The position numbers and the translations under genes are program-made. A stretch of 64,000 nt of DNA, from the NCBI GenBank assembly GCA_902773005.1, contig CACYCS010000004.1:1-64000 (forward strand), written 5' to 3'. This document shows, in pieces, positions 1 through 64,000 of this stretch. Positions within the stretch are counted from its first letter, which is position 1, and the number at the start of each line of letters is the position of its first letter. The stretch comes from an uncultured Erysipelotrichaceae bacterium. GTDB lineage: Bacteria; Bacillota_I; Bacilli_A; RFN20; CAG-826. The notes under the pieces are model-generated. The model was not told the DNA's origin. It searched no databases and was given only the letters and a program-made list of their open reading frames with translations.

Positions 1-17
1 GAGACAACTGATTGCTG

Positions 18-67
18 CCTCCTTTCGCAGCGCTGAGATTATACCAGCGCCAAGGGATTTTCACCAA
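18..67 (-). promoter_or_regulatory. Leftward promoter and ribosome binding site of a gene leaving the window
   Basis: Read on the minus strand, a -35 like TTGGTG (62-67) is followed after 18 bp by a perfect TATAAT (38-43) and then a strong Shine-Dalgarno AAAGGAGG (18-25). A TTG at 5-7 could be the start codon, but the gene itself lies outside the window. The -10 box sits in the loop of a perfect 6-bp inverted repeat, GCGCTG (30-35) and CAGCGC (45-50), which could be an operator; that part is inference. Confidence 0.55.
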
Positions 68-88
68 CACTCTGCAAATAACGATTTA

Positions 89-116
89 TAAAAAATAGAG
101 AACCGAACGGGGCTCT
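89..116 (-). terminator. Intrinsic terminator of the structured RNA
   Basis: On the minus strand AGAG/CTCT and CC/GG pair around a CCGTTC loop (97-116), with a two-base bulge, followed by ATTTTTT (90-96). It closes the RNA gene before the next leftward promoter. Confidence 0.6.
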
Positions 117-345
117 AATCGCCAGCCTTGGATTCTCTAACACAAATATACGCCCCCTATCTTCACCTGTCAAATTGGTTGAAGGGGGATACAAAAGAAA
201 ACCCTATTGCTAGGGTTACGGATGTCTTCTCGCCTTGCGGCGTCCTGAAGCGTGGTCGTTACATCAAGCCCCGTGGAGGACTCCCTCTAAGGATGGTCAG
301 GTCCATCGTTTAGGTTCGCAGTCCGGCCAAAGTTTCCTTTGACAC
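89..345 (-). ncRNA. Probable independent structured RNA of about 255 nt, class not recognised
   Basis: The minus strand carries a promoter, a chain of hairpins and an intrinsic terminator, with no plausible ORF. Helices in transcript order (plus-strand coordinates): CAAAG-GAAA-CTTTG (328-341); GGACT/AGTCC (320-324 with 278-282) enclosing GATGG/CCATC (292-307); GATGT/ACATC (261-265 with 221-225) enclosing GCC-GCAA-GGC (232-241); AACCCTA-GCAA-TAGGGTT (200-217); CCCCC/GGGGG (184-188 with 153-157) around a second inner stem. Three helices end in GNRA tetraloops only when read on the minus strand, which fixes the orientation. I did not find the conserved RNase P core (GAGGAAAGTCC), the tRNA-like T arm of tmRNA or the SRP motif AGGAAGCAGCC. 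It could be a leader of the gene further left, but it has its own terminator. The class is unknown to me. Confidence 0.6.
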
Positions 346-349
346 CCAT

Positions 350-378
350 ATTATTCAATCAACGATTCCCATTCGCAA
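350..378 (-). promoter_or_regulatory. Promoter of the structured RNA
   Basis: Minus strand: TTGCGA (373-378), 17-bp spacer, AATAAT (350-355). Transcription would begin near 343-345, just before the first GAAA-capped hairpin. TTGCGx is also the -35 form seen at several protein genes in this window (9083, 13247, 19297). Confidence 0.55.
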
Positions 379-576
379 TACCATTTCCAGCAGCCGTCTC
401 GGCGAGCGAACGTTATTTATAGCCTCGTTTGCGATGAAAATCGCGATTCGACATAGTCAGCCAAGGCAGGACGACGGATTTCCCGGTTTGCAGTAAGCTA
501 CCATGGCGCACTCAAAAAACCGCCGACGTTTTCAGGTGATCGACCCTACACTGTGCATATTTCGACTTTTTGTTTA

Positions 577-1671
577 TTACAGGGTTTCGTTAACGCTCGA
601 ATCCGCCTTTTCCCTCCGCTTTGTTTTCGATAGCGTAAGGACCAAATTGATAGTAAAGAGCACTTCAAACGGGATTACGAGGAACGAGAATAGGAGGCAG
701 TTGGTGGAAACACAATATAACGCCCTCGCCTTTATCCAATCGTATCCCCCGAGATATAGAGAAGATGTCTTCCTGACGCACCAGCCACTCGACGCGGTGA
801 AAATCGCGTGTTCGTCTTCCGTGGTTTCTTTCACCAAGGCAAGTTCCTCTGCGCGATTGCCCCTTCTAAACTGGAACCGGGTGAAGGCATTGACCGTATT
901 GGTCACGAATTTATCGGACCCTTGGTTAATTACCTCATCCTGGTTGTTTCTGAGCTCCGCGCCTCGATTCAGGACCCTCTCTTTTGCCTCCGTTCGGCAG
1001 ATCCCCGCAAAAGGAACAGGGAACGGAGAGGAATCCACGATGGAGGTCACCCTGAATCCGAAGTAATTCTTTCCGATGATGTCGGATGCGGTTTGGATTT
1101 CCGTTTTATCGGCCGCGTAATATGACTCCTTGTACCCGTACTTGAGGAAGAGGGAGAAAAGATCGCTTGAGATTGCGATTTCCGAGTCTCCCTGCGGCAA
1201 AGCGAATGGAAGGCCCCCTTGCCTAGAGTCGGGGCTGAGAGGAACTAGCAGATCTTCGGGTTCGTTGAAGTAATAGGCCATCAAAACAAAAGAGCTATTT
1301 TCCTTCACTTCCTCCTCTTCCGGAAGATGGTCGTACATGTTGTATCCATATATCGCTTCGTAATAGGCAAGTGAATTCGTTCCGAGATAGGATGCTATTC
1401 TTTTCTCTTGCCTTGGGCTTACTTTCGCAACTTCCCCATAATTCGGGGGAAGAGGGATTCCGGGAAGGAAAGGCGGCGTAAAGGAGAAAGAGTTAGCCGC
1501 GACCCTGCCGATCTCTATTTTTCCTTCCTCGTGCTCGCCGATTGAGTCATAGGCATCGACAAAGGGGTTGTACAAAGGGCCCATGATAAGGAAAGGGATG
1601 AAGGAGAGCAAAAACAACGCCGTTGTGACAGAGACCGAAACGATAGATTTGGTGCATGACCTTTTTCTCAT
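577..1671 (-). CDS. Membrane-anchored protein with MacB/FtsX-core-like extracytoplasmic domain
   Basis: A 364-residue protein with one N-terminal membrane segment (about residues 8-32), a long extracytoplasmic region and one membrane segment near the C-terminus (about 320-345) with a basic cytosolic tail. The middle part (ISSDLFSLFLKYGY, later IGKNYFGFRVTSIVDS) resembles the extracytoplasmic core of MacB/FtsX-type ABC permeases, but the usual cluster of three C-terminal helices is absent, so it may be a reduced permease or a relative. I chose the ATG at 1671: a TATAAT (1685-1690) lies 13 nt upstream and there is no Shine-Dalgarno sequence. An upstream in-frame start at 1764 would read through the promoter. 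No ABC ATPase is adjacent; an orphan MacB-type ATPase lies far away at 34074. The functional call is weak. Confidence 0.45.
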   Translation of the reverse strand: MRKRSCTKSIVSVSVTTALFLLSFIPFLIMGPLYNPFVDAYDSIGEHEEGKIEIGRVAANSFSFTPPFLPGIPLPPNYGEVAKVSPRQEKRIASYLGTNSLAYYEAIYGYNMYDHLPEEEEVKENSSFVLMAYYFNEPEDLLVPLSPDSRQGGLPFALPQGDSEIAISSDLFSLFLKYGYKESYYAADKTEIQTASDIIGKNYFGFRVTSIVDSSPFPVPFAGICRTEAKERVLNRGAELRNNQDEVINQGSDKFVTNTVNAFTRFQFRRGNRAEELALVKETTEDEHAIFTASSGWCVRKTSSLYLGGYDWIKARALYCVSTNCLLFSFLVIPFEVLFTINLVLTLSKTKRREKADSSVNETL

Positions 1672-2495
1672 TGCTAAATTCCAAATTATATTAGTTTTCT
1701 CCGATATGGTAGTCGGACACCTATTAAGGTGGCTAACATAGGTTTTAAGTCGTTGCGATAACAACGAATCAAATTATCGGAAGGAAGCGACAAAGACTCC
1801 CTTTTCACAGTTTCTTGGCACGATAAAACGTCATTGGGGATAACGTCTGTATTCGAAGACCCTTCTCGCGGCGAAAAATACATAGAGCACAGAATCGATG
1901 TCAACGTGATAAAGCGAAGCATCAAGAAAGCCCTCGTTTTTGTAGTGCATGAATTATGGCCTGTGAATCTGGACAAATGCAATGGTCGTGGCCGCTTCAA
2001 AAATAGTTTTATGTTTTATATGGAAAAAGAACGAAGAAGTTTATAAATACGGGCGCCTAGCGTTGTCAACGAGAAAACACAGACTTAGTGTAATTCCCTG
2101 TTTACTATTCGTAATGCCGGTTTTTCCCTTGGAAAATTGGCAAAGTAATGAAATTATTCCCTTGAAAAATTGGCAATGTTTTGGAAAATTTCCCTTGGAA
2201 AATTGGCAAAGCTACAGCGAATCGAAGAAAAAGGAGACCTATTAGGCCGTGTTTTTCTTTGTTTTGAAAGCGAACTGCTATTCTCTATGTAGACAGCTAT
2301 ACACGAAAAGCGCATACAGGAGTATGGCTGTCGAAAGGGAATTCCATCGGCGATGATTGATTTAGCCCTTCTATACAACCAAGGGCTCCATTTGAAAGGA
2401 TATGGCCGAGTTCGAAAAGGTTACGCATGAATCGTTTGCCGCGCCTCGCAGACTTCTAATAATGGGTTAAACACAAACATAAGGAGTCTCTACCC
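1672..2495. other. Gene-poor stretch of about 820 bp
   Basis: I see no convincing complete gene here. It contains the promoter of the leftward gene (1685-1690), a three-copy 33-bp-period repeat (2124-2211), and an imperfect 11-bp inverted repeat (2292-2302 with 2332-2342, 10 of 11 paired). A short open frame about 2290-2420 encodes a soluble peptide ending LHLKGYGRVRKGYA that could be a gene remnant, but nothing in it is recognisable. The region ends with the AAGGAG ribosome binding site of the lipoprotein at 2496. Confidence 0.5.
2124..2211. repeat. Three direct repeats of 22 bp at exact 33-bp period
   Basis: Copies at 2124-2145, 2157-2178 and 2190-2211 read TTCCCTTGGAAAATTGGC plus CAAAG-like ends; copies 1 and 3 are identical and copy 2 differs at two positions. 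The spacers are 11 bp and unrelated. Because 33 is a multiple of three, the same DNA encodes an 11-residue repeat (FPLENWQ) in one frame (an open frame ending at 2245), so it could be a repeat peptide or a DNA-level iteron. No cas gene is nearby. Confidence 0.75.
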
Positions 2496-3785
2496 ATGAA
2501 GAAACTGCCAGCCATCCTCTTTGCGTTATCCTCTTTTGCGATGCTTGCCTCCTGTGGAGGCGGAAATGACGGAGGGCAAAGCGCCTCTACGCCTACATCG
2601 TCTAGAGTAACTTCCGCTGTTGAGAGCATTGCGATAGAAACGCTTCCGACCAAGACGAATTATGTAGAAGGCGAAACGCTTGATTTAGAAGGCCTCTCGA
2701 TCAAGGTTACGATGAATACCGGCGGGACCGAAATCAAGCAAAGCGGCTTTACCGTCGATATCGCCAACAAACCCCTGACGGTCGATATGACGACCGCCAC
2801 CGTCACCTATCGCAAGAAGTCGGCGACCTTTAACATCACCGTTTCCGCCATTGTTGTCAAAACGCTAGCCATCCAAACAGGATTAGGCAATGACTTGTTT
2901 GCCAGCCAAAACGTCCTCGATTTCTCTTCGATGGTTCTTTTGGCGACTCTGGACGACGACTCCACGAGGGAGGTTTCCGTCTATGATTGCGACTCTATCG
3001 TGGATGAAAAAGGGAATGCAATCACTGCAGAAACCCTTGGCTCGGCGCTAGGATTAGGCGAGCACACAATCACCGCGACTTACCGTGGGAAAACAATCTC
3101 TTTCACAATCAGGGTCGCTTCCGGCTACGTCATCGAAGCGGAAGAACTAACCGATAACCCAAATATCGAGGATGTGCCTGGTGTCACCAATTACGTTTTC
3201 GGATATAAGTCAAAAGGCGGAGATCTTGTAACTCCAAGGCGCGGCCGCGCAACAGGAGATGGCCAAGACCTTTGTGGCATCACATACACGCAGAACAATA
3301 CCTCAAACAACGAATTCCTTGGCGGAACGAAACCTGGCAATGTCGTCGAGTTCCATTTCCGTTCTGAGATCGCACAAAAGGCTCAATTGACTTTGAGGGC
3401 TTCGAGCAACTGGATGAAGACCGATGACGGCAACTGGAACCCTGGGTGGGTTGGCGATGTTCAATTGAACGAAGTCTTCTCAGCCTACACCAATGGGACG
3501 GCAATGCCTATCGCGGACGATGTCATTCTTCCTGGCTCTGGCGATAAGAACGACACGAATTACACCAAAGACAAATTCAAAAACTGGAAAGACGTCGACT
3601 TCGGCGTTCTAGACCTAGTGGAAGGGTGGAACGTCGTCGAGATGGACTTCGCCACAACCGCGCAGCTTGCGTTGCTGGACATCGATCCAGATACGAATAA
3701 ACCAAAGTATCAGAACTCTGTTTCTAGCAACGCCTATGGCCTTCCTGGCCTGGATTGCTTGAAGGTCACTTTCTTAAGCGAATAG
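2496..3785 (+). CDS. Lipoprotein with Ig-like domains and CBM-like C-terminal domain
   Basis: A 429-residue secreted lipoprotein. The signal peptide ends in the lipobox LASC with Cys20, followed by a G/S/T-rich linker. Residues about 45-115 (ETLPTKTNYVEGETLDLEGL) form a bacterial Ig-like (Big_3 type) domain, and 118-208 a second one (TYRGKTISFTI). Residues about 210-429 begin with EAEE and contain GGTKPGNVVEFHF and LRASSNW, a pattern of CBM6/CBM35-type jelly-roll carbohydrate-binding modules. It likely sits on the outer face of the membrane and binds glycans; no catalytic domain is visible. AAGGAG lies about 10 nt before the ATG. It stands alone, converging on the Sel1/J/HIRAN operon. Confidence 0.75.
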   Translation: MKKLPAILFALSSFAMLASCGGGNDGGQSASTPTSSRVTSAVESIAIETLPTKTNYVEGETLDLEGLSIKVTMNTGGTEIKQSGFTVDIANKPLTVDMTTATVTYRKKSATFNITVSAIVVKTLAIQTGLGNDLFASQNVLDFSSMVLLATLDDDSTREVSVYDCDSIVDEKGNAITAETLGSALGLGEHTITATYRGKTISFTIRVASGYVIEAEELTDNPNIEDVPGVTNYVFGYKSKGGDLVTPRRGRATGDGQDLCGITYTQNNTSNNEFLGGTKPGNVVEFHFRSEIAQKAQLTLRASSNWMKTDDGNWNPGWVGDVQLNEVFSAYTNGTAMPIADDVILPGSGDKNDTNYTKDKFKNWKDVDFGVLDLVEGWNVVEMDFATTAQLALLDIDPDTNKPKYQNSVSSNAYGLPGLDCLKVTFLSE

Positions 3786-3825
3786 AGAAAAATATCTGCA
3801 AAACTGACTTAATTTGCATTGGCAA

Positions 3826-4221
3826 TTAGAAATCTTGGAGATAAATATCGATTTCGATTAGAGGGATCGAGTTGGAGAACGAGATGCTCTTGATCGTGGC
3901 GAAAAGCATCTTCCCCGCGTCCATCAAGCGCGCGAAGATAGGGGAATCCGCTTCGGGAACGAACCCGACCAAGTCACCCGCGTTGTTGTAGATTCGAATC
4001 TCGTCTTCGTCGTAATCCGAGTCACTCCGTTTGAAGGAGAGCCGCTCGCCGACCGAAAGGTGGTGCAGCGGTTCTTTGTTTTTCAGGCGATACGTTCCCC
4101 CAATTTTGGTTTTGAAGAGCAGGATATCGCGGGAAAGCGGCTTAATGTATTCGTCAAGCTGCCCTTTGCCGGACAATATGACGGACGCGTTCACTTTTAC
4201 TAGATCATTTCTACTCATCAA
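3826..4221 (-). CDS. HIRAN-domain protein
   Basis: A 131-residue cytosolic protein, last gene of a three-gene operon (it overlaps the J-domain gene by 4 bp, ATGA). Residues about 70-131 carry the HIRAN pattern: DEDEIRIYNNAGDLVGFVP followed by ARLMDAGKMLFATI. HIRAN domains occur alone in bacteria or fused to helicases, and bind DNA ends in the eukaryotic HLTF protein; the bacterial stand-alone role is not settled. The N-terminal half (VKVNASVILSGKG) is an extra beta-rich part I cannot assign. Linkage to a J-domain protein and a Sel1 protein suggests a shared protein or DNA quality-control job, which is inference. Confidence 0.65.
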   Translation of the reverse strand: MMSRNDLVKVNASVILSGKGQLDEYIKPLSRDILLFKTKIGGTYRLKNKEPLHHLSVGERLSFKRSDSDYDEDEIRIYNNAGDLVGFVPEADSPIFARLMDAGKMLFATIKSISFSNSIPLIEIDIYLQDF

Positions 4222-4958
4222 GCTTGCCCTCCTTTAATGATTTCGAAAGAAGCCAAATCGCCTTCTAACTTTGTCCTATATTCTTGGTAATCCTTGATTT
4301 CCTGCGCGAGCTCCTTGTGGTAGGACTCCACCTCTTCCGGATCATCAAGAATGAATTTGTATTGATACGGGTTATTGCCTTTGATTTCCTCGATTTCTTT
4401 TTCAATGGAGGCGATCTTTTCCTGAATGCCTTCTAGGACAATGTCGGTTTCGCCTACTTGCAGTAACACTCGGTCATATGTGATGGACAATTCGTGATAG
4501 TCATCCCTTTTGTAAGCGTCCACGGCGGCCTCCCATAATTCGCGGATGAATTCTGAATCCGCATATTCTGGATGAAGATCCGGGTGGATGAGGTGGGCGA
4601 TTCGGTAGTAGATCTTCTTGATTTTTCTTTCCTCTTCGTAGGTGATCGTCTCTAAATCCTCTTTTGCTTCTTTGTTGGCCTTGATGAGTTCTTCTAGCCT
4701 TTCTCGGTAGGCGATCAACTCAGCGTCGACATAACGCTTCAGCTGATACTCGTATATCGCTTCGTTTCGGTATGACTTGCTCACGCAGAAGGCAATTTGC
4801 TTCTTTAGGGTAACGACCTCCACTTTCAGCGAGAAAAGCGTTTCGATGTCGTCTCCGAATTCCCTGATGTACTCAAGGGAAAGCTGTTCGCACTTTTTCT
4901 CGAGGTCGGCCTTTTGATTCAAAAGGCTTTCGTATTGGTCCAGGATGTCGTCAATCAC
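4218..4958 (-). CDS. Coiled-coil protein with an internal J-domain
   Basis: A 246-residue, strongly charged helical protein. Residues about 1-112 and 170-240 are coiled coil (KADLEKKCEQLSLEY, EGIQEKIASIEKEIEEI). Between them, residues about 105-165 look like a J-domain: KKIYYRIAHLIHPDLHPEY with the diagnostic HPD at 125-127, which in DnaJ family proteins stimulates the ATPase of DnaK. No zinc finger or G/F region is present, so this is a class III-type J protein. It overlaps both neighbours by 4 bp, so the three proteins are probably made in similar amounts. It may hand a substrate held by the Sel1 or HIRAN partner to DnaK. Confidence 0.65.
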   Translation of the reverse strand: MIDDILDQYESLLNQKADLEKKCEQLSLEYIREFGDDIETLFSLKVEVVTLKKQIAFCVSKSYRNEAIYEYQLKRYVDAELIAYRERLEELIKANKEAKEDLETITYEEERKIKKIYYRIAHLIHPDLHPEYADSEFIRELWEAAVDAYKRDDYHELSITYDRVLLQVGETDIVLEGIQEKIASIEKEIEEIKGNNPYQYKFILDDPEEVESYHKELAQEIKDYQEYRTKLEGDLASFEIIKGGQA

Positions 4959-5839
4959 GGTTCTTTCCTCATTCGGTAGAAGTCTTCAAAGTCGATGATG
5001 TATGTGTGCTTTCCACCAAAGGTAGCGTTGATCAAGAAATTCTCGATGGACTTGTAATGCTTGGTATCGCAACGCACACGCAATTCGTCTTCTTCAATAT
5101 ATGATTCGATTTCATAGACGTTGCCCATATAGTAAAGCTTGACCTTGCATGGCGTTTTCAAGACATAGAACAGGTCGAAGAAATCAAAGGACTCCTCGTC
5201 TAACTCGATTAGGCTATAGAGAAGTTCAATCGTCCTGCGGCAAACGATAAAGTTGCCCCAGAATGCGTTGTAGCGGATTCTCTGCGTGATGTAATTCTTC
5301 CCTTTTTGTAGTAGGGGTATCGCTTCTTGCGGGTGGCCTTCCTCGATGAGGATGGCTGCTAGACGATGGGAAACCTCGGGAAGTGGGTCGAAAAGCTGCA
5401 CCGTGTCTTTGACTTTTTCATAGACTTCTAGCAACAGGGCTTTGTATTTCTCCTTGTCTTTGGGCACGCCATAGCCATTCCGATACATGTCGGCAATTTT
5501 CATCGCTGCCTCAAGATTCCCGTTTTCCTTCGCTTTGGAAAAATAGAAGAAGGCTTTCTCGTAATCGCGTTCACCGGTTCTTCCGTAATAGTAAATGAAG
5601 CCTAAACCATCCGCGACCCAATCGTCGCCAGCTTCATAGGCCATGAGATAGTATTTCTCCGCGAGGTTATATTTCTCTTTATCGTAATAATATCCACCGA
5701 GATTCACCATCGTGTCCCGATCGTTCTCGACTTCGATAAGGTAATGACAAGCCTCCGTGAAGACGAATTCGTCGTCTTTAGTTGGGTTGTCGTTGCGGAA
5801 AAACCTTTCCACAATGCGTTTCGCTTCATTCTTATCCAT
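4955..5839 (-). CDS. Sel1/TPR-repeat protein
   Basis: First gene of the operon, 294 residues. Residues about 40-140 contain TPR/Sel1-like helical repeats (LGGYYYDKEKYNLAEKYYLMAYEAG, shown here in part; then GLGFIYYYG and MADMYRNGYGVPKDKEKY-like units), a protein-protein interaction scaffold. The C-terminal third (about 180-294) is not recognisable. No signal peptide is visible. The start ATG follows GAGCGAGG by about 6 nt. The tight spacing with the J-domain and HIRAN genes suggests that this scaffold recruits clients or partners for them. Confidence 0.65.
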   Translation of the reverse strand: MDKNEAKRIVERFFRNDNPTKDDEFVFTEACHYLIEVENDRDTMVNLGGYYYDKEKYNLAEKYYLMAYEAGDDWVADGLGFIYYYGRTGERDYEKAFFYFSKAKENGNLEAAMKIADMYRNGYGVPKDKEKYKALLLEVYEKVKDTVQLFDPLPEVSHRLAAILIEEGHPQEAIPLLQKGKNYITQRIRYNAFWGNFIVCRRTIELLYSLIELDEESFDFFDLFYVLKTPCKVKLYYMGNVYEIESYIEEDELRVRCDTKHYKSIENFLINATFGGKHTYIIDFEDFYRMRKEP

Positions 5840-5908
5840 GGTTTGCCTCGCTCATTATTTTAGACGCTTGGGCTTTGTCGCTAAATAGAAATCAAACGAG
5901 AGAAATAG

Positions 5909-5933
5909 AAAAGGGGCCTTTGCGCAAGGCCCC
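5909..5933 (-). terminator. Terminator of the diguanylate cyclase gene
   Basis: Minus strand: GGGGCCTT and AAGGCCCC pair around a GCGCA-type loop (5913-5933), followed by TTTT (5909-5912). It lies between the cyclase stop and the downstream Sel1 gene, so the two units are transcribed separately. Confidence 0.8.
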
Positions 5934-5949
5934 AATGCCATTAGTTGGA

Positions 5950-7440
5950 TTAATGGATGCCCTTCATCTCGTGCTTGCGGGCATACATTGATTTATCCGC
6001 TCTAACGAATACGTCATCAACGCAGGCGTCTTTTACAGAATCGTATAGGGAGTAGCCAATGGCTGCGGAAATATGATTCTTCTCAATCTCGGCCTCGTTT
6101 GGCTCGCCGCAGATGACGCTGCTATTGAATTGCTCCACGAGCGAATCGATATTGGCGTATATTTCGTCTTTAAGCACCACGACGAATTCGTCTCCGCCGA
6201 CTCGATATACCGGCGCATCCTTAAACGTTGCCTTGATGATCCTGCAAAGTTCGATAAGCGCGGCATCGCCCTTGTCATGGCCGAACTTGTCGTTCGTCTC
6301 TTTGAGATAGTTCAAATCGATCATGGCAATGCCAAATTCGAAGGTCTCGTGCTCTCTGATCTTCTGATTCATTATATCGGTATCTTTGATATAGGCGATC
6401 TTGCTCCGCGCGCCAGTGAGCGCGTCGGTATTGGCGAGTTCTGTCATGCGCTCGGTCTCGCGCTGCGAAGCTGCAAGCTCTTCGTTGATGCGGACCAATT
6501 CATTGAACTTGTTGTAGATATCGGCCTCCATCTCTTTCATGTTTTCGGCAAGATCGGCCAATTCATCGTTTACATTCACCTTTAGCTTTGAGAATGCCTC
6601 GTGGTTGGCTTCTGGGCGGCTTGCATCATATGTTTTAGTGGCCTTTTGCAAAGTTTTCACCGGTTTTACCAGCGTGAAGTGCACGACGAAGATACCGATG
6701 AAGGACAAAAGGATGACGCTTGCGATCAAATAGATGAACAAGCGGACAATCGCGTTTGCCTGATTGCTTCTGACGGCGGCCATCGAAATATCGACAAGGG
6801 CATAGCAAATGATGTTATGGTCTGCGTCATAAACCGGAGAACCGGCGGTGACGAGGATTTCGCCATCGCGCTCGGAATGGTAGATGGATGCAACAAATCC
6901 GAGATCGTGATCCTCGAGAAGCGGATAATCCTCTTCGTAAAGATGGTCGACGACGCCAATTGGAAATGCCTCGGACTCGCTGTCGTAGCAGACAAAAACG
7001 CAGGCTTTCCTATCGAAGTCCACCCATCCTAGATATACGCCGAAGGTGTTGCGGGTTGAGTCCTTGACTGCTTTGAGCTCGGATTGAAGGGTGAGGTAGT
7101 TTTGCGATTGCCGAACCGAATCGAAGGACGCGAGATAGGCGTCATGAGCTGGAGTGCCTTCGTTTTCGTCACGGAACAGTTTGTCGCTGCTGTTATAAAT
7201 CTCGACGACGGAATCGGTGACTTCCTTGGTGAGAGTTTTGTCGATGGTCGCGGCGACGGTGGCGCTTATATCCGTCGCGAGTCCTTTGTAGTTCTCTTTG
7301 TTTGCGCTGGAACTCACTAGCGAGAAATGGACCATGGCAGTCTCGGCTAGAACCAAACCGAAAAGAAGAATCATGATGATCGTCTTTGCTCGAATCGTTA
7401 TGCGGAACTTTCTTGTTTTCTTCTCTTCGTTTGCTGCCAT
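5950..7440 (-). CDS. Membrane diguanylate cyclase (sensor-HAMP-GGDEF)
   Basis: A 496-residue protein that should make c-di-GMP from GTP. TM1 about 19-42; extracytoplasmic sensor about 43-232 (Cache-like: FGVYLGWVDF, AGSPVYDADHNIICYALVDI); TM2 about 233-257; HAMP about 258-315; short coiled coil; GGDEF domain about 338-492 with TDALTGARSK, DLNYLKETND and the active-site signature GGDEF at 415-419. The RxxD inhibitory site expected five residues before GGDEF is absent (FKDA instead), so product feedback on the enzyme is unlikely. The start ATG has no Shine-Dalgarno sequence: the bases before it are the U-tract of the riboswitch terminator. Expression is likely set by the upstream c-di-GMP-I riboswitch. 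Confidence 0.88.
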   Translation of the reverse strand: MAANEEKKTRKFRITIRAKTIIMILLFGLVLAETAMVHFSLVSSSANKENYKGLATDISATVAATIDKTLTKEVTDSVVEIYNSSDKLFRDENEGTPAHDAYLASFDSVRQSQNYLTLQSELKAVKDSTRNTFGVYLGWVDFDRKACVFVCYDSESEAFPIGVVDHLYEEDYPLLEDHDLGFVASIYHSERDGEILVTAGSPVYDADHNIICYALVDISMAAVRSNQANAIVRLFIYLIASVILLSFIGIFVVHFTLVKPVKTLQKATKTYDASRPEANHEAFSKLKVNVNDELADLAENMKEMEADIYNKFNELVRINEELAASQRETERMTELANTDALTGARSKIAYIKDTDIMNQKIREHETFEFGIAMIDLNYLKETNDKFGHDKGDAALIELCRIIKATFKDAPVYRVGGDEFVVVLKDEIYANIDSLVEQFNSSVICGEPNEAEIEKNHISAAIGYSLYDSVKDACVDDVFVRADKSMYARKHEMKGIH

Positions 7441-7444
7441 GTGA

Positions 7445-7477
7445 AATAAAAATCAGTATTACGCAAAGCAATACTGA
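7445..7477 (-). terminator. Expression-platform terminator of the c-di-GMP riboswitch
   Basis: Minus strand: TCAGTATT (7470-7477) pairs perfectly with AATACTGA (7453-7460) around the 9-nt loop GCTTTGCGT (7461-7469), followed by TTTTTATTT that runs up to the cyclase start codon. The whole loop is the exact reverse complement of the aptamer core ACGCAAAGC (7528-7536), so loop and aptamer could pair when ligand is absent. Confidence 0.8.
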
Positions 7478-7486
7478 GGGCAGGCG

Positions 7487-7562
7487 TTGAAATGGGGTGC
7501 AACTGGCTGCCCGAGACGGGCCCTCTAGCTTTGCGTCGCCGGATTGCTCCGGTTTTGCCGAT
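7487..7562 (-). promoter_or_regulatory. c-di-GMP-I (GEMM-I) riboswitch aptamer
   Basis: Minus strand, directly upstream of the GGDEF gene. It matches the GEMM-I consensus block by block: GGCAAAACC (7551-7559), a CCGG-AGCAAT-CCGG hairpin, the invariant GACGCAAAGC (core at 7528-7536), then GGGCC, a second hairpin and GCAGCCAGTTGC (about 7490-7507). A TATAAT-type -10 (minus, about 7563-7570) lies just upstream, so the aptamer begins almost at the transcript 5' end. Placement before a c-di-GMP-producing enzyme implies feedback control. Confidence 0.88.
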
Positions 7563-7707
7563 ATTATTATAAACATATTGACTAATCTATGTTTATATTT
7601 ATTTTCACTTTTTACTGCATATTTCGGCCTATATTGCCCATTATTATCTCCCTTTGCTGACATTTAGATGCCATAGATTGAGAATCCGAGTGAGGGCTTA
7701 TGCGAAT

Positions 7708-8838
7708 TTAAGCATCCTCGGGATTGCGCTTTTTCGAGGCGAGGTTGATGAATTGCATTATCGTCGCAAGAATCACAAGCAGCCCAAAAGTAATCGCGTA
7801 TGGGAAGAAGATGCCAGTAAGCGAACCGTGATCCATCGTGCCGTTTGGTTGCCTTATCTCAATGAAACTGCGCGTTGCGTAAAGCAAGAAGAACATAACG
7901 AACAGAGGAAGGGTCCATTTCTTCCAAACGGCTAATGCGATTGCGGCTATTTCGAGTATCGTCCCGACGATGGCGACCGCCATTCCGATTGCCGATGGTG
8001 CGCTATAGGGCCCTATCACGTTAAGAAGGGGGTCAAAATCGCGCGACCAGCGGAGGCCAAAGTGGATCGCCCCGATGAAGCAGGGAATTGCAGCGTAGGA
8101 AGCGGCGGTCTGAACGGCTTTCTTGACGTCTTTTCCGTTTCGCCAAGCAAGCGAGGGGATGATGGTCGACAAGGCAATCGTAGCGATAAACAAAACCACA
8201 AAGACCAATCGATCTATTGGGTCATACACCGCTAGAATAGAGAATGCTGATTGGACGACGAGGATTATCGCCATCGCCATATGGATCATGATGAGGACAA
8301 AGCTTTCGCTTCGCGACCTAGAGATGACCTTTGCCTTTGCGGCTGCGACAAGCTCTTCATCATCCTCATCGGCTTTAGGCAATATGAGGAAGCGGCTGAT
8401 GAGATGGAGGATGACCATCACAATGAGGCCGATCGACTCGATGATGATTCCAATGAGACCATAGCCGCAGAACCCAACGACCATCCCGCCGAGGAACACG
8501 GTCCCTCCAATTGCCAAAGCGAGGATCTCGAATAGGCGAAAGCCTTTATATAAGGATGATTCAAGGGCTTTTTGCGATCGTTTGGTTTTCGCTTTTTCGG
8601 TTGATGAGGCCTTCTCGGGTGAGGTTTGCTTCCTTTCGCCGCGAAGAATCTCATCGACGCTTACGTCGTATAGCTCGGCAACGGATTGAATCACGTTGAT
8701 GTCGGGCATACCGTCGCCGGACTCCCAGCGCGATATCGTCTTGGGCGAAAGATAAAGCGCGTCCGCGACTTCTTGCTGCGTATAACCTTTTGCTTTGCGC
8801 AGGGCTTTAAGAAATTCTGCTGTTTTTTGATAATCCAT
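7708..8838 (-). CDS. XRE-family HTH regulator fused to a polytopic membrane domain
   Basis: A 376-residue protein. Residues 1-65 are a Cro/C1-type helix-turn-helix (LRKAKGYTQQEVADAL, SPKTISRWESG). A charged linker (about 66-90) leads to roughly eight to nine hydrophobic segments (95-370) with a loop rich in acidic residues near 145. HTH proteins with a membrane domain of this kind are common in Bacillota and are assumed to sense envelope state or ligands; the signal here is unknown. The ATG at 8838 is preceded by GGAGGAAACGTATC, a strong Shine-Dalgarno; longer in-frame starts up to 9000 would give a non-family N-terminus. Confidence 0.75.
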   Translation of the reverse strand: MDYQKTAEFLKALRKAKGYTQQEVADALYLSPKTISRWESGDGMPDINVIQSVAELYDVSVDEILRGERKQTSPEKASSTEKAKTKRSQKALESSLYKGFRLFEILALAIGGTVFLGGMVVGFCGYGLIGIIIESIGLIVMVILHLISRFLILPKADEDDEELVAAAKAKVISRSRSESFVLIMIHMAMAIILVVQSAFSILAVYDPIDRLVFVVLFIATIALSTIIPSLAWRNGKDVKKAVQTAASYAAIPCFIGAIHFGLRWSRDFDPLLNVIGPYSAPSAIGMAVAIVGTILEIAAIALAVWKKWTLPLFVMFFLLYATRSFIEIRQPNGTMDHGSLTGIFFPYAITFGLLVILATIMQFINLASKKRNPEDA

Positions 8839-9027
8839 GATACGTTTCCTCCGGATTTGCCAAAATGGTATAGGAGGATGGAGAGATTTCGAACCCAAGC
8901 AACGTCCAATTTTGTCTATGCTAATGTCTAGTTTGAGGTCGAAATTGGCTCGTTCATATTTTGGATTGGCGCATAGGATAATGCAATATGATATGAGCAA
9001 ATTTAGCGGGGACGTGTATGTGAAATC

Positions 9028-9064
9028 CGCTTTTGGAGATAAGGTTTTGACCTTCTCAAAAGCG
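9028..9064. other. Long imperfect hairpin between divergent genes
   Basis: CGCTTTTG (9028-9035) pairs with CAAAAGCG (9057-9064), and the inner AGA and AAGG also pair with TCT and CCTT with small bulges. No U-tract follows. It lies between the XRE gene and the FNT gene and may be regulatory or a weak terminator; the rest of 8839-9082 shows nothing I can assign beyond the XRE gene's ribosome binding site. Confidence 0.35.
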
Positions 9065-9082
9065 AACTGAAAACTTCGTGTG

Positions 9083-9110
9083 TTGCGCTTTCTTGGAAGA
9101 CGGCTACAAT
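9083..9110 (+). promoter_or_regulatory. Promoter of the FNT gene, probably leaderless
   Basis: TTGCGC (9083-9088), 16-bp spacer, TACAAT (9105-9110), then only 7 nt to the ATG at 9118. Initiation at the usual distance would place the transcript start at or next to the start codon. Confidence 0.6.
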
Positions 9111-9117
9111 AGCACCC

Positions 9118-9813
9118 ATGCAGGGAATGAAAAACAGGCTCAACGTATTCGTGTTTGCAATTCTTGCCGGGGCGGCCATCGCGCTTGGCGGGACGCTTTT
9201 CATCATGGCGAAAGCCTGGATTCCCGATAACCCATACATATCCGCATCCCTGGTTGGGAGTTTGCTTTTCCCGGTGGGGCTACTTCTAGTTTGCTACCTC
9301 AAATTGAACCTATACACGGGCAAAATCGGAATGGCTTTTCGGAACAAGAAGCTCGACAAGAAAGGGCTCAACGTCTTTGAGTGGCTGTTCATTATCCTCG
9401 TCGGAAATGCGGTTGGGGCGTTTGCCATCGGCTTCCTGATCTATGGCCTCACCTTCATAGATCAAGGCTCCTCGTTTAGCGTTGCGGTTGCCTCGACCGG
9501 GCATTCTAGAGCGATGGCATTCGATTTTGAGAACATCTTCAATATGTCATATAAAAGCGTTCTCTGTGGGATGCTTGTCTATATCGCGATCTATCTTTTC
9601 AACCGCCTGCCCAATCACTTTGGCAAAGTGGTCGGCGTTGTCGTTCCGATCGCTTTCTTCGTCTTTTGCGGATTTCAGCACTGCGTGGCCAATATGTTCT
9701 ATATCGTTGCTTCCGGCGAATGGAACGCCAACGCCTTCGTTGGCCTATTGATCTGTATTTTGGGGAATTCCCTTGGGGCGCTTGCCCTCGATCTGTTCGT
9801 CAAATACGAATAG
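9118..9813 (+). CDS. Formate/nitrite transporter (FNT) family channel
   Basis: A 231-residue protein with about six membrane helices. FNT family signs are LAGAAIALGGT in helix 1, NLYTGKIG at the end of helix 2, VGNAVGA in helix 3, and GFQHCVANMFYI in helix 5, the family's conserved G-x-x-H-x-x-A-N-M block with the central pore histidine. FNT channels move formate, nitrite, lactate or hydrosulfide with protons; the substrate cannot be fixed from sequence. It stands alone between the XRE regulator and the GH16 gene. A second ATG lies at 9127; the one at 9118 fits the promoter as a leaderless start. Confidence 0.85.
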   Translation: MQGMKNRLNVFVFAILAGAAIALGGTLFIMAKAWIPDNPYISASLVGSLLFPVGLLLVCYLKLNLYTGKIGMAFRNKKLDKKGLNVFEWLFIILVGNAVGAFAIGFLIYGLTFIDQGSSFSVAVASTGHSRAMAFDFENIFNMSYKSVLCGMLVYIAIYLFNRLPNHFGKVVGVVVPIAFFVFCGFQHCVANMFYIVASGEWNANAFVGLLICILGNSLGALALDLFVKYE

Positions 9814-9870
9814 GCGTTTTACCATGATATTTGTAATCCGTGCCCTTAAAACAACCAAGTGGGACCCATT

Positions 9871-9898
9871 TTGAGGCAAAATAAGGCTACGTTGTAAT
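9871..9898 (+). promoter_or_regulatory. Promoter of the first GH16 gene, probably leaderless
   Basis: TTGAGG (9871-9876), 16-bp spacer, TGTAAT (9893-9898), followed 8 nt later by the GTG at 9907 (another GTG is at 9901). No Shine-Dalgarno sequence is present. Confidence 0.5.
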
Positions 9899-9906
9899 AT
9901 GTGGTC

Positions 9907-10653
9907 GTGAAGAAATCCATCCTTTTTATTCTTTTCGCGGTAACCGTGTCTTCCATGACGGTCGGATGTAATCTCACAGCCGAAGCAAAGGACAGGCACC
10001 CCGAAACCCGTTTGGCGAAAGACGATGAGAAGCTCATCGATTTCTCAAAGGGCTGGTCAAAGGACTTCATGTTGGCGAACGGTTATCGAAATGGCGACCC
10101 GTTTGGCTGCTACTGGTCTAAGGATGCCGCTAGCGTTAAGGATGGGAAGCTGGAGTTAAGCCTCTACGAGAAGGACGGGAACTTCTATGGCGCGGAATAC
10201 CGCTCCTACAAAAACGCCTTCCATTACGGGTTCTATGCAATCCGGATGAAAGCCGCGGATTGTCCCGGGGTCATCAGTTCCTTCTTCACCTACACCAATC
10301 GCCCTGCATGGGATGAGATTGACATTGAGTTCCTTGGCAAAAACATGCGCCAAGTCCAATTCAATTACTACACGCAAGGCGTAGGTGGCCACGAAAAGCT
10401 CGTTGATCTAGGCTTCGACGCTTCCAAGGAATTCCATGAATATGGATTCCATTGGATCGAAGGCTCGATCGCGTGGTATGTCGATGGAAAACGGGTGCAC
10501 ATCGCAGCCGAATCCATCCCGAGCAACTCCCAGCAGATCATGATGAACCTTTGGAATTGCAGGGGGCACGATTCCTGGAGCGGCAAGTTCGATCCGAGCA
10601 AGCTGCCCGTGAAATCGGAATACGAGTTCATCGCTTATTCCCCGGAAGCGTGA
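9907..10653 (+). CDS. GH16 lichenase-type beta-glucanase lipoprotein
   Basis: A 248-residue lipoprotein (signal peptide ending MTVGC, Cys21) that should cleave beta-1,3-1,4-glucan outside the cell. The GH16 active site WDEIDIEFLG is intact, with nucleophile Glu137, Asp139 and acid/base Glu141 (family assignment). Flanking blocks VQFNYYTQGVGGHE, LGFDASKEFHEYGFHW, YVDGKRVH and QQIMMNLWN closely resemble Bacillus lichenases, and the length is that of a lone catalytic domain. Start is GTG at 9907, giving a normal MKKS signal peptide; a GTG two codons earlier is possible. It lies 45 bp upstream of a larger paralogue, probably co-transcribed. Confidence 0.9.
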   Translation: MKKSILFILFAVTVSSMTVGCNLTAEAKDRHPETRLAKDDEKLIDFSKGWSKDFMLANGYRNGDPFGCYWSKDAASVKDGKLELSLYEKDGNFYGAEYRSYKNAFHYGFYAIRMKAADCPGVISSFFTYTNRPAWDEIDIEFLGKNMRQVQFNYYTQGVGGHEKLVDLGFDASKEFHEYGFHWIEGSIAWYVDGKRVHIAAESIPSNSQQIMMNLWNCRGHDSWSGKFDPSKLPVKSEYEFIAYSPEA

Positions 10654-10698
10654 AGCGACGCGCCGAGGGAAAATACTTTTTCAGGAGGTCAAATTGAA

Positions 10699-13182
10699 AT
10701 GAAAAAGAAATCGCTTTTGCCGCTAGTAGCAAGCGCATTGTTGCTTGCCGCCTGCGGTGGTGGAAAAGTCGTTTATTCTAGTGTCGACCCTTTGGCTGGC
10801 GACAAGATCGGCGACTTCTCCGAAGGAAAGCCTGACGACATCTTTGCGTCCGACGGCTGGAGCAATGGCGCGAATTTCAACTGCGTCTGGAAAGAGGAAA
10901 ACGTCACGTTCTCCGATAGCAAGATGCATCTTGCCATCAAAAACGAAGAGGCGAAGGATAACGACAAGACCTATCCTTATACCGCGGGCGAAGCAAGGAC
11001 CCACAAGCTCTATGGCTATGGCGACTTCTCGGTCAGGATGAAACCGACTAGCATCGTCGGCACCGTCTCCACCTTCTTTGTCTACACCGGCGAATGGGAT
11101 GTCGTGGATGGCCAAAAGCACAAGCACGACGAAATCGACATCGAGTTCCTCGGCAAAGACACCACCAAGGTCCAGTTCAACTATTTCGTCGGCGGCAAAG
11201 GCGGACATGAATACATGTACGACCTCGGATTCGACGCCTCCAAGGAATTCCATGATTATGGATTCCGCTGGGAGAAGGACACCATCACCTGGATCATCGA
11301 CGGCAAGACCGCCTATCAGGTCAAGAAGGATGCCAAAAACCCAGAACTACCTTCCACCGCTGGCAGAATCATGACCAACTACTGGCCCGCAGCCGAGGCT
11401 GGCTGGGCTGGCAAGTTCGAGGGCGCGACCGCGGATACCGTCGATTATGAATGGATCAAAACCTCCGCAACCGGCTCCTATTGCGATGGCGAGGAGCCTG
11501 CGCCTGAGCCCGTGGAGTTCGATTGGGCAAGCGTTGCCGAGACCGATCTCACCTTCTCGACCGGCGACACCGAGACCTATCACATCACCAAAGAAGATAA
11601 AGTGACCACCGTCACCTACGAGAAAGCCAAAGGCTGGGTTAACCTTGGTGCTGGCATCGCCGATGCCGCTAAGCCCAATACCGCGGTCAACTTCACCTTG
11701 AAGAACAATAGCGCAGCCGCGACTAGCGTCCGCGTCGACGTCCAAGGCACCACCAAAGTCGGCAATTCCGATTGCCTTAATACCTCCGCCTATGCCAAAG
11801 GACATAGCGAGATGTACACCAACATGGAGTGGGGCGGCTCTGAATTCAAACTCGGCGGGAACGAAGAGCTCGCGGTCACCGTCAACTACGATCCGACCGG
11901 CGAGAAAGGCCTGCCGAAGTCCCTCCTGTTCTATTTCGACTCCATGCAAGCGGACGAGAAAGTCCATGAAGGCGGCAGCGTCTCCATCAGCAAGGTCCGT
12001 TTCGCCAACCCGAGTGGCGAAGCGCCCGTTTACCCAGTTGATCCAGTCGTCTCCGAGCCGATCGTGAGCGAGCCGACTGTGAGTGAGCCCCAAGAGTCCG
12101 CTGAGCCCCAGGAATACGTTCCGATGGAAGGCGCCCTCGATTTCACCTTCACCGCGACCGACCTTTACACCATCACCCCAGCCAACCAGGCCACAAAGTC
12201 ACTTGACGTTGCCTATAGCAAAATATTGGGCAACACCTATGCGACCATCTCTAGCTCCGCCCCTGCGATTCCTAGCGCCGCGACCGAGTTCGGCGTGAGC
12301 CTCGTCAATAACGGAACCGCAGCAGCCAAGATCCGCGTCGACATCCAAGGCACCACCAGAGTCGGCAACACCGCCGCGATCAACACCTCTGCTTCGGCTG
12401 CTGGCCACACCGATGTCTGGACCGACTCCGAATGGGGTGGATCCTCCATCACCATTGCCCCGAAAGAAGAGGCGAGGTTCGTCGTGAGCTTCGATCAGAC
12501 GACCGAAAGGGGTGCCGCTACCTGCGTCATCTTCTTCATCGACTCCTTCCAGGGCGACACCACTGAGCGTTCTGGCAACATCACTCTCCGCGACTTCACC
12601 TTCAATGCCGCGCAGCCCGAAGTTCCTGAGCAATCCGTCGAGCCTGTGCAGTCCGTCGAGCCTGAGCAGTCCGCTGAGCCCCAGGGCTACGTTCCGATGG
12701 AAGGCGCCCTCGACTTCGAGTTCAACGGCAATCCCGCTTACACGGTTACTCCCTCTGGCGAGTCCTCTAAATCCTTCGATGTCTCTTATCTCAATTTAGC
12801 AGGCAACACCTACGCGAACATCTCTAGCTCTTCTCCTGCGATTCCCTCGACCGCAACCAAATTTGCCGTAAGCCTCACCAATAACGGCGACTCCAACGCG
12901 AAGATCCGCGTCGACATCCAAGGCACCACCAGAGTCGGCAACACCGCCGCGATCAACACCTCTGCTTCGGCTGCGGGCCACACCGATGTCTGGACCGATT
13001 CCGAATGGGGCGGATCGTCGATCACGGTCATTCCTGGCGAAACCGCTAGGTTCGTCGTGAGCTTCGATCAGGCGACCGAGAGGGGTGCCGCTACCTGCGT
13101 CATCATCTTCATCGACTCCTTCCAGGGCGACACCACCGAGCGTTCTGGCAACATCAACCTCCGCGATTTCATCTTCGAATGA
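10699..13182 (+). CDS. GH16 lichenase-type lipoprotein with three C-terminal repeat domains
   Basis: An 827-residue lipoprotein (LLLAACG, Cys19). Residues about 35-260 are a GH16 lichenase domain with HDEIDIEFLG (Glu145, Asp147, Glu149), VQFNYFVGGKGGHE and LGFDASKEFHDYGFRW. Then come three related beta-sandwich-like domains of about 165 residues (about 275-440, 475-640, 666-827), each with a core like RVDIQGTTRVGNT and DSEWGGSS and each ending in a DSxQxDxxxxxGxxxxxxxxF segment. They are separated by linkers rich in V-S-E-P or Q-S-V-E-P. The repeats look like carbohydrate-binding modules, but I cannot name the family. AGGAGG precedes the ATG by 11 nt. It is probably a cell-surface glucanase with multivalent substrate binding, paired with the single-domain enzyme upstream. 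Confidence 0.88.
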   Translation: MKKKSLLPLVASALLLAACGGGKVVYSSVDPLAGDKIGDFSEGKPDDIFASDGWSNGANFNCVWKEENVTFSDSKMHLAIKNEEAKDNDKTYPYTAGEARTHKLYGYGDFSVRMKPTSIVGTVSTFFVYTGEWDVVDGQKHKHDEIDIEFLGKDTTKVQFNYFVGGKGGHEYMYDLGFDASKEFHDYGFRWEKDTITWIIDGKTAYQVKKDAKNPELPSTAGRIMTNYWPAAEAGWAGKFEGATADTVDYEWIKTSATGSYCDGEEPAPEPVEFDWASVAETDLTFSTGDTETYHITKEDKVTTVTYEKAKGWVNLGAGIADAAKPNTAVNFTLKNNSAAATSVRVDVQGTTKVGNSDCLNTSAYAKGHSEMYTNMEWGGSEFKLGGNEELAVTVNYDPTGEKGLPKSLLFYFDSMQADEKVHEGGSVSISKVRFANPSGEAPVYPVDPVVSEPIVSEPTVSEPQESAEPQEYVPMEGALDFTFTATDLYTITPANQATKSLDVAYSKILGNTYATISSSAPAIPSAATEFGVSLVNNGTAAAKIRVDIQGTTRVGNTAAINTSASAAGHTDVWTDSEWGGSSITIAPKEEARFVVSFDQTTERGAATCVIFFIDSFQGDTTERSGNITLRDFTFNAAQPEVPEQSVEPVQSVEPEQSAEPQGYVPMEGALDFEFNGNPAYTVTPSGESSKSFDVSYLNLAGNTYANISSSSPAIPSTATKFAVSLTNNGDSNAKIRVDIQGTTRVGNTAAINTSASAAGHTDVWTDSEWGGSSITVIPGETARFVVSFDQATERGAATCVIIFIDSFQGDTTERSGNINLRDFIFE
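12098..13170 (+). repeat. 573-bp tandem duplication inside the GH16 gene
   Basis: The second and third C-terminal domains are in perfect 573-bp (191-codon) register. For example, 12328-12425 and 12901-12998 differ at one base in 98, while flanking parts have diverged more. The first repeat domain (about 11520-12010) is clearly older. Confidence 0.85.
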
Positions 13183-13200
13183 TCCACTAAGGATCAATCT

Positions 13201-13240
13201 AACCTCCTGACGTTTCTATTTGCCTCAGGAGGTTTTTCTT
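13201..13240 (+). terminator. Terminator after the GH16 genes
   Basis: AACCTCCTGA (13201-13210) pairs perfectly with TCAGGAGGTT (13225-13234), followed by TTTCTT. Confidence 0.85.
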
Positions 13241-13246
13241 CACCCT

Positions 13247-13275
13247 TTGCGCACCGCAAAGCAAACAACTATCAT
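13247..13275 (+). promoter_or_regulatory. Promoter of the acetyltransferase gene, probably leaderless
   Basis: TTGCGC (13247-13252), 17-bp spacer, TATCAT (13270-13275), then 6 nt to the ATG at 13282. No Shine-Dalgarno sequence. Confidence 0.6.
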
Positions 13276-13281
13276 TACCAT

Positions 13282-13902
13282 ATGACTGAACTAGAGAAAA
13301 TGCTTTCCGGAAAGATCTATGACTGCGCCGATCCGGAGATTGCCGCTTTGCAGCGGAAACTGAACCTATTGAACGAGGAATGGAACGCTACGCCATCTTC
13401 TTCGCCTAGGAAACAAGAGATATTCAAGGAGCTTGCCCCAAACATCCATCCGTCTTGCTTCATCCGCTCACCGGTTTACTTCGATTATGGCTGCAACATC
13501 TATATGGGCGAGAATAGCTATGCGAACTACAACCTCACGGCACTAGACGTATGCCCGATCTATATCGGCAAAGGCGTCCATATCGGAAGCGGGGTATCCC
13601 TCATCACCCCATTGCATCCCCTAGATGCGGAAGACCGTGCGATATACCGCAATGAGAAAGGCGTGCTAACCGATCAAGAATATGGCGCCTCCATCACGAT
13701 CGGCGATCATTGCTGGATCGCATCCAATGCCACGATCCTCCCAGGCGTGACCATTGGGAAGAATTCGATCATCGGCGCGGGCTCCGTCGTCACCCACGAT
13801 ATCCCAGAAGGCGTCATTGCCGTCGGCAATCCAGCAAGGATACTTCGCAAAATCACCGAGCAGGACAAACTGAAATATCACCCTGAATTATTCGCAGAAT
13901 AA
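13282..13902 (+). CDS. Maltose/galactoside O-acetyltransferase-type enzyme
   Basis: A 206-residue acetyl-CoA-dependent sugar O-acetyltransferase of the Maa/LacA family. It has the short N-terminal helical part (MTELEKMLSGKIYDCADPEI), the conserved FDYGCNIYMGENSYANYN block, the TPLHPLDAEDR loop with the catalytic histidine of the family, and left-handed beta-helix hexapeptide repeats (ITIGDHCWIASNATILPGV, IIGAGSVVTHDIPEGVIAVGNPA). Length fits. The gene starts with a promoter only 6 nt away and has no ribosome binding site. It probably detoxifies surplus sugars by acetylation. Confidence 0.9.
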   Translation: MTELEKMLSGKIYDCADPEIAALQRKLNLLNEEWNATPSSSPRKQEIFKELAPNIHPSCFIRSPVYFDYGCNIYMGENSYANYNLTALDVCPIYIGKGVHIGSGVSLITPLHPLDAEDRAIYRNEKGVLTDQEYGASITIGDHCWIASNATILPGVTIGKNSIIGAGSVVTHDIPEGVIAVGNPARILRKITEQDKLKYHPELFAE

Positions 13903-14000
13903 GGGGGACGTGTATCGATTTTCGATGCTTCTAGGGCATCTAGGATGCAACTGATGCCCCATGAATGTAAAATGGTCATGCTTGCTAGGAGGTCCTAGGC

Positions 14001-15827
14001 ATGGAAAAGAAGAAGCATATTGCATTTTGGATTTTATTCCCCATTGGGTTTCTGATTCTCGCCGCTATTGCGGTGTTCATTTTGGATCTAACCAATGGCC
14101 CACTTGCATTGTTCGTCATTGAACTGATTATCCTCGCTGCCCTCGCGGTCACTAGCATATTGCTCATCAATCGCAGAGCGATCCTCCGCGCGGTTCCTTG
14201 GGCCGTCGCCTTCATGATGACCGTCGTGCTCTGCATGTTTTCAAAGCCCATTGTCCGCGAGACCAATGCGACATTGACGGACAAATTTGAGACGACGAAC
14301 GCCTTGACGCTCGCTAATGGCGAAGTCAAAGGCGCATACACCGCCGACAAAGAAGTCGAAGTCTACGCTGGCATACCATATGCAAAAGCCCCAGTAGGCG
14401 AGCTCCGCTGGAAGGAACCGCAACCCATCGAAAACTGGGAAGGAGTTAGGGATTGCACGAAATTCCACGCGAAATCGATGCAGCCTGGATCGAATCCCAT
14501 CATGAACTCTTTGGTCGAGATCTATGCCCAAAAGTCCTGGCATCCCACTTTCAGAACCGGAACCATCGAGCCGCGGAGTGAGGATTCCCTATACCTTAAT
14601 ATATGGCGCCCAGCCAAATTCACTGGCGAATTGCCAATTCTAGTCTATATCCACGGTGGCTCTTTGACTTCTGGCTCAAGCGCCTTCAGCGACTATAACG
14701 GCGAGACCTTCGCCCGCAATGGGGTTATCACGATCACCATCGCATATCGCTTAGGCGTGTTTGGCTATTTCGCCCATCCTGACCTCAAGGCGGAATCGCC
14801 TAACGGCACGACTGGCAACTACGGCCTGCTCGACCAGATTCAAGCCCTGAAGTGGGTCAATGAAAACGCATCCTACTTCGGCGGAGACAAGAATAACATC
14901 ACGATCGCTGGCGAATCCGCGGGCAGCTCAAGTGTCTCCGCGATCTGCGCTTCGCCACTAGCCAAAGGCTTATTCCGTCGCGCAATCGGCGAATCTAGCT
15001 CTGTCGTCGCACCCCATGTCCCGCACACGTTCAGGACGCTTGATAAAGCCTATGAAACCGCGGACAAGATCTTGAAAGAGCAGAATTGCTCCTCCATTAC
15101 GGAGTTGCGCAAGGTTTCTGCAGAGAAGCTCGTCGGTACCGCATATAGCAACGACTGCATGGTCGTAGACGGTTATGCGCTTCCGAAGATGCCTTACGAG
15201 ATCTATCAGGACGGGAATAACAACGAGGAGGCACTACTGAACGGCTACAACGTCAAAGAAGCCGATGCCTTTGTCGTTCCGAAGTTCCTCACTAGCCCCA
15301 CGAACAAAAACAATATCCGCGAGAGGTTAGCCGATTATTTCGACGCCGAAGCAGCGGATCAGTTCTTAGAAAGGTATCGCGACCGCATCGAAAGCGATGC
15401 CTTTGGGACCTTCAATGACATCATTTCCCATTACTGGTTCATGCAACCCCATTTCGAGTGGTCGACCATCGCTCGCGACAAAGGGGTGAACGTATACCGC
15501 TATCAATTCACGAAGGAGAACGGCTATTACGGCACATACCATTCGGGCGAAATGATCTATTGCTATGGAAACGTCGGGCGTGCGCACCAATTCGCCTATG
15601 ACGATAGCGATTATGCGCTATCGAAAACAATGGTCAGCTATTGGACGAATTTCGCGAAGACGGGAAACCCTAATGGCGATAGCCTTCCGATTTGGAGCCC
15701 ATGGGATCCCGTTAGTAATAAACTGCAGGAACTAGGAACGAACATTGGCCCAATCGAGGAGCGAGCGCTGCCCTCATACAAAATCCTGAGCGATTACGTC
15801 GCAAGGAAGGAAGCATCACAAAAATAA
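14001..15827 (+). CDS. Type-B carboxylesterase with N-terminal membrane anchor
   Basis: A 608-residue alpha/beta-hydrolase. Residues 1-85 hold three hydrophobic helices (about 8-30, 33-55, 64-82), an unusual membrane anchor for this family. The esterase domain starts near 100 (GEVKGAYTADKEVEVYAGIPYAKAPVG) and shows EDSLYLNIW, the oxyanion loop IHGGSLTSG, and the nucleophile elbow GESAG with Ser306. The acidic member and the histidine (in GTYHSGEMIYCYGN) are in place. The substrate is unknown; type-B esterases cleave carboxylic esters. AGGAGG lies 12 nt before the ATG. Monocistronic by appearance. Confidence 0.87.
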   Translation: MEKKKHIAFWILFPIGFLILAAIAVFILDLTNGPLALFVIELIILAALAVTSILLINRRAILRAVPWAVAFMMTVVLCMFSKPIVRETNATLTDKFETTNALTLANGEVKGAYTADKEVEVYAGIPYAKAPVGELRWKEPQPIENWEGVRDCTKFHAKSMQPGSNPIMNSLVEIYAQKSWHPTFRTGTIEPRSEDSLYLNIWRPAKFTGELPILVYIHGGSLTSGSSAFSDYNGETFARNGVITITIAYRLGVFGYFAHPDLKAESPNGTTGNYGLLDQIQALKWVNENASYFGGDKNNITIAGESAGSSSVSAICASPLAKGLFRRAIGESSSVVAPHVPHTFRTLDKAYETADKILKEQNCSSITELRKVSAEKLVGTAYSNDCMVVDGYALPKMPYEIYQDGNNNEEALLNGYNVKEADAFVVPKFLTSPTNKNNIRERLADYFDAEAADQFLERYRDRIESDAFGTFNDIISHYWFMQPHFEWSTIARDKGVNVYRYQFTKENGYYGTYHSGEMIYCYGNVGRAHQFAYDDSDYALSKTMVSYWTNFAKTGNPNGDSLPIWSPWDPVSNKLQELGTNIGPIEERALPSYKILSDYVARKEASQK

Positions 15828-15855
15828 CGCAGGCGTGTATTCGAATTCGCCTGCG
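15828..15855. other. Hairpin between convergent genes
   Basis: CGCAGGCG pairs perfectly with CGCCTGCG around a 12-nt loop. It lies directly after the esterase stop. There is no long U-tract, so termination is possible but not certain. Confidence 0.4.
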
Positions 15856-15861
15856 CCAAGG

Positions 15862-16077
15862 CTATTTGATGATGACGTTTCTGCGCCTAGGATCGATGAC
15901 CTTGATCTTAGGCTTTTCTTTTGTGCGCACAGCCGAGATAACGATTTGATCTTTATCGCATTGGACGTGGAACGCGGTGAAGCTATGGTTCCCTTCCTGC
16001 AATGGGGGATTCTCCGTCGTCCAATAGATACGAGGATTCAAATTTCCCTTCGTTCCATCAAGAAATTGCTTTAGCAA
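15862..16077 (-). pseudogene. Small protein or N-terminally broken gene remnant
   Basis: The frame gives 71 residues from a TTG at 16077 (LKQFLDGTKGNLNPRIYW onwards, ending IDPRRRNVIIK). The same frame stays open upstream to a TGA near 16133 and adds RDPETAFKELL, which reads like a natural continuation of the first helix but has no start codon. An AAGGAG sits directly against the TTG with no spacing, so a normal start is missing. I therefore read it as the C-terminal part of a lost gene; a real small protein with an odd start is the alternative. The fold and role are unknown. Confidence 0.35.
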
Positions 16078-16171
16078 CTCCTTGAAAGCCGTTTCCGGGT
16101 CGCGCGAAGTGAATCGGATATTTTCAAAAAATCATTTTGGTCTAGAATATTTGGCCGAAAGGAGTCAATCA

Positions 16172-16627
16172 ATGAAAAAACTAAAAGATCTCGGGCCAAT
16201 CATCTTCATCGGAGGCGTCGTCGTTGCGATTATTGCCTTTGTCCTCTTGTTGGCGACCCCAGCGGTTGTCGCTGGCAATGATTATGTCAGCGTGAACATG
16301 AGCGGAACCTTGGTAGTTTTCGGCAATGAGTATGCTAATCCGGTCGGCGTAGCGCTTGCAGCTTGGATCCTTCTGCTCATCGCCCTTGTCGCCGGTTTGG
16401 CAGTCATCGTCCTTGATCTGCTCAAGATCAAGCTTCCCGCCATTGCTTTCCTTGGCATCAAGCTATTGGTCGCCGTTCTCTTCTTGGTCGCCGGTATCCT
16501 CGTATTCACTGTCGCCTCTGCGGTGGGTGGCGGGTCGCTCGGCGCTGGCTGGCTCATCGGCGGAATCCTTCTCATCCTCGGATTCGTTGCCTGTGTTTGC
16601 CCTGTCGTCCTTAACTTCGTCAAGTAA
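16172..16627 (+). CDS. Small four-helix membrane protein
   Basis: A 151-residue integral membrane protein with four hydrophobic segments (about 9-34, 57-82, 88-112, 120-148) and a short extracytoplasmic loop between the first two (NDYVSVNMSGTLVVFGNEY). There are no known motifs. The ATG is chosen because GAAAGGAG lies 9 nt upstream; a longer frame from 16082 would be hydrophilic and lacks a ribosome binding site. It ends at a strong terminator shared with the nuclease gene. Confidence 0.7.
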   Translation: MKKLKDLGPIIFIGGVVVAIIAFVLLLATPAVVAGNDYVSVNMSGTLVVFGNEYANPVGVALAAWILLLIALVAGLAVIVLDLLKIKLPAIAFLGIKLLVAVLFLVAGILVFTVASAVGGGSLGAGWLIGGILLILGFVACVCPVVLNFVK

Positions 16628-16632
16628 GTTTT

Positions 16633-16690
16633 GGACCTATAACGAAAAGTGTCGCCCTTACGCTGGACGGCACTTTTTCGTTATAGGACC
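16633..16690. terminator. Bidirectional terminator between convergent genes
   Basis: A long stem pairs CCTATAACGAAAAGTG (left arm, 16636 on) with CACTTTTTCGTTATAGG (right arm, to 16688). The A/T-rich base of the stem provides U-tracts in both directions. Confidence 0.75.
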
Positions 16691-18670
16691 TTAGATTGCG
16701 TGAACCGCAAGGTATTGTACATAGACGGCGTTCGTGATGTTGGTGATCTCGATTTTCACTTTCCCAGTCGCTGGCGTCTCTAGCATCTGGCCAACTGTCA
16801 CGGTCGTTTTGTTATCGACGTAGGTCATCCTGAATGATCCGACGGCTACATCGCCAACCGACATTGCGACGTTATAAGTGCAATTGGCTGCGGTTGCCCC
16901 GGAAAGGTAGACGCCCGTCACGGTCGATTTCCCGAAATAGGAGAAGGCCGAAGTTGTCTCAAAAGTGAGTTTTGTAACTGGTGCGGAAGCGGTTCCGAAT
17001 TTGCATCCTAGTGCAGCGGAATTTGACTGAACGGATCCGCTTTGGAAAGTGACGTCCCAGTTGACTCCATCGAAATCGAGCGTATGCGTGACACCGTTTT
17101 CGGCTGCGATACCCGCGAAATCGTTGCCGGTCGACTTTGCGGTCACTTTGTGGTTCCATGTCGCGGATTGGATGGGATCGGTTTCAACTAGGACATTGTA
17201 TTCGATGTCGTTGATCGGCGTTTTGATGGTCAATGTTTGATTCCCGCCGAAAGCGAATTCCCCTCCGTCGGTTGCGCCTTCAACGGTGAATCCGGTGAAT
17301 GGAGTTTCATTGAGATTATGGTCCACAGCGACTAGGGAGATATCGCTAAGATGGAAAATGTCGTCGTCATCATATTGGCGCTTGGCGGTGTCTATGGCGT
17401 AGTGGTGCACGCCTTGCTGATTTATTCCTAGGGATTCGTAGCTTGAAAGTAGATCTGATAGGGAACCGGCCTGTTCTTTCTTATCGCCAAAGACATAATC
17501 GACTAGCCCAGGGAAATCGACATATGGGTTTCGGTTGCCTTGCGCGACGTTATGGGTTGGATCGTTATGGACGTTAGGGATATAGCCATAAACGGATTCG
17601 TTGTGCTGGTACTCGTTTAAATCGACTGGGAATTCGCTCCAGGACAATAGTTCGGACAGATGGCCAATCGCGAATGCACAGTCTTCGCCCGAAACGTAAG
17701 GAACGTCCTCTTCGACGATCTGAAGTCCGCCCATCATAATGTCGTTTTTCGAGTCGTATTCATCTTCGCAATACATGGTTGCCATATAGAAGATTGCACG
17801 TGATAACCTTCCTTTGTCGTGATCGGCTGGCTCGAATGTGACGGAGTCGTAGCAATAGCCATCTTTCTTATCGGATGTGCGACGATCGGTAAAGCTCGGC
17901 GCAGAAGGATTGGCAACGCCATAGTTCTTATTACCGCGCGATGTATTTCCATTTTCCGTTGAAGCGAAAAGATTATGGAAATCGGTTGCACGTCCTAGCT
18001 CTTTGACCGCGTTCCCGGTCGTTGATCCCGTCATGAGGGACGCGCACCAAGCGTGCTCTCTTTGCCATTTGCCGGTTGAGGTCTTTAGCATTGGCGAATC
18101 CGAATACACGGGGTCGACAAATTCGTGGTCATAAAGATATTCGTCTGCCTCAGAATTGGAGACCCAGTTCGTGACGGAACCCGCATATGTCAAAGGTTGA
18201 TAGGTACCGCCGTGGATGATTTCGTGTAGCTTCGCCTTAAGGTCATCCCCATCGTCCCATGTGCTTAAGGAGGCATAATATCCGCCATAGATTTCGTGCG
18301 GATCGAGGTGAACTTCAGGTTCGCTTGATTGAACCGGCTCCTCGCTTATAACAATGGGATCCTCGCTCGAGATGCTTGGCTGTTCAGATGAAACAACGAT
18401 CTCGCTTGGAACAGCTTCTTCGCTAGAAAGCGATTCGAAAGGCTGCTCACTCGAAACTTCGATCTGTGTTGAAGAAGTTTTAGGCGGCTCGCTGCTTGAA
18501 ATAGCGGGAGCGGGCGAAGACTTCTCTGGAATTGAAGGAGATTGCGAAACTTCCTCTGAAACTGGCGCTTCGTTAGAGGAATCTGGAAGCAAAGAAAATG
18601 GCGTGCTTGGCGCGCCGCAGGACGCAAGACCCAAGAGAAGCAGTGGAATCGTCGCCAAAAATCTTTTCAT
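16691..18670 (-). CDS. EndA/NucM-type extracellular nuclease lipoprotein
   Basis: A 659-residue lipoprotein (GLASC, Cys18). Residues about 20-120 are a low-complexity linker rich in S, E, P. The nuclease domain (about 125-390) has the endonuclease I signature: REHAWCASLM, then DFHNLFAS and NTSRGNKNYG, which supply the His and Asn metal ligands of the beta-beta-alpha metal fold in this family. The C-terminal part (about 440-659) contains Ig/beta-sandwich-like modules (GVYLSGATAANCTYN, VKIEITNITNAVYVQYL). It probably degrades DNA or RNA at the cell surface for nucleotide uptake. GATAAT lies 6 nt before the ATG with no Shine-Dalgarno sequence. Confidence 0.87.
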   Translation of the reverse strand: MKRFLATIPLLLLGLASCGAPSTPFSLLPDSSNEAPVSEEVSQSPSIPEKSSPAPAISSSEPPKTSSTQIEVSSEQPFESLSSEEAVPSEIVVSSEQPSISSEDPIVISEEPVQSSEPEVHLDPHEIYGGYYASLSTWDDGDDLKAKLHEIIHGGTYQPLTYAGSVTNWVSNSEADEYLYDHEFVDPVYSDSPMLKTSTGKWQREHAWCASLMTGSTTGNAVKELGRATDFHNLFASTENGNTSRGNKNYGVANPSAPSFTDRRTSDKKDGYCYDSVTFEPADHDKGRLSRAIFYMATMYCEDEYDSKNDIMMGGLQIVEEDVPYVSGEDCAFAIGHLSELLSWSEFPVDLNEYQHNESVYGYIPNVHNDPTHNVAQGNRNPYVDFPGLVDYVFGDKKEQAGSLSDLLSSYESLGINQQGVHHYAIDTAKRQYDDDDIFHLSDISLVAVDHNLNETPFTGFTVEGATDGGEFAFGGNQTLTIKTPINDIEYNVLVETDPIQSATWNHKVTAKSTGNDFAGIAAENGVTHTLDFDGVNWDVTFQSGSVQSNSAALGCKFGTASAPVTKLTFETTSAFSYFGKSTVTGVYLSGATAANCTYNVAMSVGDVAVGSFRMTYVDNKTTVTVGQMLETPATGKVKIEITNITNAVYVQYLAVHAI

Positions 18671-18713
18671 GGCCTAATTATCGCATGGGAGAATTTTTCG
18701 AAAAACAAATTTA

Positions 18714-19217
18714 TTAGACTACGGCCTTTTTCCTGGCCCAGTAGATACGGCTTTCTACGTATTTGACAATCATGATGATCAACGCGGCGAATTCGCATGC
18801 GATTGAGAAATAGAAGCCAGGGGCATAAGTGAGCCCTGCAAGGGGGATGCTGCTATTTGTTAGGGAGATAAATAGAGGGGACATGAACTCTAGAGCCATG
18901 CCAGCGACGAGCAATATCAAACCGATCATGAGCTGATGGGGAAGGTTTTTGCCTAGCATCGCGCTGATGAATGCAAGCACATAAAGCTGGATCATGATGA
19001 TCAAGGGGATATTCGGCGAGAAATAGAACGAATAGGAGTCGATGGTCAAAGGGCCTCCGAAATAGACGCTGAATGAAGAGAATGGAACCAGTTTGTCGTC
19101 CATTGTCCACGCTCCCGCGATAGGGAGAAGGGCAAGCACGGCCCCAGCCATGATGAAAAACGCGGCGAGATAAACAAGCGCTCCGCGATTCTTTTCCTCT
19201 TTGATCCTGCTGGCCAT
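18714..19217 (-). CDS. Four-helix membrane protein, unknown function
   Basis: A 167-residue membrane protein with four hydrophobic segments (about 13-37, 69-88, 94-118, 132-150) and an extracytoplasmic loop between helices 1 and 2 (WTMDDKLVPFSSFSVYFGG). The N- and C-termini are basic, so both are probably cytosolic. I do not recognise it. TATAAT (19227-19232) lies 9 nt before the ATG and no Shine-Dalgarno sequence is present, so it looks leaderless. It is divergent from the glucosidase gene. Confidence 0.65.
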   Translation of the reverse strand: MASRIKEEKNRGALVYLAAFFIMAGAVLALLPIAGAWTMDDKLVPFSSFSVYFGGPLTIDSYSFYFSPNIPLIIMIQLYVLAFISAMLGKNLPHQLMIGLILLVAGMALEFMSPLFISLTNSSIPLAGLTYAPGFYFSIACEFAALIIMIVKYVESRIYWARKKAVV

Positions 19218-19296
19218 AATGTCGATATTATACGCTTTACGCGCGATGATGGGAGACTATGAATCTAGGGGTGCTTTCCGCTCTTCTTCCTTTTAT

Positions 19297-19324
19297 TTGC
19301 GCAGCAAAAGGGCCAAGATATTAT
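19297..19324 (+). promoter_or_regulatory. Promoter of the GH13 gene, probably leaderless
   Basis: TTGCGC (19297-19302), 16-bp spacer, TATTAT (19319-19324), then 5 nt to the ATG at 19330. This also decides the start: earlier in-frame starts (19201 on) would lie upstream of the promoter. Confidence 0.6.
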
Positions 19325-19329
19325 TCGAC

Positions 19330-20964
19330 ATGGAACTTAAGTATTTTCAAAGCCGCGTCGTCTACCAAATCTATCCACGTTCCTTCTGCGATTCCAATGG
19401 TGACGGCATCGGCGATATCCCGGGCATCATAAGCAAACTCGATTATCTTCATCAACTAGGGGTGGGCATCATTTGGCTAAGCCCTGTTTACGCAACGGAA
19501 AACCACGACTTTGGCTATGACGTAACCGACTATAAAGCCATCAACCCCGAATATGGGACGATGGAAGACATGGATAACCTGATTGCTGAAGCTATGAAGC
19601 GTGGCATCAGAATCGTCATGGATTTGGTCGTGAATCACACCTCCGATAAGCATCAATGGTTTTTGGAATCCAAAAAGCCCGAAAGCAAATACCACAACTA
19701 CTACTATTGGAGAAAAGGCAGGAAGAACAACACCAGACCTCCCAATAACTGGACATCGAATTTCGGTGGTCCAGCATGGAAATTCGACAAGGATGTAGGC
19801 GAATGGTACCTCCATCTTTTCGCCGAGGGACAGCCTGATCTCGATTGGCATAACCCCGAGGTGATGGAAGAGGTCGAGGATATCCTTCGCTTTTGGCTTA
19901 ATCGCGGCGTATATGGATTCCGATGTGATGTCATTAACGAAATCTGGAAAGAAACGCTGGACGATGGAAAACATCAACCGTTCGGATTCTTGGTCGGGAA
20001 AGAGCATTACTTGTCCAAAAACGGCAATCATGAGATTCTGAGACGGCTCTACGATGATGTGTTCAGCAAGTACGACTGCATGACCGTCGGGGAATGCGGA
20101 TATGTGAATTATGAATCCGCGAATCGTTTCACCGATCACGAGTTGGATATGGTCTTCTCTTTTGACCATATGTATTTAGATCGTCGATTTGCACCCGTAT
20201 TCAAAAAGAAATACGATCCAGCGAAAATGAAACAGGTCCTCGTCGGATGGCAAAAGAATTTGGATTGGAACACCCTGTTTTTTGAGAACCACGACCAAAT
20301 ACGAAGCCTAGGGAGATACACCTCTCTTAAATACAAAGATCTCGGCGCGAAGATGCTTGCTACTGTACTAATGACACTACGCGGGACCCCGTTTATCTAC
20401 CAGGGCGAGGAATTCGGCATGGTTGACTATCCGATGTTCACGCCTGACCAATATGTCGACATCGTTGACAAGTATGTCTATAAGACAGCGAAAAAGCTAA
20501 TTCGAATTGAAAAAGTCGCGAGGAGATTGGTTCATAACATGAACCGGGATAACGCGAGAATCCCCGTTCAATGGAACAGCTCAGTTTCCGCTGGATTCTC
20601 GTCTTCGAAATCGACGTGGCTTCCAGTGCATCCCAATTACAAAGAATGCAATGCGGCGAAGGCCGATGCCGACCCAAAATCGATCTTGAATTACTATCGC
20701 GCGATCATCAAGATGCGTAACGCCGACCCAATCCTAATCGCCGGATCCTTCAAAGAGATCGCCGCGCCAAAGCAGATTTTGGCTTTTGAAAGAGCGTTCA
20801 ATGGCGAGTCCGAGAAGGTCTTCATCAACCTTTCTGAGAAGGAAGTAGAACTTGGCTTCAACCTCGCGTCATATGGTCAGAAAATCTTGCTGAGCAACTA
20901 TGAGGATGCCTCGTTAACAGAAAAGGCCACTTTGCGTCCTTATGAAGCAATTATCCTAAAATAA
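19330..20964 (+). CDS. GH13 alpha-glucosidase, oligo-1,6-glucosidase-like
   Basis: A 544-residue cytosolic enzyme of the GH13 family. The conserved regions are visible: DLVVNHTSD (region I), GFRCDVINE with nucleophile Asp200 (region II), VGECG with acid/base Glu255 (region III) and FFENHDQIR with Asp322 (region IV). A Val directly follows the nucleophile, the residue typical of alpha-1,6-specific enzymes rather than the Thr of alpha-1,4-specific ones, so isomaltose-type oligosaccharides are the best guess. The QIYPRSFCDSNGDGIGDI block and the C-terminal beta domain are complete. There is no signal peptide. It stands alone between divergent and downstream transporter genes. Confidence 0.9.
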   Translation: MELKYFQSRVVYQIYPRSFCDSNGDGIGDIPGIISKLDYLHQLGVGIIWLSPVYATENHDFGYDVTDYKAINPEYGTMEDMDNLIAEAMKRGIRIVMDLVVNHTSDKHQWFLESKKPESKYHNYYYWRKGRKNNTRPPNNWTSNFGGPAWKFDKDVGEWYLHLFAEGQPDLDWHNPEVMEEVEDILRFWLNRGVYGFRCDVINEIWKETLDDGKHQPFGFLVGKEHYLSKNGNHEILRRLYDDVFSKYDCMTVGECGYVNYESANRFTDHELDMVFSFDHMYLDRRFAPVFKKKYDPAKMKQVLVGWQKNLDWNTLFFENHDQIRSLGRYTSLKYKDLGAKMLATVLMTLRGTPFIYQGEEFGMVDYPMFTPDQYVDIVDKYVYKTAKKLIRIEKVARRLVHNMNRDNARIPVQWNSSVSAGFSSSKSTWLPVHPNYKECNAAKADADPKSILNYYRAIIKMRNADPILIAGSFKEIAAPKQILAFERAFNGESEKVFINLSEKEVELGFNLASYGQKILLSNYEDASLTEKATLRPYEAIILK

Positions 20965-21005
20965 CGGGATTCTACTAATTTATTCAAAAATTTTGCAGGG
21001 TTTTT

Positions 21006-21027
21006 GCCTGAAAAAGTTTTTTCAGGC
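21006..21027. terminator. Perfect palindrome after the GH13 gene
   Basis: GCCTGAAAAA and TTTTTCAGGC pair with a 2-nt centre. A U-rich arm is inside the stem; it may terminate the glucosidase transcript or precede the ABC operon as an operator. Confidence 0.45.
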
Positions 21028-21097
21028 CTTGCTGGTTTTGATATGGCCTTTCTTTGCATCTCGCCCCATAATATTGCCAGCAAAGGAGGCGGCGCAA

Positions 21098-21868
21098 ATG
21101 GATGATGCCACAATCGAGATAAGGCACCTGCATAAAACCTTCCCCCTTACTCGAAAGCAAAGGAAGGAAAAGCATACCGAAGCAACCCGCTTGACCGCGG
21201 TCAACGACATTTCGCTTACCCTTCGTTCGGGCGAAATTTATGGTTTGCTTGGCCCCAATGGCGCAGGCAAAACGACAACGCTTCGAATGCTTTCCTCTCT
21301 TATTGACCCCGACTCTGGAGAAGTGCTTTTCCATGGCCAAAACATCAAGGATAACATCGGCGAATATCGCAAGAGAGTTTCCTTTCTTACCTCTGAACTC
21401 AAACTAGATGATTTCTTCACCCCTGATTATACCTTCCACTACATGGGAGAGCTATTTGGGGTGAGCAAGGACGAGATCTTATCTCGTAAGAAAGCCCTGT
21501 TCGATAAATTTGGAATCAACGACTTTGCGAATGTGCAGATCAAGAATCTTTCGACCGGAATGAAACAGAAAGCCTCTTTGGCCATCGCCTTATGCCATGA
21601 CCCTGAAGTCATCATTTTCGATGAGCCGACCAACGGGCTAGATATCATTGCATCGCGCGACGTCGAGAACTTCCTCATAGACCTTAGGAAAGAAGGCAAA
21701 ACAATCATCGTCTCAACCCATATCTTCTCGCTCGTCGAGAAACTTTGCGATAGGGTTGGCATCATTGCTAACGGAAGCCTTGTCCTTGAAGGCGAAATGC
21801 GAGAAGTGACGAAGGAAAAATCTTTGGAGAACGTGTTCTTTGACCTTCTTGAGGAGGGAAGAATATGA
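21098..21868 (+). CDS. ABC transporter ATP-binding protein (NatA-like)
   Basis: A 256-residue ATPase partner of the next gene. Walker A GPNGAGKTTT, Q-loop region, signature LSTGMKQKASLAIAL, Walker B IIFDEPTNGLD and the H-loop STHIF are all present. The LSTGMKQK form is typical of NatA and drug- or bacteriocin-export ATPases paired with ABC-2 permeases. The ATG is set by AAGGAGGCGGCGCAA; a longer frame from 20993 runs through the upstream palindrome. It overlaps the permease gene by 4 bp, so translation is coupled. Confidence 0.9.
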   Translation: MDDATIEIRHLHKTFPLTRKQRKEKHTEATRLTAVNDISLTLRSGEIYGLLGPNGAGKTTTLRMLSSLIDPDSGEVLFHGQNIKDNIGEYRKRVSFLTSELKLDDFFTPDYTFHYMGELFGVSKDEILSRKKALFDKFGINDFANVQIKNLSTGMKQKASLAIALCHDPEVIIFDEPTNGLDIIASRDVENFLIDLRKEGKTIIVSTHIFSLVEKLCDRVGIIANGSLVLEGEMREVTKEKSLENVFFDLLEEGRI

Positions 21869-23043
21869 AAGGATTCCGCACCGTCTTCCTCAAGGAACTC
21901 AAAAGGTTCTTCACGGATACCCGCATGCTTTTCGCTCTTTTCTTCCCGGGCATCCTCATCTTCATTCTCTATAGCTTTATGGGCAATTTCTTTGCTGGCG
22001 TCACAACCAAGATGGCGACCGTGACTGATAGCACCTATGTCGTGGCCTATAGCGATAATTGCGGCGCGGAAACGCCGACCGTGGTCTCGTATTTCGAGGC
22101 CTATGTCGGAAGCGTTGAACCCTCTAATCGCGTTGAAAAGCACGCCTACAACATCTCGGAACTATCTGAGGCGAAGCAAATGATCCTCGACGGAAGATAC
22201 GATGTTGTAATTGCTTTCTCGGAGAACTTTGAGAACGAAGTCAAAACATCGAAGAACAACCACATTGATCTTTATTACGATGGTGCCTCCAAGAAATCAA
22301 CCGCTGCATATAACGTCATCGCTTCCGCAGTGGCGTCGGCTTACAACAATTACGTCGTTAATCTTTCCGAGGACGATCGCCTTATTCCACCAAACATCAC
22401 TGGCAGCGATTTCCTTGGCGCGCAGATTATCGCATTCATCGTTCCGATGATAACTACCTCACTCCTTTTCTCGACCGTCATCTCCATCGCGCCCGATGCG
22501 GTTGCAGGCGAAAAGGAAAGGGGAACGATGGCCTCGATGCTTTTAACGCCAGTGAAGCGGAGAGACATCGCTCTTGGCAAGGCCTTTGCTTTAATGACGA
22601 CTGCAGTGGCTTCGGGGCTTGTGTCGTTTGTCGGTATCGTCACCTCGATTCCGAACCTTCTAAAAACGACGAGCCTATCCATACCGATTTGGGGTTATGT
22701 GCTCGTTGCGTTCCTCGTCGTGACAACGCTTGCGCTATTCGTGGGAATTGGGTTGCTGGTTTCGACATTGGCCAAGTCAACGAAAGAAGCGAATTCCTAC
22801 CTCGGCCCTTTGACGGTTGTGTTCTTGGCTATCTCCATCGTCCCAGCGGTTGTCAATACGACTTCCATTGGGTTTGCATTCGTCCCGTTCCTTAATATTG
22901 TATCGTGCATGTCTACGCTGCTTTCTGGACAGGTACCGATTGCATACTTCCTGGTCACGATCGGGGTATCTGCATTCATCACGGCCGGGATCATATTCGC
23001 GGTTGCGAAATTGTTCGATTCCGAGCGCGTCATGGTCAAATAA
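21865..23043 (+). CDS. ABC-2 type permease (NatB-like)
   Basis: A 392-residue membrane protein. TM1 is at about 22-42, followed by a large extracytoplasmic domain (about 45-180) and five or six C-terminal helices (about 185-388). AGEKERGTMASMLLTPVKR is the conserved ABC-2 block after the second helix. With the upstream ATPase it should form a NatAB-like exporter; sodium, lipids or toxic compounds are possible substrates. The start codon overlaps the ATPase stop (ATGA). A shared hairpin separates it from the convergent regulator gene. Confidence 0.88.
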   Translation: MKGFRTVFLKELKRFFTDTRMLFALFFPGILIFILYSFMGNFFAGVTTKMATVTDSTYVVAYSDNCGAETPTVVSYFEAYVGSVEPSNRVEKHAYNISELSEAKQMILDGRYDVVIAFSENFENEVKTSKNNHIDLYYDGASKKSTAAYNVIASAVASAYNNYVVNLSEDDRLIPPNITGSDFLGAQIIAFIVPMITTSLLFSTVISIAPDAVAGEKERGTMASMLLTPVKRRDIALGKAFALMTTAVASGLVSFVGIVTSIPNLLKTTSLSIPIWGYVLVAFLVVTTLALFVGIGLLVSTLAKSTKEANSYLGPLTVVFLAISIVPAVVNTTSIGFAFVPFLNIVSCMSTLLSGQVPIAYFLVTIGVSAFITAGIIFAVAKLFDSERVMVK

Positions 23044-23050
23044 CAAATAC

Positions 23051-23082
23051 ACGGGTCCCTCGGATTGAGGGGCCCGTTGCAT
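23051..23082. terminator. Bidirectional terminator
   Basis: ACGGGTCCCTC (23051-23061) pairs with GAGGGGCCCGT (23067-23077) with one T-G mismatch pair, followed by TGCATTTT on the plus strand. It lies between convergent genes. Confidence 0.65.
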
Positions 23083-23083
23083 T

Positions 23084-23863
23084 TTATCTACCGCAATCGT
23101 AGAAATCTAATTCGTCTTGGAACGGCAATGACCATTCGTAGCTTGTGAGGAACTCGCCGTTATAGTAGACGCCTTTGCCAGCCATGAAATCGTAGTAATC
23201 GCACTCGATGTTTTGCGTGTCTAGCGTCAGAATCGCTCTCCCAAAGGTAACACATGGGAAATTGATTTCGTTGAGGGTCTCCCTTAGCCTCCACACGGCA
23301 TCGCGGTAGAGCCTTTTGGATTTGTCGAGGTCTTTGTCAGGCCAAAGCGCGGTGATCGCGTCTCCCATTGAAAGGCTTTTGCCTCTTAAAGCAAGGAGCA
23401 GCGCGAATAGCTCCTTGGATTTGGAGGAAGTGAATGCGATGACGCGCCCGTTCATGAAGCATTCGAACGAGCCGAACATTTTGACGACCAAGGTCTGCTT
23501 TCTCTCCCCGAACAGATTCAGGTGCCTTTCGAGTTCAATAACCTTATATGGCTTATAGATGATGCCGATCGTGTTCTTTTTGAGATCGTCTGGTATATCG
23601 GCATTCGTGATGACTAAGCCGGTGATGAAACTGATCTTGATGTCAGGAACGATTTCCACGATTTTCCTCGCGAGATCGAACCCATTGATGTTAGGCATGC
23701 TGATATCGAGGAATGCCCCATCCAGATAGTTTGATCTGCAGTACTTGAGGATTGCCTCTGGATCGTCTTTGAAAAAACGATATTCGACCTGCTGATTGGT
23801 GATAATCTGCCCCAAAAAGACATTCAGGGCGTTGATTTCGTCGTCAACAACGATAATTCTCAT
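23084..23863 (-). CDS. Response regulator with SARP/BTAD-type output domain
   Basis: A 259-residue regulator. Residues 1-120 are a receiver domain with the acidic pocket VVDDE, phosphoacceptor Asp53 (FLDISMPN) and Lys104 (YKPY). Residues about 125-235 form a winged-helix output of the SARP/OmpR kind: KMFGSFECFMNGRVIAF, SSKSKELFALLLALRGKSLS, AVWRLRETLNE. The overlap of 4 bp with the kinase gene marks a two-component pair. It probably binds direct repeats in its target promoters; targets are unknown. Confidence 0.85.
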   Translation of the reverse strand: MRIIVVDDEINALNVFLGQIITNQQVEYRFFKDDPEAILKYCRSNYLDGAFLDISMPNINGFDLARKIVEIVPDIKISFITGLVITNADIPDDLKKNTIGIIYKPYKVIELERHLNLFGERKQTLVVKMFGSFECFMNGRVIAFTSSKSKELFALLLALRGKSLSMGDAITALWPDKDLDKSKRLYRDAVWRLRETLNEINFPCVTFGRAILTLDTQNIECDYYDFMAGKGVYYNGEFLTSYEWSLPFQDELDFYDCGR

Positions 23864-25269
23864 TTTTTAGTCTCCCCCTTCAAAATCCTCTTCGGAATTT
23901 TGATCGTAACGGTGGTGCCTTCGCCAGCTTTGCTGGTGATTTGGACGTCCGCGTTCAAAAGCAATTTGAACCTATCGGACGCGTTTTTGATACCCTGGCT
24001 CTTCGTTTTGATCGAATTGACGTCAAAACCCACCCCGTTATCGATGATTTTCAATATGTATTCGTGCTCCATCTCCTCGGAGCTGATTTCAATATAGCCT
24101 CCTTCGCGACTTGTGATTTGGCTATAGCGGATCGCGTTTTCCACGAAAGGCTGAAGCGAAAGGGTAGGAACGTCGAAATCATAGTTTTCGACGTTGAAGA
24201 TTACGTTGGGCTTTCTTTCATACCCCAAACTCGCAAGTTCAAGGTAATAGGTGATGTTCTCTAGTTCCGTCGATAGCGGGACGAGATAGACGTCGCTTGC
24301 GACAACGTTGGCTCTGAGGTGCTTGGACAAAAGATCGATTGCCCTATCCCCTTCTTCTGGGCTCTTGCGATAGATTACTTTGATGTGGTTGAGAACGTTG
24401 AAGAAGAAATGGGGGTTGATTTGCTCCCTCAGGATTTTCGTTTGCAGCGCCTCTAGGTCGGACTTATAGATTTCCGCCCTATTTGCCGATTTCGTGACGC
24501 GGATCGTGAAGACGGTATAAATGACAAGGAACATCAACCCAGCAGCAACGATATAACCAGATGCCAAGCCATAGGGATAGGCGCGATAACTCGAAACGGT
24601 GAGAATGCCAATCGAGGTTTCCGACGCGACCAGAAGCGCGGCGATGATGAAGGAGATATAGAACGTAAGGTCGTCTTTCATGCGAATGGTTCCCGACATG
24701 AAAAGCGCGGTGAAGACGATTGCTGACGTCCACGCGGCTAGCCATATGACTATGTATTCCAATTTCCATATCGATAGGATGGCACCTACGATAACGGTGA
24801 CGGTAAAAACGAAAAAGCCGCTTATCGTTATCCAGTTCCTCCTGAGCTCGGGCAAATAGTTCTGCAGGATATAACGGCTAAAGAAAACGCAAAACAGCCC
24901 ATAGAAAAGGATGTTGAACATTCGGAATAAATCTAGCGCAAATTCGGAAGTGATCTTGTCGGAGAAATAAGATTTCGCTTCAGGAAGGGTGAGCAAGTAG
25001 AAAAGCAAAGAGAGCGCGACCATGAAGGTATTCCATGTCGCTGCTTTGTTGAAGAAATTGGCGGCGAACTCAAATACGACATCGATTACGATAACGACGA
25101 TGGCGATGGTCCAAATGGTATATGCGAAAGATAGCGGGGTTTCGCTTGCGTTATCGCTCAAAGCCAGGCGAATAAAGCAAAAGACGATAGCGGTAGCCAC
25201 CGTTAGGATGCATAAAGTCGCCGTGATGAACGGCGGGATTCTCACTTTTTCTACTTTGGTTTCAGCCAC
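23860..25269 (-). CDS. LytS/YesM-type sensor histidine kinase
   Basis: A 469-residue kinase. About seven hydrophobic helices (10-250) form the sensor, resembling a 7TM receptor-type input. Then come a short coiled coil and the His_kinase domain with LREQINPHFFFNVLN, whose His is the phosphorylation site, and an HATPase domain (LQPFVENAIRYS, DNGVGFD, GEGTTVTIKIP). I prefer the GTG at 25269: GGAG lies 9 nt upstream and it overlaps the macrodomain stop by 8 bp. Earlier ATG codons up to 25317 exist inside the macrodomain gene. The signal is unknown. Confidence 0.85.
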   Translation of the reverse strand: MAETKVEKVRIPPFITATLCILTVATAIVFCFIRLALSDNASETPLSFAYTIWTIAIVVIVIDVVFEFAANFFNKAATWNTFMVALSLLFYLLTLPEAKSYFSDKITSEFALDLFRMFNILFYGLFCVFFSRYILQNYLPELRRNWITISGFFVFTVTVIVGAILSIWKLEYIVIWLAAWTSAIVFTALFMSGTIRMKDDLTFYISFIIAALLVASETSIGILTVSSYRAYPYGLASGYIVAAGLMFLVIYTVFTIRVTKSANRAEIYKSDLEALQTKILREQINPHFFFNVLNHIKVIYRKSPEEGDRAIDLLSKHLRANVVASDVYLVPLSTELENITYYLELASLGYERKPNVIFNVENYDFDVPTLSLQPFVENAIRYSQITSREGGYIEISSEEMEHEYILKIIDNGVGFDVNSIKTKSQGIKNASDRFKLLLNADVQITSKAGEGTTVTIKIPKRILKGETKK

Positions 25270-25756
25270 GGATGGTCTCCATCGCTTCATCATAAGCCTC
25301 GCGAACATCGAAACCAAAACAATAGACAGTGATGTCCAAATCAGGTGCCTTGCTTAACTCTTGAAGCGCGATCGGCGCGGCTTTCTGCACAGGATAGCCA
25401 TAGATCCCAGTAGAAATGGAGGGGACGGCAATTGTTTTAATGCCATTCTCGCGCGCAACGCGGATAATGCTTCGATATACCTCGCGAAGCTTTGCCTCGG
25501 GCTCACGCTCCAAATAGTAGTTTGGCCCGACGGCGTGAATAATGTATTTGGTGTGAAGGTTGAAGCCGGGGGTGATTCTTGCGTCCCCCGTTGGGCATGG
25601 GCGGACTTTGACGCAGGCCTCGAGCAATTCCTCAAAGCCGGCACCCTCGTAGATTGCTCCACAAACTCCGCCGCCAGGCGCCAATGCCGAATTTGCCGCG
25701 TTTACAAGCGCGTCGCCTTCAAATTCTGTTATGTCCCCACTAACAATTTTTATCAT
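25262..25756 (-). CDS. Macrodomain ADP-ribosyl hydrolase
   Basis: A 164-residue MacroD-type protein that removes ADP-ribose from proteins or deacetylates O-acetyl-ADP-ribose. Diagnostic blocks are GDITEFEGDALVNAANSAL, the glycine-rich loop APGGGVCGAIYEGAG and the second loop VPSISTGIYGYP that holds the distal ribose and phosphate; length equals a single macrodomain. It is the first gene of an operon with a sensor kinase and regulator, overlapping the kinase. A TATCAT sits 9 nt before the ATG with no ribosome binding site, so it is probably leaderless. Confidence 0.9.
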   Translation of the reverse strand: MIKIVSGDITEFEGDALVNAANSALAPGGGVCGAIYEGAGFEELLEACVKVRPCPTGDARITPGFNLHTKYIIHAVGPNYYLEREPEAKLREVYRSIIRVARENGIKTIAVPSISTGIYGYPVQKAAPIALQELSKAPDLDITVYCFGFDVREAYDEAMETIRG

Positions 25757-25807
25757 TGTTAGATAATGATAAACCTTAGACGGGGTTAAGGAAGAATGAA
25801 TTCGTTG

Positions 25808-25838
25808 AAAAAAGGCGGCGCTTTTTTGCTGCGCCGCC
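25808..25838 (-). terminator. Terminator of the C69 peptidase gene
   Basis: Minus strand: GGCGGCGC (25831-25838) pairs with GCGCCGCC (25814-25821), followed by TTTTTT (25808-25813). Confidence 0.85.
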
Positions 25839-25859
25839 GTAATCCGTTGGGTACGTGTA

Positions 25860-27299
25860 TCAGTTATCGGACCTTGCGAAGCCGTTCTTCATGTTGCAAC
25901 TGGCCGTGAAGAGGACGTTAGAGAGGCAAGCGTCTGTCAGCTTTTTGGTTTTCGCCGCGATTTGAGCGTTTGCGTGGTTTAGCAGGCTGAGATCGCTGCT
26001 CTTCGAGTATTCGGTGTCGGTCTCTTTGGTAAGGTGAAGCGCCTCGGATTGCAGAGCCTCTTGATAACGTTCCACATGGATGATGCATGTGCCGAAATGC
26101 GCATCGGTCAACGCGCCGATGATGCGGTTTGCCCAATAGAAGTTGTCCGTTGATGGAGTGAGGGTCGTGTTGCCGAAATAGGCGGGGATGGTATCGACAT
26201 TCGCGTAAATAGGTACGAAGGCATTGAATGGATTGCTGCCAAAGGAGAACCATTCGATCGCCGCGATTTCGGAGGGGACGTATGGCCTGATTTGGTTCAA
26301 ATGCACGAAGCTTGTGCGCGAGATGCCAATGGGGCGGAACTGTCCGCGCTCCTTTTCGTCGCCAAAGCGCGCATAGGGATCATACGGGGTTCCTTGATAA
26401 TGCGAGGATAGCAGATACTTTACGTCTTCGACGGTGATTTTCCTTTCGGGGACGAGGCTCCATGGAATGTCGTCGGAAAGAGGGGTGTAGTCTGCATTTG
26501 GCCCGTCCCATTTAAAGGTGCGTGGGTTGAGGTAGCGCGCGATATACCAAGCCCTCGGGGTATTGTAGACGTGATCCGAATCGGAGTGGCTTCCAAAAGC
26601 CAAACGCGGATTGAATTTCCCGTCGAGGTTCAAATCGAGGTGGTTGCTCTCCACGAATTCTCTGAGGTCTTTGGAACACATATATTCTTGTTGCGCGCCG
26701 TATGCATCGTCCCAATCGAATTCATCGAGCCCGAATTGGTTGGGCATGACGACGTAACGATCGTCTGGAACGCGTCTAGCAATGAAATGGTGCCCACCGA
26801 TGGTTTCAACCCACCAGATCTCGTCCTTATCGGAGAAGGCGATTCCGTTGGACTCATACGTGCCATATTTTTCAAGCAGTTCGCCTAGGCGGATTACGCC
26901 TTCTCGTGCGCTATGAATATAAGGCAAGGTGATGACGACAAGGTCCTCCTCACCTATGCCGCCCTTTTTAAGCAATGGGTCCGCTGCTAGGACGCGCTCA
27001 TTGGTTGTGATTGTTTCGGTTGCGGTCATGGCAACGTTTTCGGCGTTGATTCCATCCGCTGCCCAAATGCCAACAATTTGATTCACGCTTGGCATGGAAG
27101 TATAGCGAAGCGGGTTGTCCGGGAGGTCGATTTCAATCTTCCCGATTTTAGATTTGTATTTGCGGGGCTGCTTTTCAGGAAGAACGACGACTAGCTTCTT
27201 TTCGTGGAACTGTCCGGTAGGGCAGTCGTCGTTTCTTGCAGTCATCGTTGAGCCATCATAGGAGGCTTTCTTGCCTACGAGGATTGTTGTGCATGCCAT
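25860..27299 (-). CDS. Peptidase family C69 dipeptidase
   Basis: A 479-residue Ntn-hydrolase. The mature enzyme would begin near the N-terminus at the catalytic cysteine in MACTTILVGKKAS, followed by the family block DGSTMTARNDD. Later blocks NQIVGIWAADGINAENVAMTAT (given in part) and DEIWWVETIGGHHFIARRVPDD are typical of C69 dipeptidases that trim peptides for amino acid supply. There is no long propeptide or signal peptide, so it is cytosolic. AAAGGA lies about 10 nt before the ATG. The upstream intergenic region carries one copy of the 48-bp repeat shared with ruvX. Confidence 0.88.
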   Translation of the reverse strand: MACTTILVGKKASYDGSTMTARNDDCPTGQFHEKKLVVVLPEKQPRKYKSKIGKIEIDLPDNPLRYTSMPSVNQIVGIWAADGINAENVAMTATETITTNERVLAADPLLKKGGIGEEDLVVITLPYIHSAREGVIRLGELLEKYGTYESNGIAFSDKDEIWWVETIGGHHFIARRVPDDRYVVMPNQFGLDEFDWDDAYGAQQEYMCSKDLREFVESNHLDLNLDGKFNPRLAFGSHSDSDHVYNTPRAWYIARYLNPRTFKWDGPNADYTPLSDDIPWSLVPERKITVEDVKYLLSSHYQGTPYDPYARFGDEKERGQFRPIGISRTSFVHLNQIRPYVPSEIAAIEWFSFGSNPFNAFVPIYANVDTIPAYFGNTTLTPSTDNFYWANRIIGALTDAHFGTCIIHVERYQEALQSEALHLTKETDTEYSKSSDLSLLNHANAQIAAKTKKLTDACLSNVLFTASCNMKNGFARSDN

Positions 27300-27371
27300 A
27301 ATTCAATATTCCTTTCAGGCGGGATTCCGCCGAGCGGGATAAGTATAGTCCAAATGAATGGGGCATAGCGA

Positions 27372-27473
27372 AATGACACAATCCATATCGATCGCGCATC
27401 GGCGGCAAATCAAGTATGACACCTGAATTTGGGATTCACCCCCCAAATTGTGGTGTTAAAACCCAAAAACGGG
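27372..27473. repeat. Left pair of direct repeats (R1 48 bp, R2 26 bp)
   Basis: R1 is 27372-27419 and is identical over 48 bp to 29388-29435. R2 is 27448-27473 and matches 29362-29387 at 24 of 26 positions. Between them a perfect 8-bp inverted repeat AATTTGGG (27426-27433) and CCCAAATT (27442-27449) can form a hairpin. The 28-bp R1-R2 gap is absent from the right side, where R2 and R1 are directly adjacent. Confidence 0.9.
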
Positions 27474-27562
27474 TATTAAGGATAGAAGCGTTTGCTTAGT
27501 GTGGCACATCTGTGCCCCCTTCTTTGGTTTAATAAGATATAAGCGTCCAAGGAGAAACTATT

Positions 27563-29251
27563 ATGGGCAGAATCAGCGAATCATTGAAAAAGAATATCAA
27601 CATCATCCGTGAGGTCGACCGTAGAATACGGGCCAATGAGCCGGTCGACATGACGCTGGCTTTCGAACTTGAAAATGCTTTTCGCAAGATCAATTATTTT
27701 ACCAATTACTGCGTCGTCAATGCCCCTGACAGCATGGAATCGCTTGGACGTTTCGTGAGCAGCGGCGAACTGGAAAACTTCAATTTGCCAGAGAACCTCG
27801 AAGAAAAACTTGCCCAATGGGAGGAAGGACTAGACGAAGCAGAGGCCGAGTATGTCTTTAATCGCCTGGCGACCCAAGACGCCATTCCGCCTTTTGTTCC
27901 TGACCTTCACGAACCCAATTCCACCAACTACATCAATTACGTCAAAGAAGTCATCGATGGCGTCGCCTCGTTCTCTAGCCGTGCGCACCTTGGCATTAGC
28001 GAGGAAGGCTTCAAGAAAATCATGGTCGACATCCAGCAGGATTTCATCAAAACATCGCTGGAACAAGACTATATCTATGATGAAAATAACGAAGTGGAAG
28101 CCTACGCTTTTGAATTGGCGGAAAGGCCTTTCCAAGCTCCGCTTAGAGACCACCGCGACGAACTTGACCTTGCCGACCAACGGGAATTCATGACCGACGC
28201 GAATTTAATGCTACAAGAACGTAACGAGGCCGCTGGACATCCAAACCCTCTCGCCGCATTGCAGCATCATCAGCGCATGGCAAAATTTTTGTTGCCCATC
28301 CAAGAATGCGATTCAAAACCCAAAGACCTCGCCGAAGTCGTCCAGAAATCCGTCATGGACTTCCAACGTGTGGCTCGTTCTGCCGCAAATAGCGGTCGAA
28401 GAGACTTCCCCACGACGGCAGAATTCCTATCTCTGGCGCGAGACCGCGTGGAAGCGGCAGTGCTTGATCGCTGCGTCGAACTTGGCGATGACCCCAACAG
28501 TGTCTTCCTCAAACAATTCTTGAAAAACCCGGTCGAAGCAATGACCAAATATTACGAGAATGCGCCGTATAGCCGTGAGGCTGAAGAAAATACCCGCATC
28601 CAGCAAAACCTTGATTCCATGCGGTCACAGCAAAGGAGTTACAATGATTTCCGCCAAGGCAAAGTCGACCGTTATGATGCCTTTATGCAGGATCGCCGCA
28701 ACCGCGCCGACCGCTTCATCCGCGAATCGATTCCGAGTTTCAACCCCGCGACCTTCAAAAGCCAATACAGAGGCGGCATCTTTGAACGCGCCCTTCATCG
28801 CACTTCTCCCGAATGGCAAAACGTCTCTGCCTTCATGGAGAATTGGTCCACCCAGGGCCCAGAAAATGGTAACCTCGACAAAGCTAGCGACCTTGCCACG
28901 AAGTACCTGCAGCACAAATTCCCTGGCGTCGACCCCAAAGACATCACCGTCGAGATGTGCGAATCCTTGGACGCCACCGGGCGTAGCCGTTCTTTGTTCT
29001 GCCTCACCGTCATCGATTCCGTCGATGCTGCTAAGGCCGAGACCATGAACGAGCGCATCGCGGAGAGCAACCGCAAGATAAGAGAGCTCCGCGCCTTAGT
29101 CGATCGCCCCGCCGCCAACTTCCAACAGCAGCTCGCTAACGACCTCGCTAACGAAGAAGTTGCCGAAAACAACAACGAGATTCAAAACAACAACGAAATC
29201 CATAACGAAAACGAGATCCAAAATAACGATATTGAGGCCAACATCGACTAG
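27563..29251 (+). CDS. Unrecognised 562-residue protein with Asn-rich tail
   Basis: A soluble, mostly helical and charged protein without signal peptide or membrane segment. Residues about 400-480 contain the compact block RGGIFERALHRTSPEWQNV, later YLQHKFPG and a RSRSLFCLTVIDS helix; as far as I remember, similar blocks recur in uncharacterised gut Bacillota proteins. The last 30 residues are a low-complexity run of N, E and I. AAGGAG precedes the ATG by 11 nt. The gene has its own terminator and is bracketed by direct repeats, so it may be a mobile or recently acquired cargo gene. No function can be given. Confidence 0.7.
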   Translation: MGRISESLKKNINIIREVDRRIRANEPVDMTLAFELENAFRKINYFTNYCVVNAPDSMESLGRFVSSGELENFNLPENLEEKLAQWEEGLDEAEAEYVFNRLATQDAIPPFVPDLHEPNSTNYINYVKEVIDGVASFSSRAHLGISEEGFKKIMVDIQQDFIKTSLEQDYIYDENNEVEAYAFELAERPFQAPLRDHRDELDLADQREFMTDANLMLQERNEAAGHPNPLAALQHHQRMAKFLLPIQECDSKPKDLAEVVQKSVMDFQRVARSAANSGRRDFPTTAEFLSLARDRVEAAVLDRCVELGDDPNSVFLKQFLKNPVEAMTKYYENAPYSREAEENTRIQQNLDSMRSQQRSYNDFRQGKVDRYDAFMQDRRNRADRFIRESIPSFNPATFKSQYRGGIFERALHRTSPEWQNVSAFMENWSTQGPENGNLDKASDLATKYLQHKFPGVDPKDITVEMCESLDATGRSRSLFCLTVIDSVDAAKAETMNERIAESNRKIRELRALVDRPAANFQQQLANDLANEEVAENNNEIQNNNEIHNENEIQNNDIEANID

Positions 29252-29274
29252 TTATCGTTAAGACTCACGTGCTA

Positions 29275-29314
29275 CCAAAAAGGGAAGGAATGCAAAGACG
29301 CCTTCCTTTTTTGG
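29275..29314 (+). terminator. Terminator of the 562-residue gene
   Basis: GGAAGG (29283-29288) pairs with CCTTCC (29301-29306), followed by TTTTTT; the flanking CCAAAAA and TTTTTTGG extend the stem. Confidence 0.8.
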
Positions 29315-29361
29315 TTAACAATGTTAATAGCCTTGTTCGAAAACTACCTGCAGCCCAAGCT

Positions 29362-29435
29362 TTGTGGTGTTAAATCCCAAAAGCGGGAATGACACAATCC
29401 ATATCGATCGCGCATCGGCGGCAAATCAAGTATGA
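29362..29435. repeat. Right pair of direct repeats (R2 then R1), containing the ruvX promoter
   Basis: R2 (29362-29387) abuts R1 (29388-29435). The end of R1 supplies most of the ruvX -10 element TATGAT (29431-29436), 7 nt before the ruvX ATG. In the left copy the same position reads TATGAC. Confidence 0.9.
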
Positions 29436-29443
29436 TATGCTCC

Positions 29444-29878
29444 ATGAAAAAGTATCTGCTCGCACTGGATTTAGGTAAAGGGTCGCTCGGATTAGCGCTA
29501 TCGCGCAGTGGAGAATTCATTGCGCCGCTTAAGGAAATAAGGTTCCCTGCCACCCACTATGAATACGCCATTGCGCACCTTCGGGAACTTCTGATGATAG
29601 AGAAGGTTGAAACGTTTGTTTTGGGCCTGCCTCTTTTTCCTTCGGGAGACGAGTGCGAAATGACGCCGATCGTAAAGCGATTTGCCACTCTTTTGGAGCA
29701 GAACTTCCCAAATATCGAAATCGTTTTCCAAGACGAGAGGAATTCTACCGTCGAAGCAGCGGCGATGTTGCGCGAAGCGGGCAAAAACGCGAAGAAAGCA
29801 AAAGGAAGCATTGATTCGGCCGCAGCCTACATCATTTTGAAGAGATATTTATCTTCGATTGGTCAATACGAGGACTAA
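29444..29878 (+). CDS. ruvX: RuvX/YqgF family Holliday-junction nuclease-like protein
   Basis: A 144-residue RNase H-fold protein of the RuvX/YqgF family, linked in bacteria to 16S/23S rRNA processing and junction resolution. Family features are LDLGKGSLGLALSRSG (first acidic residue), VLGLPLFPSGDE, FQDERNSTVEAAAML and the final IDSAAAYIILKRYL with the last acidic residue. The usual K-R-x-G after the first Asp is replaced by GKGSLG, a departure from most members. ATG 29444 is chosen because TATGAT ends 7 nt upstream; there is no Shine-Dalgarno sequence. Confidence 0.82.
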   Translation: MKKYLLALDLGKGSLGLALSRSGEFIAPLKEIRFPATHYEYAIAHLRELLMIEKVETFVLGLPLFPSGDECEMTPIVKRFATLLEQNFPNIEIVFQDERNSTVEAAAMLREAGKNAKKAKGSIDSAAAYIILKRYLSSIGQYED

Positions 29879-30069
29879 ATTAGTAGCAACGCTTCAAAAA
29901 AGACGCGATATATGTTTGATTTTTACTTCGTAACTCGATGGCGAAAAACAAGACATATATCCGCTAAAATTTCAAACCATGCGACACGTGCATTCGATTT
30001 TAAAATTCCCGTTGTTGAATATCTACTTGTGCGCGAGTAATATTTGTAAATGAATAAGGAGGACTTTAT

Positions 30070-31458
30070 ATGTCCAAACAAAATGGCAAGAAGAAAAGTT
30101 TCTCCACCAAGGTGCTTCTAGTTGGAATTATTTTCCTGCTTCTTTCCTTGGTGTGGCTTAATCTCACTGCCGCTGTCAAGATGGCACCGTTTGATGTCGC
30201 GACCAGTGGTGGAGAGCACTGGGGCGTCGCTGCTGGAACCTTCTGGTTCTGGAGAATGTTCGCCGCCGATCCTGGCTGGAGTGGAACCGGCCAAATGCAT
30301 TGGGGCAATGAGGATATTTGGTCCCTTCTCATCGTTACCTTCTGCTACGTTATTTCGATTCTGTTCGTTCTTGGCGTGGTCTTTGCGATCATCGGCAAGA
30401 AGGTCAAGAAGAACCTTCCCGCCCTTCTCGGCTTGTTGCTTGCTGGCTGGTACCTCGCCTACATCTGCGCGATGATCATCGTTCCTCTCAACCGTGGCTG
30501 GATCTGGCGCAGTGCTTACTTTGAATGGATGGTCGTCGCCGTTCTCGCGATCATCTCCTTCCTCTCTTTCGCTCTCGTCCCCGTTCTGAACCTCTTGAAC
30601 GCCGCCGCTGATGCCGTCAAGAAGGAAGAACCTCAGGAAGAAGAGAAGAAAAAAGAAGAAGAACCCGTTGGCCTCACCGAAGACGAGGTCCGCGAAATCG
30701 TCCGCGACGAGCTTGGCAAGCAAGAGAAAGCCGAAGAAGAGCCCGCCGAGGAAGAGCCTGAAGAAGGTATGACCGAAGACCAGGTCCGCGAAATCGTCCG
30801 CGAAGAGCTCTCTCACTACGAAGTGGTTACTGAAGATGAGCCCGAGGAAGAAAAGCCCGCCGAAGACGAGAATCTCGCTAAAGAAGAGGTTGTCGAGGAA
30901 GAGCCCGCTGCTGAAGAGCCTGTCAAAGAAGAACCCGCCGAAGAAGAACCCGCCGAGGAAGCCGAAGAAGAGGCTGACGAGGAAGAGGGCGACGACGAAG
31001 AAGGCGAAGAAGAGGGCGACGAAGCTGAGGCCGAAGGTGAAGCTGGACCGGACGATCCGTTCGCCAAGCTCCGCACCAAGAGGCGTCGCGCTTCCTTCGA
31101 GACCAAACTCAAGAAGAGCGAAGAAGATCTCCGCCACAAATACTATGATCTTCGCGACTACATCAAGTCCTATGGCGTGAATCCTCGCATCTCGATCCCA
31201 GGCGTCACCTTCTCTGCCCACCGCGAGAAATTTGTGTTCCTTACCATCAACGGCAAGCACATCAAAGCCTGCTTCGCCCTCAATCCTGATGATTACGCGA
31301 ACACCCCGATCCCTGTCGATCGCAACGAAGCGAAGAAGTATGAGGATCTCCCGCTCGCCTTCAAGGTGAAGTCGGATCTCTCCTTCCGCCGCGCTTGCAA
31401 GCTCGTCGACGACCTCATGGCCGCCAAGGGCATCGGTAAGCCGGAAGAGAAGAAGTAA
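30070..31458 (+). CDS. Membrane protein with long acidic linker and conserved C-terminal domain
   Basis: A 462-residue protein. Residues 1-180 have four hydrophobic helices (about 15-37, 85-108, 115-137, 147-170). Residues about 190-330 are extremely acidic (E, P, A, K) and contain two copies of a short helix, LTEDEVREIVRDEL and MTEDQVREIVREEL. Residues about 335-455 are a compact domain (ASFETKLKKSEEDL, KSYGVNPRISIPG, LTINGKHIKACFALNPDDY) that I have seen in unnamed Bacillota proteins. AAGGAGG precedes the ATG by 9 nt. It probably tethers a cytosolic domain to the membrane; its role is unknown. Confidence 0.7.
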   Translation: MSKQNGKKKSFSTKVLLVGIIFLLLSLVWLNLTAAVKMAPFDVATSGGEHWGVAAGTFWFWRMFAADPGWSGTGQMHWGNEDIWSLLIVTFCYVISILFVLGVVFAIIGKKVKKNLPALLGLLLAGWYLAYICAMIIVPLNRGWIWRSAYFEWMVVAVLAIISFLSFALVPVLNLLNAAADAVKKEEPQEEEKKKEEEPVGLTEDEVREIVRDELGKQEKAEEEPAEEEPEEGMTEDQVREIVREELSHYEVVTEDEPEEEKPAEDENLAKEEVVEEEPAAEEPVKEEPAEEEPAEEAEEEADEEEGDDEEGEEEGDEAEAEGEAGPDDPFAKLRTKRRRASFETKLKKSEEDLRHKYYDLRDYIKSYGVNPRISIPGVTFSAHREKFVFLTINGKHIKACFALNPDDYANTPIPVDRNEAKKYEDLPLAFKVKSDLSFRRACKLVDDLMAAKGIGKPEEKK

Positions 31459-31465
31459 TTCTCCC

Positions 31466-31522
31466 AAAGCAAAAAAGACGCAGGAAGTTGGAACCAATCC
31501 AACGACCTGCGTTTTTGCTTTG
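31466..31522 (+). terminator. Terminator
   Basis: A stem pairs AAAGCAAAAAAGACGCAGG with CCTGCGTTTTTGCTTT, with an inner TTGGA/TCCAA helix. Strong and possibly bidirectional. Confidence 0.8.
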
Positions 31523-31716
31523 CGGCTCACTGCGTCAAAGAAGCAATAGATAATAGGGTAACGATGGATTTTCGGGAATGGGTTAGTACACCCCCAACTT
31601 TTTCGAAGGACTTCTTACAATGAATTTCAAATGCGATAAAGCAAAAATATGCGCGGTTCTCCATTCTCGAATTTGCCGCTTTGTGAGACAATCTACACAT
31701 GAGGTGAATAAACAAC

Positions 31717-33570
31717 ATGCATTGCGAAACAAAACTCTCTGAAGGCCTTTATTACATCGGCGGATCCGATCGCAGGATTCATCTGTTCGAGAACGTCTAT
31801 CCGCTCGACAACGGGGCCAGCTACAACTCTTATCTCTATCTCGATGAGAAGACCCTTCTTCTCGACACCGTGGACGCCGCCGTCTCAAGCGTTTTCTATG
31901 ACAACCTGGCGTTCCTTCTTGGCGACAGGAAGCTCGATTACCTGGTCGTGAACCACATGGAGCCTGACCATGCCGCCAATATCGGCGAGCTATTGCTCCG
32001 CCACCCCGAGACCAAAGTGGTCGTGAACGCGCTCAGCAAGAAATTCCTGCTCAATTTCTTCCCGGACATCAAATGCGAATTCGTCATCGTCAAAGAAGGT
32101 GACAAACTTTCCATCGGCAAACACGAATTCACTTTCGTCATGGCCCAGATGGTCCACTGGCCCGAGGTCATGTTCACCTATGAACTCACCGAGAAGGTTC
32201 TCTTCTCTGCGGATGCATTTGGCACGTTTGGCGCCATCGCGGGCAACGTGGTTGCGGACCGTTCTACTTACACCAAGGAATTCATCGCCGAGGCGCGCCG
32301 CTACTACACGAACATCGTCGGCAAATACGGCGATCAGGTCGTGAATGTCCTTAAGAAAGCCGCCGATCTTGAAATCTCGATGATCTGCCCGCTTCATGGC
32401 CCTGTCCACAAAGGAAACCTGAACTTTATCCTCGACCCTTATAAACTCTGGGCGACCTATACCCCGGAAGATCCTGATGGCGTCATGATCGCCTATTCTT
32501 CCGTTTATGGCGATACCGCGAACGCCGCCGACATCCTTGCAACCAAACTGGCAGCCAAAGGGGTTCGCAACCTCGTTGTCTATGACGTCTCCAAAACCGA
32601 CTCCAGCTATCTGATCGCTGAAGCTTTCCGCGTGAAGACAATCGTCTTGGCCGCGACCACTTATAACGCGGGCGTCTTCGTGAAAATGGAGGACTTCCTC
32701 CACGATCTTGCAAACCACAAGATTCGCAACAGGACCGTCGCCTTCATCGAGAATGGCTCCTGGGCGCCTGCGGCAAAAGCCAACATGCAGAAGATCCTCG
32801 AAGGGCTTGATCTGACCTATCTCTCAGAGACGCTTACCATCGCGTCCTCACTCAAGGATTCGCAGCTTGGCGCGCTCGATGCCATCGCTGAAGCCGTCAC
32901 CGCAACCGTCCGCCCGAACGAGAAGAAAGCGGAAGAAGGCGGAATCATCGATGCGGCGGCAATGTTCAAATTGTCCTATGGCCTATTTGCCGTGTTCACC
33001 AAAGACGAAAAAGGCAAAGACAATGCCTCCATCAACAATTCCTTCTTCCAGGTGTCCAGCAATAATGTCATGCTCTGCGTGAACAAAGCCAATTACACCG
33101 CCGACACGATCAACGCGACCAAGAAGTTCACCGTTTCGGTTCTCACGGAATCCGTCGACTTCCCGCTGTTCAAGCGCTTTGGCTTTGCATCGGGTCGCGA
33201 TTCCGACAAGATGGCTGGCATCGAAGATCGCCTCGAAAGGGCCCAAAGCGGCATCTATTACCTCACCAAGGACTCCAACGCGATGTTCTCTTGCGAAGTC
33301 GCGCAGATCATCGATTGTGGGTCTCATTACCTCTATATCTGCAACATCGTCGAGTCCAAGGTGCTTAATAACGATCCTTCCGTGACCTACGCATTCTACT
33401 TCGCGAACATTAAACCCAAGCCGATCCCCGCGCCTCCCGCCAAAGAGAAGAAGGTCGGCTGGATGTGCAAGATCTGCGGCTACGTCTATGTTGGCGAAAC
33501 TCTTCCGCCCGATTACGTTTGCCCGCTTTGCAAACACCCTGCAACCGATTTCGAAAAGGTTGAGATCTAA
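31717..33570 (+). CDS. Flavodiiron protein fused to flavin reductase and rubredoxin domains
   Basis: A 617-residue fusion that should reduce oxygen (or NO) to water. Residues about 1-245 are the metallo-beta-lactamase-like diiron domain with HMEPDH, VHWPE, SADAFG and PLHGP providing iron ligands. Residues about 250-400 are a flavodoxin-like FMN domain (IAYSSVYGDTANAADIL). Residues about 410-565 resemble a flavin-reductase domain (SYGLFAVFT, FFQVSSNN). Residues about 572-617 are a rubredoxin with two CxxC knuckles (CKICGYVYVGE and CPLCKHP). All electron carriers are on one chain. AGGTGA lies 10 nt before the ATG. Confidence 0.92.
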   Translation: MHCETKLSEGLYYIGGSDRRIHLFENVYPLDNGASYNSYLYLDEKTLLLDTVDAAVSSVFYDNLAFLLGDRKLDYLVVNHMEPDHAANIGELLLRHPETKVVVNALSKKFLLNFFPDIKCEFVIVKEGDKLSIGKHEFTFVMAQMVHWPEVMFTYELTEKVLFSADAFGTFGAIAGNVVADRSTYTKEFIAEARRYYTNIVGKYGDQVVNVLKKAADLEISMICPLHGPVHKGNLNFILDPYKLWATYTPEDPDGVMIAYSSVYGDTANAADILATKLAAKGVRNLVVYDVSKTDSSYLIAEAFRVKTIVLAATTYNAGVFVKMEDFLHDLANHKIRNRTVAFIENGSWAPAAKANMQKILEGLDLTYLSETLTIASSLKDSQLGALDAIAEAVTATVRPNEKKAEEGGIIDAAAMFKLSYGLFAVFTKDEKGKDNASINNSFFQVSSNNVMLCVNKANYTADTINATKKFTVSVLTESVDFPLFKRFGFASGRDSDKMAGIEDRLERAQSGIYYLTKDSNAMFSCEVAQIIDCGSHYLYICNIVESKVLNNDPSVTYAFYFANIKPKPIPAPPAKEKKVGWMCKICGYVYVGETLPPDYVCPLCKHPATDFEKVEI

Positions 33571-33577
33571 TCCATTC

Positions 33578-33604
33578 GCCCCGGCCTAGAACGTCGGGGC
33601 TTTT
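33578..33604 (+). terminator. Terminator of the flavodiiron gene
   Basis: GCCCCG (33578-33583) pairs with CGGGGC (33595-33600), followed by TTTT. Confidence 0.8.
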
Positions 33605-33704
33605 AAATTCTGCGGTCGCTAGTTCATCGCGAATATAGTGATCGCTATAGCACACGCGCATATGTTTCATTTCGATGGCCGTTTTCTTGTATAATATCCG
33701 CGTT

Positions 33705-34070
33705 ATGAGTCAAGAACAGCAACCTGACATCATCGAAGCCGAAGTGGTCGACGAGAGGCTTGATGCGCCCAAAAAGGACGCCAAGCCCCATAAGCCGATT
33801 CACGAGTATTCGCGCCAGATACGCTTCTGGAACTTAATGGCCGAGATGTTTACGCGATACGGGCCATCGTTACTGATACTCGGGGCGTTAGCGGGGCTTG
33901 CCTTTAGCATCCTTACGAGCCAGACCGGCTATCAGGGATTCTTCTTCGTCTGCATGATCATCGGATGGAGCCTATGCGGCGCAGGGGTGCTTGCAACCAT
34001 ATTTGCATTTATCGCGAGAGCCGTCCTCCATAGATACATGTCCCTTGACCCTAATTTCTCAGGTGATTAA
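33705..34070 (+). CDS. Small two-helix membrane protein
   Basis: A 121-residue protein. A hydrophilic acidic N-terminus (PDIIEAEVVDERLDAPKKD) is followed by two hydrophobic helices (about 52-72 and 79-105) and a short C-terminal tail. There are no known motifs. The start at 33705 is preceded by TATAAT (33690-33695) 9 nt away, so a leaderless start fits. It is 3 bp upstream of the ABC ATPase gene and probably in the same operon. Confidence 0.65.
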   Translation: MSQEQQPDIIEAEVVDERLDAPKKDAKPHKPIHEYSRQIRFWNLMAEMFTRYGPSLLILGALAGLAFSILTSQTGYQGFFFVCMIIGWSLCGAGVLATIFAFIARAVLHRYMSLDPNFSGD

Positions 34071-34073
34071 GCC

Positions 34074-34778
34074 ATGCCGAATATCGTCGTCAAAGATCTA
34101 AAGAAATTCTATAACGTTGGAACCGAAGCCGAAGTGCACGCTCTCGATGGCGTGTCCTTCGATGTGGAACCAGGCGAGTTCATCGTCATTTTAGGCGCTT
34201 CCGGCGCAGGGAAATCCACTTTGCTCAATATCTTGGGCGGCATGGACCAAGCTACTTCAGGTGAATATCTCCTTTCGGGCGAAAACGTCGTGAAATATAA
34301 CGACAAAAAGCTGCAGGAGCTCCGGCGCAAGAAGATTGGGTTCGTGTTCCAGTTCTATAACCTGATGCCAAATCTCACAGCGCTAGAGAACGTTGCGCTG
34401 TCCGCTTCCGTGGCGGAGAATCCCTTCGACGCAGAAGAAACATTGAAAGACGTGGGCCTTAAAGGAAGGCTCCATAATTTCCCAAGCCAGCTTTCGGGCG
34501 GCGAGCAGCAGCGCGTCGCGATCGCAAGGGCTTTGGTGAAGAATCCGGAGCTGCTCCTTTGCGATGAGCCGACTGGAGCGCTCGATTCCAAAACCGGTGC
34601 CGCGATCCTTTCGCTTCTAATGGAATTAGCCGAAAGGTATAAGAAAACCGTTCTTGTCGTTACCCATAACGCGAAGATCGCAGACGTTGCAAAACGCGTC
34701 ATGCGGATCGCTGACGGGAAGATCGTGGAAGACATCCATAACCCATCGCCAAAGAAAGTCGATGAGATTTCATGGTGA
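34074..34778 (+). CDS. MacB/LolD-type ABC ATPase without adjacent FtsX permease
   Basis: A 234-residue ATPase. Walker A GASGAGKSTLLN, the family-typical RRKKIGFVFQFYNL Q-loop block, signature LSGGEQQRVAIARAL, Walker B LLLCDEPTGALD and H-loop VTHN are all present, marking the MacB/LolD/FtsE-like group. AGGTGATTAAGCC precedes the ATG. Such ATPases normally sit next to an FtsX-type permease; here the neighbours are a two-helix protein and a large unknown membrane protein. The partner could be that protein or a permease elsewhere. Confidence 0.9.
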   Translation: MPNIVVKDLKKFYNVGTEAEVHALDGVSFDVEPGEFIVILGASGAGKSTLLNILGGMDQATSGEYLLSGENVVKYNDKKLQELRRKKIGFVFQFYNLMPNLTALENVALSASVAENPFDAEETLKDVGLKGRLHNFPSQLSGGEQQRVAIARALVKNPELLLCDEPTGALDSKTGAAILSLLMELAERYKKTVLVVTHNAKIADVAKRVMRIADGKIVEDIHNPSPKKVDEISW

Positions 34779-34799
34779 TGGAGTAGTATTATTGCATTC

Positions 34800-36311
34800 A
34801 TGGCAAATGAAGAAGTGAAAAGAAAAGCCTCCGATGACCGTTTTGATACGGTGCTCGGGTTTTTGGGAATCGAGGCGATTGCCCTCGTTTGCTTTGGCTT
34901 TGCTGGAACCACGGGTTTGACTTTCCTTAGGGCGATCGGGTTCTGCATCGCTTTGTTCTTGTTCCCTTATGCCAAGCGGATGCTTGATATGCAAAAGGCA
35001 AACAAGAAGGTGTTCCTGCCTTTGATCCCTGTGGGCGCGACCGTGATTTTGCTTGGCTTCTCCGGCTTCTGGATGAGCCTCTATTCCGGGAATGCGTTCT
35101 CGGGGGTATTCGATGCTCTTTTGGTCGTTTTAGGCGTCACGGGGTTCTTCTTTTTGGGTTTAGGACTCAAAAGCATCCCGTGGATGAAGATGGAATATAT
35201 CCTTCTTGGAATCCTTGGAGGGCTTGCCTTACTAGTTCTCATCACCATGTTCTATTCCGTGGTCCGTTATGGCCTATTCTATGGCGCTAGATTCAAGGGG
35301 CTTGTCTATTACTATGATGGCGTGGTCTTCCAGATCGCGAACGAAGCCAAGTATCTCGATGGCTTCAAATTCCGTGAGGTGTCCCTCAATTTCGCCAAGT
35401 GGGGTGGGTTCGTCCTTGCTAGCGCGGGCGCTGGACTATTCGCGAGAAGCTTCAAGGAAGATCGTCGCAGGTTCTTGATCCTTGCGGCGTTCGCGCTTCT
35501 AGGGATCATCGATTTGGTGATCGTGCCCTTTGTTCCCGGCCTCATTCTTCTTATCCCCGTCTATTTGGTCGGCCTATTGGTTGCCTATTTCCATAAGGTG
35601 GAGGAATCCTCCCCAAGAGCCAAGGAAATCGGAAACAGGGTCATGACGATTCTCTTCTTTGTATTGTTAGGCTTGGTGGTCGTTGGATTGATCGTCTTGT
35701 TCGCGGACGTCTATGTGGGATTCGATAAATCGTTCCTCGCGAAGCTTCCCCTTATCGGTAGGTTCTTCGGCGAAGGATCGCGCACCGAGAAGCTTGAGAA
35801 CGCAATCTCTTCCACCTTCTTCTCGACTACCGCTTCTGGAGCGAGGGTGCTGAACTTCGGGTCGCTCCTATTTGGCATGCAGGCAACATATGTATTCGAT
35901 TTGCCGTTCTTCGAATTCAATGTGCTTTGGCAGAATGGCTTGCTTGCCTTCGCAGGCGTCATCTATTGCATTTTCTATTTCATGAAGCGAATCAGGCATT
36001 ATGTCTTCGACGATACCCAAGGAAAGCTGAAGGACAAACTCATCGTCGTTACCATGATCCTTGGCATGTTCCTCTATTTCTCATTCTTAAGTGACGAAAT
36101 GCCATTAAGGCATCCAGAAGGACTCAATGAGATATTCTCCAGCCATTCGACTACGTTGATGGCCTTCACGCGCAGCAATTCGATCCTCTTGCTCTTCTTC
36201 CTGCTTGGACTTACTTTCTCTATCGAGCCAAAGTATCGCGGCGCGATAGAAGAGACCGTTCTCGAGAGCGACGAGAAAACCGTTTCGAAGGAGGCAAGCC
36301 CCAATGAATAA
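34800..36311 (+). CDS. Large polytopic membrane protein, unknown
   Basis: A 503-residue protein with roughly 11-12 hydrophobic helices and a large extracytoplasmic loop (about 305-375). The late segment FEFNVLWQNGLLAFAGVIYC recalls the loop and helix of O-antigen ligase/polymerase-type proteins, but this is a weak similarity. TATTAT (34787-34792) ends 7 nt before the ATG with no Shine-Dalgarno sequence, so it has its own leaderless promoter although it follows the ATPase by 21 bp. It overlaps the next lipoprotein gene by 8 bp, which suggests that the two work together at the surface. Confidence 0.6.
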   Translation: MANEEVKRKASDDRFDTVLGFLGIEAIALVCFGFAGTTGLTFLRAIGFCIALFLFPYAKRMLDMQKANKKVFLPLIPVGATVILLGFSGFWMSLYSGNAFSGVFDALLVVLGVTGFFFLGLGLKSIPWMKMEYILLGILGGLALLVLITMFYSVVRYGLFYGARFKGLVYYYDGVVFQIANEAKYLDGFKFREVSLNFAKWGGFVLASAGAGLFARSFKEDRRRFLILAAFALLGIIDLVIVPFVPGLILLIPVYLVGLLVAYFHKVEESSPRAKEIGNRVMTILFFVLLGLVVVGLIVLFADVYVGFDKSFLAKLPLIGRFFGEGSRTEKLENAISSTFFSTTASGARVLNFGSLLFGMQATYVFDLPFFEFNVLWQNGLLAFAGVIYCIFYFMKRIRHYVFDDTQGKLKDKLIVVTMILGMFLYFSFLSDEMPLRHPEGLNEIFSSHSTTLMAFTRSNSILLLFFLLGLTFSIEPKYRGAIEETVLESDEKTVSKEASPNE

Positions 36312-37239
36312 AAAACTAAAGGCCGCATTCGCCTTCTTAACCTTGGCTTCCCTTGCTAGCTGCACCGATACGAGCGAACTCTATGGCGGTGCGCAGTATA
36401 TCGGCGGAGACTTCTTGAAGAACCATTACTCCACTTGGGATAAAGGTCTGAAGGAAGCATCCATTGAAAGGCATGTCGCGATCGAAAACGAACGCACGGG
36501 GTACTTCAATGGCAAAGAAACCAAGGATCCAAATAGCCCAGAAGACTATTATGGCTTAGGCCAAGCAGCCGCATGGCATCCAAACGATTTCAAGAACTCG
36601 AAGGGCGAGATCTATAACTGGGCTCCCGATATTCTTCCAGGTACTGGCATCGGCGAATGGCGCGACCAAAGCGCCCTCTATGACGTTGCCTATGGCCAGA
36701 CGAAGAAGCTCTCGCTTATCAACCCAGCTTTCAGCCGTGGCTATCTATCAAAACTCTATAATGGCCAAGTCCGTTGCAATGCGTGGAGTTCCTATTCCCT
36801 TGTGGAGCTCGATAAAACCGGATACGGAACGATATTCCCCTCCGAGCTATTGAACGCCAATTCGTTCAGCTTCGCCATTAGAGGCGGCTCTGATACGCCT
36901 TCCGTTGGCCGCGTGTCCACGTTTAACCTCCACGTGACCTTCTATAAGTACGGCGCGGATAGGACGAGTTATGTTGGCACGACGATCGACATGATGAACG
37001 TGAAGATGCAGACGAACCGCTCTGCCGAAATCACCTCGCTCATCGGATTCTATTTCGAGGACATCAATTATGATCCTAAAGGCGTCGTCGGTATGTCGAT
37101 GACCTTCGATTTGGTTGAGGACGTGTATCGAAATGGAGATGTGACGATTTATCCTTCCGATGATTTCTCCGACGATAACGAATACCACATCGGACTCATC
37201 CTGCTCGAGGTATTCTTCCCTGATTCCACCTGGAATTGA
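36304..37239 (+). CDS. Lipoprotein of unknown function
   Basis: A 311-residue lipoprotein (signal peptide ending LASLASC, Cys20), overlapping the upstream membrane-protein gene by 8 bp and carrying a GGAGG-type site inside it. The mature part is mainly beta (VSTFNLHVTFYKYG, MSMTFDLVEDVY) with an aromatic-rich middle (YYGLGQAAAWHPNDF). No known motif is visible. It is probably an extracytoplasmic partner of the membrane protein. Confidence 0.65.
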   Translation: MNKKLKAAFAFLTLASLASCTDTSELYGGAQYIGGDFLKNHYSTWDKGLKEASIERHVAIENERTGYFNGKETKDPNSPEDYYGLGQAAAWHPNDFKNSKGEIYNWAPDILPGTGIGEWRDQSALYDVAYGQTKKLSLINPAFSRGYLSKLYNGQVRCNAWSSYSLVELDKTGYGTIFPSELLNANSFSFAIRGGSDTPSVGRVSTFNLHVTFYKYGADRTSYVGTTIDMMNVKMQTNRSAEITSLIGFYFEDINYDPKGVVGMSMTFDLVEDVYRNGDVTIYPSDDFSDDNEYHIGLILLEVFFPDSTWN

Positions 37240-37249
37240 CCAATATGTG

Positions 37250-37273
37250 AAAAGGCAGCGCGCGCTGCCTTTT
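37250..37273. terminator. Bidirectional terminator
   Basis: AAAAGGCAGCGC pairs with GCGCTGCCTTTT as a perfect 24-bp palindrome between convergent genes. It gives U-tracts on both strands. Confidence 0.85.
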
Positions 37274-38184
37274 CATTTCTTCATATAGGCTGAGATATCA
37301 AGCCATTCGCCCATCTGGAAGTCGCATTTATCGTCGTCCAGGATGAGCGTCCCCTTCGCGGGAGTAAACGTCATTTCCGAGAAATATATCTTTCCATCGA
37401 TATCGTAGAAATCGCACCGAACAAACGGAAAATCCCTGCAAAGGTCCTCTGCAATAGCAATCATTTCGTCGAAATTCGCAGGCCTTTCAGGTTTGATGTC
37501 CGCTTTTTTCCAGCCATTGAATTGACTGCCGTCGAAGTCGGTCCAGTCGGTATATAACTCGGTGTAACGGATGTCTTTGCCACGCCCAGTGACGACATAG
37601 AGATTCCTTGCTTTGCCGTTATAGACGTGAAGCTTATACTCGGTTGGGAGCGCATCTAGGCCACCAACGAACTGCTCGATGATGATCTGCGGTTTGATCT
37701 TGCTGTAATGGCGCTCCATCGTGAACTTGCCATAGTCCGTTGAGAGCCATTTGTTGAACTTCTTTGCCGCTTCTTCTTTGTTGAGCGTCGATTTGTCGCG
37801 GACGAGGATATTGAATCCGCTCGCGTGACTGCACTTCATCACGAAATGTCCGGGCAACTTATCGAAGTCGATGTCCTCGAATCTATCGTAAACGCCATAG
37901 ATGGGAATAAGGGTATTCTCGTAGCCTTTTTCCTTCACGTATTCGCGCACTCCAACACGTCCTGCGCATTTGCTCACCAAGTCCCATTTCGGATACACGT
38001 ATAGCCTCAAATACTGTAGCTTCTCCGTGTAGCGCGTCGGGTTTTTGAGGTTGCAGGGGTGGTGGGTGATGTATTTGTATTGCAGCTTCACGTAGAGGGT
38101 GGGGCTAATTGCCTTCACGATGCCGCGAAAAGGAACGGCAATCATCCGCTTCAGTTTGTTTTCTTTGAGATTGGGATTACCCAT
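37273..38184 (-). CDS. TupA-like ATP-grasp glycan-modifying protein
   Basis: A 303-residue protein of the TupA-type ATP-grasp family that adds amino acids or peptides to surface polymers in Bacillota. Blocks: KLQYLRLYVYPKWDLVSKCAGR, VREYVKEKGYENTLIPIYGVYDRFEDIDF (parts), FVMKCSHASGFNI and the C-terminal metal-binding part VRCDFYDIDGKIYFSEMTF. It overlaps the flippase gene by 8 bp, so both probably act on the same polysaccharide. Confidence 0.82.
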   Translation of the reverse strand: MGNPNLKENKLKRMIAVPFRGIVKAISPTLYVKLQYKYITHHPCNLKNPTRYTEKLQYLRLYVYPKWDLVSKCAGRVGVREYVKEKGYENTLIPIYGVYDRFEDIDFDKLPGHFVMKCSHASGFNILVRDKSTLNKEEAAKKFNKWLSTDYGKFTMERHYSKIKPQIIIEQFVGGLDALPTEYKLHVYNGKARNLYVVTGRGKDIRYTELYTDWTDFDGSQFNGWKKADIKPERPANFDEMIAIAEDLCRDFPFVRCDFYDIDGKIYFSEMTFTPAKGTLILDDDKCDFQMGEWLDISAYMKK

Positions 38185-39736
38185 TGTTCTGCTGCGCCTC
38201 CTTTCGGTGACTTGGCAAGAAGGAAGACACGAGCTTTTCCTTCAAGAGCAATAGACCGATGACGTAGATGATGGCGTCCCCTGCGACACAGATAAGAAGA
38301 TCAAGAATATAGCCGATCCAAAGGGTATCGCCGCTAAAGGGAAGCGCCTTAAGAATCACCGGGCTAAGGAAGAACGTCAAAATACCAATTACGAGACCCA
38401 TGGCAATGATTTTGAGGTTATTCCAATTGAATATGGCACTTCTTGAGTATTGCCAGGATTTCCAAATCAAGAAAGCCACAAGGACGACGTCCGTTGATCC
38501 CGTCGCGATGGCTACGCCTACGGCAGGGTGCTCGGGGAAGGCGAATATCCCAAGAAGCAACGACAACGTCACATTGCAAACTACCCCGATGAGCATCGCG
38601 TAGAGGTAGATTTTCTCGCGCTTCATCGGGAGCAAGATTTCGGTATAGATGTTGTCGCAGATGGAGTAGGTGAGCATCATGATCGAAAGAATCGGAAGGA
38701 CCAGGTTTGCGTCTTTGTAGGTGGCCGTGAAGTCAGAACCGGAAATCAATGACGTCACCGGCGTCGCCAAAGTCGACATGGTCGCGATCGCCGGAACCGC
38801 GATGAAGAAAGTGATGTTCAGCGAATAGTTGATTAGATTCTGGAAGAAGCGCTTGTCCGCCTTCTCATAGTAATAGGATGCCCTAGGCATGAACACCATA
38901 TATAAAGAGGTGATTAAGGTAATCACGATATCGATGCCTTTCACGCCGACGGAATAGGCGCCAACGGAGGCTTTTGTTGGGTCAATAAAGCCGAGCAGGA
39001 ACTCATCGGTTTGGTTATAAAGGGTCAGCGAGAAACTGATCAAAGCCATCGTGACCAGCGTTTTGAGGAGTGGCCTGAAGTTATATGGTGCGGTCTTTTT
39101 AAAACTCACGTACCGCGGCAACAATATGGAATTTGACACCGCGGTGATGATCGTTCCCGAAATCGCGATCAACGCATAGATATAGAGGTAATCCTCGTGA
39201 TAGCTGCTGTCTTTGACGAATAGGAACGTCATCATTGCAGCGAACGCCGTGGCGAGGATCGTCCTGACCGTGATGTAGAAATGCTTCTCCAAAGCAATGT
39301 AGACCCACTCAAACGCGAAAGCGCCGACCAAGAAATTGATGGAAAGCAGGAAGATGATTTCTTTTGCCGTATACAAATCAGGAACCGAAAACACCGCGGC
39401 GCACATAAGCGCAAAGCTAATGACGGTCATGATGGCTTGCAACAAGAAGAATTCCTGCACCTTATGGCTAAATGCCACGGGGTCATCCTTGACCTTCGCG
39501 CATTCCCTGATCGCAAGATTAGGAATCGAGATTTTGGATAGAATCACGAAGTAATAGACAAAGGTATTCGCCCAGGTATATAGGCCGAATGCCTGGTCAG
39601 AAAGGACCCTTGCCACATATGGGAAGGTGATGAACGAAAGGATCGTCATCGTCAAGGTGCGTATCAAATTGATGACGACGTTCGCCCTAACCGTATAGGC
39701 GAGGTTCGTATTTTGGGTCTTCGCGGTTTCGGCCAT
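38177..39736 (-). CDS. Polysaccharide flippase (Wzx-type, MOP superfamily)
   Basis: A 519-residue protein with about 14 membrane helices, the layout of Wzx/RfbX flippases that move lipid-linked glycan units across the membrane. NVVINLIRTLTMTILSFITFPYVARVL (in part), followed by FGLYTWANTFVYYF, is the classic N-terminal pattern. TATAAT (39747-39752) ends 10 nt before the ATG without a Shine-Dalgarno sequence. It starts an operon with the TupA-like gene. Confidence 0.88.
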   Translation of the reverse strand: MAETAKTQNTNLAYTVRANVVINLIRTLTMTILSFITFPYVARVLSDQAFGLYTWANTFVYYFVILSKISIPNLAIRECAKVKDDPVAFSHKVQEFFLLQAIMTVISFALMCAAVFSVPDLYTAKEIIFLLSINFLVGAFAFEWVYIALEKHFYITVRTILATAFAAMMTFLFVKDSSYHEDYLYIYALIAISGTIITAVSNSILLPRYVSFKKTAPYNFRPLLKTLVTMALISFSLTLYNQTDEFLLGFIDPTKASVGAYSVGVKGIDIVITLITSLYMVFMPRASYYYEKADKRFFQNLINYSLNITFFIAVPAIATMSTLATPVTSLISGSDFTATYKDANLVLPILSIMMLTYSICDNIYTEILLPMKREKIYLYAMLIGVVCNVTLSLLLGIFAFPEHPAVGVAIATGSTDVVLVAFLIWKSWQYSRSAIFNWNNLKIIAMGLVIGILTFFLSPVILKALPFSGDTLWIGYILDLLICVAGDAIIYVIGLLLLKEKLVSSFLPSHRKEAQQNNG

Positions 39737-39920
39737 AAACTAGGATATTATAATCCTTAGTTTAAGTTTTTCGAGCCGTGGGCAATTTTATGACGGCCTC
39801 TTCGTCGTTAGTCAAGGAAAATAAGCGATACGTGTATGCGTTTTTGCCTGATGCAAACCACATTGGATACGCATGATCTTCTATCGTTCTTCGATCGTGC
39901 GTGCGATAATACCAGCCGAG

Positions 39921-41117
39921 ATGAAAATCCTTGTCGTTTGTCAGTTCTATTATCCGGAGACGTTTTCGATTACTTCAATCTGCGAAGGCTGGGCCAAACA
40001 AGGCCATGATGTCCAAGTCGTAACGGGCCTTCCAAATTATGGCTTCGATCGGATCCTACAAGGCTATGAGAACATCCATGACGAGGTAATCAATGGAGTT
40101 CGCGTTCATCGCTGCAAGTTGTATCCCCGTGGCAAATCGAGGATGTCCATCATCAAGAATTACTTGTCGTTTTGGAAAAGCAGCAAGAAGTATATCCGCC
40201 ATATGAAGGAGGAATTCGACGTCGTTTACTCGATGTCGCTGTCCCCAATCATCTCCGTCGTAGGCGCGAACATCTATGCCAAGAAGCATCATGTTCCCCA
40301 TGTGCTGCATTGCCTAGACCTATGGCCGGAATCGACTGTAGTGACGCATGCCATCAAAAAGGAAAGTCTGCTTTATCGAGTGCTCTTCGTATGGAGCAAG
40401 TCGATCTACAAGAAAGCGGACAAGATATTGATCTCCTCCCCATCGTTCAAGGACTACTTCAGCGATGTGCTGAAACTCGATACATCAAATATCGTTGAGG
40501 CGTATCAACCGCCTTTGATCGTTCCCCAAAAAGGCGAGGATATCAAATACGACCACGCATACAACATCGTCTATGCTGGCAACATCGGTTCGATCCAAAT
40601 GGTCGAAGAACTCACAAAAGCCATGGTGACCGCATCCAAAGAATGCGATGTCGCACTTCACCTTATCGGCATGGGCGCAAAGCAAAACGAAGTGCAAAAC
40701 ATTGTCCAAGAGAATCACCTAGAAGATCGCGTTTTCTATTACGGTCCGAAAGCCAGGGCAATCACGACGGCATACTTCAAGAATGCCACCGCGCTTGTCG
40801 TGACCCTCCGCGAAGGCGGTTTCGTTGGAAGAACCATTCCGAATAAACTCACTAGCTCCCTTCATTATGGGCGTCCGATTTTGGCCTGCATCACCGGTGA
40901 TGGACGCAAGGTATTGGAAGAATCGCAGGGTGCCGTATTCGCTGAAAATGAGACCGCTGAGGGCCTATCCGATGCGATTATTAGGCTATGCAAAATGAGT
41001 GAAAATGAGCGGAATACTCTTGGTAAAAATAACGAAAAATATTTTGAAGAGCGCTACGCTTTCGATAAATTACTAGATAGGATTACTTCCGAATTAGAGT
41101 CTGCAAAAAAGAGGTAA
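39921..41117 (+). CDS. Glycosyltransferase family 4, WbuB-like
   Basis: A 398-residue GT-B glycosyltransferase. The N-terminal domain begins MKILVVCQFYYPETF with the VVTGLPNYG block of WbuB-type fucosamine or similar transferases, and LHCLDLWPES. The C-terminal nucleotide-sugar site is around VGRTIPNKLTSSLHYGRPIL. ATG 39921 is chosen: GATAAT (39905-39910) lies 10 nt upstream and an earlier ATG at 39873 would add a non-family extension. It faces two other glycosyltransferase genes and overlaps the first tail to tail. Confidence 0.88.
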   Translation: MKILVVCQFYYPETFSITSICEGWAKQGHDVQVVTGLPNYGFDRILQGYENIHDEVINGVRVHRCKLYPRGKSRMSIIKNYLSFWKSSKKYIRHMKEEFDVVYSMSLSPIISVVGANIYAKKHHVPHVLHCLDLWPESTVVTHAIKKESLLYRVLFVWSKSIYKKADKILISSPSFKDYFSDVLKLDTSNIVEAYQPPLIVPQKGEDIKYDHAYNIVYAGNIGSIQMVEELTKAMVTASKECDVALHLIGMGAKQNEVQNIVQENHLEDRVFYYGPKARAITTAYFKNATALVVTLREGGFVGRTIPNKLTSSLHYGRPILACITGDGRKVLEESQGAVFAENETAEGLSDAIIRLCKMSENERNTLGKNNEKYFEERYAFDKLLDRITSELESAKKR

Positions 41118-42204
41118 AATCTTCGCCGATTGCCTTAAAACCTAGAACTGACGCGAGTTTCTTGGCCGCGCAGTTTTCTTTTAAGCCCATTAATTTGCCA
41201 TTTTTATCTAGGTGATCAGCAAGGAATTTCGTAAGCTCCGCCCCGTCTTCGATCCAGTTGACGTCGTCCGGATAGGCCTTCTTCAGGTCTTCCGACTTCG
41301 TGGAGACGATTGGATTTCCTGTGGCAAGGTATTCGATGACTTTTGACGGAATCGATACATCATCGAGGTCTTTTCGATAAAGCCTTGGATTGATTAAAAG
41401 TGATGCACCGCACTCGAGATCCCAATTTTCTTCCTTGCTGATTTGGCCAAGGAAGTGGATTCTCGGATTGGCATTGCTAGCCTCCTTGGCCTCTTTCTCA
41501 TAAGCCCCATGCCCTGCAATGACTAAATCGTAGTCAGGCTTAAGGGCGTTGTATGCATCGATCATCGCTTTGGTGCCGTCTTTGATAAACAGGGCTCCGC
41601 CATAATAGAAATATGGTGCGCGGCCTATACTTTCCTTTTTCTCCGGGAACTCCGCGACGCCCATCCTTATTAATGAAGGCGCGCCGCGTTTATTAAACAA
41701 CTTGTTCAGCCCTTCCGTTAGGCAGAAGTAACCATCGCAATTTGAGGAAAGCGAAACCAGGAGGTCAGAGTAGGACTTTTTGGTTCCCGTCAGATTGTAG
41801 GGGCTGTCGGTGCAGATCGCGACGAGCTTTGCGCCTGTTGCCTTGGCCGCCTTTTTCGCCGCTTTGGCCAATGTGATGCTCAAAGAGTCATAGATAACGA
41901 TATCGACCGGAGTGGCGACCTGCTTGGCGGTTCTTCCAGGGGCCAAGATGGCGCGGGCGATTTTGTTGTTTCCCGAGTCTACATAACGATAAGTGAGACC
42001 GTTTTCGTTACGTTCTCCTTCTGAAATTAAGCCTTCACGATTCGGAATGAGCGAGATGACCTGAACTTCTGCAAAAGGAGCGATGGCGTTTATCAACCTG
42101 CCATGAAAGTTTTGACCTGCTGGGTTGGGCTTGGTGGCCGCTTTCGCTTCGAGAAGCTGGAAATCCTTCGGCAATATGTGACTTGTGAAATAAGCGATTC
42201 TCAT
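41083..42204 (-). CDS. Glycosyltransferase (GT4-like)
   Basis: A 373-residue GT-B type protein. The N-terminal half starts MRIAYFTSHILPKDF, and YDLVIAGHGAYEKEA plus SIPSKVIEYLATGNPIVST show the donor-binding half with the E-x7-E-like region. It overlaps its upstream partner by 4 bp (ATGA) and its 3' end overlaps the convergent glycosyltransferase gene by 35 bp. The sugar specificity is unknown. Confidence 0.82.
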   Translation of the reverse strand: MRIAYFTSHILPKDFQLLEAKAATKPNPAGQNFHGRLINAIAPFAEVQVISLIPNREGLISEGERNENGLTYRYVDSGNNKIARAILAPGRTAKQVATPVDIVIYDSLSITLAKAAKKAAKATGAKLVAICTDSPYNLTGTKKSYSDLLVSLSSNCDGYFCLTEGLNKLFNKRGAPSLIRMGVAEFPEKKESIGRAPYFYYGGALFIKDGTKAMIDAYNALKPDYDLVIAGHGAYEKEAKEASNANPRIHFLGQISKEENWDLECGASLLINPRLYRKDLDDVSIPSKVIEYLATGNPIVSTKSEDLKKAYPDDVNWIEDGAELTKFLADHLDKNGKLMGLKENCAAKKLASVLGFKAIGEDFTSFLQTLIRK

Positions 42205-43298
42205 TGCTTTAGGTATTCCTCAAAGAAGCGAAGGTGAAACTCCGCGGTTTTCTCGATTGTATTCTCGCGCGCCGTGGCGAGCGCTCCCTCCGCTAGTTTA
42301 GGATCAAGGGAGTTTTCTATGGCTTTCACGATACCTTCTTTGTCGCCAAGCTTCACAAGGTATCCGTTGTAGCCGTCTTTGATGAGGTTTGACCCCGCGT
42401 TAACGCATTCTGGGCAAACGACCGGTAGCCCTTGGCTCATCGCTTCGTTGATGACGTGCCCATAGATATCCTCTTTGGACAAGAAGACGAATGAATCCGC
42501 GCCGCGGAAACAAGTAAGCATATCCTTATGGTTTAGATAGCCCATTAGATGAACGTTAGGCAGGCCTAATGATTCGATTTGCTTCAATAGGCTTTCCTTT
42601 AATGGGCCATCTCCAGCGATATATAGGTGATAATCTTGCGGAAGCGAAGCCCACGCATCGATCAGTTCTGAGAAGTTTTTCCGTTCAATCAGCTGGCCTG
42701 AAGAAATGAACGTTTTGCTTCCGACCATTCTGAATTTAGTTTTCGTAGCTTCTTTCTGCGACTTGGTATATGGAGCAAGCAATACTTGGTCTTCGAAGAC
42801 CGTGGAGTAGGGGAAATAATGGATTTTGGATTCATCCGCTCCGTAATGGGTCAGATATTTGCCTGAACGAAGATCGGGTGCCAAGTATGATTTTGCCCCG
42901 GGGATGTATTTCTTCTTGAGGTATTTTTTGATGAAGTTGTCCTTTGCCGGGACGATTCCTCCGTTGATTGCGAACACGTAAGGGATCTTGTGCCTTCTGC
43001 AATAACGAATCACAACCCGTTCGGCATACATTCTCCAACCATTGATGACGACGATGTCGAATTGGTCGGACTTCAATATTTTTAGGGGCTCCCTAGTGAA
43101 ACTATTCAAAGTGCCTAGCTTGATGGAATTACAGACATGGGCTTTGAATCCCGTTGCTTTCTCAGAATAGAAAGTAGCATTCCTATCTCCTTCTGAAGCG
43201 CGTTCAAAAACAACCGTCAGGTCAATCGACTGTCCTAGCAAATTGAAAAGGTCGACCTTGTAAGGCGCTGGATGGTTAAAGAGCCAGTAGACTTTCAT
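42201..43298 (-). CDS. Glycosyltransferase family 4
   Basis: A 365-residue GT4 enzyme. It begins MKVYWLFNHPAPYKVDLF, has FISSGQLIERKNFSELIDAW, LYIAGDGPL and the donor site EDIYGHVINEAMSQGLPVV with the E-x7-E motif. TAGAAT (43306-43311) ends 7 nt before the ATG and there is no Shine-Dalgarno sequence. It is divergent from ung, whose promoter lies 35 bp away. Confidence 0.88.
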   Translation of the reverse strand: MKVYWLFNHPAPYKVDLFNLLGQSIDLTVVFERASEGDRNATFYSEKATGFKAHVCNSIKLGTLNSFTREPLKILKSDQFDIVVINGWRMYAERVVIRYCRRHKIPYVFAINGGIVPAKDNFIKKYLKKKYIPGAKSYLAPDLRSGKYLTHYGADESKIHYFPYSTVFEDQVLLAPYTKSQKEATKTKFRMVGSKTFISSGQLIERKNFSELIDAWASLPQDYHLYIAGDGPLKESLLKQIESLGLPNVHLMGYLNHKDMLTCFRGADSFVFLSKEDIYGHVINEAMSQGLPVVCPECVNAGSNLIKDGYNGYLVKLGDKEGIVKAIENSLDPKLAEGALATARENTIEKTAEFHLRFFEEYLKQ

Positions 43299-43305
43299 CG
43301 CGGAT

Positions 43306-43351
43306 ATTCTACTCTCAAAATGAGGAAACCCCTAAACCAAGATGGTAAGAT
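43306..43351. promoter_or_regulatory. Back-to-back leaderless promoters of glycosyltransferase and ung genes
   Basis: Minus -10 TAGAAT (43306-43311) and plus -10 TAAGAT (43346-43351) each end 7 nt before their start codons (43298 and 43359). The 60-bp intergenic region leaves no room for normal untranslated leaders. Confidence 0.5.
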
Positions 43352-43358
43352 AGTCTCC

Positions 43359-44024
43359 ATGATAGCTTCTTGGAAAGAATTCTTCGACTACGTGAAGAGC
43401 GAGCCTTATTCCGCTAGTCTCCATCAATTTCTGGATTACGAGTATTCTCATGGGACGGTTTATCCACCCCGTGACATGGTTTTTCAGGCGTTTAAACTGA
43501 CCGATCCCAAAGATTTGAAGGTCGTGATCATTGGGCAAGATCCTTATCACGAACCGAATCAGGCAATGGGGCTATCCTTCTCCGTTCCAAAAGGAGTTCC
43601 TCTTCCTCCCTCCCTAATCAATATATATAAGGAGATTGAGAACGACATCGGCTGCAAGATGGATTTCACTTCAGGTGATCTAACCTGTTGGGCAAAGCAA
43701 GGCGTCCTGCTTCTCAACGCATACTTAAGCGTGCGCGCCTCGAGCCCGCTTTCTCATAGGCGCGAGGAGTATGAGAAGTTCATTTTTGACTGCATGGATT
43801 ATTTGGATTCCTTAGACCAGCCGATCGTGTTCTTACTTTGGGGTGGATTTGCGAAGCGCTACATTGCGAAAATCCATAATCCCGCCCACGCAGTGCTTAC
43901 CTCTGTTCATCCGTCTCCATTATCCGCAAACCGCGGAGGGTGGTTCGGGAATCATCATTTTTCCAAGTGTAATAGCTATCTCTCTAGCCATGGCGTCACA
44001 CCGATAACTTGGCAAAATATTTGA
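43359..44024 (+). CDS. ung: Uracil-DNA glycosylase (family 1)
   Basis: A 221-residue DNA repair enzyme that removes uracil from DNA. The water-activating motif GQDPYHEPNQAMGLSFSV (Asp61, His64), the LLLNAYLSV block and the leucine-loop motif HPSPLSANRGGWFG are all present, and the length is that of the family. Start 43359 follows TAAGAT by 7 nt; an upstream frame from 43272 would include the divergent promoter. It stands alone before the TPP riboswitch. Confidence 0.95.
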   Translation: MIASWKEFFDYVKSEPYSASLHQFLDYEYSHGTVYPPRDMVFQAFKLTDPKDLKVVIIGQDPYHEPNQAMGLSFSVPKGVPLPPSLINIYKEIENDIGCKMDFTSGDLTCWAKQGVLLLNAYLSVRASSPLSHRREEYEKFIFDCMDYLDSLDQPIVFLLWGGFAKRYIAKIHNPAHAVLTSVHPSPLSANRGGWFGNHHFSKCNSYLSSHGVTPITWQNI

Positions 44025-44088
44025 GATTTGCGGAAAAACATTGTTTTCTAAATCGAAATTGCGCGCTTTTTTCGGTTGTATGTCTCCC

Positions 44089-44256
44089 TTGACTTACAGG
44101 TCTTCCTCGCTAGACTTATATGCGACCGGAGCTGATTCGAATCGGCTGAGAGGAACCGTGTGACGGTTCGACGGATGTACCTGATCCCGATAATGCGGGC
44201 GTAGGCAAGAACAAAATCATTTTGCCTTCAGGTACCTATGCTTGGAGGCATTTTCT
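44089..44256 (+). promoter_or_regulatory. TPP riboswitch (THI element) with promoter and translational platform
   Basis: TTGACT (44089-44094), 16-bp spacer, TAGACT (44111-44116), then the THI aptamer about 44124-44216 with GGCTGAGAGG, GTACCTGATCCCGATAATGC and GCGTAGGCAAG. The platform appears translational: TGCCTTC (44223-44229) can pair with GGAGGCA (44244-44250) and hide the GGAGG ribosome binding site, while CAGGTAC (44229-44235) can instead pair with aptamer bases GTACCTG (44177-44183). No terminator is visible. Confidence 0.92.
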
Positions 44257-45321
44257 ATGGAGAAAGAAAAAGGGTTTCGCGCTTGGGGCTGGATTGGCTC
44301 CATTGTCGCGGCAGTGGGCGCCGTCCTATTTATGCTCGCCCCTGTTATCAATTTCGAAACGAAGTATTACGTAGGTGAAGAAAAGATAAAGAACTATTTC
44401 ACGGTGACCCTTGGAGGGATGTTTGATAGTAGCGTGACCCGCCCATGGATCATGACCGTTATCCTTGTCTTAATTGGATTGAGCGTCCTTTTCATCGCTT
44501 TGTCTGGAATCCTCAAGATCAAAGGCAAGAACGCTAAGCTTGCGTCAAATTTCGCGGCCGCATCTGCTTTTGGCTTCGCAATTGCTCTGTGCTTTATCTT
44601 TGCTTCGAAAGAGATCTTCACCTACTATGCGGATGGCTTGATCGAGAACTTCAACGGAGCTTCCCTTGGCTGGGGCTCGGCTGCTAGCATGGTTCTAATC
44701 GCAATCGCGATGATGCTATCCCTTACTTCGTCTTCCTATGGCGAAACCGATAGCGTCCGCACCATCGCGGAAGACGGCATCTTCATCGCCGCCGCCTTCG
44801 TCCTCTCTTACATTAAGATTCCTATGCAAACCAATGGAGGGTCGGTCAATTTCCAGATGCTTCCATTGATGCTTATCGCCCTTCGTCGTGGACCGCTCCA
44901 TGGCTTTGTCGCAAGCGGCCTAGTCTATGGCTTGCTCACCTGCCTTACCGATGGATATGGATTCGCGACCTATCCATTCGATTACTTGATCGGCTTTGGA
45001 TCGGCTGGAGTCATTGGCTTCTTCTCACCCCTTATTCTCGGCGTAAAGCAAGAAAACTATAACTGGAAGGGCGTTCTTTGGATCGTTGTCGGCGGCGTCG
45101 CCTCGACCGCTGTTCGCTTCATTGGAAGCACCGCCTCGTCCATGATCATCTACGATTATCCCTTTGATGCCGCTTGCATTTACAACGCGATTTACATCCC
45201 TGTTTCCGGTGCGATTTCGGTTGCCGTGCTCCTCGCTCTTTATGGTCCGTTGCTCCGCATTAACCGCATGTTCCCGGCCAACAAGAAGAGGCTTGGAAGC
45301 ACCGCTGCGCAAGAAGAGTAA
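44257..45321 (+). CDS. ThiT-type thiamine ECF transporter with N-terminal membrane extension
   Basis: A 354-residue membrane protein. Residues about 175-345 match ThiT, the thiamine-binding S-component of ECF transporters: IKIPMQTNGGSVNFQMLPLM, LRRGPLHGFVASGLVYGLL and DYLIGFGSAG. Residues about 1-160 add four further helices that ordinary ThiT (about 200 residues) lacks. The TPP riboswitch directly upstream supports thiamine as substrate. ATG 44257 has GGAGG at 44244. The energising EcfAAT module is not in this window. Confidence 0.88.
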   Translation: MEKEKGFRAWGWIGSIVAAVGAVLFMLAPVINFETKYYVGEEKIKNYFTVTLGGMFDSSVTRPWIMTVILVLIGLSVLFIALSGILKIKGKNAKLASNFAAASAFGFAIALCFIFASKEIFTYYADGLIENFNGASLGWGSAASMVLIAIAMMLSLTSSSYGETDSVRTIAEDGIFIAAAFVLSYIKIPMQTNGGSVNFQMLPLMLIALRRGPLHGFVASGLVYGLLTCLTDGYGFATYPFDYLIGFGSAGVIGFFSPLILGVKQENYNWKGVLWIVVGGVASTAVRFIGSTASSMIIYDYPFDAACIYNAIYIPVSGAISVAVLLALYGPLLRINRMFPANKKRLGSTAAQEE

Positions 45322-45400
45322 CCCGTTTGCCAATAAAAAATACAAGTTATTTTTTCCTCCGCGTGTTATAGTCCTCTAGTCCCACTAGGAGGATTTACCC

Positions 45401-46594
45401 ATGGCAGAAGAAGAAAAGGTAGAGATTGTTCCCGAAGAAAAACCCGCCGAAGATCGCTTCGACGATGATTTCGTAGACGATAAAGCCGCGGAAGCCCAAG
45501 CTGCGAAAGAAGCCGCAGCCGCTGCGGAAGCCGCCCAAAAAGCCGCCCAGGAAGAGCAAGAGAAGAAAGAGGAGATTGACCTTCATTACGTCGAGGAAGA
45601 AGAAGGCGCGGTCGCCGTCGATAATGCCCAGCCTGCCGAAAAGCCCGCCGAGCCACAAGCCGTTCGTCCTGAACCTGGCCCAGAGGGCCCCTATGGTGAT
45701 GAACGGTTCCAGAAAATCGAAGATGCCCGCATCGGGCTTCAGAAGATCGTTAAGAAATGGGCCATTTGGAAGGTTGTCGTCGTTCTTGCTTTATTCGCGG
45801 ATATCTTCTGCGCGTGGCTACTTCCCCGCAACTTGTTGGGCGATGATCAGCAGGTTGTCAAAGTCGTTATTGGCATCTCCTGCACCGTCGTTGGCCTAGT
45901 CGGTTATTTCCTCTTCCAATTCTTCAATAAAAAAGCCGAGAAAAAGGCGATGCGCGCCTTCGTCAAAGTGTTCTACGAAATGCAGAATGATTACGTTTTC
46001 GAAGACACGGGTGCCTCCAATTTCGTTGGAGACGTCGATTCGAAGGTCAGCAAAGAGGAATTCGCGGAGATGGATATCTACCCGAATGTCTCGCAGATCG
46101 GATCTCGTTCGAACATGACGTTCACCTATAACGGAATGGACTGCGCCATTGCCGATCTCGCGGCTCAAAAAGACAATGGCAAATACCTACAGACCATCTT
46201 CGTTGGCAAATATCTCCGCACCCACAACACCGCGACCGTCTCCGAAGAAGGCATCGCCATCTATTTCAAAGGCGGCGACCGCGCCATTCCGCCGGAAGGC
46301 ATCAAGAATCGCCCGATTATCGAAAACAACAAACGCTACATCATCGTCGGCTCAAACGCGGATAAGCATCTATTGAGTCCGAAGTTCCGCGCGGCGATGA
46401 AAGAGATCAGAACCGACAAGCTTCTCGTCGATGTCGCGATTCTCATCAAGCCTGGCAAAACCTATTGGGGCCTTGGCTATGAGGATACCTTGATGATTCT
46501 TCCTGATCGCAGCCGATTCAACCCGACCTATATTCAGGAATTCAAGGGACAGCTCAAGCAAATCCTTGATCTCGCGGCAATGCTGAACGAATAG
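45401..46594 (+). CDS. Membrane protein with acidic Ala-rich N-terminus
   Basis: A 397-residue protein. Residues 1-105 are low complexity (A, E, K) and likely helical or disordered. Two membrane helices follow (about 123-142 and 149-172), then a cytosolic domain of about 220 residues (FVKVFYEMQNDYVFED, GSRSNMTFTYNGMDCAIADL, YLRTHNTATVSEEGIAIYF), resembling DUF3137-type proteins at a low level. AGGAGGATTTACCC precedes the ATG. It ends at a good terminator, so it is monocistronic. The function is unknown. Confidence 0.65.
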   Translation: MAEEEKVEIVPEEKPAEDRFDDDFVDDKAAEAQAAKEAAAAAEAAQKAAQEEQEKKEEIDLHYVEEEEGAVAVDNAQPAEKPAEPQAVRPEPGPEGPYGDERFQKIEDARIGLQKIVKKWAIWKVVVVLALFADIFCAWLLPRNLLGDDQQVVKVVIGISCTVVGLVGYFLFQFFNKKAEKKAMRAFVKVFYEMQNDYVFEDTGASNFVGDVDSKVSKEEFAEMDIYPNVSQIGSRSNMTFTYNGMDCAIADLAAQKDNGKYLQTIFVGKYLRTHNTATVSEEGIAIYFKGGDRAIPPEGIKNRPIIENNKRYIIVGSNADKHLLSPKFRAAMKEIRTDKLLVDVAILIKPGKTYWGLGYEDTLMILPDRSRFNPTYIQEFKGQLKQILDLAAMLNE

Positions 46595-46608
46595 ATCCAC
46601 ATACAGTA

Positions 46609-46647
46609 AAATGGGAATCCATCACTAACTGGGTTCCCATTTTTATC
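46609..46647 (+). terminator. Terminator
   Basis: AAATGGGAATCC pairs with GGGTTCCCATTT (one mismatch region), followed by TTATC. Confidence 0.75.
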
Positions 46648-46764
46648 ACACTCAAGCGCAAGAAATAGGTGCAAGGAACTCGCATATCGGCAAACTCCTC
46701 GTTTCTTTATGCGCGCCCACGCACTATAATTTTTGCGAAGGGCAAAAGGCCCCGCTCCCTTTGT

Positions 46765-47343
46765 ATGGCATATAGTAACGATCCAAGATTTCCGCGCTGG
46801 ATCAAGGTCCAGGCGTACAAGCATGACGGCTTGCTGCATCGGCAATGGTCGCCAGCTTTTCTTGTTGAGGAAACCTCTGAATATTGGGCCCTCGCAAGCA
46901 AAACGAGCCTAGTCACCGAAGGCGACGGCCGCAAATGGATCACGAAGGAGAATGCGGTGTTCTTGCTTTTCAAGCACCGCTGGATGAATGTGATCGCGAT
47001 GTTCAAGGAAAATCGCGGCATCTGCTATTACGTGAACATCGCTACCCCAACCATATTGGACCACGGCTACCTCAAATACATCGATTACGACCTCGATATC
47101 AAACTTTATCCCGACCACATCGAGAAAACGCTCGATGAAAATGAGTACGCGCGCCACATCCAGACTTATGGCTACCCTCGCGACTTAAGCGCTGCGATTG
47201 AGCGCTCCGCCGAGGAAGTCAAAACCATGATCGCCGAAGGGAGATTCCCCTTCATCGATTCGGAGATCACCGATCTTTATCACAAGTTCCTCGACATGAA
47301 TAAACCCTTCATCGGACGGGGAAATAACAATCAGAAGAGATAA
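46765..47343 (+). CDS. ntdP: NtdP-like nucleoside di/triphosphatase (DUF402)
   Basis: A 192-residue member of the YgaC/NtdP (DUF402) family, which hydrolyses nucleoside tri- and diphosphates. Family blocks are IKVQAYKHDGLLHRQW, FLLFKHRWMNVIAMF, ICYYVNIATPTI and YIDYDLDIKLYPDH with conserved Asp residues. TATAAT lies at about 46724-46729 and no clear Shine-Dalgarno sequence precedes the ATG. It heads the operon for the tRNA t6A enzymes, 2 bp before tsaE. Confidence 0.85.
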   Translation: MAYSNDPRFPRWIKVQAYKHDGLLHRQWSPAFLVEETSEYWALASKTSLVTEGDGRKWITKENAVFLLFKHRWMNVIAMFKENRGICYYVNIATPTILDHGYLKYIDYDLDIKLYPDHIEKTLDENEYARHIQTYGYPRDLSAAIERSAEEVKTMIAEGRFPFIDSEITDLYHKFLDMNKPFIGRGNNNQKR

Positions 47344-47345
47344 CC

Positions 47346-47828
47346 ATGGAAGCAAAGCTTCGTACGACGAAAAAAGAAGAGACCAAGTCCCTTGGCGCGT
47401 TTTGTGCCCGCTTCTTTAGGAGCGGGGACGTCGTTTTGCTAAAAGGCGACCTAGGCGCAGGCAAGACAACCTTCACCGGAGGCGTCGCAAAGGGTCTAGG
47501 CATCGAAGAAGATGTCATTTCGCCCACTTTCAACATCATGAAGTGCTATTTCAAGGGGAGCCTGCCGATGTATCACATCGACGCGTATCGCCTTGAGAAT
47601 CAGAACACGGAAATCGGCTTGGACGAATACATCGAAGGCGATGGGGTATGCCTCATCGAATGGCCGATGTACATCGAAAAGCTATTGCCTGACGAATTCT
47701 TGGAGATCTCGCTCCATAACGTAGGAGGCGACGAAAGGGAAATCGTTTTCCGTAGTGATTCGCCGCGCTTCGACGAACTCATCAAATCGCTGCAAGAGGA
47801 GTTTTATGAAAATCGCATTGCTGCTTGA
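47346..47828 (+). CDS. tsaE: tRNA t6A biosynthesis ATPase TsaE
   Basis: A 160-residue P-loop ATPase. GDLGAGKTTFTGGVAKGLG is the Walker A motif, SPTFNIMKCY is switch-like, and CLIEWPMYIEKLLPDEFLEI is the conserved C-terminal block. It cycles the TsaB-TsaD complex that makes N6-threonylcarbamoyl-adenosine at position 37 of ANN-decoding tRNAs. The next gene begins inside it (23-bp overlap). Confidence 0.93.
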   Translation: MEAKLRTTKKEETKSLGAFCARFFRSGDVVLLKGDLGAGKTTFTGGVAKGLGIEEDVISPTFNIMKCYFKGSLPMYHIDAYRLENQNTEIGLDEYIEGDGVCLIEWPMYIEKLLPDEFLEISLHNVGGDEREIVFRSDSPRFDELIKSLQEEFYENRIAA

Positions 47829-48867
47829 TTCCTCGGAAAAGAATCTGACGGTTGGCATCTCTAGCGAGGGTAAAGTCATCGACTACGTAAGCTATGAGTC
47901 CTGGCAACGCCAAAGCGAACTCATGGTCAAAGAGGTCGACACCATCCTCAAAAAGAACGGGTGCACTCGCGATGACATCGCTTTCGTGTCCTGCGCCAAA
48001 GGCCCAGGGTCCTATACTGGCGTCCGCATCGCCCTCACGATTGCCAAAACCGTCGCGTTCGCATTGAACGTTCCGCTATATCTAAGCTCTTCGCTCGAAG
48101 TGCTTAAAAAAGGCGATGAGCCTTCCCTTTGCCTTTCTAATGCCCGCGGCAAAAGAAGCTATTTCGGCGTCTATTCCAATGGGGAATGCCTAGTCCCTGA
48201 TTGCATCAAGGACAACTCCGAAGTCCTCGCCTATATCGATGAACATCCTGAGCTCACTCCGTGTGGCGACCTCGGCTACTTGGGCTTAGAGGGGTATCGT
48301 TCCGACATTGTGACGAACCTCGCAGAAGCAATCGACGAGGGACATGTATGCGAAAATGCTCTTGGAGCAAAGCCGATCTACCTCAAAGACGACTACGACC
48401 AAGGCAAGTTCAAGACCATCGTTAGACGCACCATCCCTAGCGACCTCTCCTCGATCATGGCCATCGAGAACGCTTCGATCAAGAATCCATATTCCGAGCA
48501 GCAGATGCTATATGAATTGACCGAGAACCCGGTCGCATATCTATACTCCGCCGTGGTGGATTCCGAAGTGGTGGGGTTCATCGACTTCATGATCACCTTC
48601 AATTCCGCGACCATCACCCAAATCGCGGTCAAAGAGGAATTCCGCAGCAAAGGCATCGGCAATTTGCTTCTTGGCCAGATGCTCAAAGACTGCCGCGCGC
48701 AGGCAGAGCCCGTGGAATACATCACCCTTGAAGTAAGGCAAAGCAACGTCAGAGCCCAAAAGTTCTATAAGAAGCACAAATTCGAGCAGATCGTCGTCAA
48801 GAAGTCCTATTACGATGACGGCGAGGATGCCATTTACATGGTCAGGAGCATCATCAGCGATGTCTAA
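47806..48867 (+). CDS. tsaB: TsaB-RimI fusion protein
   Basis: A 353-residue fusion. Residues 1-about 200 are TsaB (LLLDSSEKNLTVGISSEG, AKGPGSYTGVRIALTIAKT), the scaffold partner of TsaD. Residues about 204-350 are a GNAT acetyltransferase of the RimI kind (RRTIPSDLSSIMAIENAS, ITQIAVKEEFRSKGIGNLLL with the acetyl-CoA loop, RAQKFYKKHKFEQI), which acetylates N-terminal alanine of ribosomal protein S18 in other bacteria. ATG 47806 has AAGAGGAG 6 nt upstream and overlaps tsaE. It overlaps tsaD by 8 bp. Confidence 0.92.
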   Translation: MKIALLLDSSEKNLTVGISSEGKVIDYVSYESWQRQSELMVKEVDTILKKNGCTRDDIAFVSCAKGPGSYTGVRIALTIAKTVAFALNVPLYLSSSLEVLKKGDEPSLCLSNARGKRSYFGVYSNGECLVPDCIKDNSEVLAYIDEHPELTPCGDLGYLGLEGYRSDIVTNLAEAIDEGHVCENALGAKPIYLKDDYDQGKFKTIVRRTIPSDLSSIMAIENASIKNPYSEQQMLYELTENPVAYLYSAVVDSEVVGFIDFMITFNSATITQIAVKEEFRSKGIGNLLLGQMLKDCRAQAEPVEYITLEVRQSNVRAQKFYKKHKFEQIVVKKSYYDDGEDAIYMVRSIISDV

Positions 48868-49879
48868 GATCTTAGCAATTGAATCTAGCTGCGACGAAAC
48901 CGCAGTTGCGATCACCGATGACGGCAAGCTATTGGCTAACGTCGTCGCCACCCAGATTTCCGTTCATGAGAAATTCGGCGGGGTCATGCCCGAGATCGCG
49001 TCCCGCCTCCACACGGAGAATATTTCGGTCTGCCTAAGCGAGGCCTTGGATCAAGCCAAATTGAAGCTTGAGGACATCGACGCATTTGCCGTGACGAGAG
49101 GCCCTGGACTTATCGGTTGCCTCCACGTGGGACTACAAGCCGCGAAAACCCTCGCGATGCTTTACGATAAGCCACTCATCCCCGTCCATCATCTCGCTGG
49201 CCATATCTATGCGAACGAATACGTCGGCGAATTCAAATTCCCGATGCTCTGCGTCGTCGTTTCCGGTGGCAACACTGAGCTTGTGATCATGAAGGACCAC
49301 ATGGACTTCGAGATCGTCGGCGAAACCAAAGACGATGCGGTGGGGGAGTGCTACGACAAGGTGGCCAGAGTCCTAGGCCTACCTTATCCAGGCGGACTAC
49401 CAATCGATCAGCATGCCAAAAACGGCAAGCATACCTACGATTTGCCTATCCCGAATGCCGGGGCGGGCAAATATGACTTCTCCTATTCTGGACTAAAGAC
49501 CTCGGTCATCAATCTTGTGAACTCACTCAAGATGAAGGGAACGCCAGTCAATGTCGATGACATGGCGAGGTCATTCCAAGACGTCGCGATCTCCATGGTC
49601 GTTGAGAAATCGCTTGCCGCGGCATTCGATTACGGCGTCAAACAAATCGTATTGGCGGGGGGCGTGAGCGCGAATTCGTACCTGCGAGAGCAGATGAAGT
49701 CGCGCCTAGATAATTCGGGGATCGAACTCATCATCCCGCCGCTATGGTGCACGACCGATAATGCGGCGATGATCGCCAAAGTCGCCGAAAGGCTCTATGA
49801 AAAGAAGGTGTTCGCCCCATTGACCCTTGGGGTCGACCCAAACTGGAAAATCGATCATTGGGACAAATTCGACGAATGA
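48860..49879 (+). CDS. tsaD: tRNA t6A threonylcarbamoyltransferase TsaD
   Basis: A 339-residue ASKHA-fold enzyme that transfers the threonylcarbamoyl group to tRNA. ILAIESSCDETAVAI is the N-terminal signature, and VHHLAGHIYANEY gives the two metal-binding histidines. VVSGGNTELV and the final VAERLYEKKVFAPLTLGVDPNW are also standard. The start overlaps the TsaB-RimI gene by 8 bp. With tsaE and tsaB in one operon only tsaC is missing from the window. Confidence 0.95.
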   Translation: MSKILAIESSCDETAVAITDDGKLLANVVATQISVHEKFGGVMPEIASRLHTENISVCLSEALDQAKLKLEDIDAFAVTRGPGLIGCLHVGLQAAKTLAMLYDKPLIPVHHLAGHIYANEYVGEFKFPMLCVVVSGGNTELVIMKDHMDFEIVGETKDDAVGECYDKVARVLGLPYPGGLPIDQHAKNGKHTYDLPIPNAGAGKYDFSYSGLKTSVINLVNSLKMKGTPVNVDDMARSFQDVAISMVVEKSLAAAFDYGVKQIVLAGGVSANSYLREQMKSRLDNSGIELIIPPLWCTTDNAAMIAKVAERLYEKKVFAPLTLGVDPNWKIDHWDKFDE

Positions 49880-49918
49880 GGCCCTCCACAAATATTAATT
49901 GAAAGGTATAGTAAAGCC

Positions 49919-51313
49919 ATGCAAATCAAAGCCATCACCGTTTCCGAACTCTATGAGAGGTTCTCCAAAGGAGAGGACCTCACCTCCCTTGGGGAAATCG
50001 TCATCGAAGGATGGGTCAGGACCAATCGCGATTCTGGATCCATCGGCTTCATCGCCCTCAATGACGGCTCTTGCTTCAAGAACATTCAGGTCGTCTATAA
50101 CGACAAGCTTCCAACTCACGACGAGGTCGCTCACCTCATCACCGGCGCGGCGATACTCGTGAAGGGGCCGATCGTTTTGACCCCCGAGATGAAGCAACCG
50201 TTTGAGATTCACGCTTCCGAAGTTGAAGTCCTTGGCCAAGTCGACCCCGACTATCCGCTTCAGAAGAAGAGGCATAGCTTCGAATATCTCCGCGAAATCG
50301 CTTATCTTAGGCCGCGCACCAACACGTTTGCCGCGCTTTATCGCGTGAGAAGCGTTTTGGCCCTAGGCATCCACGAATTCTTCCAGAATAAGGGCTTCGT
50401 TTACGTCCATACTCCTGAGATCACCGCCAATGACGCCGAAGGCGCAGGCCAGGTCTTTACCATCATGACCCCCGATGAGAAGGGTAAGCTTTCCGAGACC
50501 GACTTTTTCGGCAAGAAGGCTTCTTTGACCGTCTCTGGCCAACTCCACGTCGAAGCTTTCGCGCTTGCCTTCCGCGACGTTTATACCTTCGGTCCGACCT
50601 TCCGCGCCGAGAAATCGAACACCCCTCGCCACGCATCCGAATTCTGGATGATCGAGCCTGAGATTGCATTCGCCGATCTAGAGGACGACATGGACCTCAT
50701 GGAAGAGACCATCAAGTTCTGCATCCGTTACGTCCTCGACAAGTGCCCGGACGAGATGGCGTTCTTCAACCAGATGATCGCCCCCGGCCTATTCGATAAA
50801 CTCAACCACGTTTTAGAGACCCCGTTCACCAGAATGGATTACACCAAAGGCATTGAACTCCTTCAGGAAGCGGTCAAGAAAGGCCATAAGTTCGAATACT
50901 CGGATATCGAGTGGGGCATGGACCTCCAGTCGGAGCATGAGCGTTATCTAACCGAGGAAGTGGTCAAAGGACCGATGTTCCTCATCAACTATCCGAAAGA
51001 GATCAAGGCTTTCTACATGAGAGAGAACGACGATGGCAAGACCGTCGCCGCATGCGACTGCCTAGTTCCAGGAGAAGGCGAGATCATCGGCGGCTCCCAG
51101 CGCGAGGAACGTTATGACATCCTCAAGGCCAAAATGGACAAAATCGGCAACACGGCTGGCCTAGAATGGTATCTGAACCTCCGCAAATACGGCGGATGCA
51201 TCCACTCGGGCTTCGGCATCGGATTCGACCGTTTGCTCATGTATCTCACCGGCGTCACGAACATCCGCGACACCGAACCCTATCCGCGCACAAGCTCGCA
51301 GCTTAAGTACTGA
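49919..51313 (+). CDS. asnS: Asparaginyl-tRNA synthetase
   Basis: A 464-residue class IIb synthetase. The N-terminal OB-fold (EGWVRTNRDSGSIGFIALNDGS) binds the anticodon. Motif 2 (FGPTFRAEKSNTPRHASEFWMIEPE) and motif 3 (GFGIGFDRLLMYLTG) of the catalytic domain are intact; the asparagine-type residues are consistent with AsnRS. AAAGG precedes the ATG and TATAGT lies 6 nt before it, so either a weak leader or a leaderless start is possible. The stop overlaps the next small gene (TGATG). Confidence 0.94.
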   Translation: MQIKAITVSELYERFSKGEDLTSLGEIVIEGWVRTNRDSGSIGFIALNDGSCFKNIQVVYNDKLPTHDEVAHLITGAAILVKGPIVLTPEMKQPFEIHASEVEVLGQVDPDYPLQKKRHSFEYLREIAYLRPRTNTFAALYRVRSVLALGIHEFFQNKGFVYVHTPEITANDAEGAGQVFTIMTPDEKGKLSETDFFGKKASLTVSGQLHVEAFALAFRDVYTFGPTFRAEKSNTPRHASEFWMIEPEIAFADLEDDMDLMEETIKFCIRYVLDKCPDEMAFFNQMIAPGLFDKLNHVLETPFTRMDYTKGIELLQEAVKKGHKFEYSDIEWGMDLQSEHERYLTEEVVKGPMFLINYPKEIKAFYMRENDDGKTVAACDCLVPGEGEIIGGSQREERYDILKAKMDKIGNTAGLEWYLNLRKYGGCIHSGFGIGFDRLLMYLTGVTNIRDTEPYPRTSSQLKY

Positions 51314-51507
51314 TGGAAGAGACAAATCTACTAGGAAATGAGGAACTCGACGTTCAGGAGAACGCGTTCCATGACACCCGTCCCATTCCCATTGCGGAGA
51401 GGGAGCGGAAGCAAACCGCCAAGAAGCGTGTCTTTTTCCTGCTGCTCATTCTGATTTTCATCATGGTCGGGCTTATCATCTGGGAAGTTGCGAGCATGCT
51501 CGTTTGA
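51313..51507 (+). CDS. Small single-helix membrane protein
   Basis: A 64-residue protein with a hydrophilic N-terminus and one C-terminal membrane helix (about 40-62, FFLLLILIFIMVGLIIW). The start ATG overlaps the asnS stop as TGATG, so translation is coupled. No relatives are recognised. Confidence 0.6.
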   Translation: MEETNLLGNEELDVQENAFHDTRPIPIAERERKQTAKKRVFFLLLILIFIMVGLIIWEVASMLV

Positions 51508-51516
51508 GGGCTCCCC

Positions 51517-51978
51517 ATGGCAAGGCGTCCCGCGATTCAAAACCAGCAAGCGGCCCACAAGGTCGCCCCCTCCATCGTTTTCGGCAGGGTGTGCTTGATC
51601 GTTGGATGCCTTTTGTTTTTGGTTGCAACGGGTTTTACGATCTACCGCTACGCTGGGAAATTCATGGACGGATCCTTCGATTGGTCAAAGCCTAGGGACG
51701 CGATTGAAATACTGCTCACGCCAGTGGTCTGCATCTTCATGATTGTGGCATCCATTGGGGGCGTGTCATTTGTTTTCGACAAAGGACCCTTCATTTCCGT
51801 CGCGGCTTTTGCTGCGTTTGCGTCCCTCATCGTGTTCATCATCTACCTCGTTTTCGACATCCGAGATTTGACGGTCGATTGGGATTGGGCGACGTTTGGA
51901 TTATCATTGCTTGATGTCGAATTGTCCGCTTTCGTGTATTTTATTGGGTGGTTCTTCGCGAAGAACTGGTTGGACTGA
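51517..51978 (+). CDS. Four-helix membrane protein, unknown
   Basis: A 153-residue membrane protein with hydrophobic segments at about 21-43, 64-86, 91-112 and 126-148. A GAGGG lies about 6 nt before the ATG. It lies 9 bp after the small membrane protein gene and its stop overlaps the lipoprotein start (TGATG). No motif is recognised. Confidence 0.6.
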   Translation: MARRPAIQNQQAAHKVAPSIVFGRVCLIVGCLLFLVATGFTIYRYAGKFMDGSFDWSKPRDAIEILLTPVVCIFMIVASIGGVSFVFDKGPFISVAAFAAFASLIVFIIYLVFDIRDLTVDWDWATFGLSLLDVELSAFVYFIGWFFAKNWLD

Positions 51979-52136
51979 TGAAAAAGAGAAAACTGATCAT
52001 ATTGCTATTGCTCGCTGGGGCGATGGGAACTGCTGGATGTTCCAAGTCCAGCGATAAGAAAAAATGCGACGACAATGGGGTTTGCCACATTGGTTACGTC
52101 GCAGTTCCTAAACTTCCGTCCTATTTTAATCGCTAG
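51978..52136 (+). CDS. Very small lipoprotein
   Basis: A 52-residue lipoprotein: signal peptide KKRKLIILLLLAGAMGTAG followed by Cys21, then a short tail with two more cysteines (KKKCDDNGVCHIGY) that could form a disulfide. The start overlaps the previous stop as TGATG. Its 3' end overlaps the convergent membrane-protein gene by 11 bp. Confidence 0.65.
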   Translation: MKKRKLIILLLLAGAMGTAGCSKSSDKKKCDDNGVCHIGYVAVPKLPSYFNR

Positions 52137-52794
52137 GCGGAGGCGGTTCGCCACCTTTGACTTGAATATCCCTCGTTGCTTTATAGTCTTCGAGGGATTT
52201 TTCAAACACCGTTCTCGCGCGGCGAAGAATCATCACGTGACGGGAAAGATATGCCTGGCATACGACGGCATAGTAGACGATCGCGACAATCCAAATGATG
52301 AAGCAAAGATAAGACGGGATATGCTCGACTAAGAATTCAGGCGTGTGGGTTACGCTTGGCCAGCGCGACAATAGGCTTAGGCCGAAGACGTTCACGAAGA
52401 GGCCTTCTTCCTCCCAATCGTAAGCGAAGAATAGATCGCTGATATCGTGGAATGGATTGATGCCCCAATTGTCGGTTGCGGCGCAGGTGATGACCCAAAT
52501 CACGAGGCCGACTACCGCAATTAGGAACGGGATAAGCGATTGGCGATAGAAGAGCCTGTTGTTCTTCTTTTTGCCGAAGCGCTTGAATTCCTTGGGCGAA
52601 TTGACGACATGGGCCACCGTAACGTTATACATCATGTTGTCAGCGCGCTTCATTTGGAAGGCCATGGTTTTCCTGACCGCGAAGCCAATCAAAGCGATGA
52701 TGATGAAAACGATGACGGCGATGATGAGGAAGATGATGAGGGCGCGGCGATCGGCATCGGACATCGCGCCGCTAGCTGCAGCGAATAAGCTCAT
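52126..52794 (-). CDS. Membrane protein, unknown
   Basis: A 222-residue protein with about four hydrophobic segments (18-45, 88-107, 165-185 and one weaker). The central loop has charged residues and KEFKRFGKKKNNRLFYRQ. Last gene of a three-gene minus-strand operon, each pair overlapping by 4 bp. The function is unknown. Confidence 0.6.
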   Translation of the reverse strand: MSLFAAASGAMSDADRRALIIFLIIAVIVFIIIALIGFAVRKTMAFQMKRADNMMYNVTVAHVVNSPKEFKRFGKKKNNRLFYRQSLIPFLIAVVGLVIWVITCAATDNWGINPFHDISDLFFAYDWEEEGLFVNVFGLSLLSRWPSVTHTPEFLVEHIPSYLCFIIWIVAIVYYAVVCQAYLSRHVMILRRARTVFEKSLEDYKATRDIQVKGGEPPPPSD

Positions 52795-53306
52795 TTGTCG
52801 CCCTCCTTTCCTTGCTTCGCGGGCTCTTCTTTCTTCGGAATCGCGGGGAGAGGATTTGGCTCGGAGCCTGCGTTATTTTGATTCGTGATCTGCTGAGTCC
52901 CCTGATTCTGGAGGGCGGGGTTAGGCTGCTGGAGATAAGGGTTTTGCTGCTGATATGGGTTCGGCTGCTGCAAATATGGATTCTGAGGGTTTGGAATGGG
53001 CTGTCCGGGCTGTTGGTAGTAGTTATTCTGAATATAGATTTGCTTCGATTGGTCGACTTCTTGAATCGGCTGCTCTTGCTTGGCGTCTTCTTGGGCGTAG
53101 GCCTTCTTGAGGATCTCATATGCCTTCTCGTCTTCCGGCAAAGGAGGGAAGAGCTTTTTGCCGCGGAAGAAGTTCACGATCATGATGATGAACTGGACGA
53201 AGAAATTGAACACGCCGAAAACGCCGATGAGGGCGATGACGACCAGAATGAACGGGAACAACAATGCCCAAAGGATCCCGAGGCCGAACTGCTTAAGCAC
53301 GTTCAT
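52791..53306 (-). CDS. Membrane-anchored protein with Pro/Gln/Asn-rich tail
   Basis: A 171-residue protein. Two hydrophobic segments near the N-terminus (about 8-30 and 33-47) are followed by a short helix and a tail rich in P, Q, N with repeated units NPYLQQPNPYQQQ. Such tails often mediate weak or multivalent interactions. It overlaps both operon partners by 4 bp. Confidence 0.6.
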   Translation of the reverse strand: MNVLKQFGLGILWALLFPFILVVIALIGVFGVFNFFVQFIIMIVNFFRGKKLFPPLPEDEKAYEILKKAYAQEDAKQEQPIQEVDQSKQIYIQNNYYQQPGQPIPNPQNPYLQQPNPYQQQNPYLQQPNPALQNQGTQQITNQNNAGSEPNPLPAIPKKEEPAKQGKEGDK

Positions 53307-54217
53307 GGCAATATTTTAGGGTCCTCCCTTTTGAGTCTCAATAGGATTAGATTGATCAATTGGGCTAAGCCCACGCCTAAGGCAATGAATCCTAGAAGCG
53401 CGAGTCCGCCATGCGGCGCGGCCGAGCGATATAATCCTGCATAAAGGAATAAGCCGGCCACCGCAAAGATCCCCAAAAACAAATAGGAGATTTTGCGGTT
53501 TTCCTGGACCAGTTCGACGATGCAAAGAACGCCCCAATAGACGGAGAAGCCAAAAGCAAGCAAACCATAAGGCGGCAAGAAGAACGCGAGAATTGAAGCC
53601 GCCCCTCCAGACAGGATTGCGAGGATCGGCGATCCCCATTTGAAGGAGATGATCTCCTCAATCGGCTCAAACCTTTGCATTTGAATAAAGATGAAAAGGT
53701 GGGCGATGGCCATCTGAGCCAAAGAATAGCCATAGATGAATAGCGGGAAGCCGATTACGGCGCCTTCTTTGTCGGAGAGCCCCACCAAAGCAAGGAGGCT
53801 ATCCTGAACATCGACCTCCAATAACGCCTTCACCAAAAGCATCGAAGCATAGAAAAGCCCGAAGGACAAAACGGAGCAAATAAACAAAACGAATGAGGAC
53901 GTGAGTCTGTTTTTGATGCCAAAGCCATATGCGGCGCCTACGAGCAACGACGGGATTACATAGAACAAAGTGTTGCTGATATTCCACGCAGAAACTGCTA
54001 AGCAGACACCTGCGGAGGCAACAAGGTATATGGGGAAGTATTTTGCTTTGCAATAGAAAGAAGCGACGGCTGAGGTAAGAGGTATCACAAGCATCAGGAT
54101 AAGCGCTGAAGCGGGGAGCAAGGCAGAGACGAGCGAAAGCACGGCATCGATTCCCGCGCAGATGGCGAGGAATGCGATGTTCTCGACTGGCGTTTCGCGC
54201 TTTCTGAATACCGACAT
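53303..54217 (-). CDS. Polytopic membrane protein (YybS/DUF2232-like or ECF S-component-like)
   Basis: A 304-residue protein with about eight hydrophobic helices. The start (ENIAFLAICAGIDAVLSLVSALLPASA, in part) looks like DUF2232/YybS proteins or ECF S-components. TAAAAT (54224-54229) ends 6 nt before the ATG without a Shine-Dalgarno sequence. First gene of the operon with the two smaller membrane proteins; together they may form a complex. The name is tentative. Confidence 0.55.
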   Translation of the reverse strand: MSVFRKRETPVENIAFLAICAGIDAVLSLVSALLPASALILMLVIPLTSAVASFYCKAKYFPIYLVASAGVCLAVSAWNISNTLFYVIPSLLVGAAYGFGIKNRLTSSFVLFICSVLSFGLFYASMLLVKALLEVDVQDSLLALVGLSDKEGAVIGFPLFIYGYSLAQMAIAHLFIFIQMQRFEPIEEIISFKWGSPILAILSGGAASILAFFLPPYGLLAFGFSVYWGVLCIVELVQENRKISYLFLGIFAVAGLFLYAGLYRSAAPHGGLALLGFIALGVGLAQLINLILLRLKREDPKILP

Positions 54218-54323
54218 AGCATCATTTTAATCCGAAAACGAATACACGGGGTGTCCGAATGACAAAATGGTCCCTTGTTTGGTCCGCCGCTTCACCGCTT
54301 AAGGAATTTCCAAAAATCCTCCT

Positions 54324-54341
54324 TTCCTTATTTATAAGGAA
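54324..54341. promoter_or_regulatory. Perfect 8-bp inverted repeat upstream of pcrA
   Basis: TTCCTTAT and ATAAGGAA are separated by TT, with weaker pairing further out. It lies 27 bp before the pcrA start, over the -35 region of the TGTAAT -10 (about 54352-54357), so it could be an operator of the pcrA-ligA unit. Confidence 0.4.
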
Positions 54342-54367
54342 TAGGAGAAATTGTAATATATAAAGGT

Positions 54368-58709
<4,342 letters not shown>

Positions 58710-58750
58710 AGTTGTATACTACCCTTATCTAGTGAAAGGAACTAGGTCAT

Positions 58751-59047
58751 ATGAAGCAGATTACAAAGGAAGTACTTCATGACGCGGCCAACCGTCTCCT
58801 CTTCGATATGTCGGACGAGGAGCTTGACACGCTCATGGAGGAATTCAAAATCCTGACCCAGCAAATGGAAACGATTGGACATATCGAAGGGCTTGAATCC
58901 TACGCCCCCATGACTTTCCCGTTTGACTGCATGGTCGATTATCTCCGCGAGGATGTCGCGGAAGAGCCGCTTCCAAGGGAAGAGGCCCTCAAGAATGCTG
59001 GCAGCGTAATGGACAACCAGATCAAGCTGCCGAAGGTGGTCATCTGA
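58751..59047 (+). CDS. gatC: Aspartyl/glutamyl-tRNA amidotransferase subunit C
   Basis: A 98-residue GatC with the typical helical N-terminus (TKEVLHDAANRLLFDMSDEEL) and the LREDVAEEPLPREEALKNA block that wraps around GatA. Its stop overlaps the gatA start. AAAGGA lies 12 nt before the ATG, and TATACT further upstream may be its own promoter. Confidence 0.9.
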   Translation: MKQITKEVLHDAANRLLFDMSDEELDTLMEEFKILTQQMETIGHIEGLESYAPMTFPFDCMVDYLREDVAEEPLPREEALKNAGSVMDNQIKLPKVVI

Positions 59048-60519
59048 TGAATTACCTAGATCTTACTATCGCGGAGATTCACCGCGCATTGCTCGAAAAG
59101 AAAGTCACGCCTCTCGAGCTGACCAAAGAAGCCCTTGAAAGGGCGAAGGCGAACAAAGAAAACGCCTTTGAGACCATCTGTGAGAAAGAGGCGCTCGAAT
59201 TTGCTGCCACTTTGACGGAGCCCGAAGAGGATAACCTCCTTTGGGGCATCCCTTATGTCGCAAAGGACAACTTCTCGACCAAGGGCATCGAGACCACTGC
59301 ATCCAGCAATATCCTGAACGGGTATGTTCCGCTATTCGATGCCACCGTCATCAAGAAGCTGCGCGAGAAAAAGGCGATTCTCATTGCAAAGACCACCCTC
59401 GATGAACTTGCGATGGGCGGAAGCGGCACAACTGGCCACAAAGGCATCACCTATAACCCATACGATCCGGAGCACAAACATCAAATCGGCGGATCTAGCT
59501 GCGGTTCCGCGGTCTGCGTTGCTGCAGGCATCGTCCCATTCGCCCTCGGCTCCGATACGGGTGACTCCGTAAGAAAGCCTGCCTCCTATGGCGGACTCGT
59601 CGGCATGAAGCCCACCTGGGGCAGAATTTCGAGGTATGGTTTGTTCCCATTCGCCCCCTCCCTTGACCACGTCGCATATTTCACTCGCTCAGCCGAGGAT
59701 AGCGCCATCGTTCTCCAAGCCCTTGCTGGACGCGATGAATATGACAGCACCTCCTCCTTCAAACCGGTCGAGGACTATTCGGCGAAGCTAGGCGAATCGC
59801 TTAAGGGCAAGCGCATCGCGGTCATCCAGGAAATCCTCGATTCCATTTCGAACAAAGAGCTCCTCGATGCGTTCCGTAAATCCGTCGAAGCGATGAAAGC
59901 AGCGGGGGCGTGCGTCGATTATGTCCATTTCCCACTTGATCTATTGAAGTCGATTTACGCGACTTACATCGTGATTTCCTGCGCCGAGGCAACGAGCAAC
60001 AACGCGAACCTCGACGGCATCAAATTCGGACCGTTCCGCGGTGGCAAGACCTATCAGGAGGTCATGTTCAATGCGAGAACCCAAGGCTTCTCCGAACTCA
60101 TCAAAAGGCGCTTCGTCATCGGTTCGTTCGCCCTTATGAGCGAGAACCAGCAAGAACTCTTCATCAGAGCGCAGCGCAACCGCGCCAAGATCGTCGAGGC
60201 GACGAACAACATCCTCAAGGAATATGACGCGATCCTCGCGCCCGCCTCGCCGACGACCGCACCGGTGCTTGGCTCTAGTTCAAGCGACAAGCTCTCCAAC
60301 GAATATCTAATCGCCGACAATTTCATGGCAATGGGCAACTTCGCTGGTCTGCCTTCTGTCACCGTGCCACTCACCTTCATCGATGGCTTGCCAATCGGAG
60401 TGAACTTCACGAGCAAGGCCTTTGATGAAGCGGGACTATTCTCAATCATTCAAGCCTATGAGGACATCACCGGCCTCAAAGGCATTTCCACCAACGTCAG
60501 AAAGGAGGCCAAACTATGA
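59047..60519 (+). CDS. gatA: Glutamyl-tRNA(Gln) amidotransferase subunit A
   Basis: A 490-residue amidase that releases ammonia from glutamine for GatB. The Ser-cisSer-Lys triad is Lys73 (VAKDNF), Ser150 (QIGGSSCGSAV) and Ser174 (GSDTGDSVRKPASYGG). The usual GGSSGGS is GGSSCGS and TGGSIR is TGDSVR, a variant I associate with Mollicutes and relatives. It overlaps gatB by 4 bp. Confidence 0.95.
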   Translation: MNYLDLTIAEIHRALLEKKVTPLELTKEALERAKANKENAFETICEKEALEFAATLTEPEEDNLLWGIPYVAKDNFSTKGIETTASSNILNGYVPLFDATVIKKLREKKAILIAKTTLDELAMGGSGTTGHKGITYNPYDPEHKHQIGGSSCGSAVCVAAGIVPFALGSDTGDSVRKPASYGGLVGMKPTWGRISRYGLFPFAPSLDHVAYFTRSAEDSAIVLQALAGRDEYDSTSSFKPVEDYSAKLGESLKGKRIAVIQEILDSISNKELLDAFRKSVEAMKAAGACVDYVHFPLDLLKSIYATYIVISCAEATSNNANLDGIKFGPFRGGKTYQEVMFNARTQGFSELIKRRFVIGSFALMSENQQELFIRAQRNRAKIVEATNNILKEYDAILAPASPTTAPVLGSSSSDKLSNEYLIADNFMAMGNFAGLPSVTVPLTFIDGLPIGVNFTSKAFDEAGLFSIIQAYEDITGLKGISTNVRKEAKL

Positions 60520-61946
60520 ACTTCGAAGCCATCATCGGACTTGAGATCCACGTCGAGATGAAGACGAAGTCGAAGATGTTCTCGGCTTCTCCGAATTCCT
60601 TCTCCCGCGAACCCAATACTGAGATCACCGTCCTCGATATGGCTTATCCTGGCGCGATGCCGCGCCCGAATAAGCAGGCGGTCATCAACGCGATCCGCGT
60701 CGCGAACGCCTTGCACATGACCATCGACCAGGACGTCTATTTCGACCGCAAGAACTATTTCTATGCCGACCTTCCCAAGGGATTCCAGATCACCCAGCAA
60801 TTCCGCCCGATCGGAAGCCACGGGTATCTCGATGTCCTCGATAAGGAAGGCAACACCAAGCGCATCAAGATCGAGCGCATCCACATGGAAGAGGACACCT
60901 GCAAGCAGCTCCATTTCGCGGACTATTCGCTACTAGACTATAACCGCGCTGGCGTCCCGCTCATCGAGATCGTTTCCGAACCCGATATCCGTTCTGGCAC
61001 CGAGGCCATGCATTACGTCGAGGCGATCCGCAACATCGTCGTCTATTCGCAAACGAGCGACGGCAAGATGGAAGAAGGATCCCTCCGCTGCGACGTCAAT
61101 ATCTCCCTCCGCCCTTATGGCTCCAATAAGTTCGGAACCAAGGTCGAGATTAAGAACATCAACTCGCTTAAGAACATCGAGCAGGCCCTCGACTATGAGA
61201 TTCAGCGTCAAAGCGCCTGCATTCTCGCTGGCATTCCCATTCAGCAAGAGACTAGAAGGTTTGATGAGGCAAGCGGCAAGACGGTCCTCATGCGCGTCAA
61301 AACCGATGCGGTGGACTACAAATACTTCTGCGAGCCTAACATTGCCCCGATCCATCTTTCGGATGAATTCGTGAAGAATGCAATCGATACCTGCCCTGAG
61401 CTTTATGACGCCAAAAAGGAACGCTACCTCAAAGCAGGCCTATCCGACAAAGATGCCGAGATCATTCTCAGCAACATCGACATGGCTGCTTATTTCGAGA
61501 AAGCCATCGAAGGCGCCAAAAGCGTCAAGACGGTCGCGAACTTCCTGATCGTTGAGGTGAATGGCTATCTCAATAAGTCTGGCTGCCCGATTACCGAATT
61601 CCCGCTTCAGGCCAAGGATCTGACCGAGATCAGCAACATGCAGGAAGATGGCTTCACCCACAAGCAGTGCACTGACATCTTCAACTATTGCCTCGAAAAC
61701 GAAGGCACGTCCCCCGCGGATGCGAAAGCAGCCCTCAAAATCGAGAAGCAGATTTCCGATGATGGAGCCGTGCTTGAATTCGTCACCGCAGTTCTTGACG
61801 CCAACCCGCAGTCCATCGAAGACTTCAAGGCTGGCAAAGACAGGGCGATCGGCTTCTTGATCGGCCAAGTCATGAAGATGGCCAAGGGCAAGGTCAATCC
61901 CGCCGCCGTCGCGAAGGTCATGAACATCGAAATCAGGAAGAGGTAA
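60516..61946 (+). CDS. gatB: Aspartyl/glutamyl-tRNA amidotransferase subunit B
   Basis: A 476-residue GatB that binds Glu-tRNA(Gln), activates it with ATP and transamidates it. FEAIIGLEIHVEMKTKSKMF, LPKGFQITQQFRPIG, LLDYNRAGVPLIEIVSEPDI and DVNISLRPYG are the conserved kinase-domain blocks, followed by the helical tail domain. Full length. With AsnRS present, GatCAB is probably needed for Gln-tRNA. Confidence 0.96.
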   Translation: MNFEAIIGLEIHVEMKTKSKMFSASPNSFSREPNTEITVLDMAYPGAMPRPNKQAVINAIRVANALHMTIDQDVYFDRKNYFYADLPKGFQITQQFRPIGSHGYLDVLDKEGNTKRIKIERIHMEEDTCKQLHFADYSLLDYNRAGVPLIEIVSEPDIRSGTEAMHYVEAIRNIVVYSQTSDGKMEEGSLRCDVNISLRPYGSNKFGTKVEIKNINSLKNIEQALDYEIQRQSACILAGIPIQQETRRFDEASGKTVLMRVKTDAVDYKYFCEPNIAPIHLSDEFVKNAIDTCPELYDAKKERYLKAGLSDKDAEIILSNIDMAAYFEKAIEGAKSVKTVANFLIVEVNGYLNKSGCPITEFPLQAKDLTEISNMQEDGFTHKQCTDIFNYCLENEGTSPADAKAALKIEKQISDDGAVLEFVTAVLDANPQSIEDFKAGKDRAIGFLIGQVMKMAKGKVNPAAVAKVMNIEIRKR

Positions 61947-61952
61947 TCTCCG

Positions 61953-62795
61953 ATGGCCGATGAAGTGAAGCAAATACAAAAGTACCTGAACGATCTCGTC
62001 GACTTTTCGTTGCCCCAATACAAAGAGCTTCCTTCGGTTGAACTCTACATGGAGCAGATCCTGAAATACATCAACGGGATCCTCGCTACCCTCTCGCCCC
62101 AGCAGGAAAAGCAGCTCACATCCTTCATGGTCAATAACTACGTGAAGGCCAAGATGATCGCTGAGCCCGTGAAGAAAAAATACAATCAGGAACAGATTGG
62201 ATACCTTATCGCCATCTGCCTCATGAAATCCACGATCGCGATGTCCGACATGTCCTTGCTCATCGAGCTAGACAAAGGCATCTCGAGGGATAAGAAAAGG
62301 ATCTATGAGTTCTGGTGCAAGATGGAGACATCCGTCTTGTCCAACTCCGCGAAGAGGGCCAAAGTCAAAATCGATGACATCGAATCGCGATACGAGAAGG
62401 AAATCGCCGAGAAGAACCCTAACGCAGAGGATAACGTTACCGATGCGCTAGGACTGCTCGCCCTTCGCCTTTCGATCCAAGCCACTGCCGACAAGCTCCT
62501 ATCTGACTACATCCTGCAGATGATTCGCCGCAGGGTCCATCCGGATGAGAAGGACGTCAATAGCGTCATCTCCTCGAAAACCGCCAAGCACGAAGAACAG
62601 CTCGGCGAGAAGGAAGCAGCCATCATCAGCGATACCATCGGCAAGAGACGGAAAACGGAGCAAAAAGCCGAAAAGCAAGAGGCGAAAGCCAAAAAAGAAG
62701 CGACCCCTGTCGCGAATTCCAAGAATTCTAAGGGTGCTCAGCCCAAGGATAATAAAACCGGCAAGCCCACCGCAAAGGGCAAAACAAAGAAGTAA
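61953..62795 (+). CDS. DUF1836-like protein with Lys/Ala-rich tail
   Basis: A 280-residue protein, 6 bp after gatB. The N-terminal half (YMEQILKYINGILATL, QLTSFMVNNYVKAKMI, KKYNQEQIGYLIAIC) matches the DUF1836 pattern, an HTH/MerR-like fold of unknown target. The last 60 residues are rich in K, A, E (unstructured basic tail). Its weak Shine-Dalgarno sequence and spacing suggest co-transcription with the gat genes. Confidence 0.75.
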   Translation: MADEVKQIQKYLNDLVDFSLPQYKELPSVELYMEQILKYINGILATLSPQQEKQLTSFMVNNYVKAKMIAEPVKKKYNQEQIGYLIAICLMKSTIAMSDMSLLIELDKGISRDKKRIYEFWCKMETSVLSNSAKRAKVKIDDIESRYEKEIAEKNPNAEDNVTDALGLLALRLSIQATADKLLSDYILQMIRRRVHPDEKDVNSVISSKTAKHEEQLGEKEAAIISDTIGKRRKTEQKAEKQEAKAKKEATPVANSKNSKGAQPKDNKTGKPTAKGKTKK

Positions 62796-62805
62796 GGAGA
62801 AAATC

Positions 62806-63816
62806 ATGCGCGTTCTAGTGACTGGTGGAACCGGGTTCATCGGCTCCGAAACTGTGATCAAATTGATCGAAAACAAATACGAGGTCGTCATCGTCGACAA
62901 CCTCTCCAATTCCAAGGAGGCCGTCCTCGATCGCATCGAGACCATCACTGGCGTCCGTCCGACGTTCTACAAAGTCGATTGCTGCGATTATGAAGCGTTC
63001 CGCGGCGTGTTCGAAAAAGAGAAATTCGAGGCCGTCATCCATTTCGCGGGTCTTAAGGCCGTCGGCGAATCCGTCGTGAAGCCGATCGAATACTATGCGA
63101 ACAACCTCGGCAGCACCTCGAATCTATTGCTCCTTATGAAGGAGTTCGGCGTGAAGAGCATCGTCTTCTCGTCCTCCGCGACCGTCTATGGCATCCCGAA
63201 GAGAGTTCCGCTATTCGAAGATGACCCCGTTCTCTCCGCGACCAACCCCTATGGCGAGACCAAGGTCATGATCGAGCGCATCCTAGAAGATGCTTGTGCC
63301 GCTGATAAGAACCTGAACGCCGCGCTTCTTCGTTACTTCAACCCGATCGGCGCGCATCCTTCTGGTCTTCTCGGTGAAGATCCTAATGGCATCCCCAACA
63401 ACCTCATGCCGTATATCACTCAGGTCGCCATTGGTAAGCGCGATCATCTCCGCATCTGGGGCAATACCTATCCCACCCCTGATGGAACTGGCGTCCGCGA
63501 TTACATTCACGTCGTCGATTTGGCGGAAGGCCATGTCGCGACCCTCAAGAAGCTTGTGACCAATCCTGGCCTAGTCGTATATAACCTCGGCACCGGCAAA
63601 GGAACCTCGGTTCTTGAAATGGTTAACGCCTTTGAAAAAGCGACTGGTGTGAAGATTCCTTACACCATCGAAGAACCGCGTCCAGGCGACGTTGCGGCGA
63701 ATTACGCGAACTGCGATAAGGCCGCGAAGGAACTTGGCTGGAAAGCAAAATACGATATCTTTGATGCTTGCAGAGATGCCTATAACTTCCAGCAGAAGAA
63801 TCCAAACGGAATTTAA
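62806..63816 (+). CDS. galE: UDP-glucose 4-epimerase GalE
   Basis: A 336-residue SDR epimerase. The NAD site MRVLVTGGTGFIGSETV, the VDNLSNSKEAVLDRIE block, SSSATVYG with the catalytic Ser, and YGETK with the Tyr-x3-Lys pair are intact, as is GTGVRDYIHVVDLAEGHV. AAGGAG lies 9 nt before the ATG. It supplies UDP-galactose for glycans; it follows the DUF1836 gene by 10 bp. Confidence 0.95.
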   Translation: MRVLVTGGTGFIGSETVIKLIENKYEVVIVDNLSNSKEAVLDRIETITGVRPTFYKVDCCDYEAFRGVFEKEKFEAVIHFAGLKAVGESVVKPIEYYANNLGSTSNLLLLMKEFGVKSIVFSSSATVYGIPKRVPLFEDDPVLSATNPYGETKVMIERILEDACAADKNLNAALLRYFNPIGAHPSGLLGEDPNGIPNNLMPYITQVAIGKRDHLRIWGNTYPTPDGTGVRDYIHVVDLAEGHVATLKKLVTNPGLVVYNLGTGKGTSVLEMVNAFEKATGVKIPYTIEEPRPGDVAANYANCDKAAKELGWKAKYDIFDACRDAYNFQQKNPNGI

Positions 63817-63827
63817 TTGAAGATATA

Positions 63828-63870
63828 ACTAAAGTGCGAGGCATGAGTTGATTGCCCCGCGTTTTAGTTT
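63828..63870 (+). terminator. Probable terminator after galE
   Basis: CTAAAGTGCGAGGC can pair with GCCCCGCGTTTTAG with mismatches, giving an imperfect stem with T-rich bases beyond. Moderate support only. Confidence 0.45.
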
Positions 63871-63981
63871 GGTCAGCCCGAATAACGATATGCCCTTCAA
63901 AGCCGTCCAATACGATCGTTGAACAGTGGCTGTCTAGGTGTTATATTTGGCCTGAAGGATCGCATATGGGAGGCATTTTGT

Positions 63982-64000
63982 ATGAAAAATAGAATAATTG
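63982..64000 (+). CDS. Partial gene at right edge
   Basis: GGGAGG (63968-63973) lies 8 nt before an ATG at 63982 and the frame reads MKNRII before the window ends. A basic, then hydrophobic, start suggests a secreted or membrane protein, but the product cannot be known from six residues. Confidence 0.45.

Follow-up and report, generated by a model that had tools for sequence, protein, structure and literature searches.

At the very start of contig C4, in a 2.3-Mb assembly that is 82% complete, the minus strand carries promoters, hairpins and terminator-like structures, which raises the question of which RNAs are made here and what they might do. The window, i.e., the whole stretch of DNA that was analysed, covers the first 64,000 nucleotides of this contig. 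The first-pass annotation had proposed one stand-alone transcript of ~255 nt, possibly from an undescribed RNA family. Here we describe two adjacent genes, RNA A and RNA B, and trace the affinities of RNA A to the drum RNAs (RF02958). Rfam lists drum merely as an sRNA gene with no stated role, and in the open-access literature searched we found drum RNA mentioned in a single methods paper. The genes that lie beside RNA A relatives and drum RNAs point to a partner for this family.

Results

Two RNA genes at the contig start

The minus-strand promoter is present as first described (TTGCGA, 17-bp spacer, AATAAT), as are the hairpins at 343-326, 324-278, 265-221 and 217-200, with a GAAA tetraloop in the first and GCAA tetraloops in the third and fourth. 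The supposed 255-nt unit is nevertheless two genes, because the 217-200 hairpin with its U-run (217-191) is itself a terminator, and a second promoter and a second terminator follow (Table 1). The terminator-like structure that had been assigned to the whole unit (~137-89) does exist but belongs to RNA B, and the hairpin reported at 188-153 falls within the promoter of RNA B and is not preserved in a sister genome. Transcript ends of both RNAs were predicted from promoter spacing.

The relatives of RNA A also have an A/T-rich, -10-like box just 5' of the RNA, and the RNA A terminator has the same position as the terminators that precede PBECR4 genes at two related loci (L034 and L037). No tRNA or tmRNA was found in the window. 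A c-di-GMP-I riboswitch (RF01051; 49.8 bits) lies at 7495-7569 on the minus strand of the window, upstream of an ORF (5950-7440) that looks like a GGDEF protein.

Table 1. Features at the start of the window, in window coordinates and in the order of minus-strand transcription
Feature	Position	Strand	Basis or remark
Element C, repeated noncoding, ~125 bp, sharp edges	393..518	(-)	directly upstream of RNA A insert
RNA A promoter, -35 box TTGCGA	373..378	(-)	sequence
RNA A promoter, -10 box AATAAT	350..355	(-)	17-bp spacer to -35; sequence
RNA A, drum-like RNA	about 191..343	(-)	predicted transcript ~150 nt including terminator
Helix H1 GUCAAAG:CUUUGGC, GAAA loop	326..343	(-)	97% of cells paired, one compensatory pair
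Helix H2 (GGAC:GUCC) around H3; loop ACCUGA	278..324	(-)	compensatory changes in 7/14 pairs
Pseudoknot strand 1 CCUGA, in H3 loop	297..301	(-)	invariant within drum-like subgroup; covaries across drum RNAs
Helix P4 (GAUGU:ACAUC) around pseudoknot strand and H6 (CGCC-GCAA-GGCG)	221..265	(-)	compensatory changes in 4/9 pairs
Pseudoknot strand 2 UCAGG	244..248	(-)	invariant within drum-like subgroup; covaries across drum RNAs
RNA A intrinsic terminator AACCCUA-GCAA-UAGGGUU + UUCUUUU	191..217	(-)	sequence
RNA B promoter TTGACA-17-TATATT	-35 173-168, -10 150-145	(-)	sequence
RNA B, ~50-nt sRNA GAGAAUCC..GGUUCUC + U-run	about 89..138	(-)	family matches, neighbours, alignment

Relatives and fold of RNA A

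A BLASTN search followed by covariation analysis, as the first-pass annotation had envisaged, was carried out for RNA A. BLASTN matched one other genome (69% identity across 140 bases), and covariance models built first from this pair and then from three members found strong copies in genomes G190, G165 (two copies) and G017, with matches at four other loci at E<1e-18. Scans of 224 genomes from the family and 395 from the class gave no further convincing copies. The intact subgroup has five members only, all in one bacterial family, and G017 also holds a degenerate, toxin-less copy (L038). A short pattern of the conserved core matched 19 genome contigs, of which only L041 and L045 are RNA A, and also returned 120 viral stretches. 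Two relatives are found in MAGs labelled Bacilli, one from goat rumen (JAFSVB010000014) and one from reindeer (CAJOMQ010000008). Phage and plasmid records held no DNA related to the locus.

The fold, made up of H1, H2, H3, the pseudoknot, P4 and H6, has 94.9% of cells paired across five distinct sequences. Twelve base pairs show changes on both sides and none of 500 shuffles did as well, in a test on only five sequences, aligned to a model of this very structure, with shuffles that ignore relatedness; the signal was lost when the 3' partners were slid. A long-range P1 stem taken from the MFE structure (GGGUGUC:GACAUCC) was rejected as unsupported, with 57 of 500 shuffles in the same test. Folding z-scores against shuffles were -1.97 for the minus strand, -1.10 for the plus strand and -2.19 for the segment 352-190 alone, and the covariation backs the fold much more strongly than these scores do. 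At the level of sequence, the homologues and the covariation support RNA A as a real structured RNA gene with its own promoter and terminator.

RNA A as a divergent drum-like subgroup

An Rfam scan gave no gathering-level match at the locus and no credible match when E was relaxed to 10. The earlier suggestion of an undescribed family stands in so far as the window copy lies below every Rfam threshold, but two relatives match drum sub-threshold: L037 and L033 score 31.9 and 29.0 bits against a gathering score of 43 (E 0.009 and 0.043 over all families). The same scan returned no drum match for L034, L009 or the window RNA. Because the window RNA has no drum match even at E 10 and falls short of the gathering score of 43, its link to drum runs through its relatives. 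The covariance model of the drum-like RNAs (R2) gave no match to true drum RNAs.

The shared architecture was seen in a check of hand-chosen helix strings, in which H2, H3, the pseudoknot and P4 are complementary in 11 of 11 RNAs (five drum-like, six drum) and H6 in all seven RNAs where it was named; two H2 strings were imperfectly placed, that of L239 aligning earlier in the sequence than planned and that of L240 overlapping its H3 string by one base. The window copy has the helix order and the loop pseudoknot of drum. This pseudoknot reads CCUGA:UCAGG in the window's subgroup, and GCUGG:CCAGC, CUGG:CCAG, GUUGG:CCAAC, UCAGG:CCUGA or UUAGG:CCUAA in drum RNAs. Since two relatives match drum sub-threshold and have the same helices and loop pseudoknot, RNA A is best placed in a divergent, drum-like subgroup, and its identity as a drum-like RNA gene is well supported.

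PBECR4 genes beside drum-like and drum RNAs

At four loci (L009, L033, L034 and L037) an intrinsic terminator comes after the RNA, with a PBECR4 ORF ~10-50 nt further on. The protein of the L009 locus matches this family (Pfam PF18813) with E 4.7e-15 and 56.9 bits against a cut-off of 27, and all four loci are above the family cut-off. The ORF at L033 is interrupted by an in-frame stop codon, so this toxin copy looks broken. PBECR4, for which a BECR fold has been proposed (PMC5512222), is a predicted endoribonuclease; its alignment has an invariant His (H46 in the L075 protein) and a C-terminal Thr/Ser that is mostly conserved. Searches of the toxins with NCBIfam and PADLOC gave no match except a weak AbiH score, a related PBECR4 protein matched no PDB sequence, and a weak structural model (pLDDT 66) had no significant fold match in the PDB. 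No relatives of the toxin were found in viral contigs and phages, and the word PBECR4 was not found in the open-access literature searched.

True drum RNAs were found in two further families of Bacilli and on plasmids of Enterococcus and Streptococcus; they have the same architecture as the drum-like RNAs, and PBECR4 follows most of them. Among 277 Bacilli genomes sampled there were only two above-threshold drum matches, L239 and L240, each directly before PBECR4. Two further matches (L241 and L242) were set aside, being below the gathering score and having no PBECR4 ORF. With the L034-type toxin as query, tblastn matched PBECR4 proteins on 11 Enterococcus plasmid records, and the RNA upstream of PBECR4 in plasmid locus L232 is Rfam drum at 51.4 bits. 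A wider protein search raised this to 21 plasmid records with PBECR4 (20 Enterococcus, one Streptococcus), many of them near-identical. Drum was scored in L232, L245, L246 and L247, and upstream sequence or annotation was examined in those and in L233; PBECR4 lies downstream at L232, L233, L245 and L246, and only a PBECR4 fragment was detected at L247.

Across the order, 22 of 245 genomes have a PBECR4 match (20 above the cut-off). A T-run lies within 80 nt before the start of 22 of the 23 PBECR4 genes of the order, compared with 4 of 48 long ORFs of the window. Most of the other PBECR4 genes in the order carry tandem ToxI-like pseudoknots: 14 further loci have an upstream RNA with H-type pseudoknots and an A-rich loop, with two to four pseudoknots per RNA spaced roughly 30-34 nt. 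Against shuffled flanks, 36 of 38 of these pseudoknots reach the 5% level, a figure biased towards a positive outcome by the removal of candidates scoring <12 before testing, and obtained with a purpose-written finder and score on loci picked by eye. In the loci scanned, these RNAs (L059-L077) had no Rfam match. A PBECR4 gene in the window's own genus (L074) has a further, unclassified leader and a T-run upstream.

The toxin-less copy in the window and its neighbours

PBECR4 was not found in the window's host assembly, and since this is 82% complete, a toxin could lie in the missing part. No convincing toxin remnants were found in the window. The window copy keeps its promoter, every helix, the pseudoknot and the terminator, unlike the decayed L038. 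Element C, which precedes RNA A, is 90-91% identical in G024, G030 and G006, and the DNA that follows it in G024 and G030 differs from that in G006 and the window. In the sister genome G006 it is joined directly to the RNA B promoter region, without RNA A, and therefore the ~210 bp that carry RNA A are either an insert here or a deletion there.

Toxin-less drum RNAs also occur on plasmids. In ten Enterococcus plasmid records the L232 module is matched at 90.6%, but only across its RNA (21% of the query) and not across the toxin; few independent events are probably behind these ten. L243, the one record read from end to end, has a drum match of 50.2 bits at 1844-1941 and a terminator without a U-run, and PBECR4 was not detected in it; the gene map of another (L244) is the same. 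Genes of the Fic and Abi families lie near the drum RNA in both L243 and L244.

RNA B is present in 18 of the 224 genomes of the family (E<=0.01), and in other genomes it occurs without RNA A. It is conserved across several genera, with a tandem pair of copies in G165; its core stem varies very little and shows little covariation, and its promoter is also present in L002, with a spacer of 17, and in L218, with one of 16. At five other loci RNA B is convergent to a short ORF. In four of them (L002, L006, L221 and L222) this has its intact length of ~165 aa and its end reaches 11-14 nt into RNA B; in the fifth (L224) it is a fragment of 103 aa, separated from the RNA by 155 nt. Pfam assigns the proteins of L002 and L006 to MuF_C, and those of L221, L222 and L224 are similar by eye only. 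No such partner was found in the window or at most remaining loci, nor MuF_C in the window's host assembly, and the sister-genome copy (L218) keeps a truncated stretch of the same downstream DNA. By analogy, our guess is that RNA B could be an antitoxin for a second PBECR-type toxin, orphaned here. Copies of RNA B lie near tmRNA genes in G001 and G030 (L002 847-1245 and L219 869-1269), and this vicinity is a possible integration hot spot.

Discussion

We consider it probable that drum-like RNAs such as RNA A, and the drum RNAs themselves, act as antitoxins against PBECR4, in modules with the layout of type III systems but with a different toxin family. In the relatives of RNA A, the promoter, the RNA, the intrinsic terminator and the PBECR4 gene would form one module. 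Since most transcription would end at the terminator, the RNA would be made in excess, and occasional read-through into a presumably co-transcribed gene would yield PBECR4. The pseudoknotted RNA may then bind the putatively toxic nuclease and block it, as in type III systems; that drum neutralises PBECR4 is what we infer from the arrangement of the genes and from the examples of type III systems and AbiF. The window copy might be a free antidote that would shield its host from incoming PBECR4 modules, or else a recent relic.

It is quite possible, if rather short of an even chance, that a toxin-antitoxin locus lost its toxin and left the window copy behind as a dead relic. There is no toxin beside it, the contig edge is near, the mobile-looking pieces C and B lie around it, and L038 in G017 illustrates a decayed, toxin-less copy; against this, the window RNA, unlike L038, retains all helices, pseudoknot and terminator. 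It is unlikely that RNA A is merely a cis-acting leader, i.e., an attenuator or riboswitch that governs read-through into PBECR4 without binding the protein. The order of RNA, terminator and ORF suits attenuation equally well, and the RNA upstream of AbiF likewise reduces toxin-gene expression (PMC12373285), but a leader would have nothing to control in the window and in the ten toxin-less Enterococcus records. Moreover, unrelated RNA folds, tandem pseudoknots and drum, occupy the same slot, which suggests that the RNA is aimed at the protein. Chance folding of intergenic DNA, or a single 255-nt RNA from an unknown family, would fit the modest fold z-scores of about -2 and the lack of a gathering-level Rfam match, but is very improbable given the covariation among homologues and the separate conservation of A and B.

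The antitoxin reading gives drum, an Rfam family without a stated role, a concrete and testable partner. It points to a type III-like class built on a toxin family other than ToxN, some of whose modules sit on plasmids of Enterococcus and Streptococcus. It also suggests that an antitoxin RNA can be maintained where its toxin is absent. More tentatively, and with somewhat less than even confidence, drum RNAs may be the antitoxins of a large unrecognised class of RNA-protein toxin-antitoxin systems built on PBECR toxins, with the orphans of the window and the Enterococcus plasmids as selected antidotes (anti-addiction or anti-defence) and RNA B playing the same part for MuF_C toxins.

Comparison with known systems

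RNA A shares with drum (RF02958) the order of H2, H3, loop pseudoknot and P4 and similar GGAG and ACC motifs, and its relatives, like most drum copies examined, have PBECR4 directly downstream. The subgroup differs from drum in a sequence below the gathering score and in an extra 5' hairpin, H1, and the window copy differs in having no toxin. AbiF (RCd22) offers a second parallel, a small RNA with promoter and terminator (abiF motif RNA, RF03085) upstream of a toxic protein, which the RNA neutralises by direct binding (PMC12373285); Rfam gave no match to RF03085 in the window or the relatives.

Type III loci are defined by tandem repeats, a terminator and a toxin (PMC5086642). Like ToxIN, CptIN and TenpIN, the modules described here consist of a promoter, a pseudoknotted RNA, a Rho-independent terminator and a gene for a (here predicted) ribonuclease. 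An RNA and terminator stand directly before the toxin gene in four relatives and not in the window copy. The toxin is not of the ToxN, CptN or TenpN type, its match being to Pfam PBECR4 only, and no sequence relationship to ToxN was found. The covarying structure makes the drum-like RNA one compact unit, whereas type III antitoxins are usually tandem repeats, as the pseudoknots at many other PBECR4 loci indeed are. A further parallel to the window copy is the phage pseudo-ToxI, a stand-alone, toxin-less RNA that suppresses a type III toxin (PMC5086642; original PMC3475682). Both are antitoxin-like RNAs without a toxin, but pseudo-ToxI consists of ToxI repeats on a phage, whereas the window holds a drum-like RNA, a putative antitoxin, in a bacterial contig.
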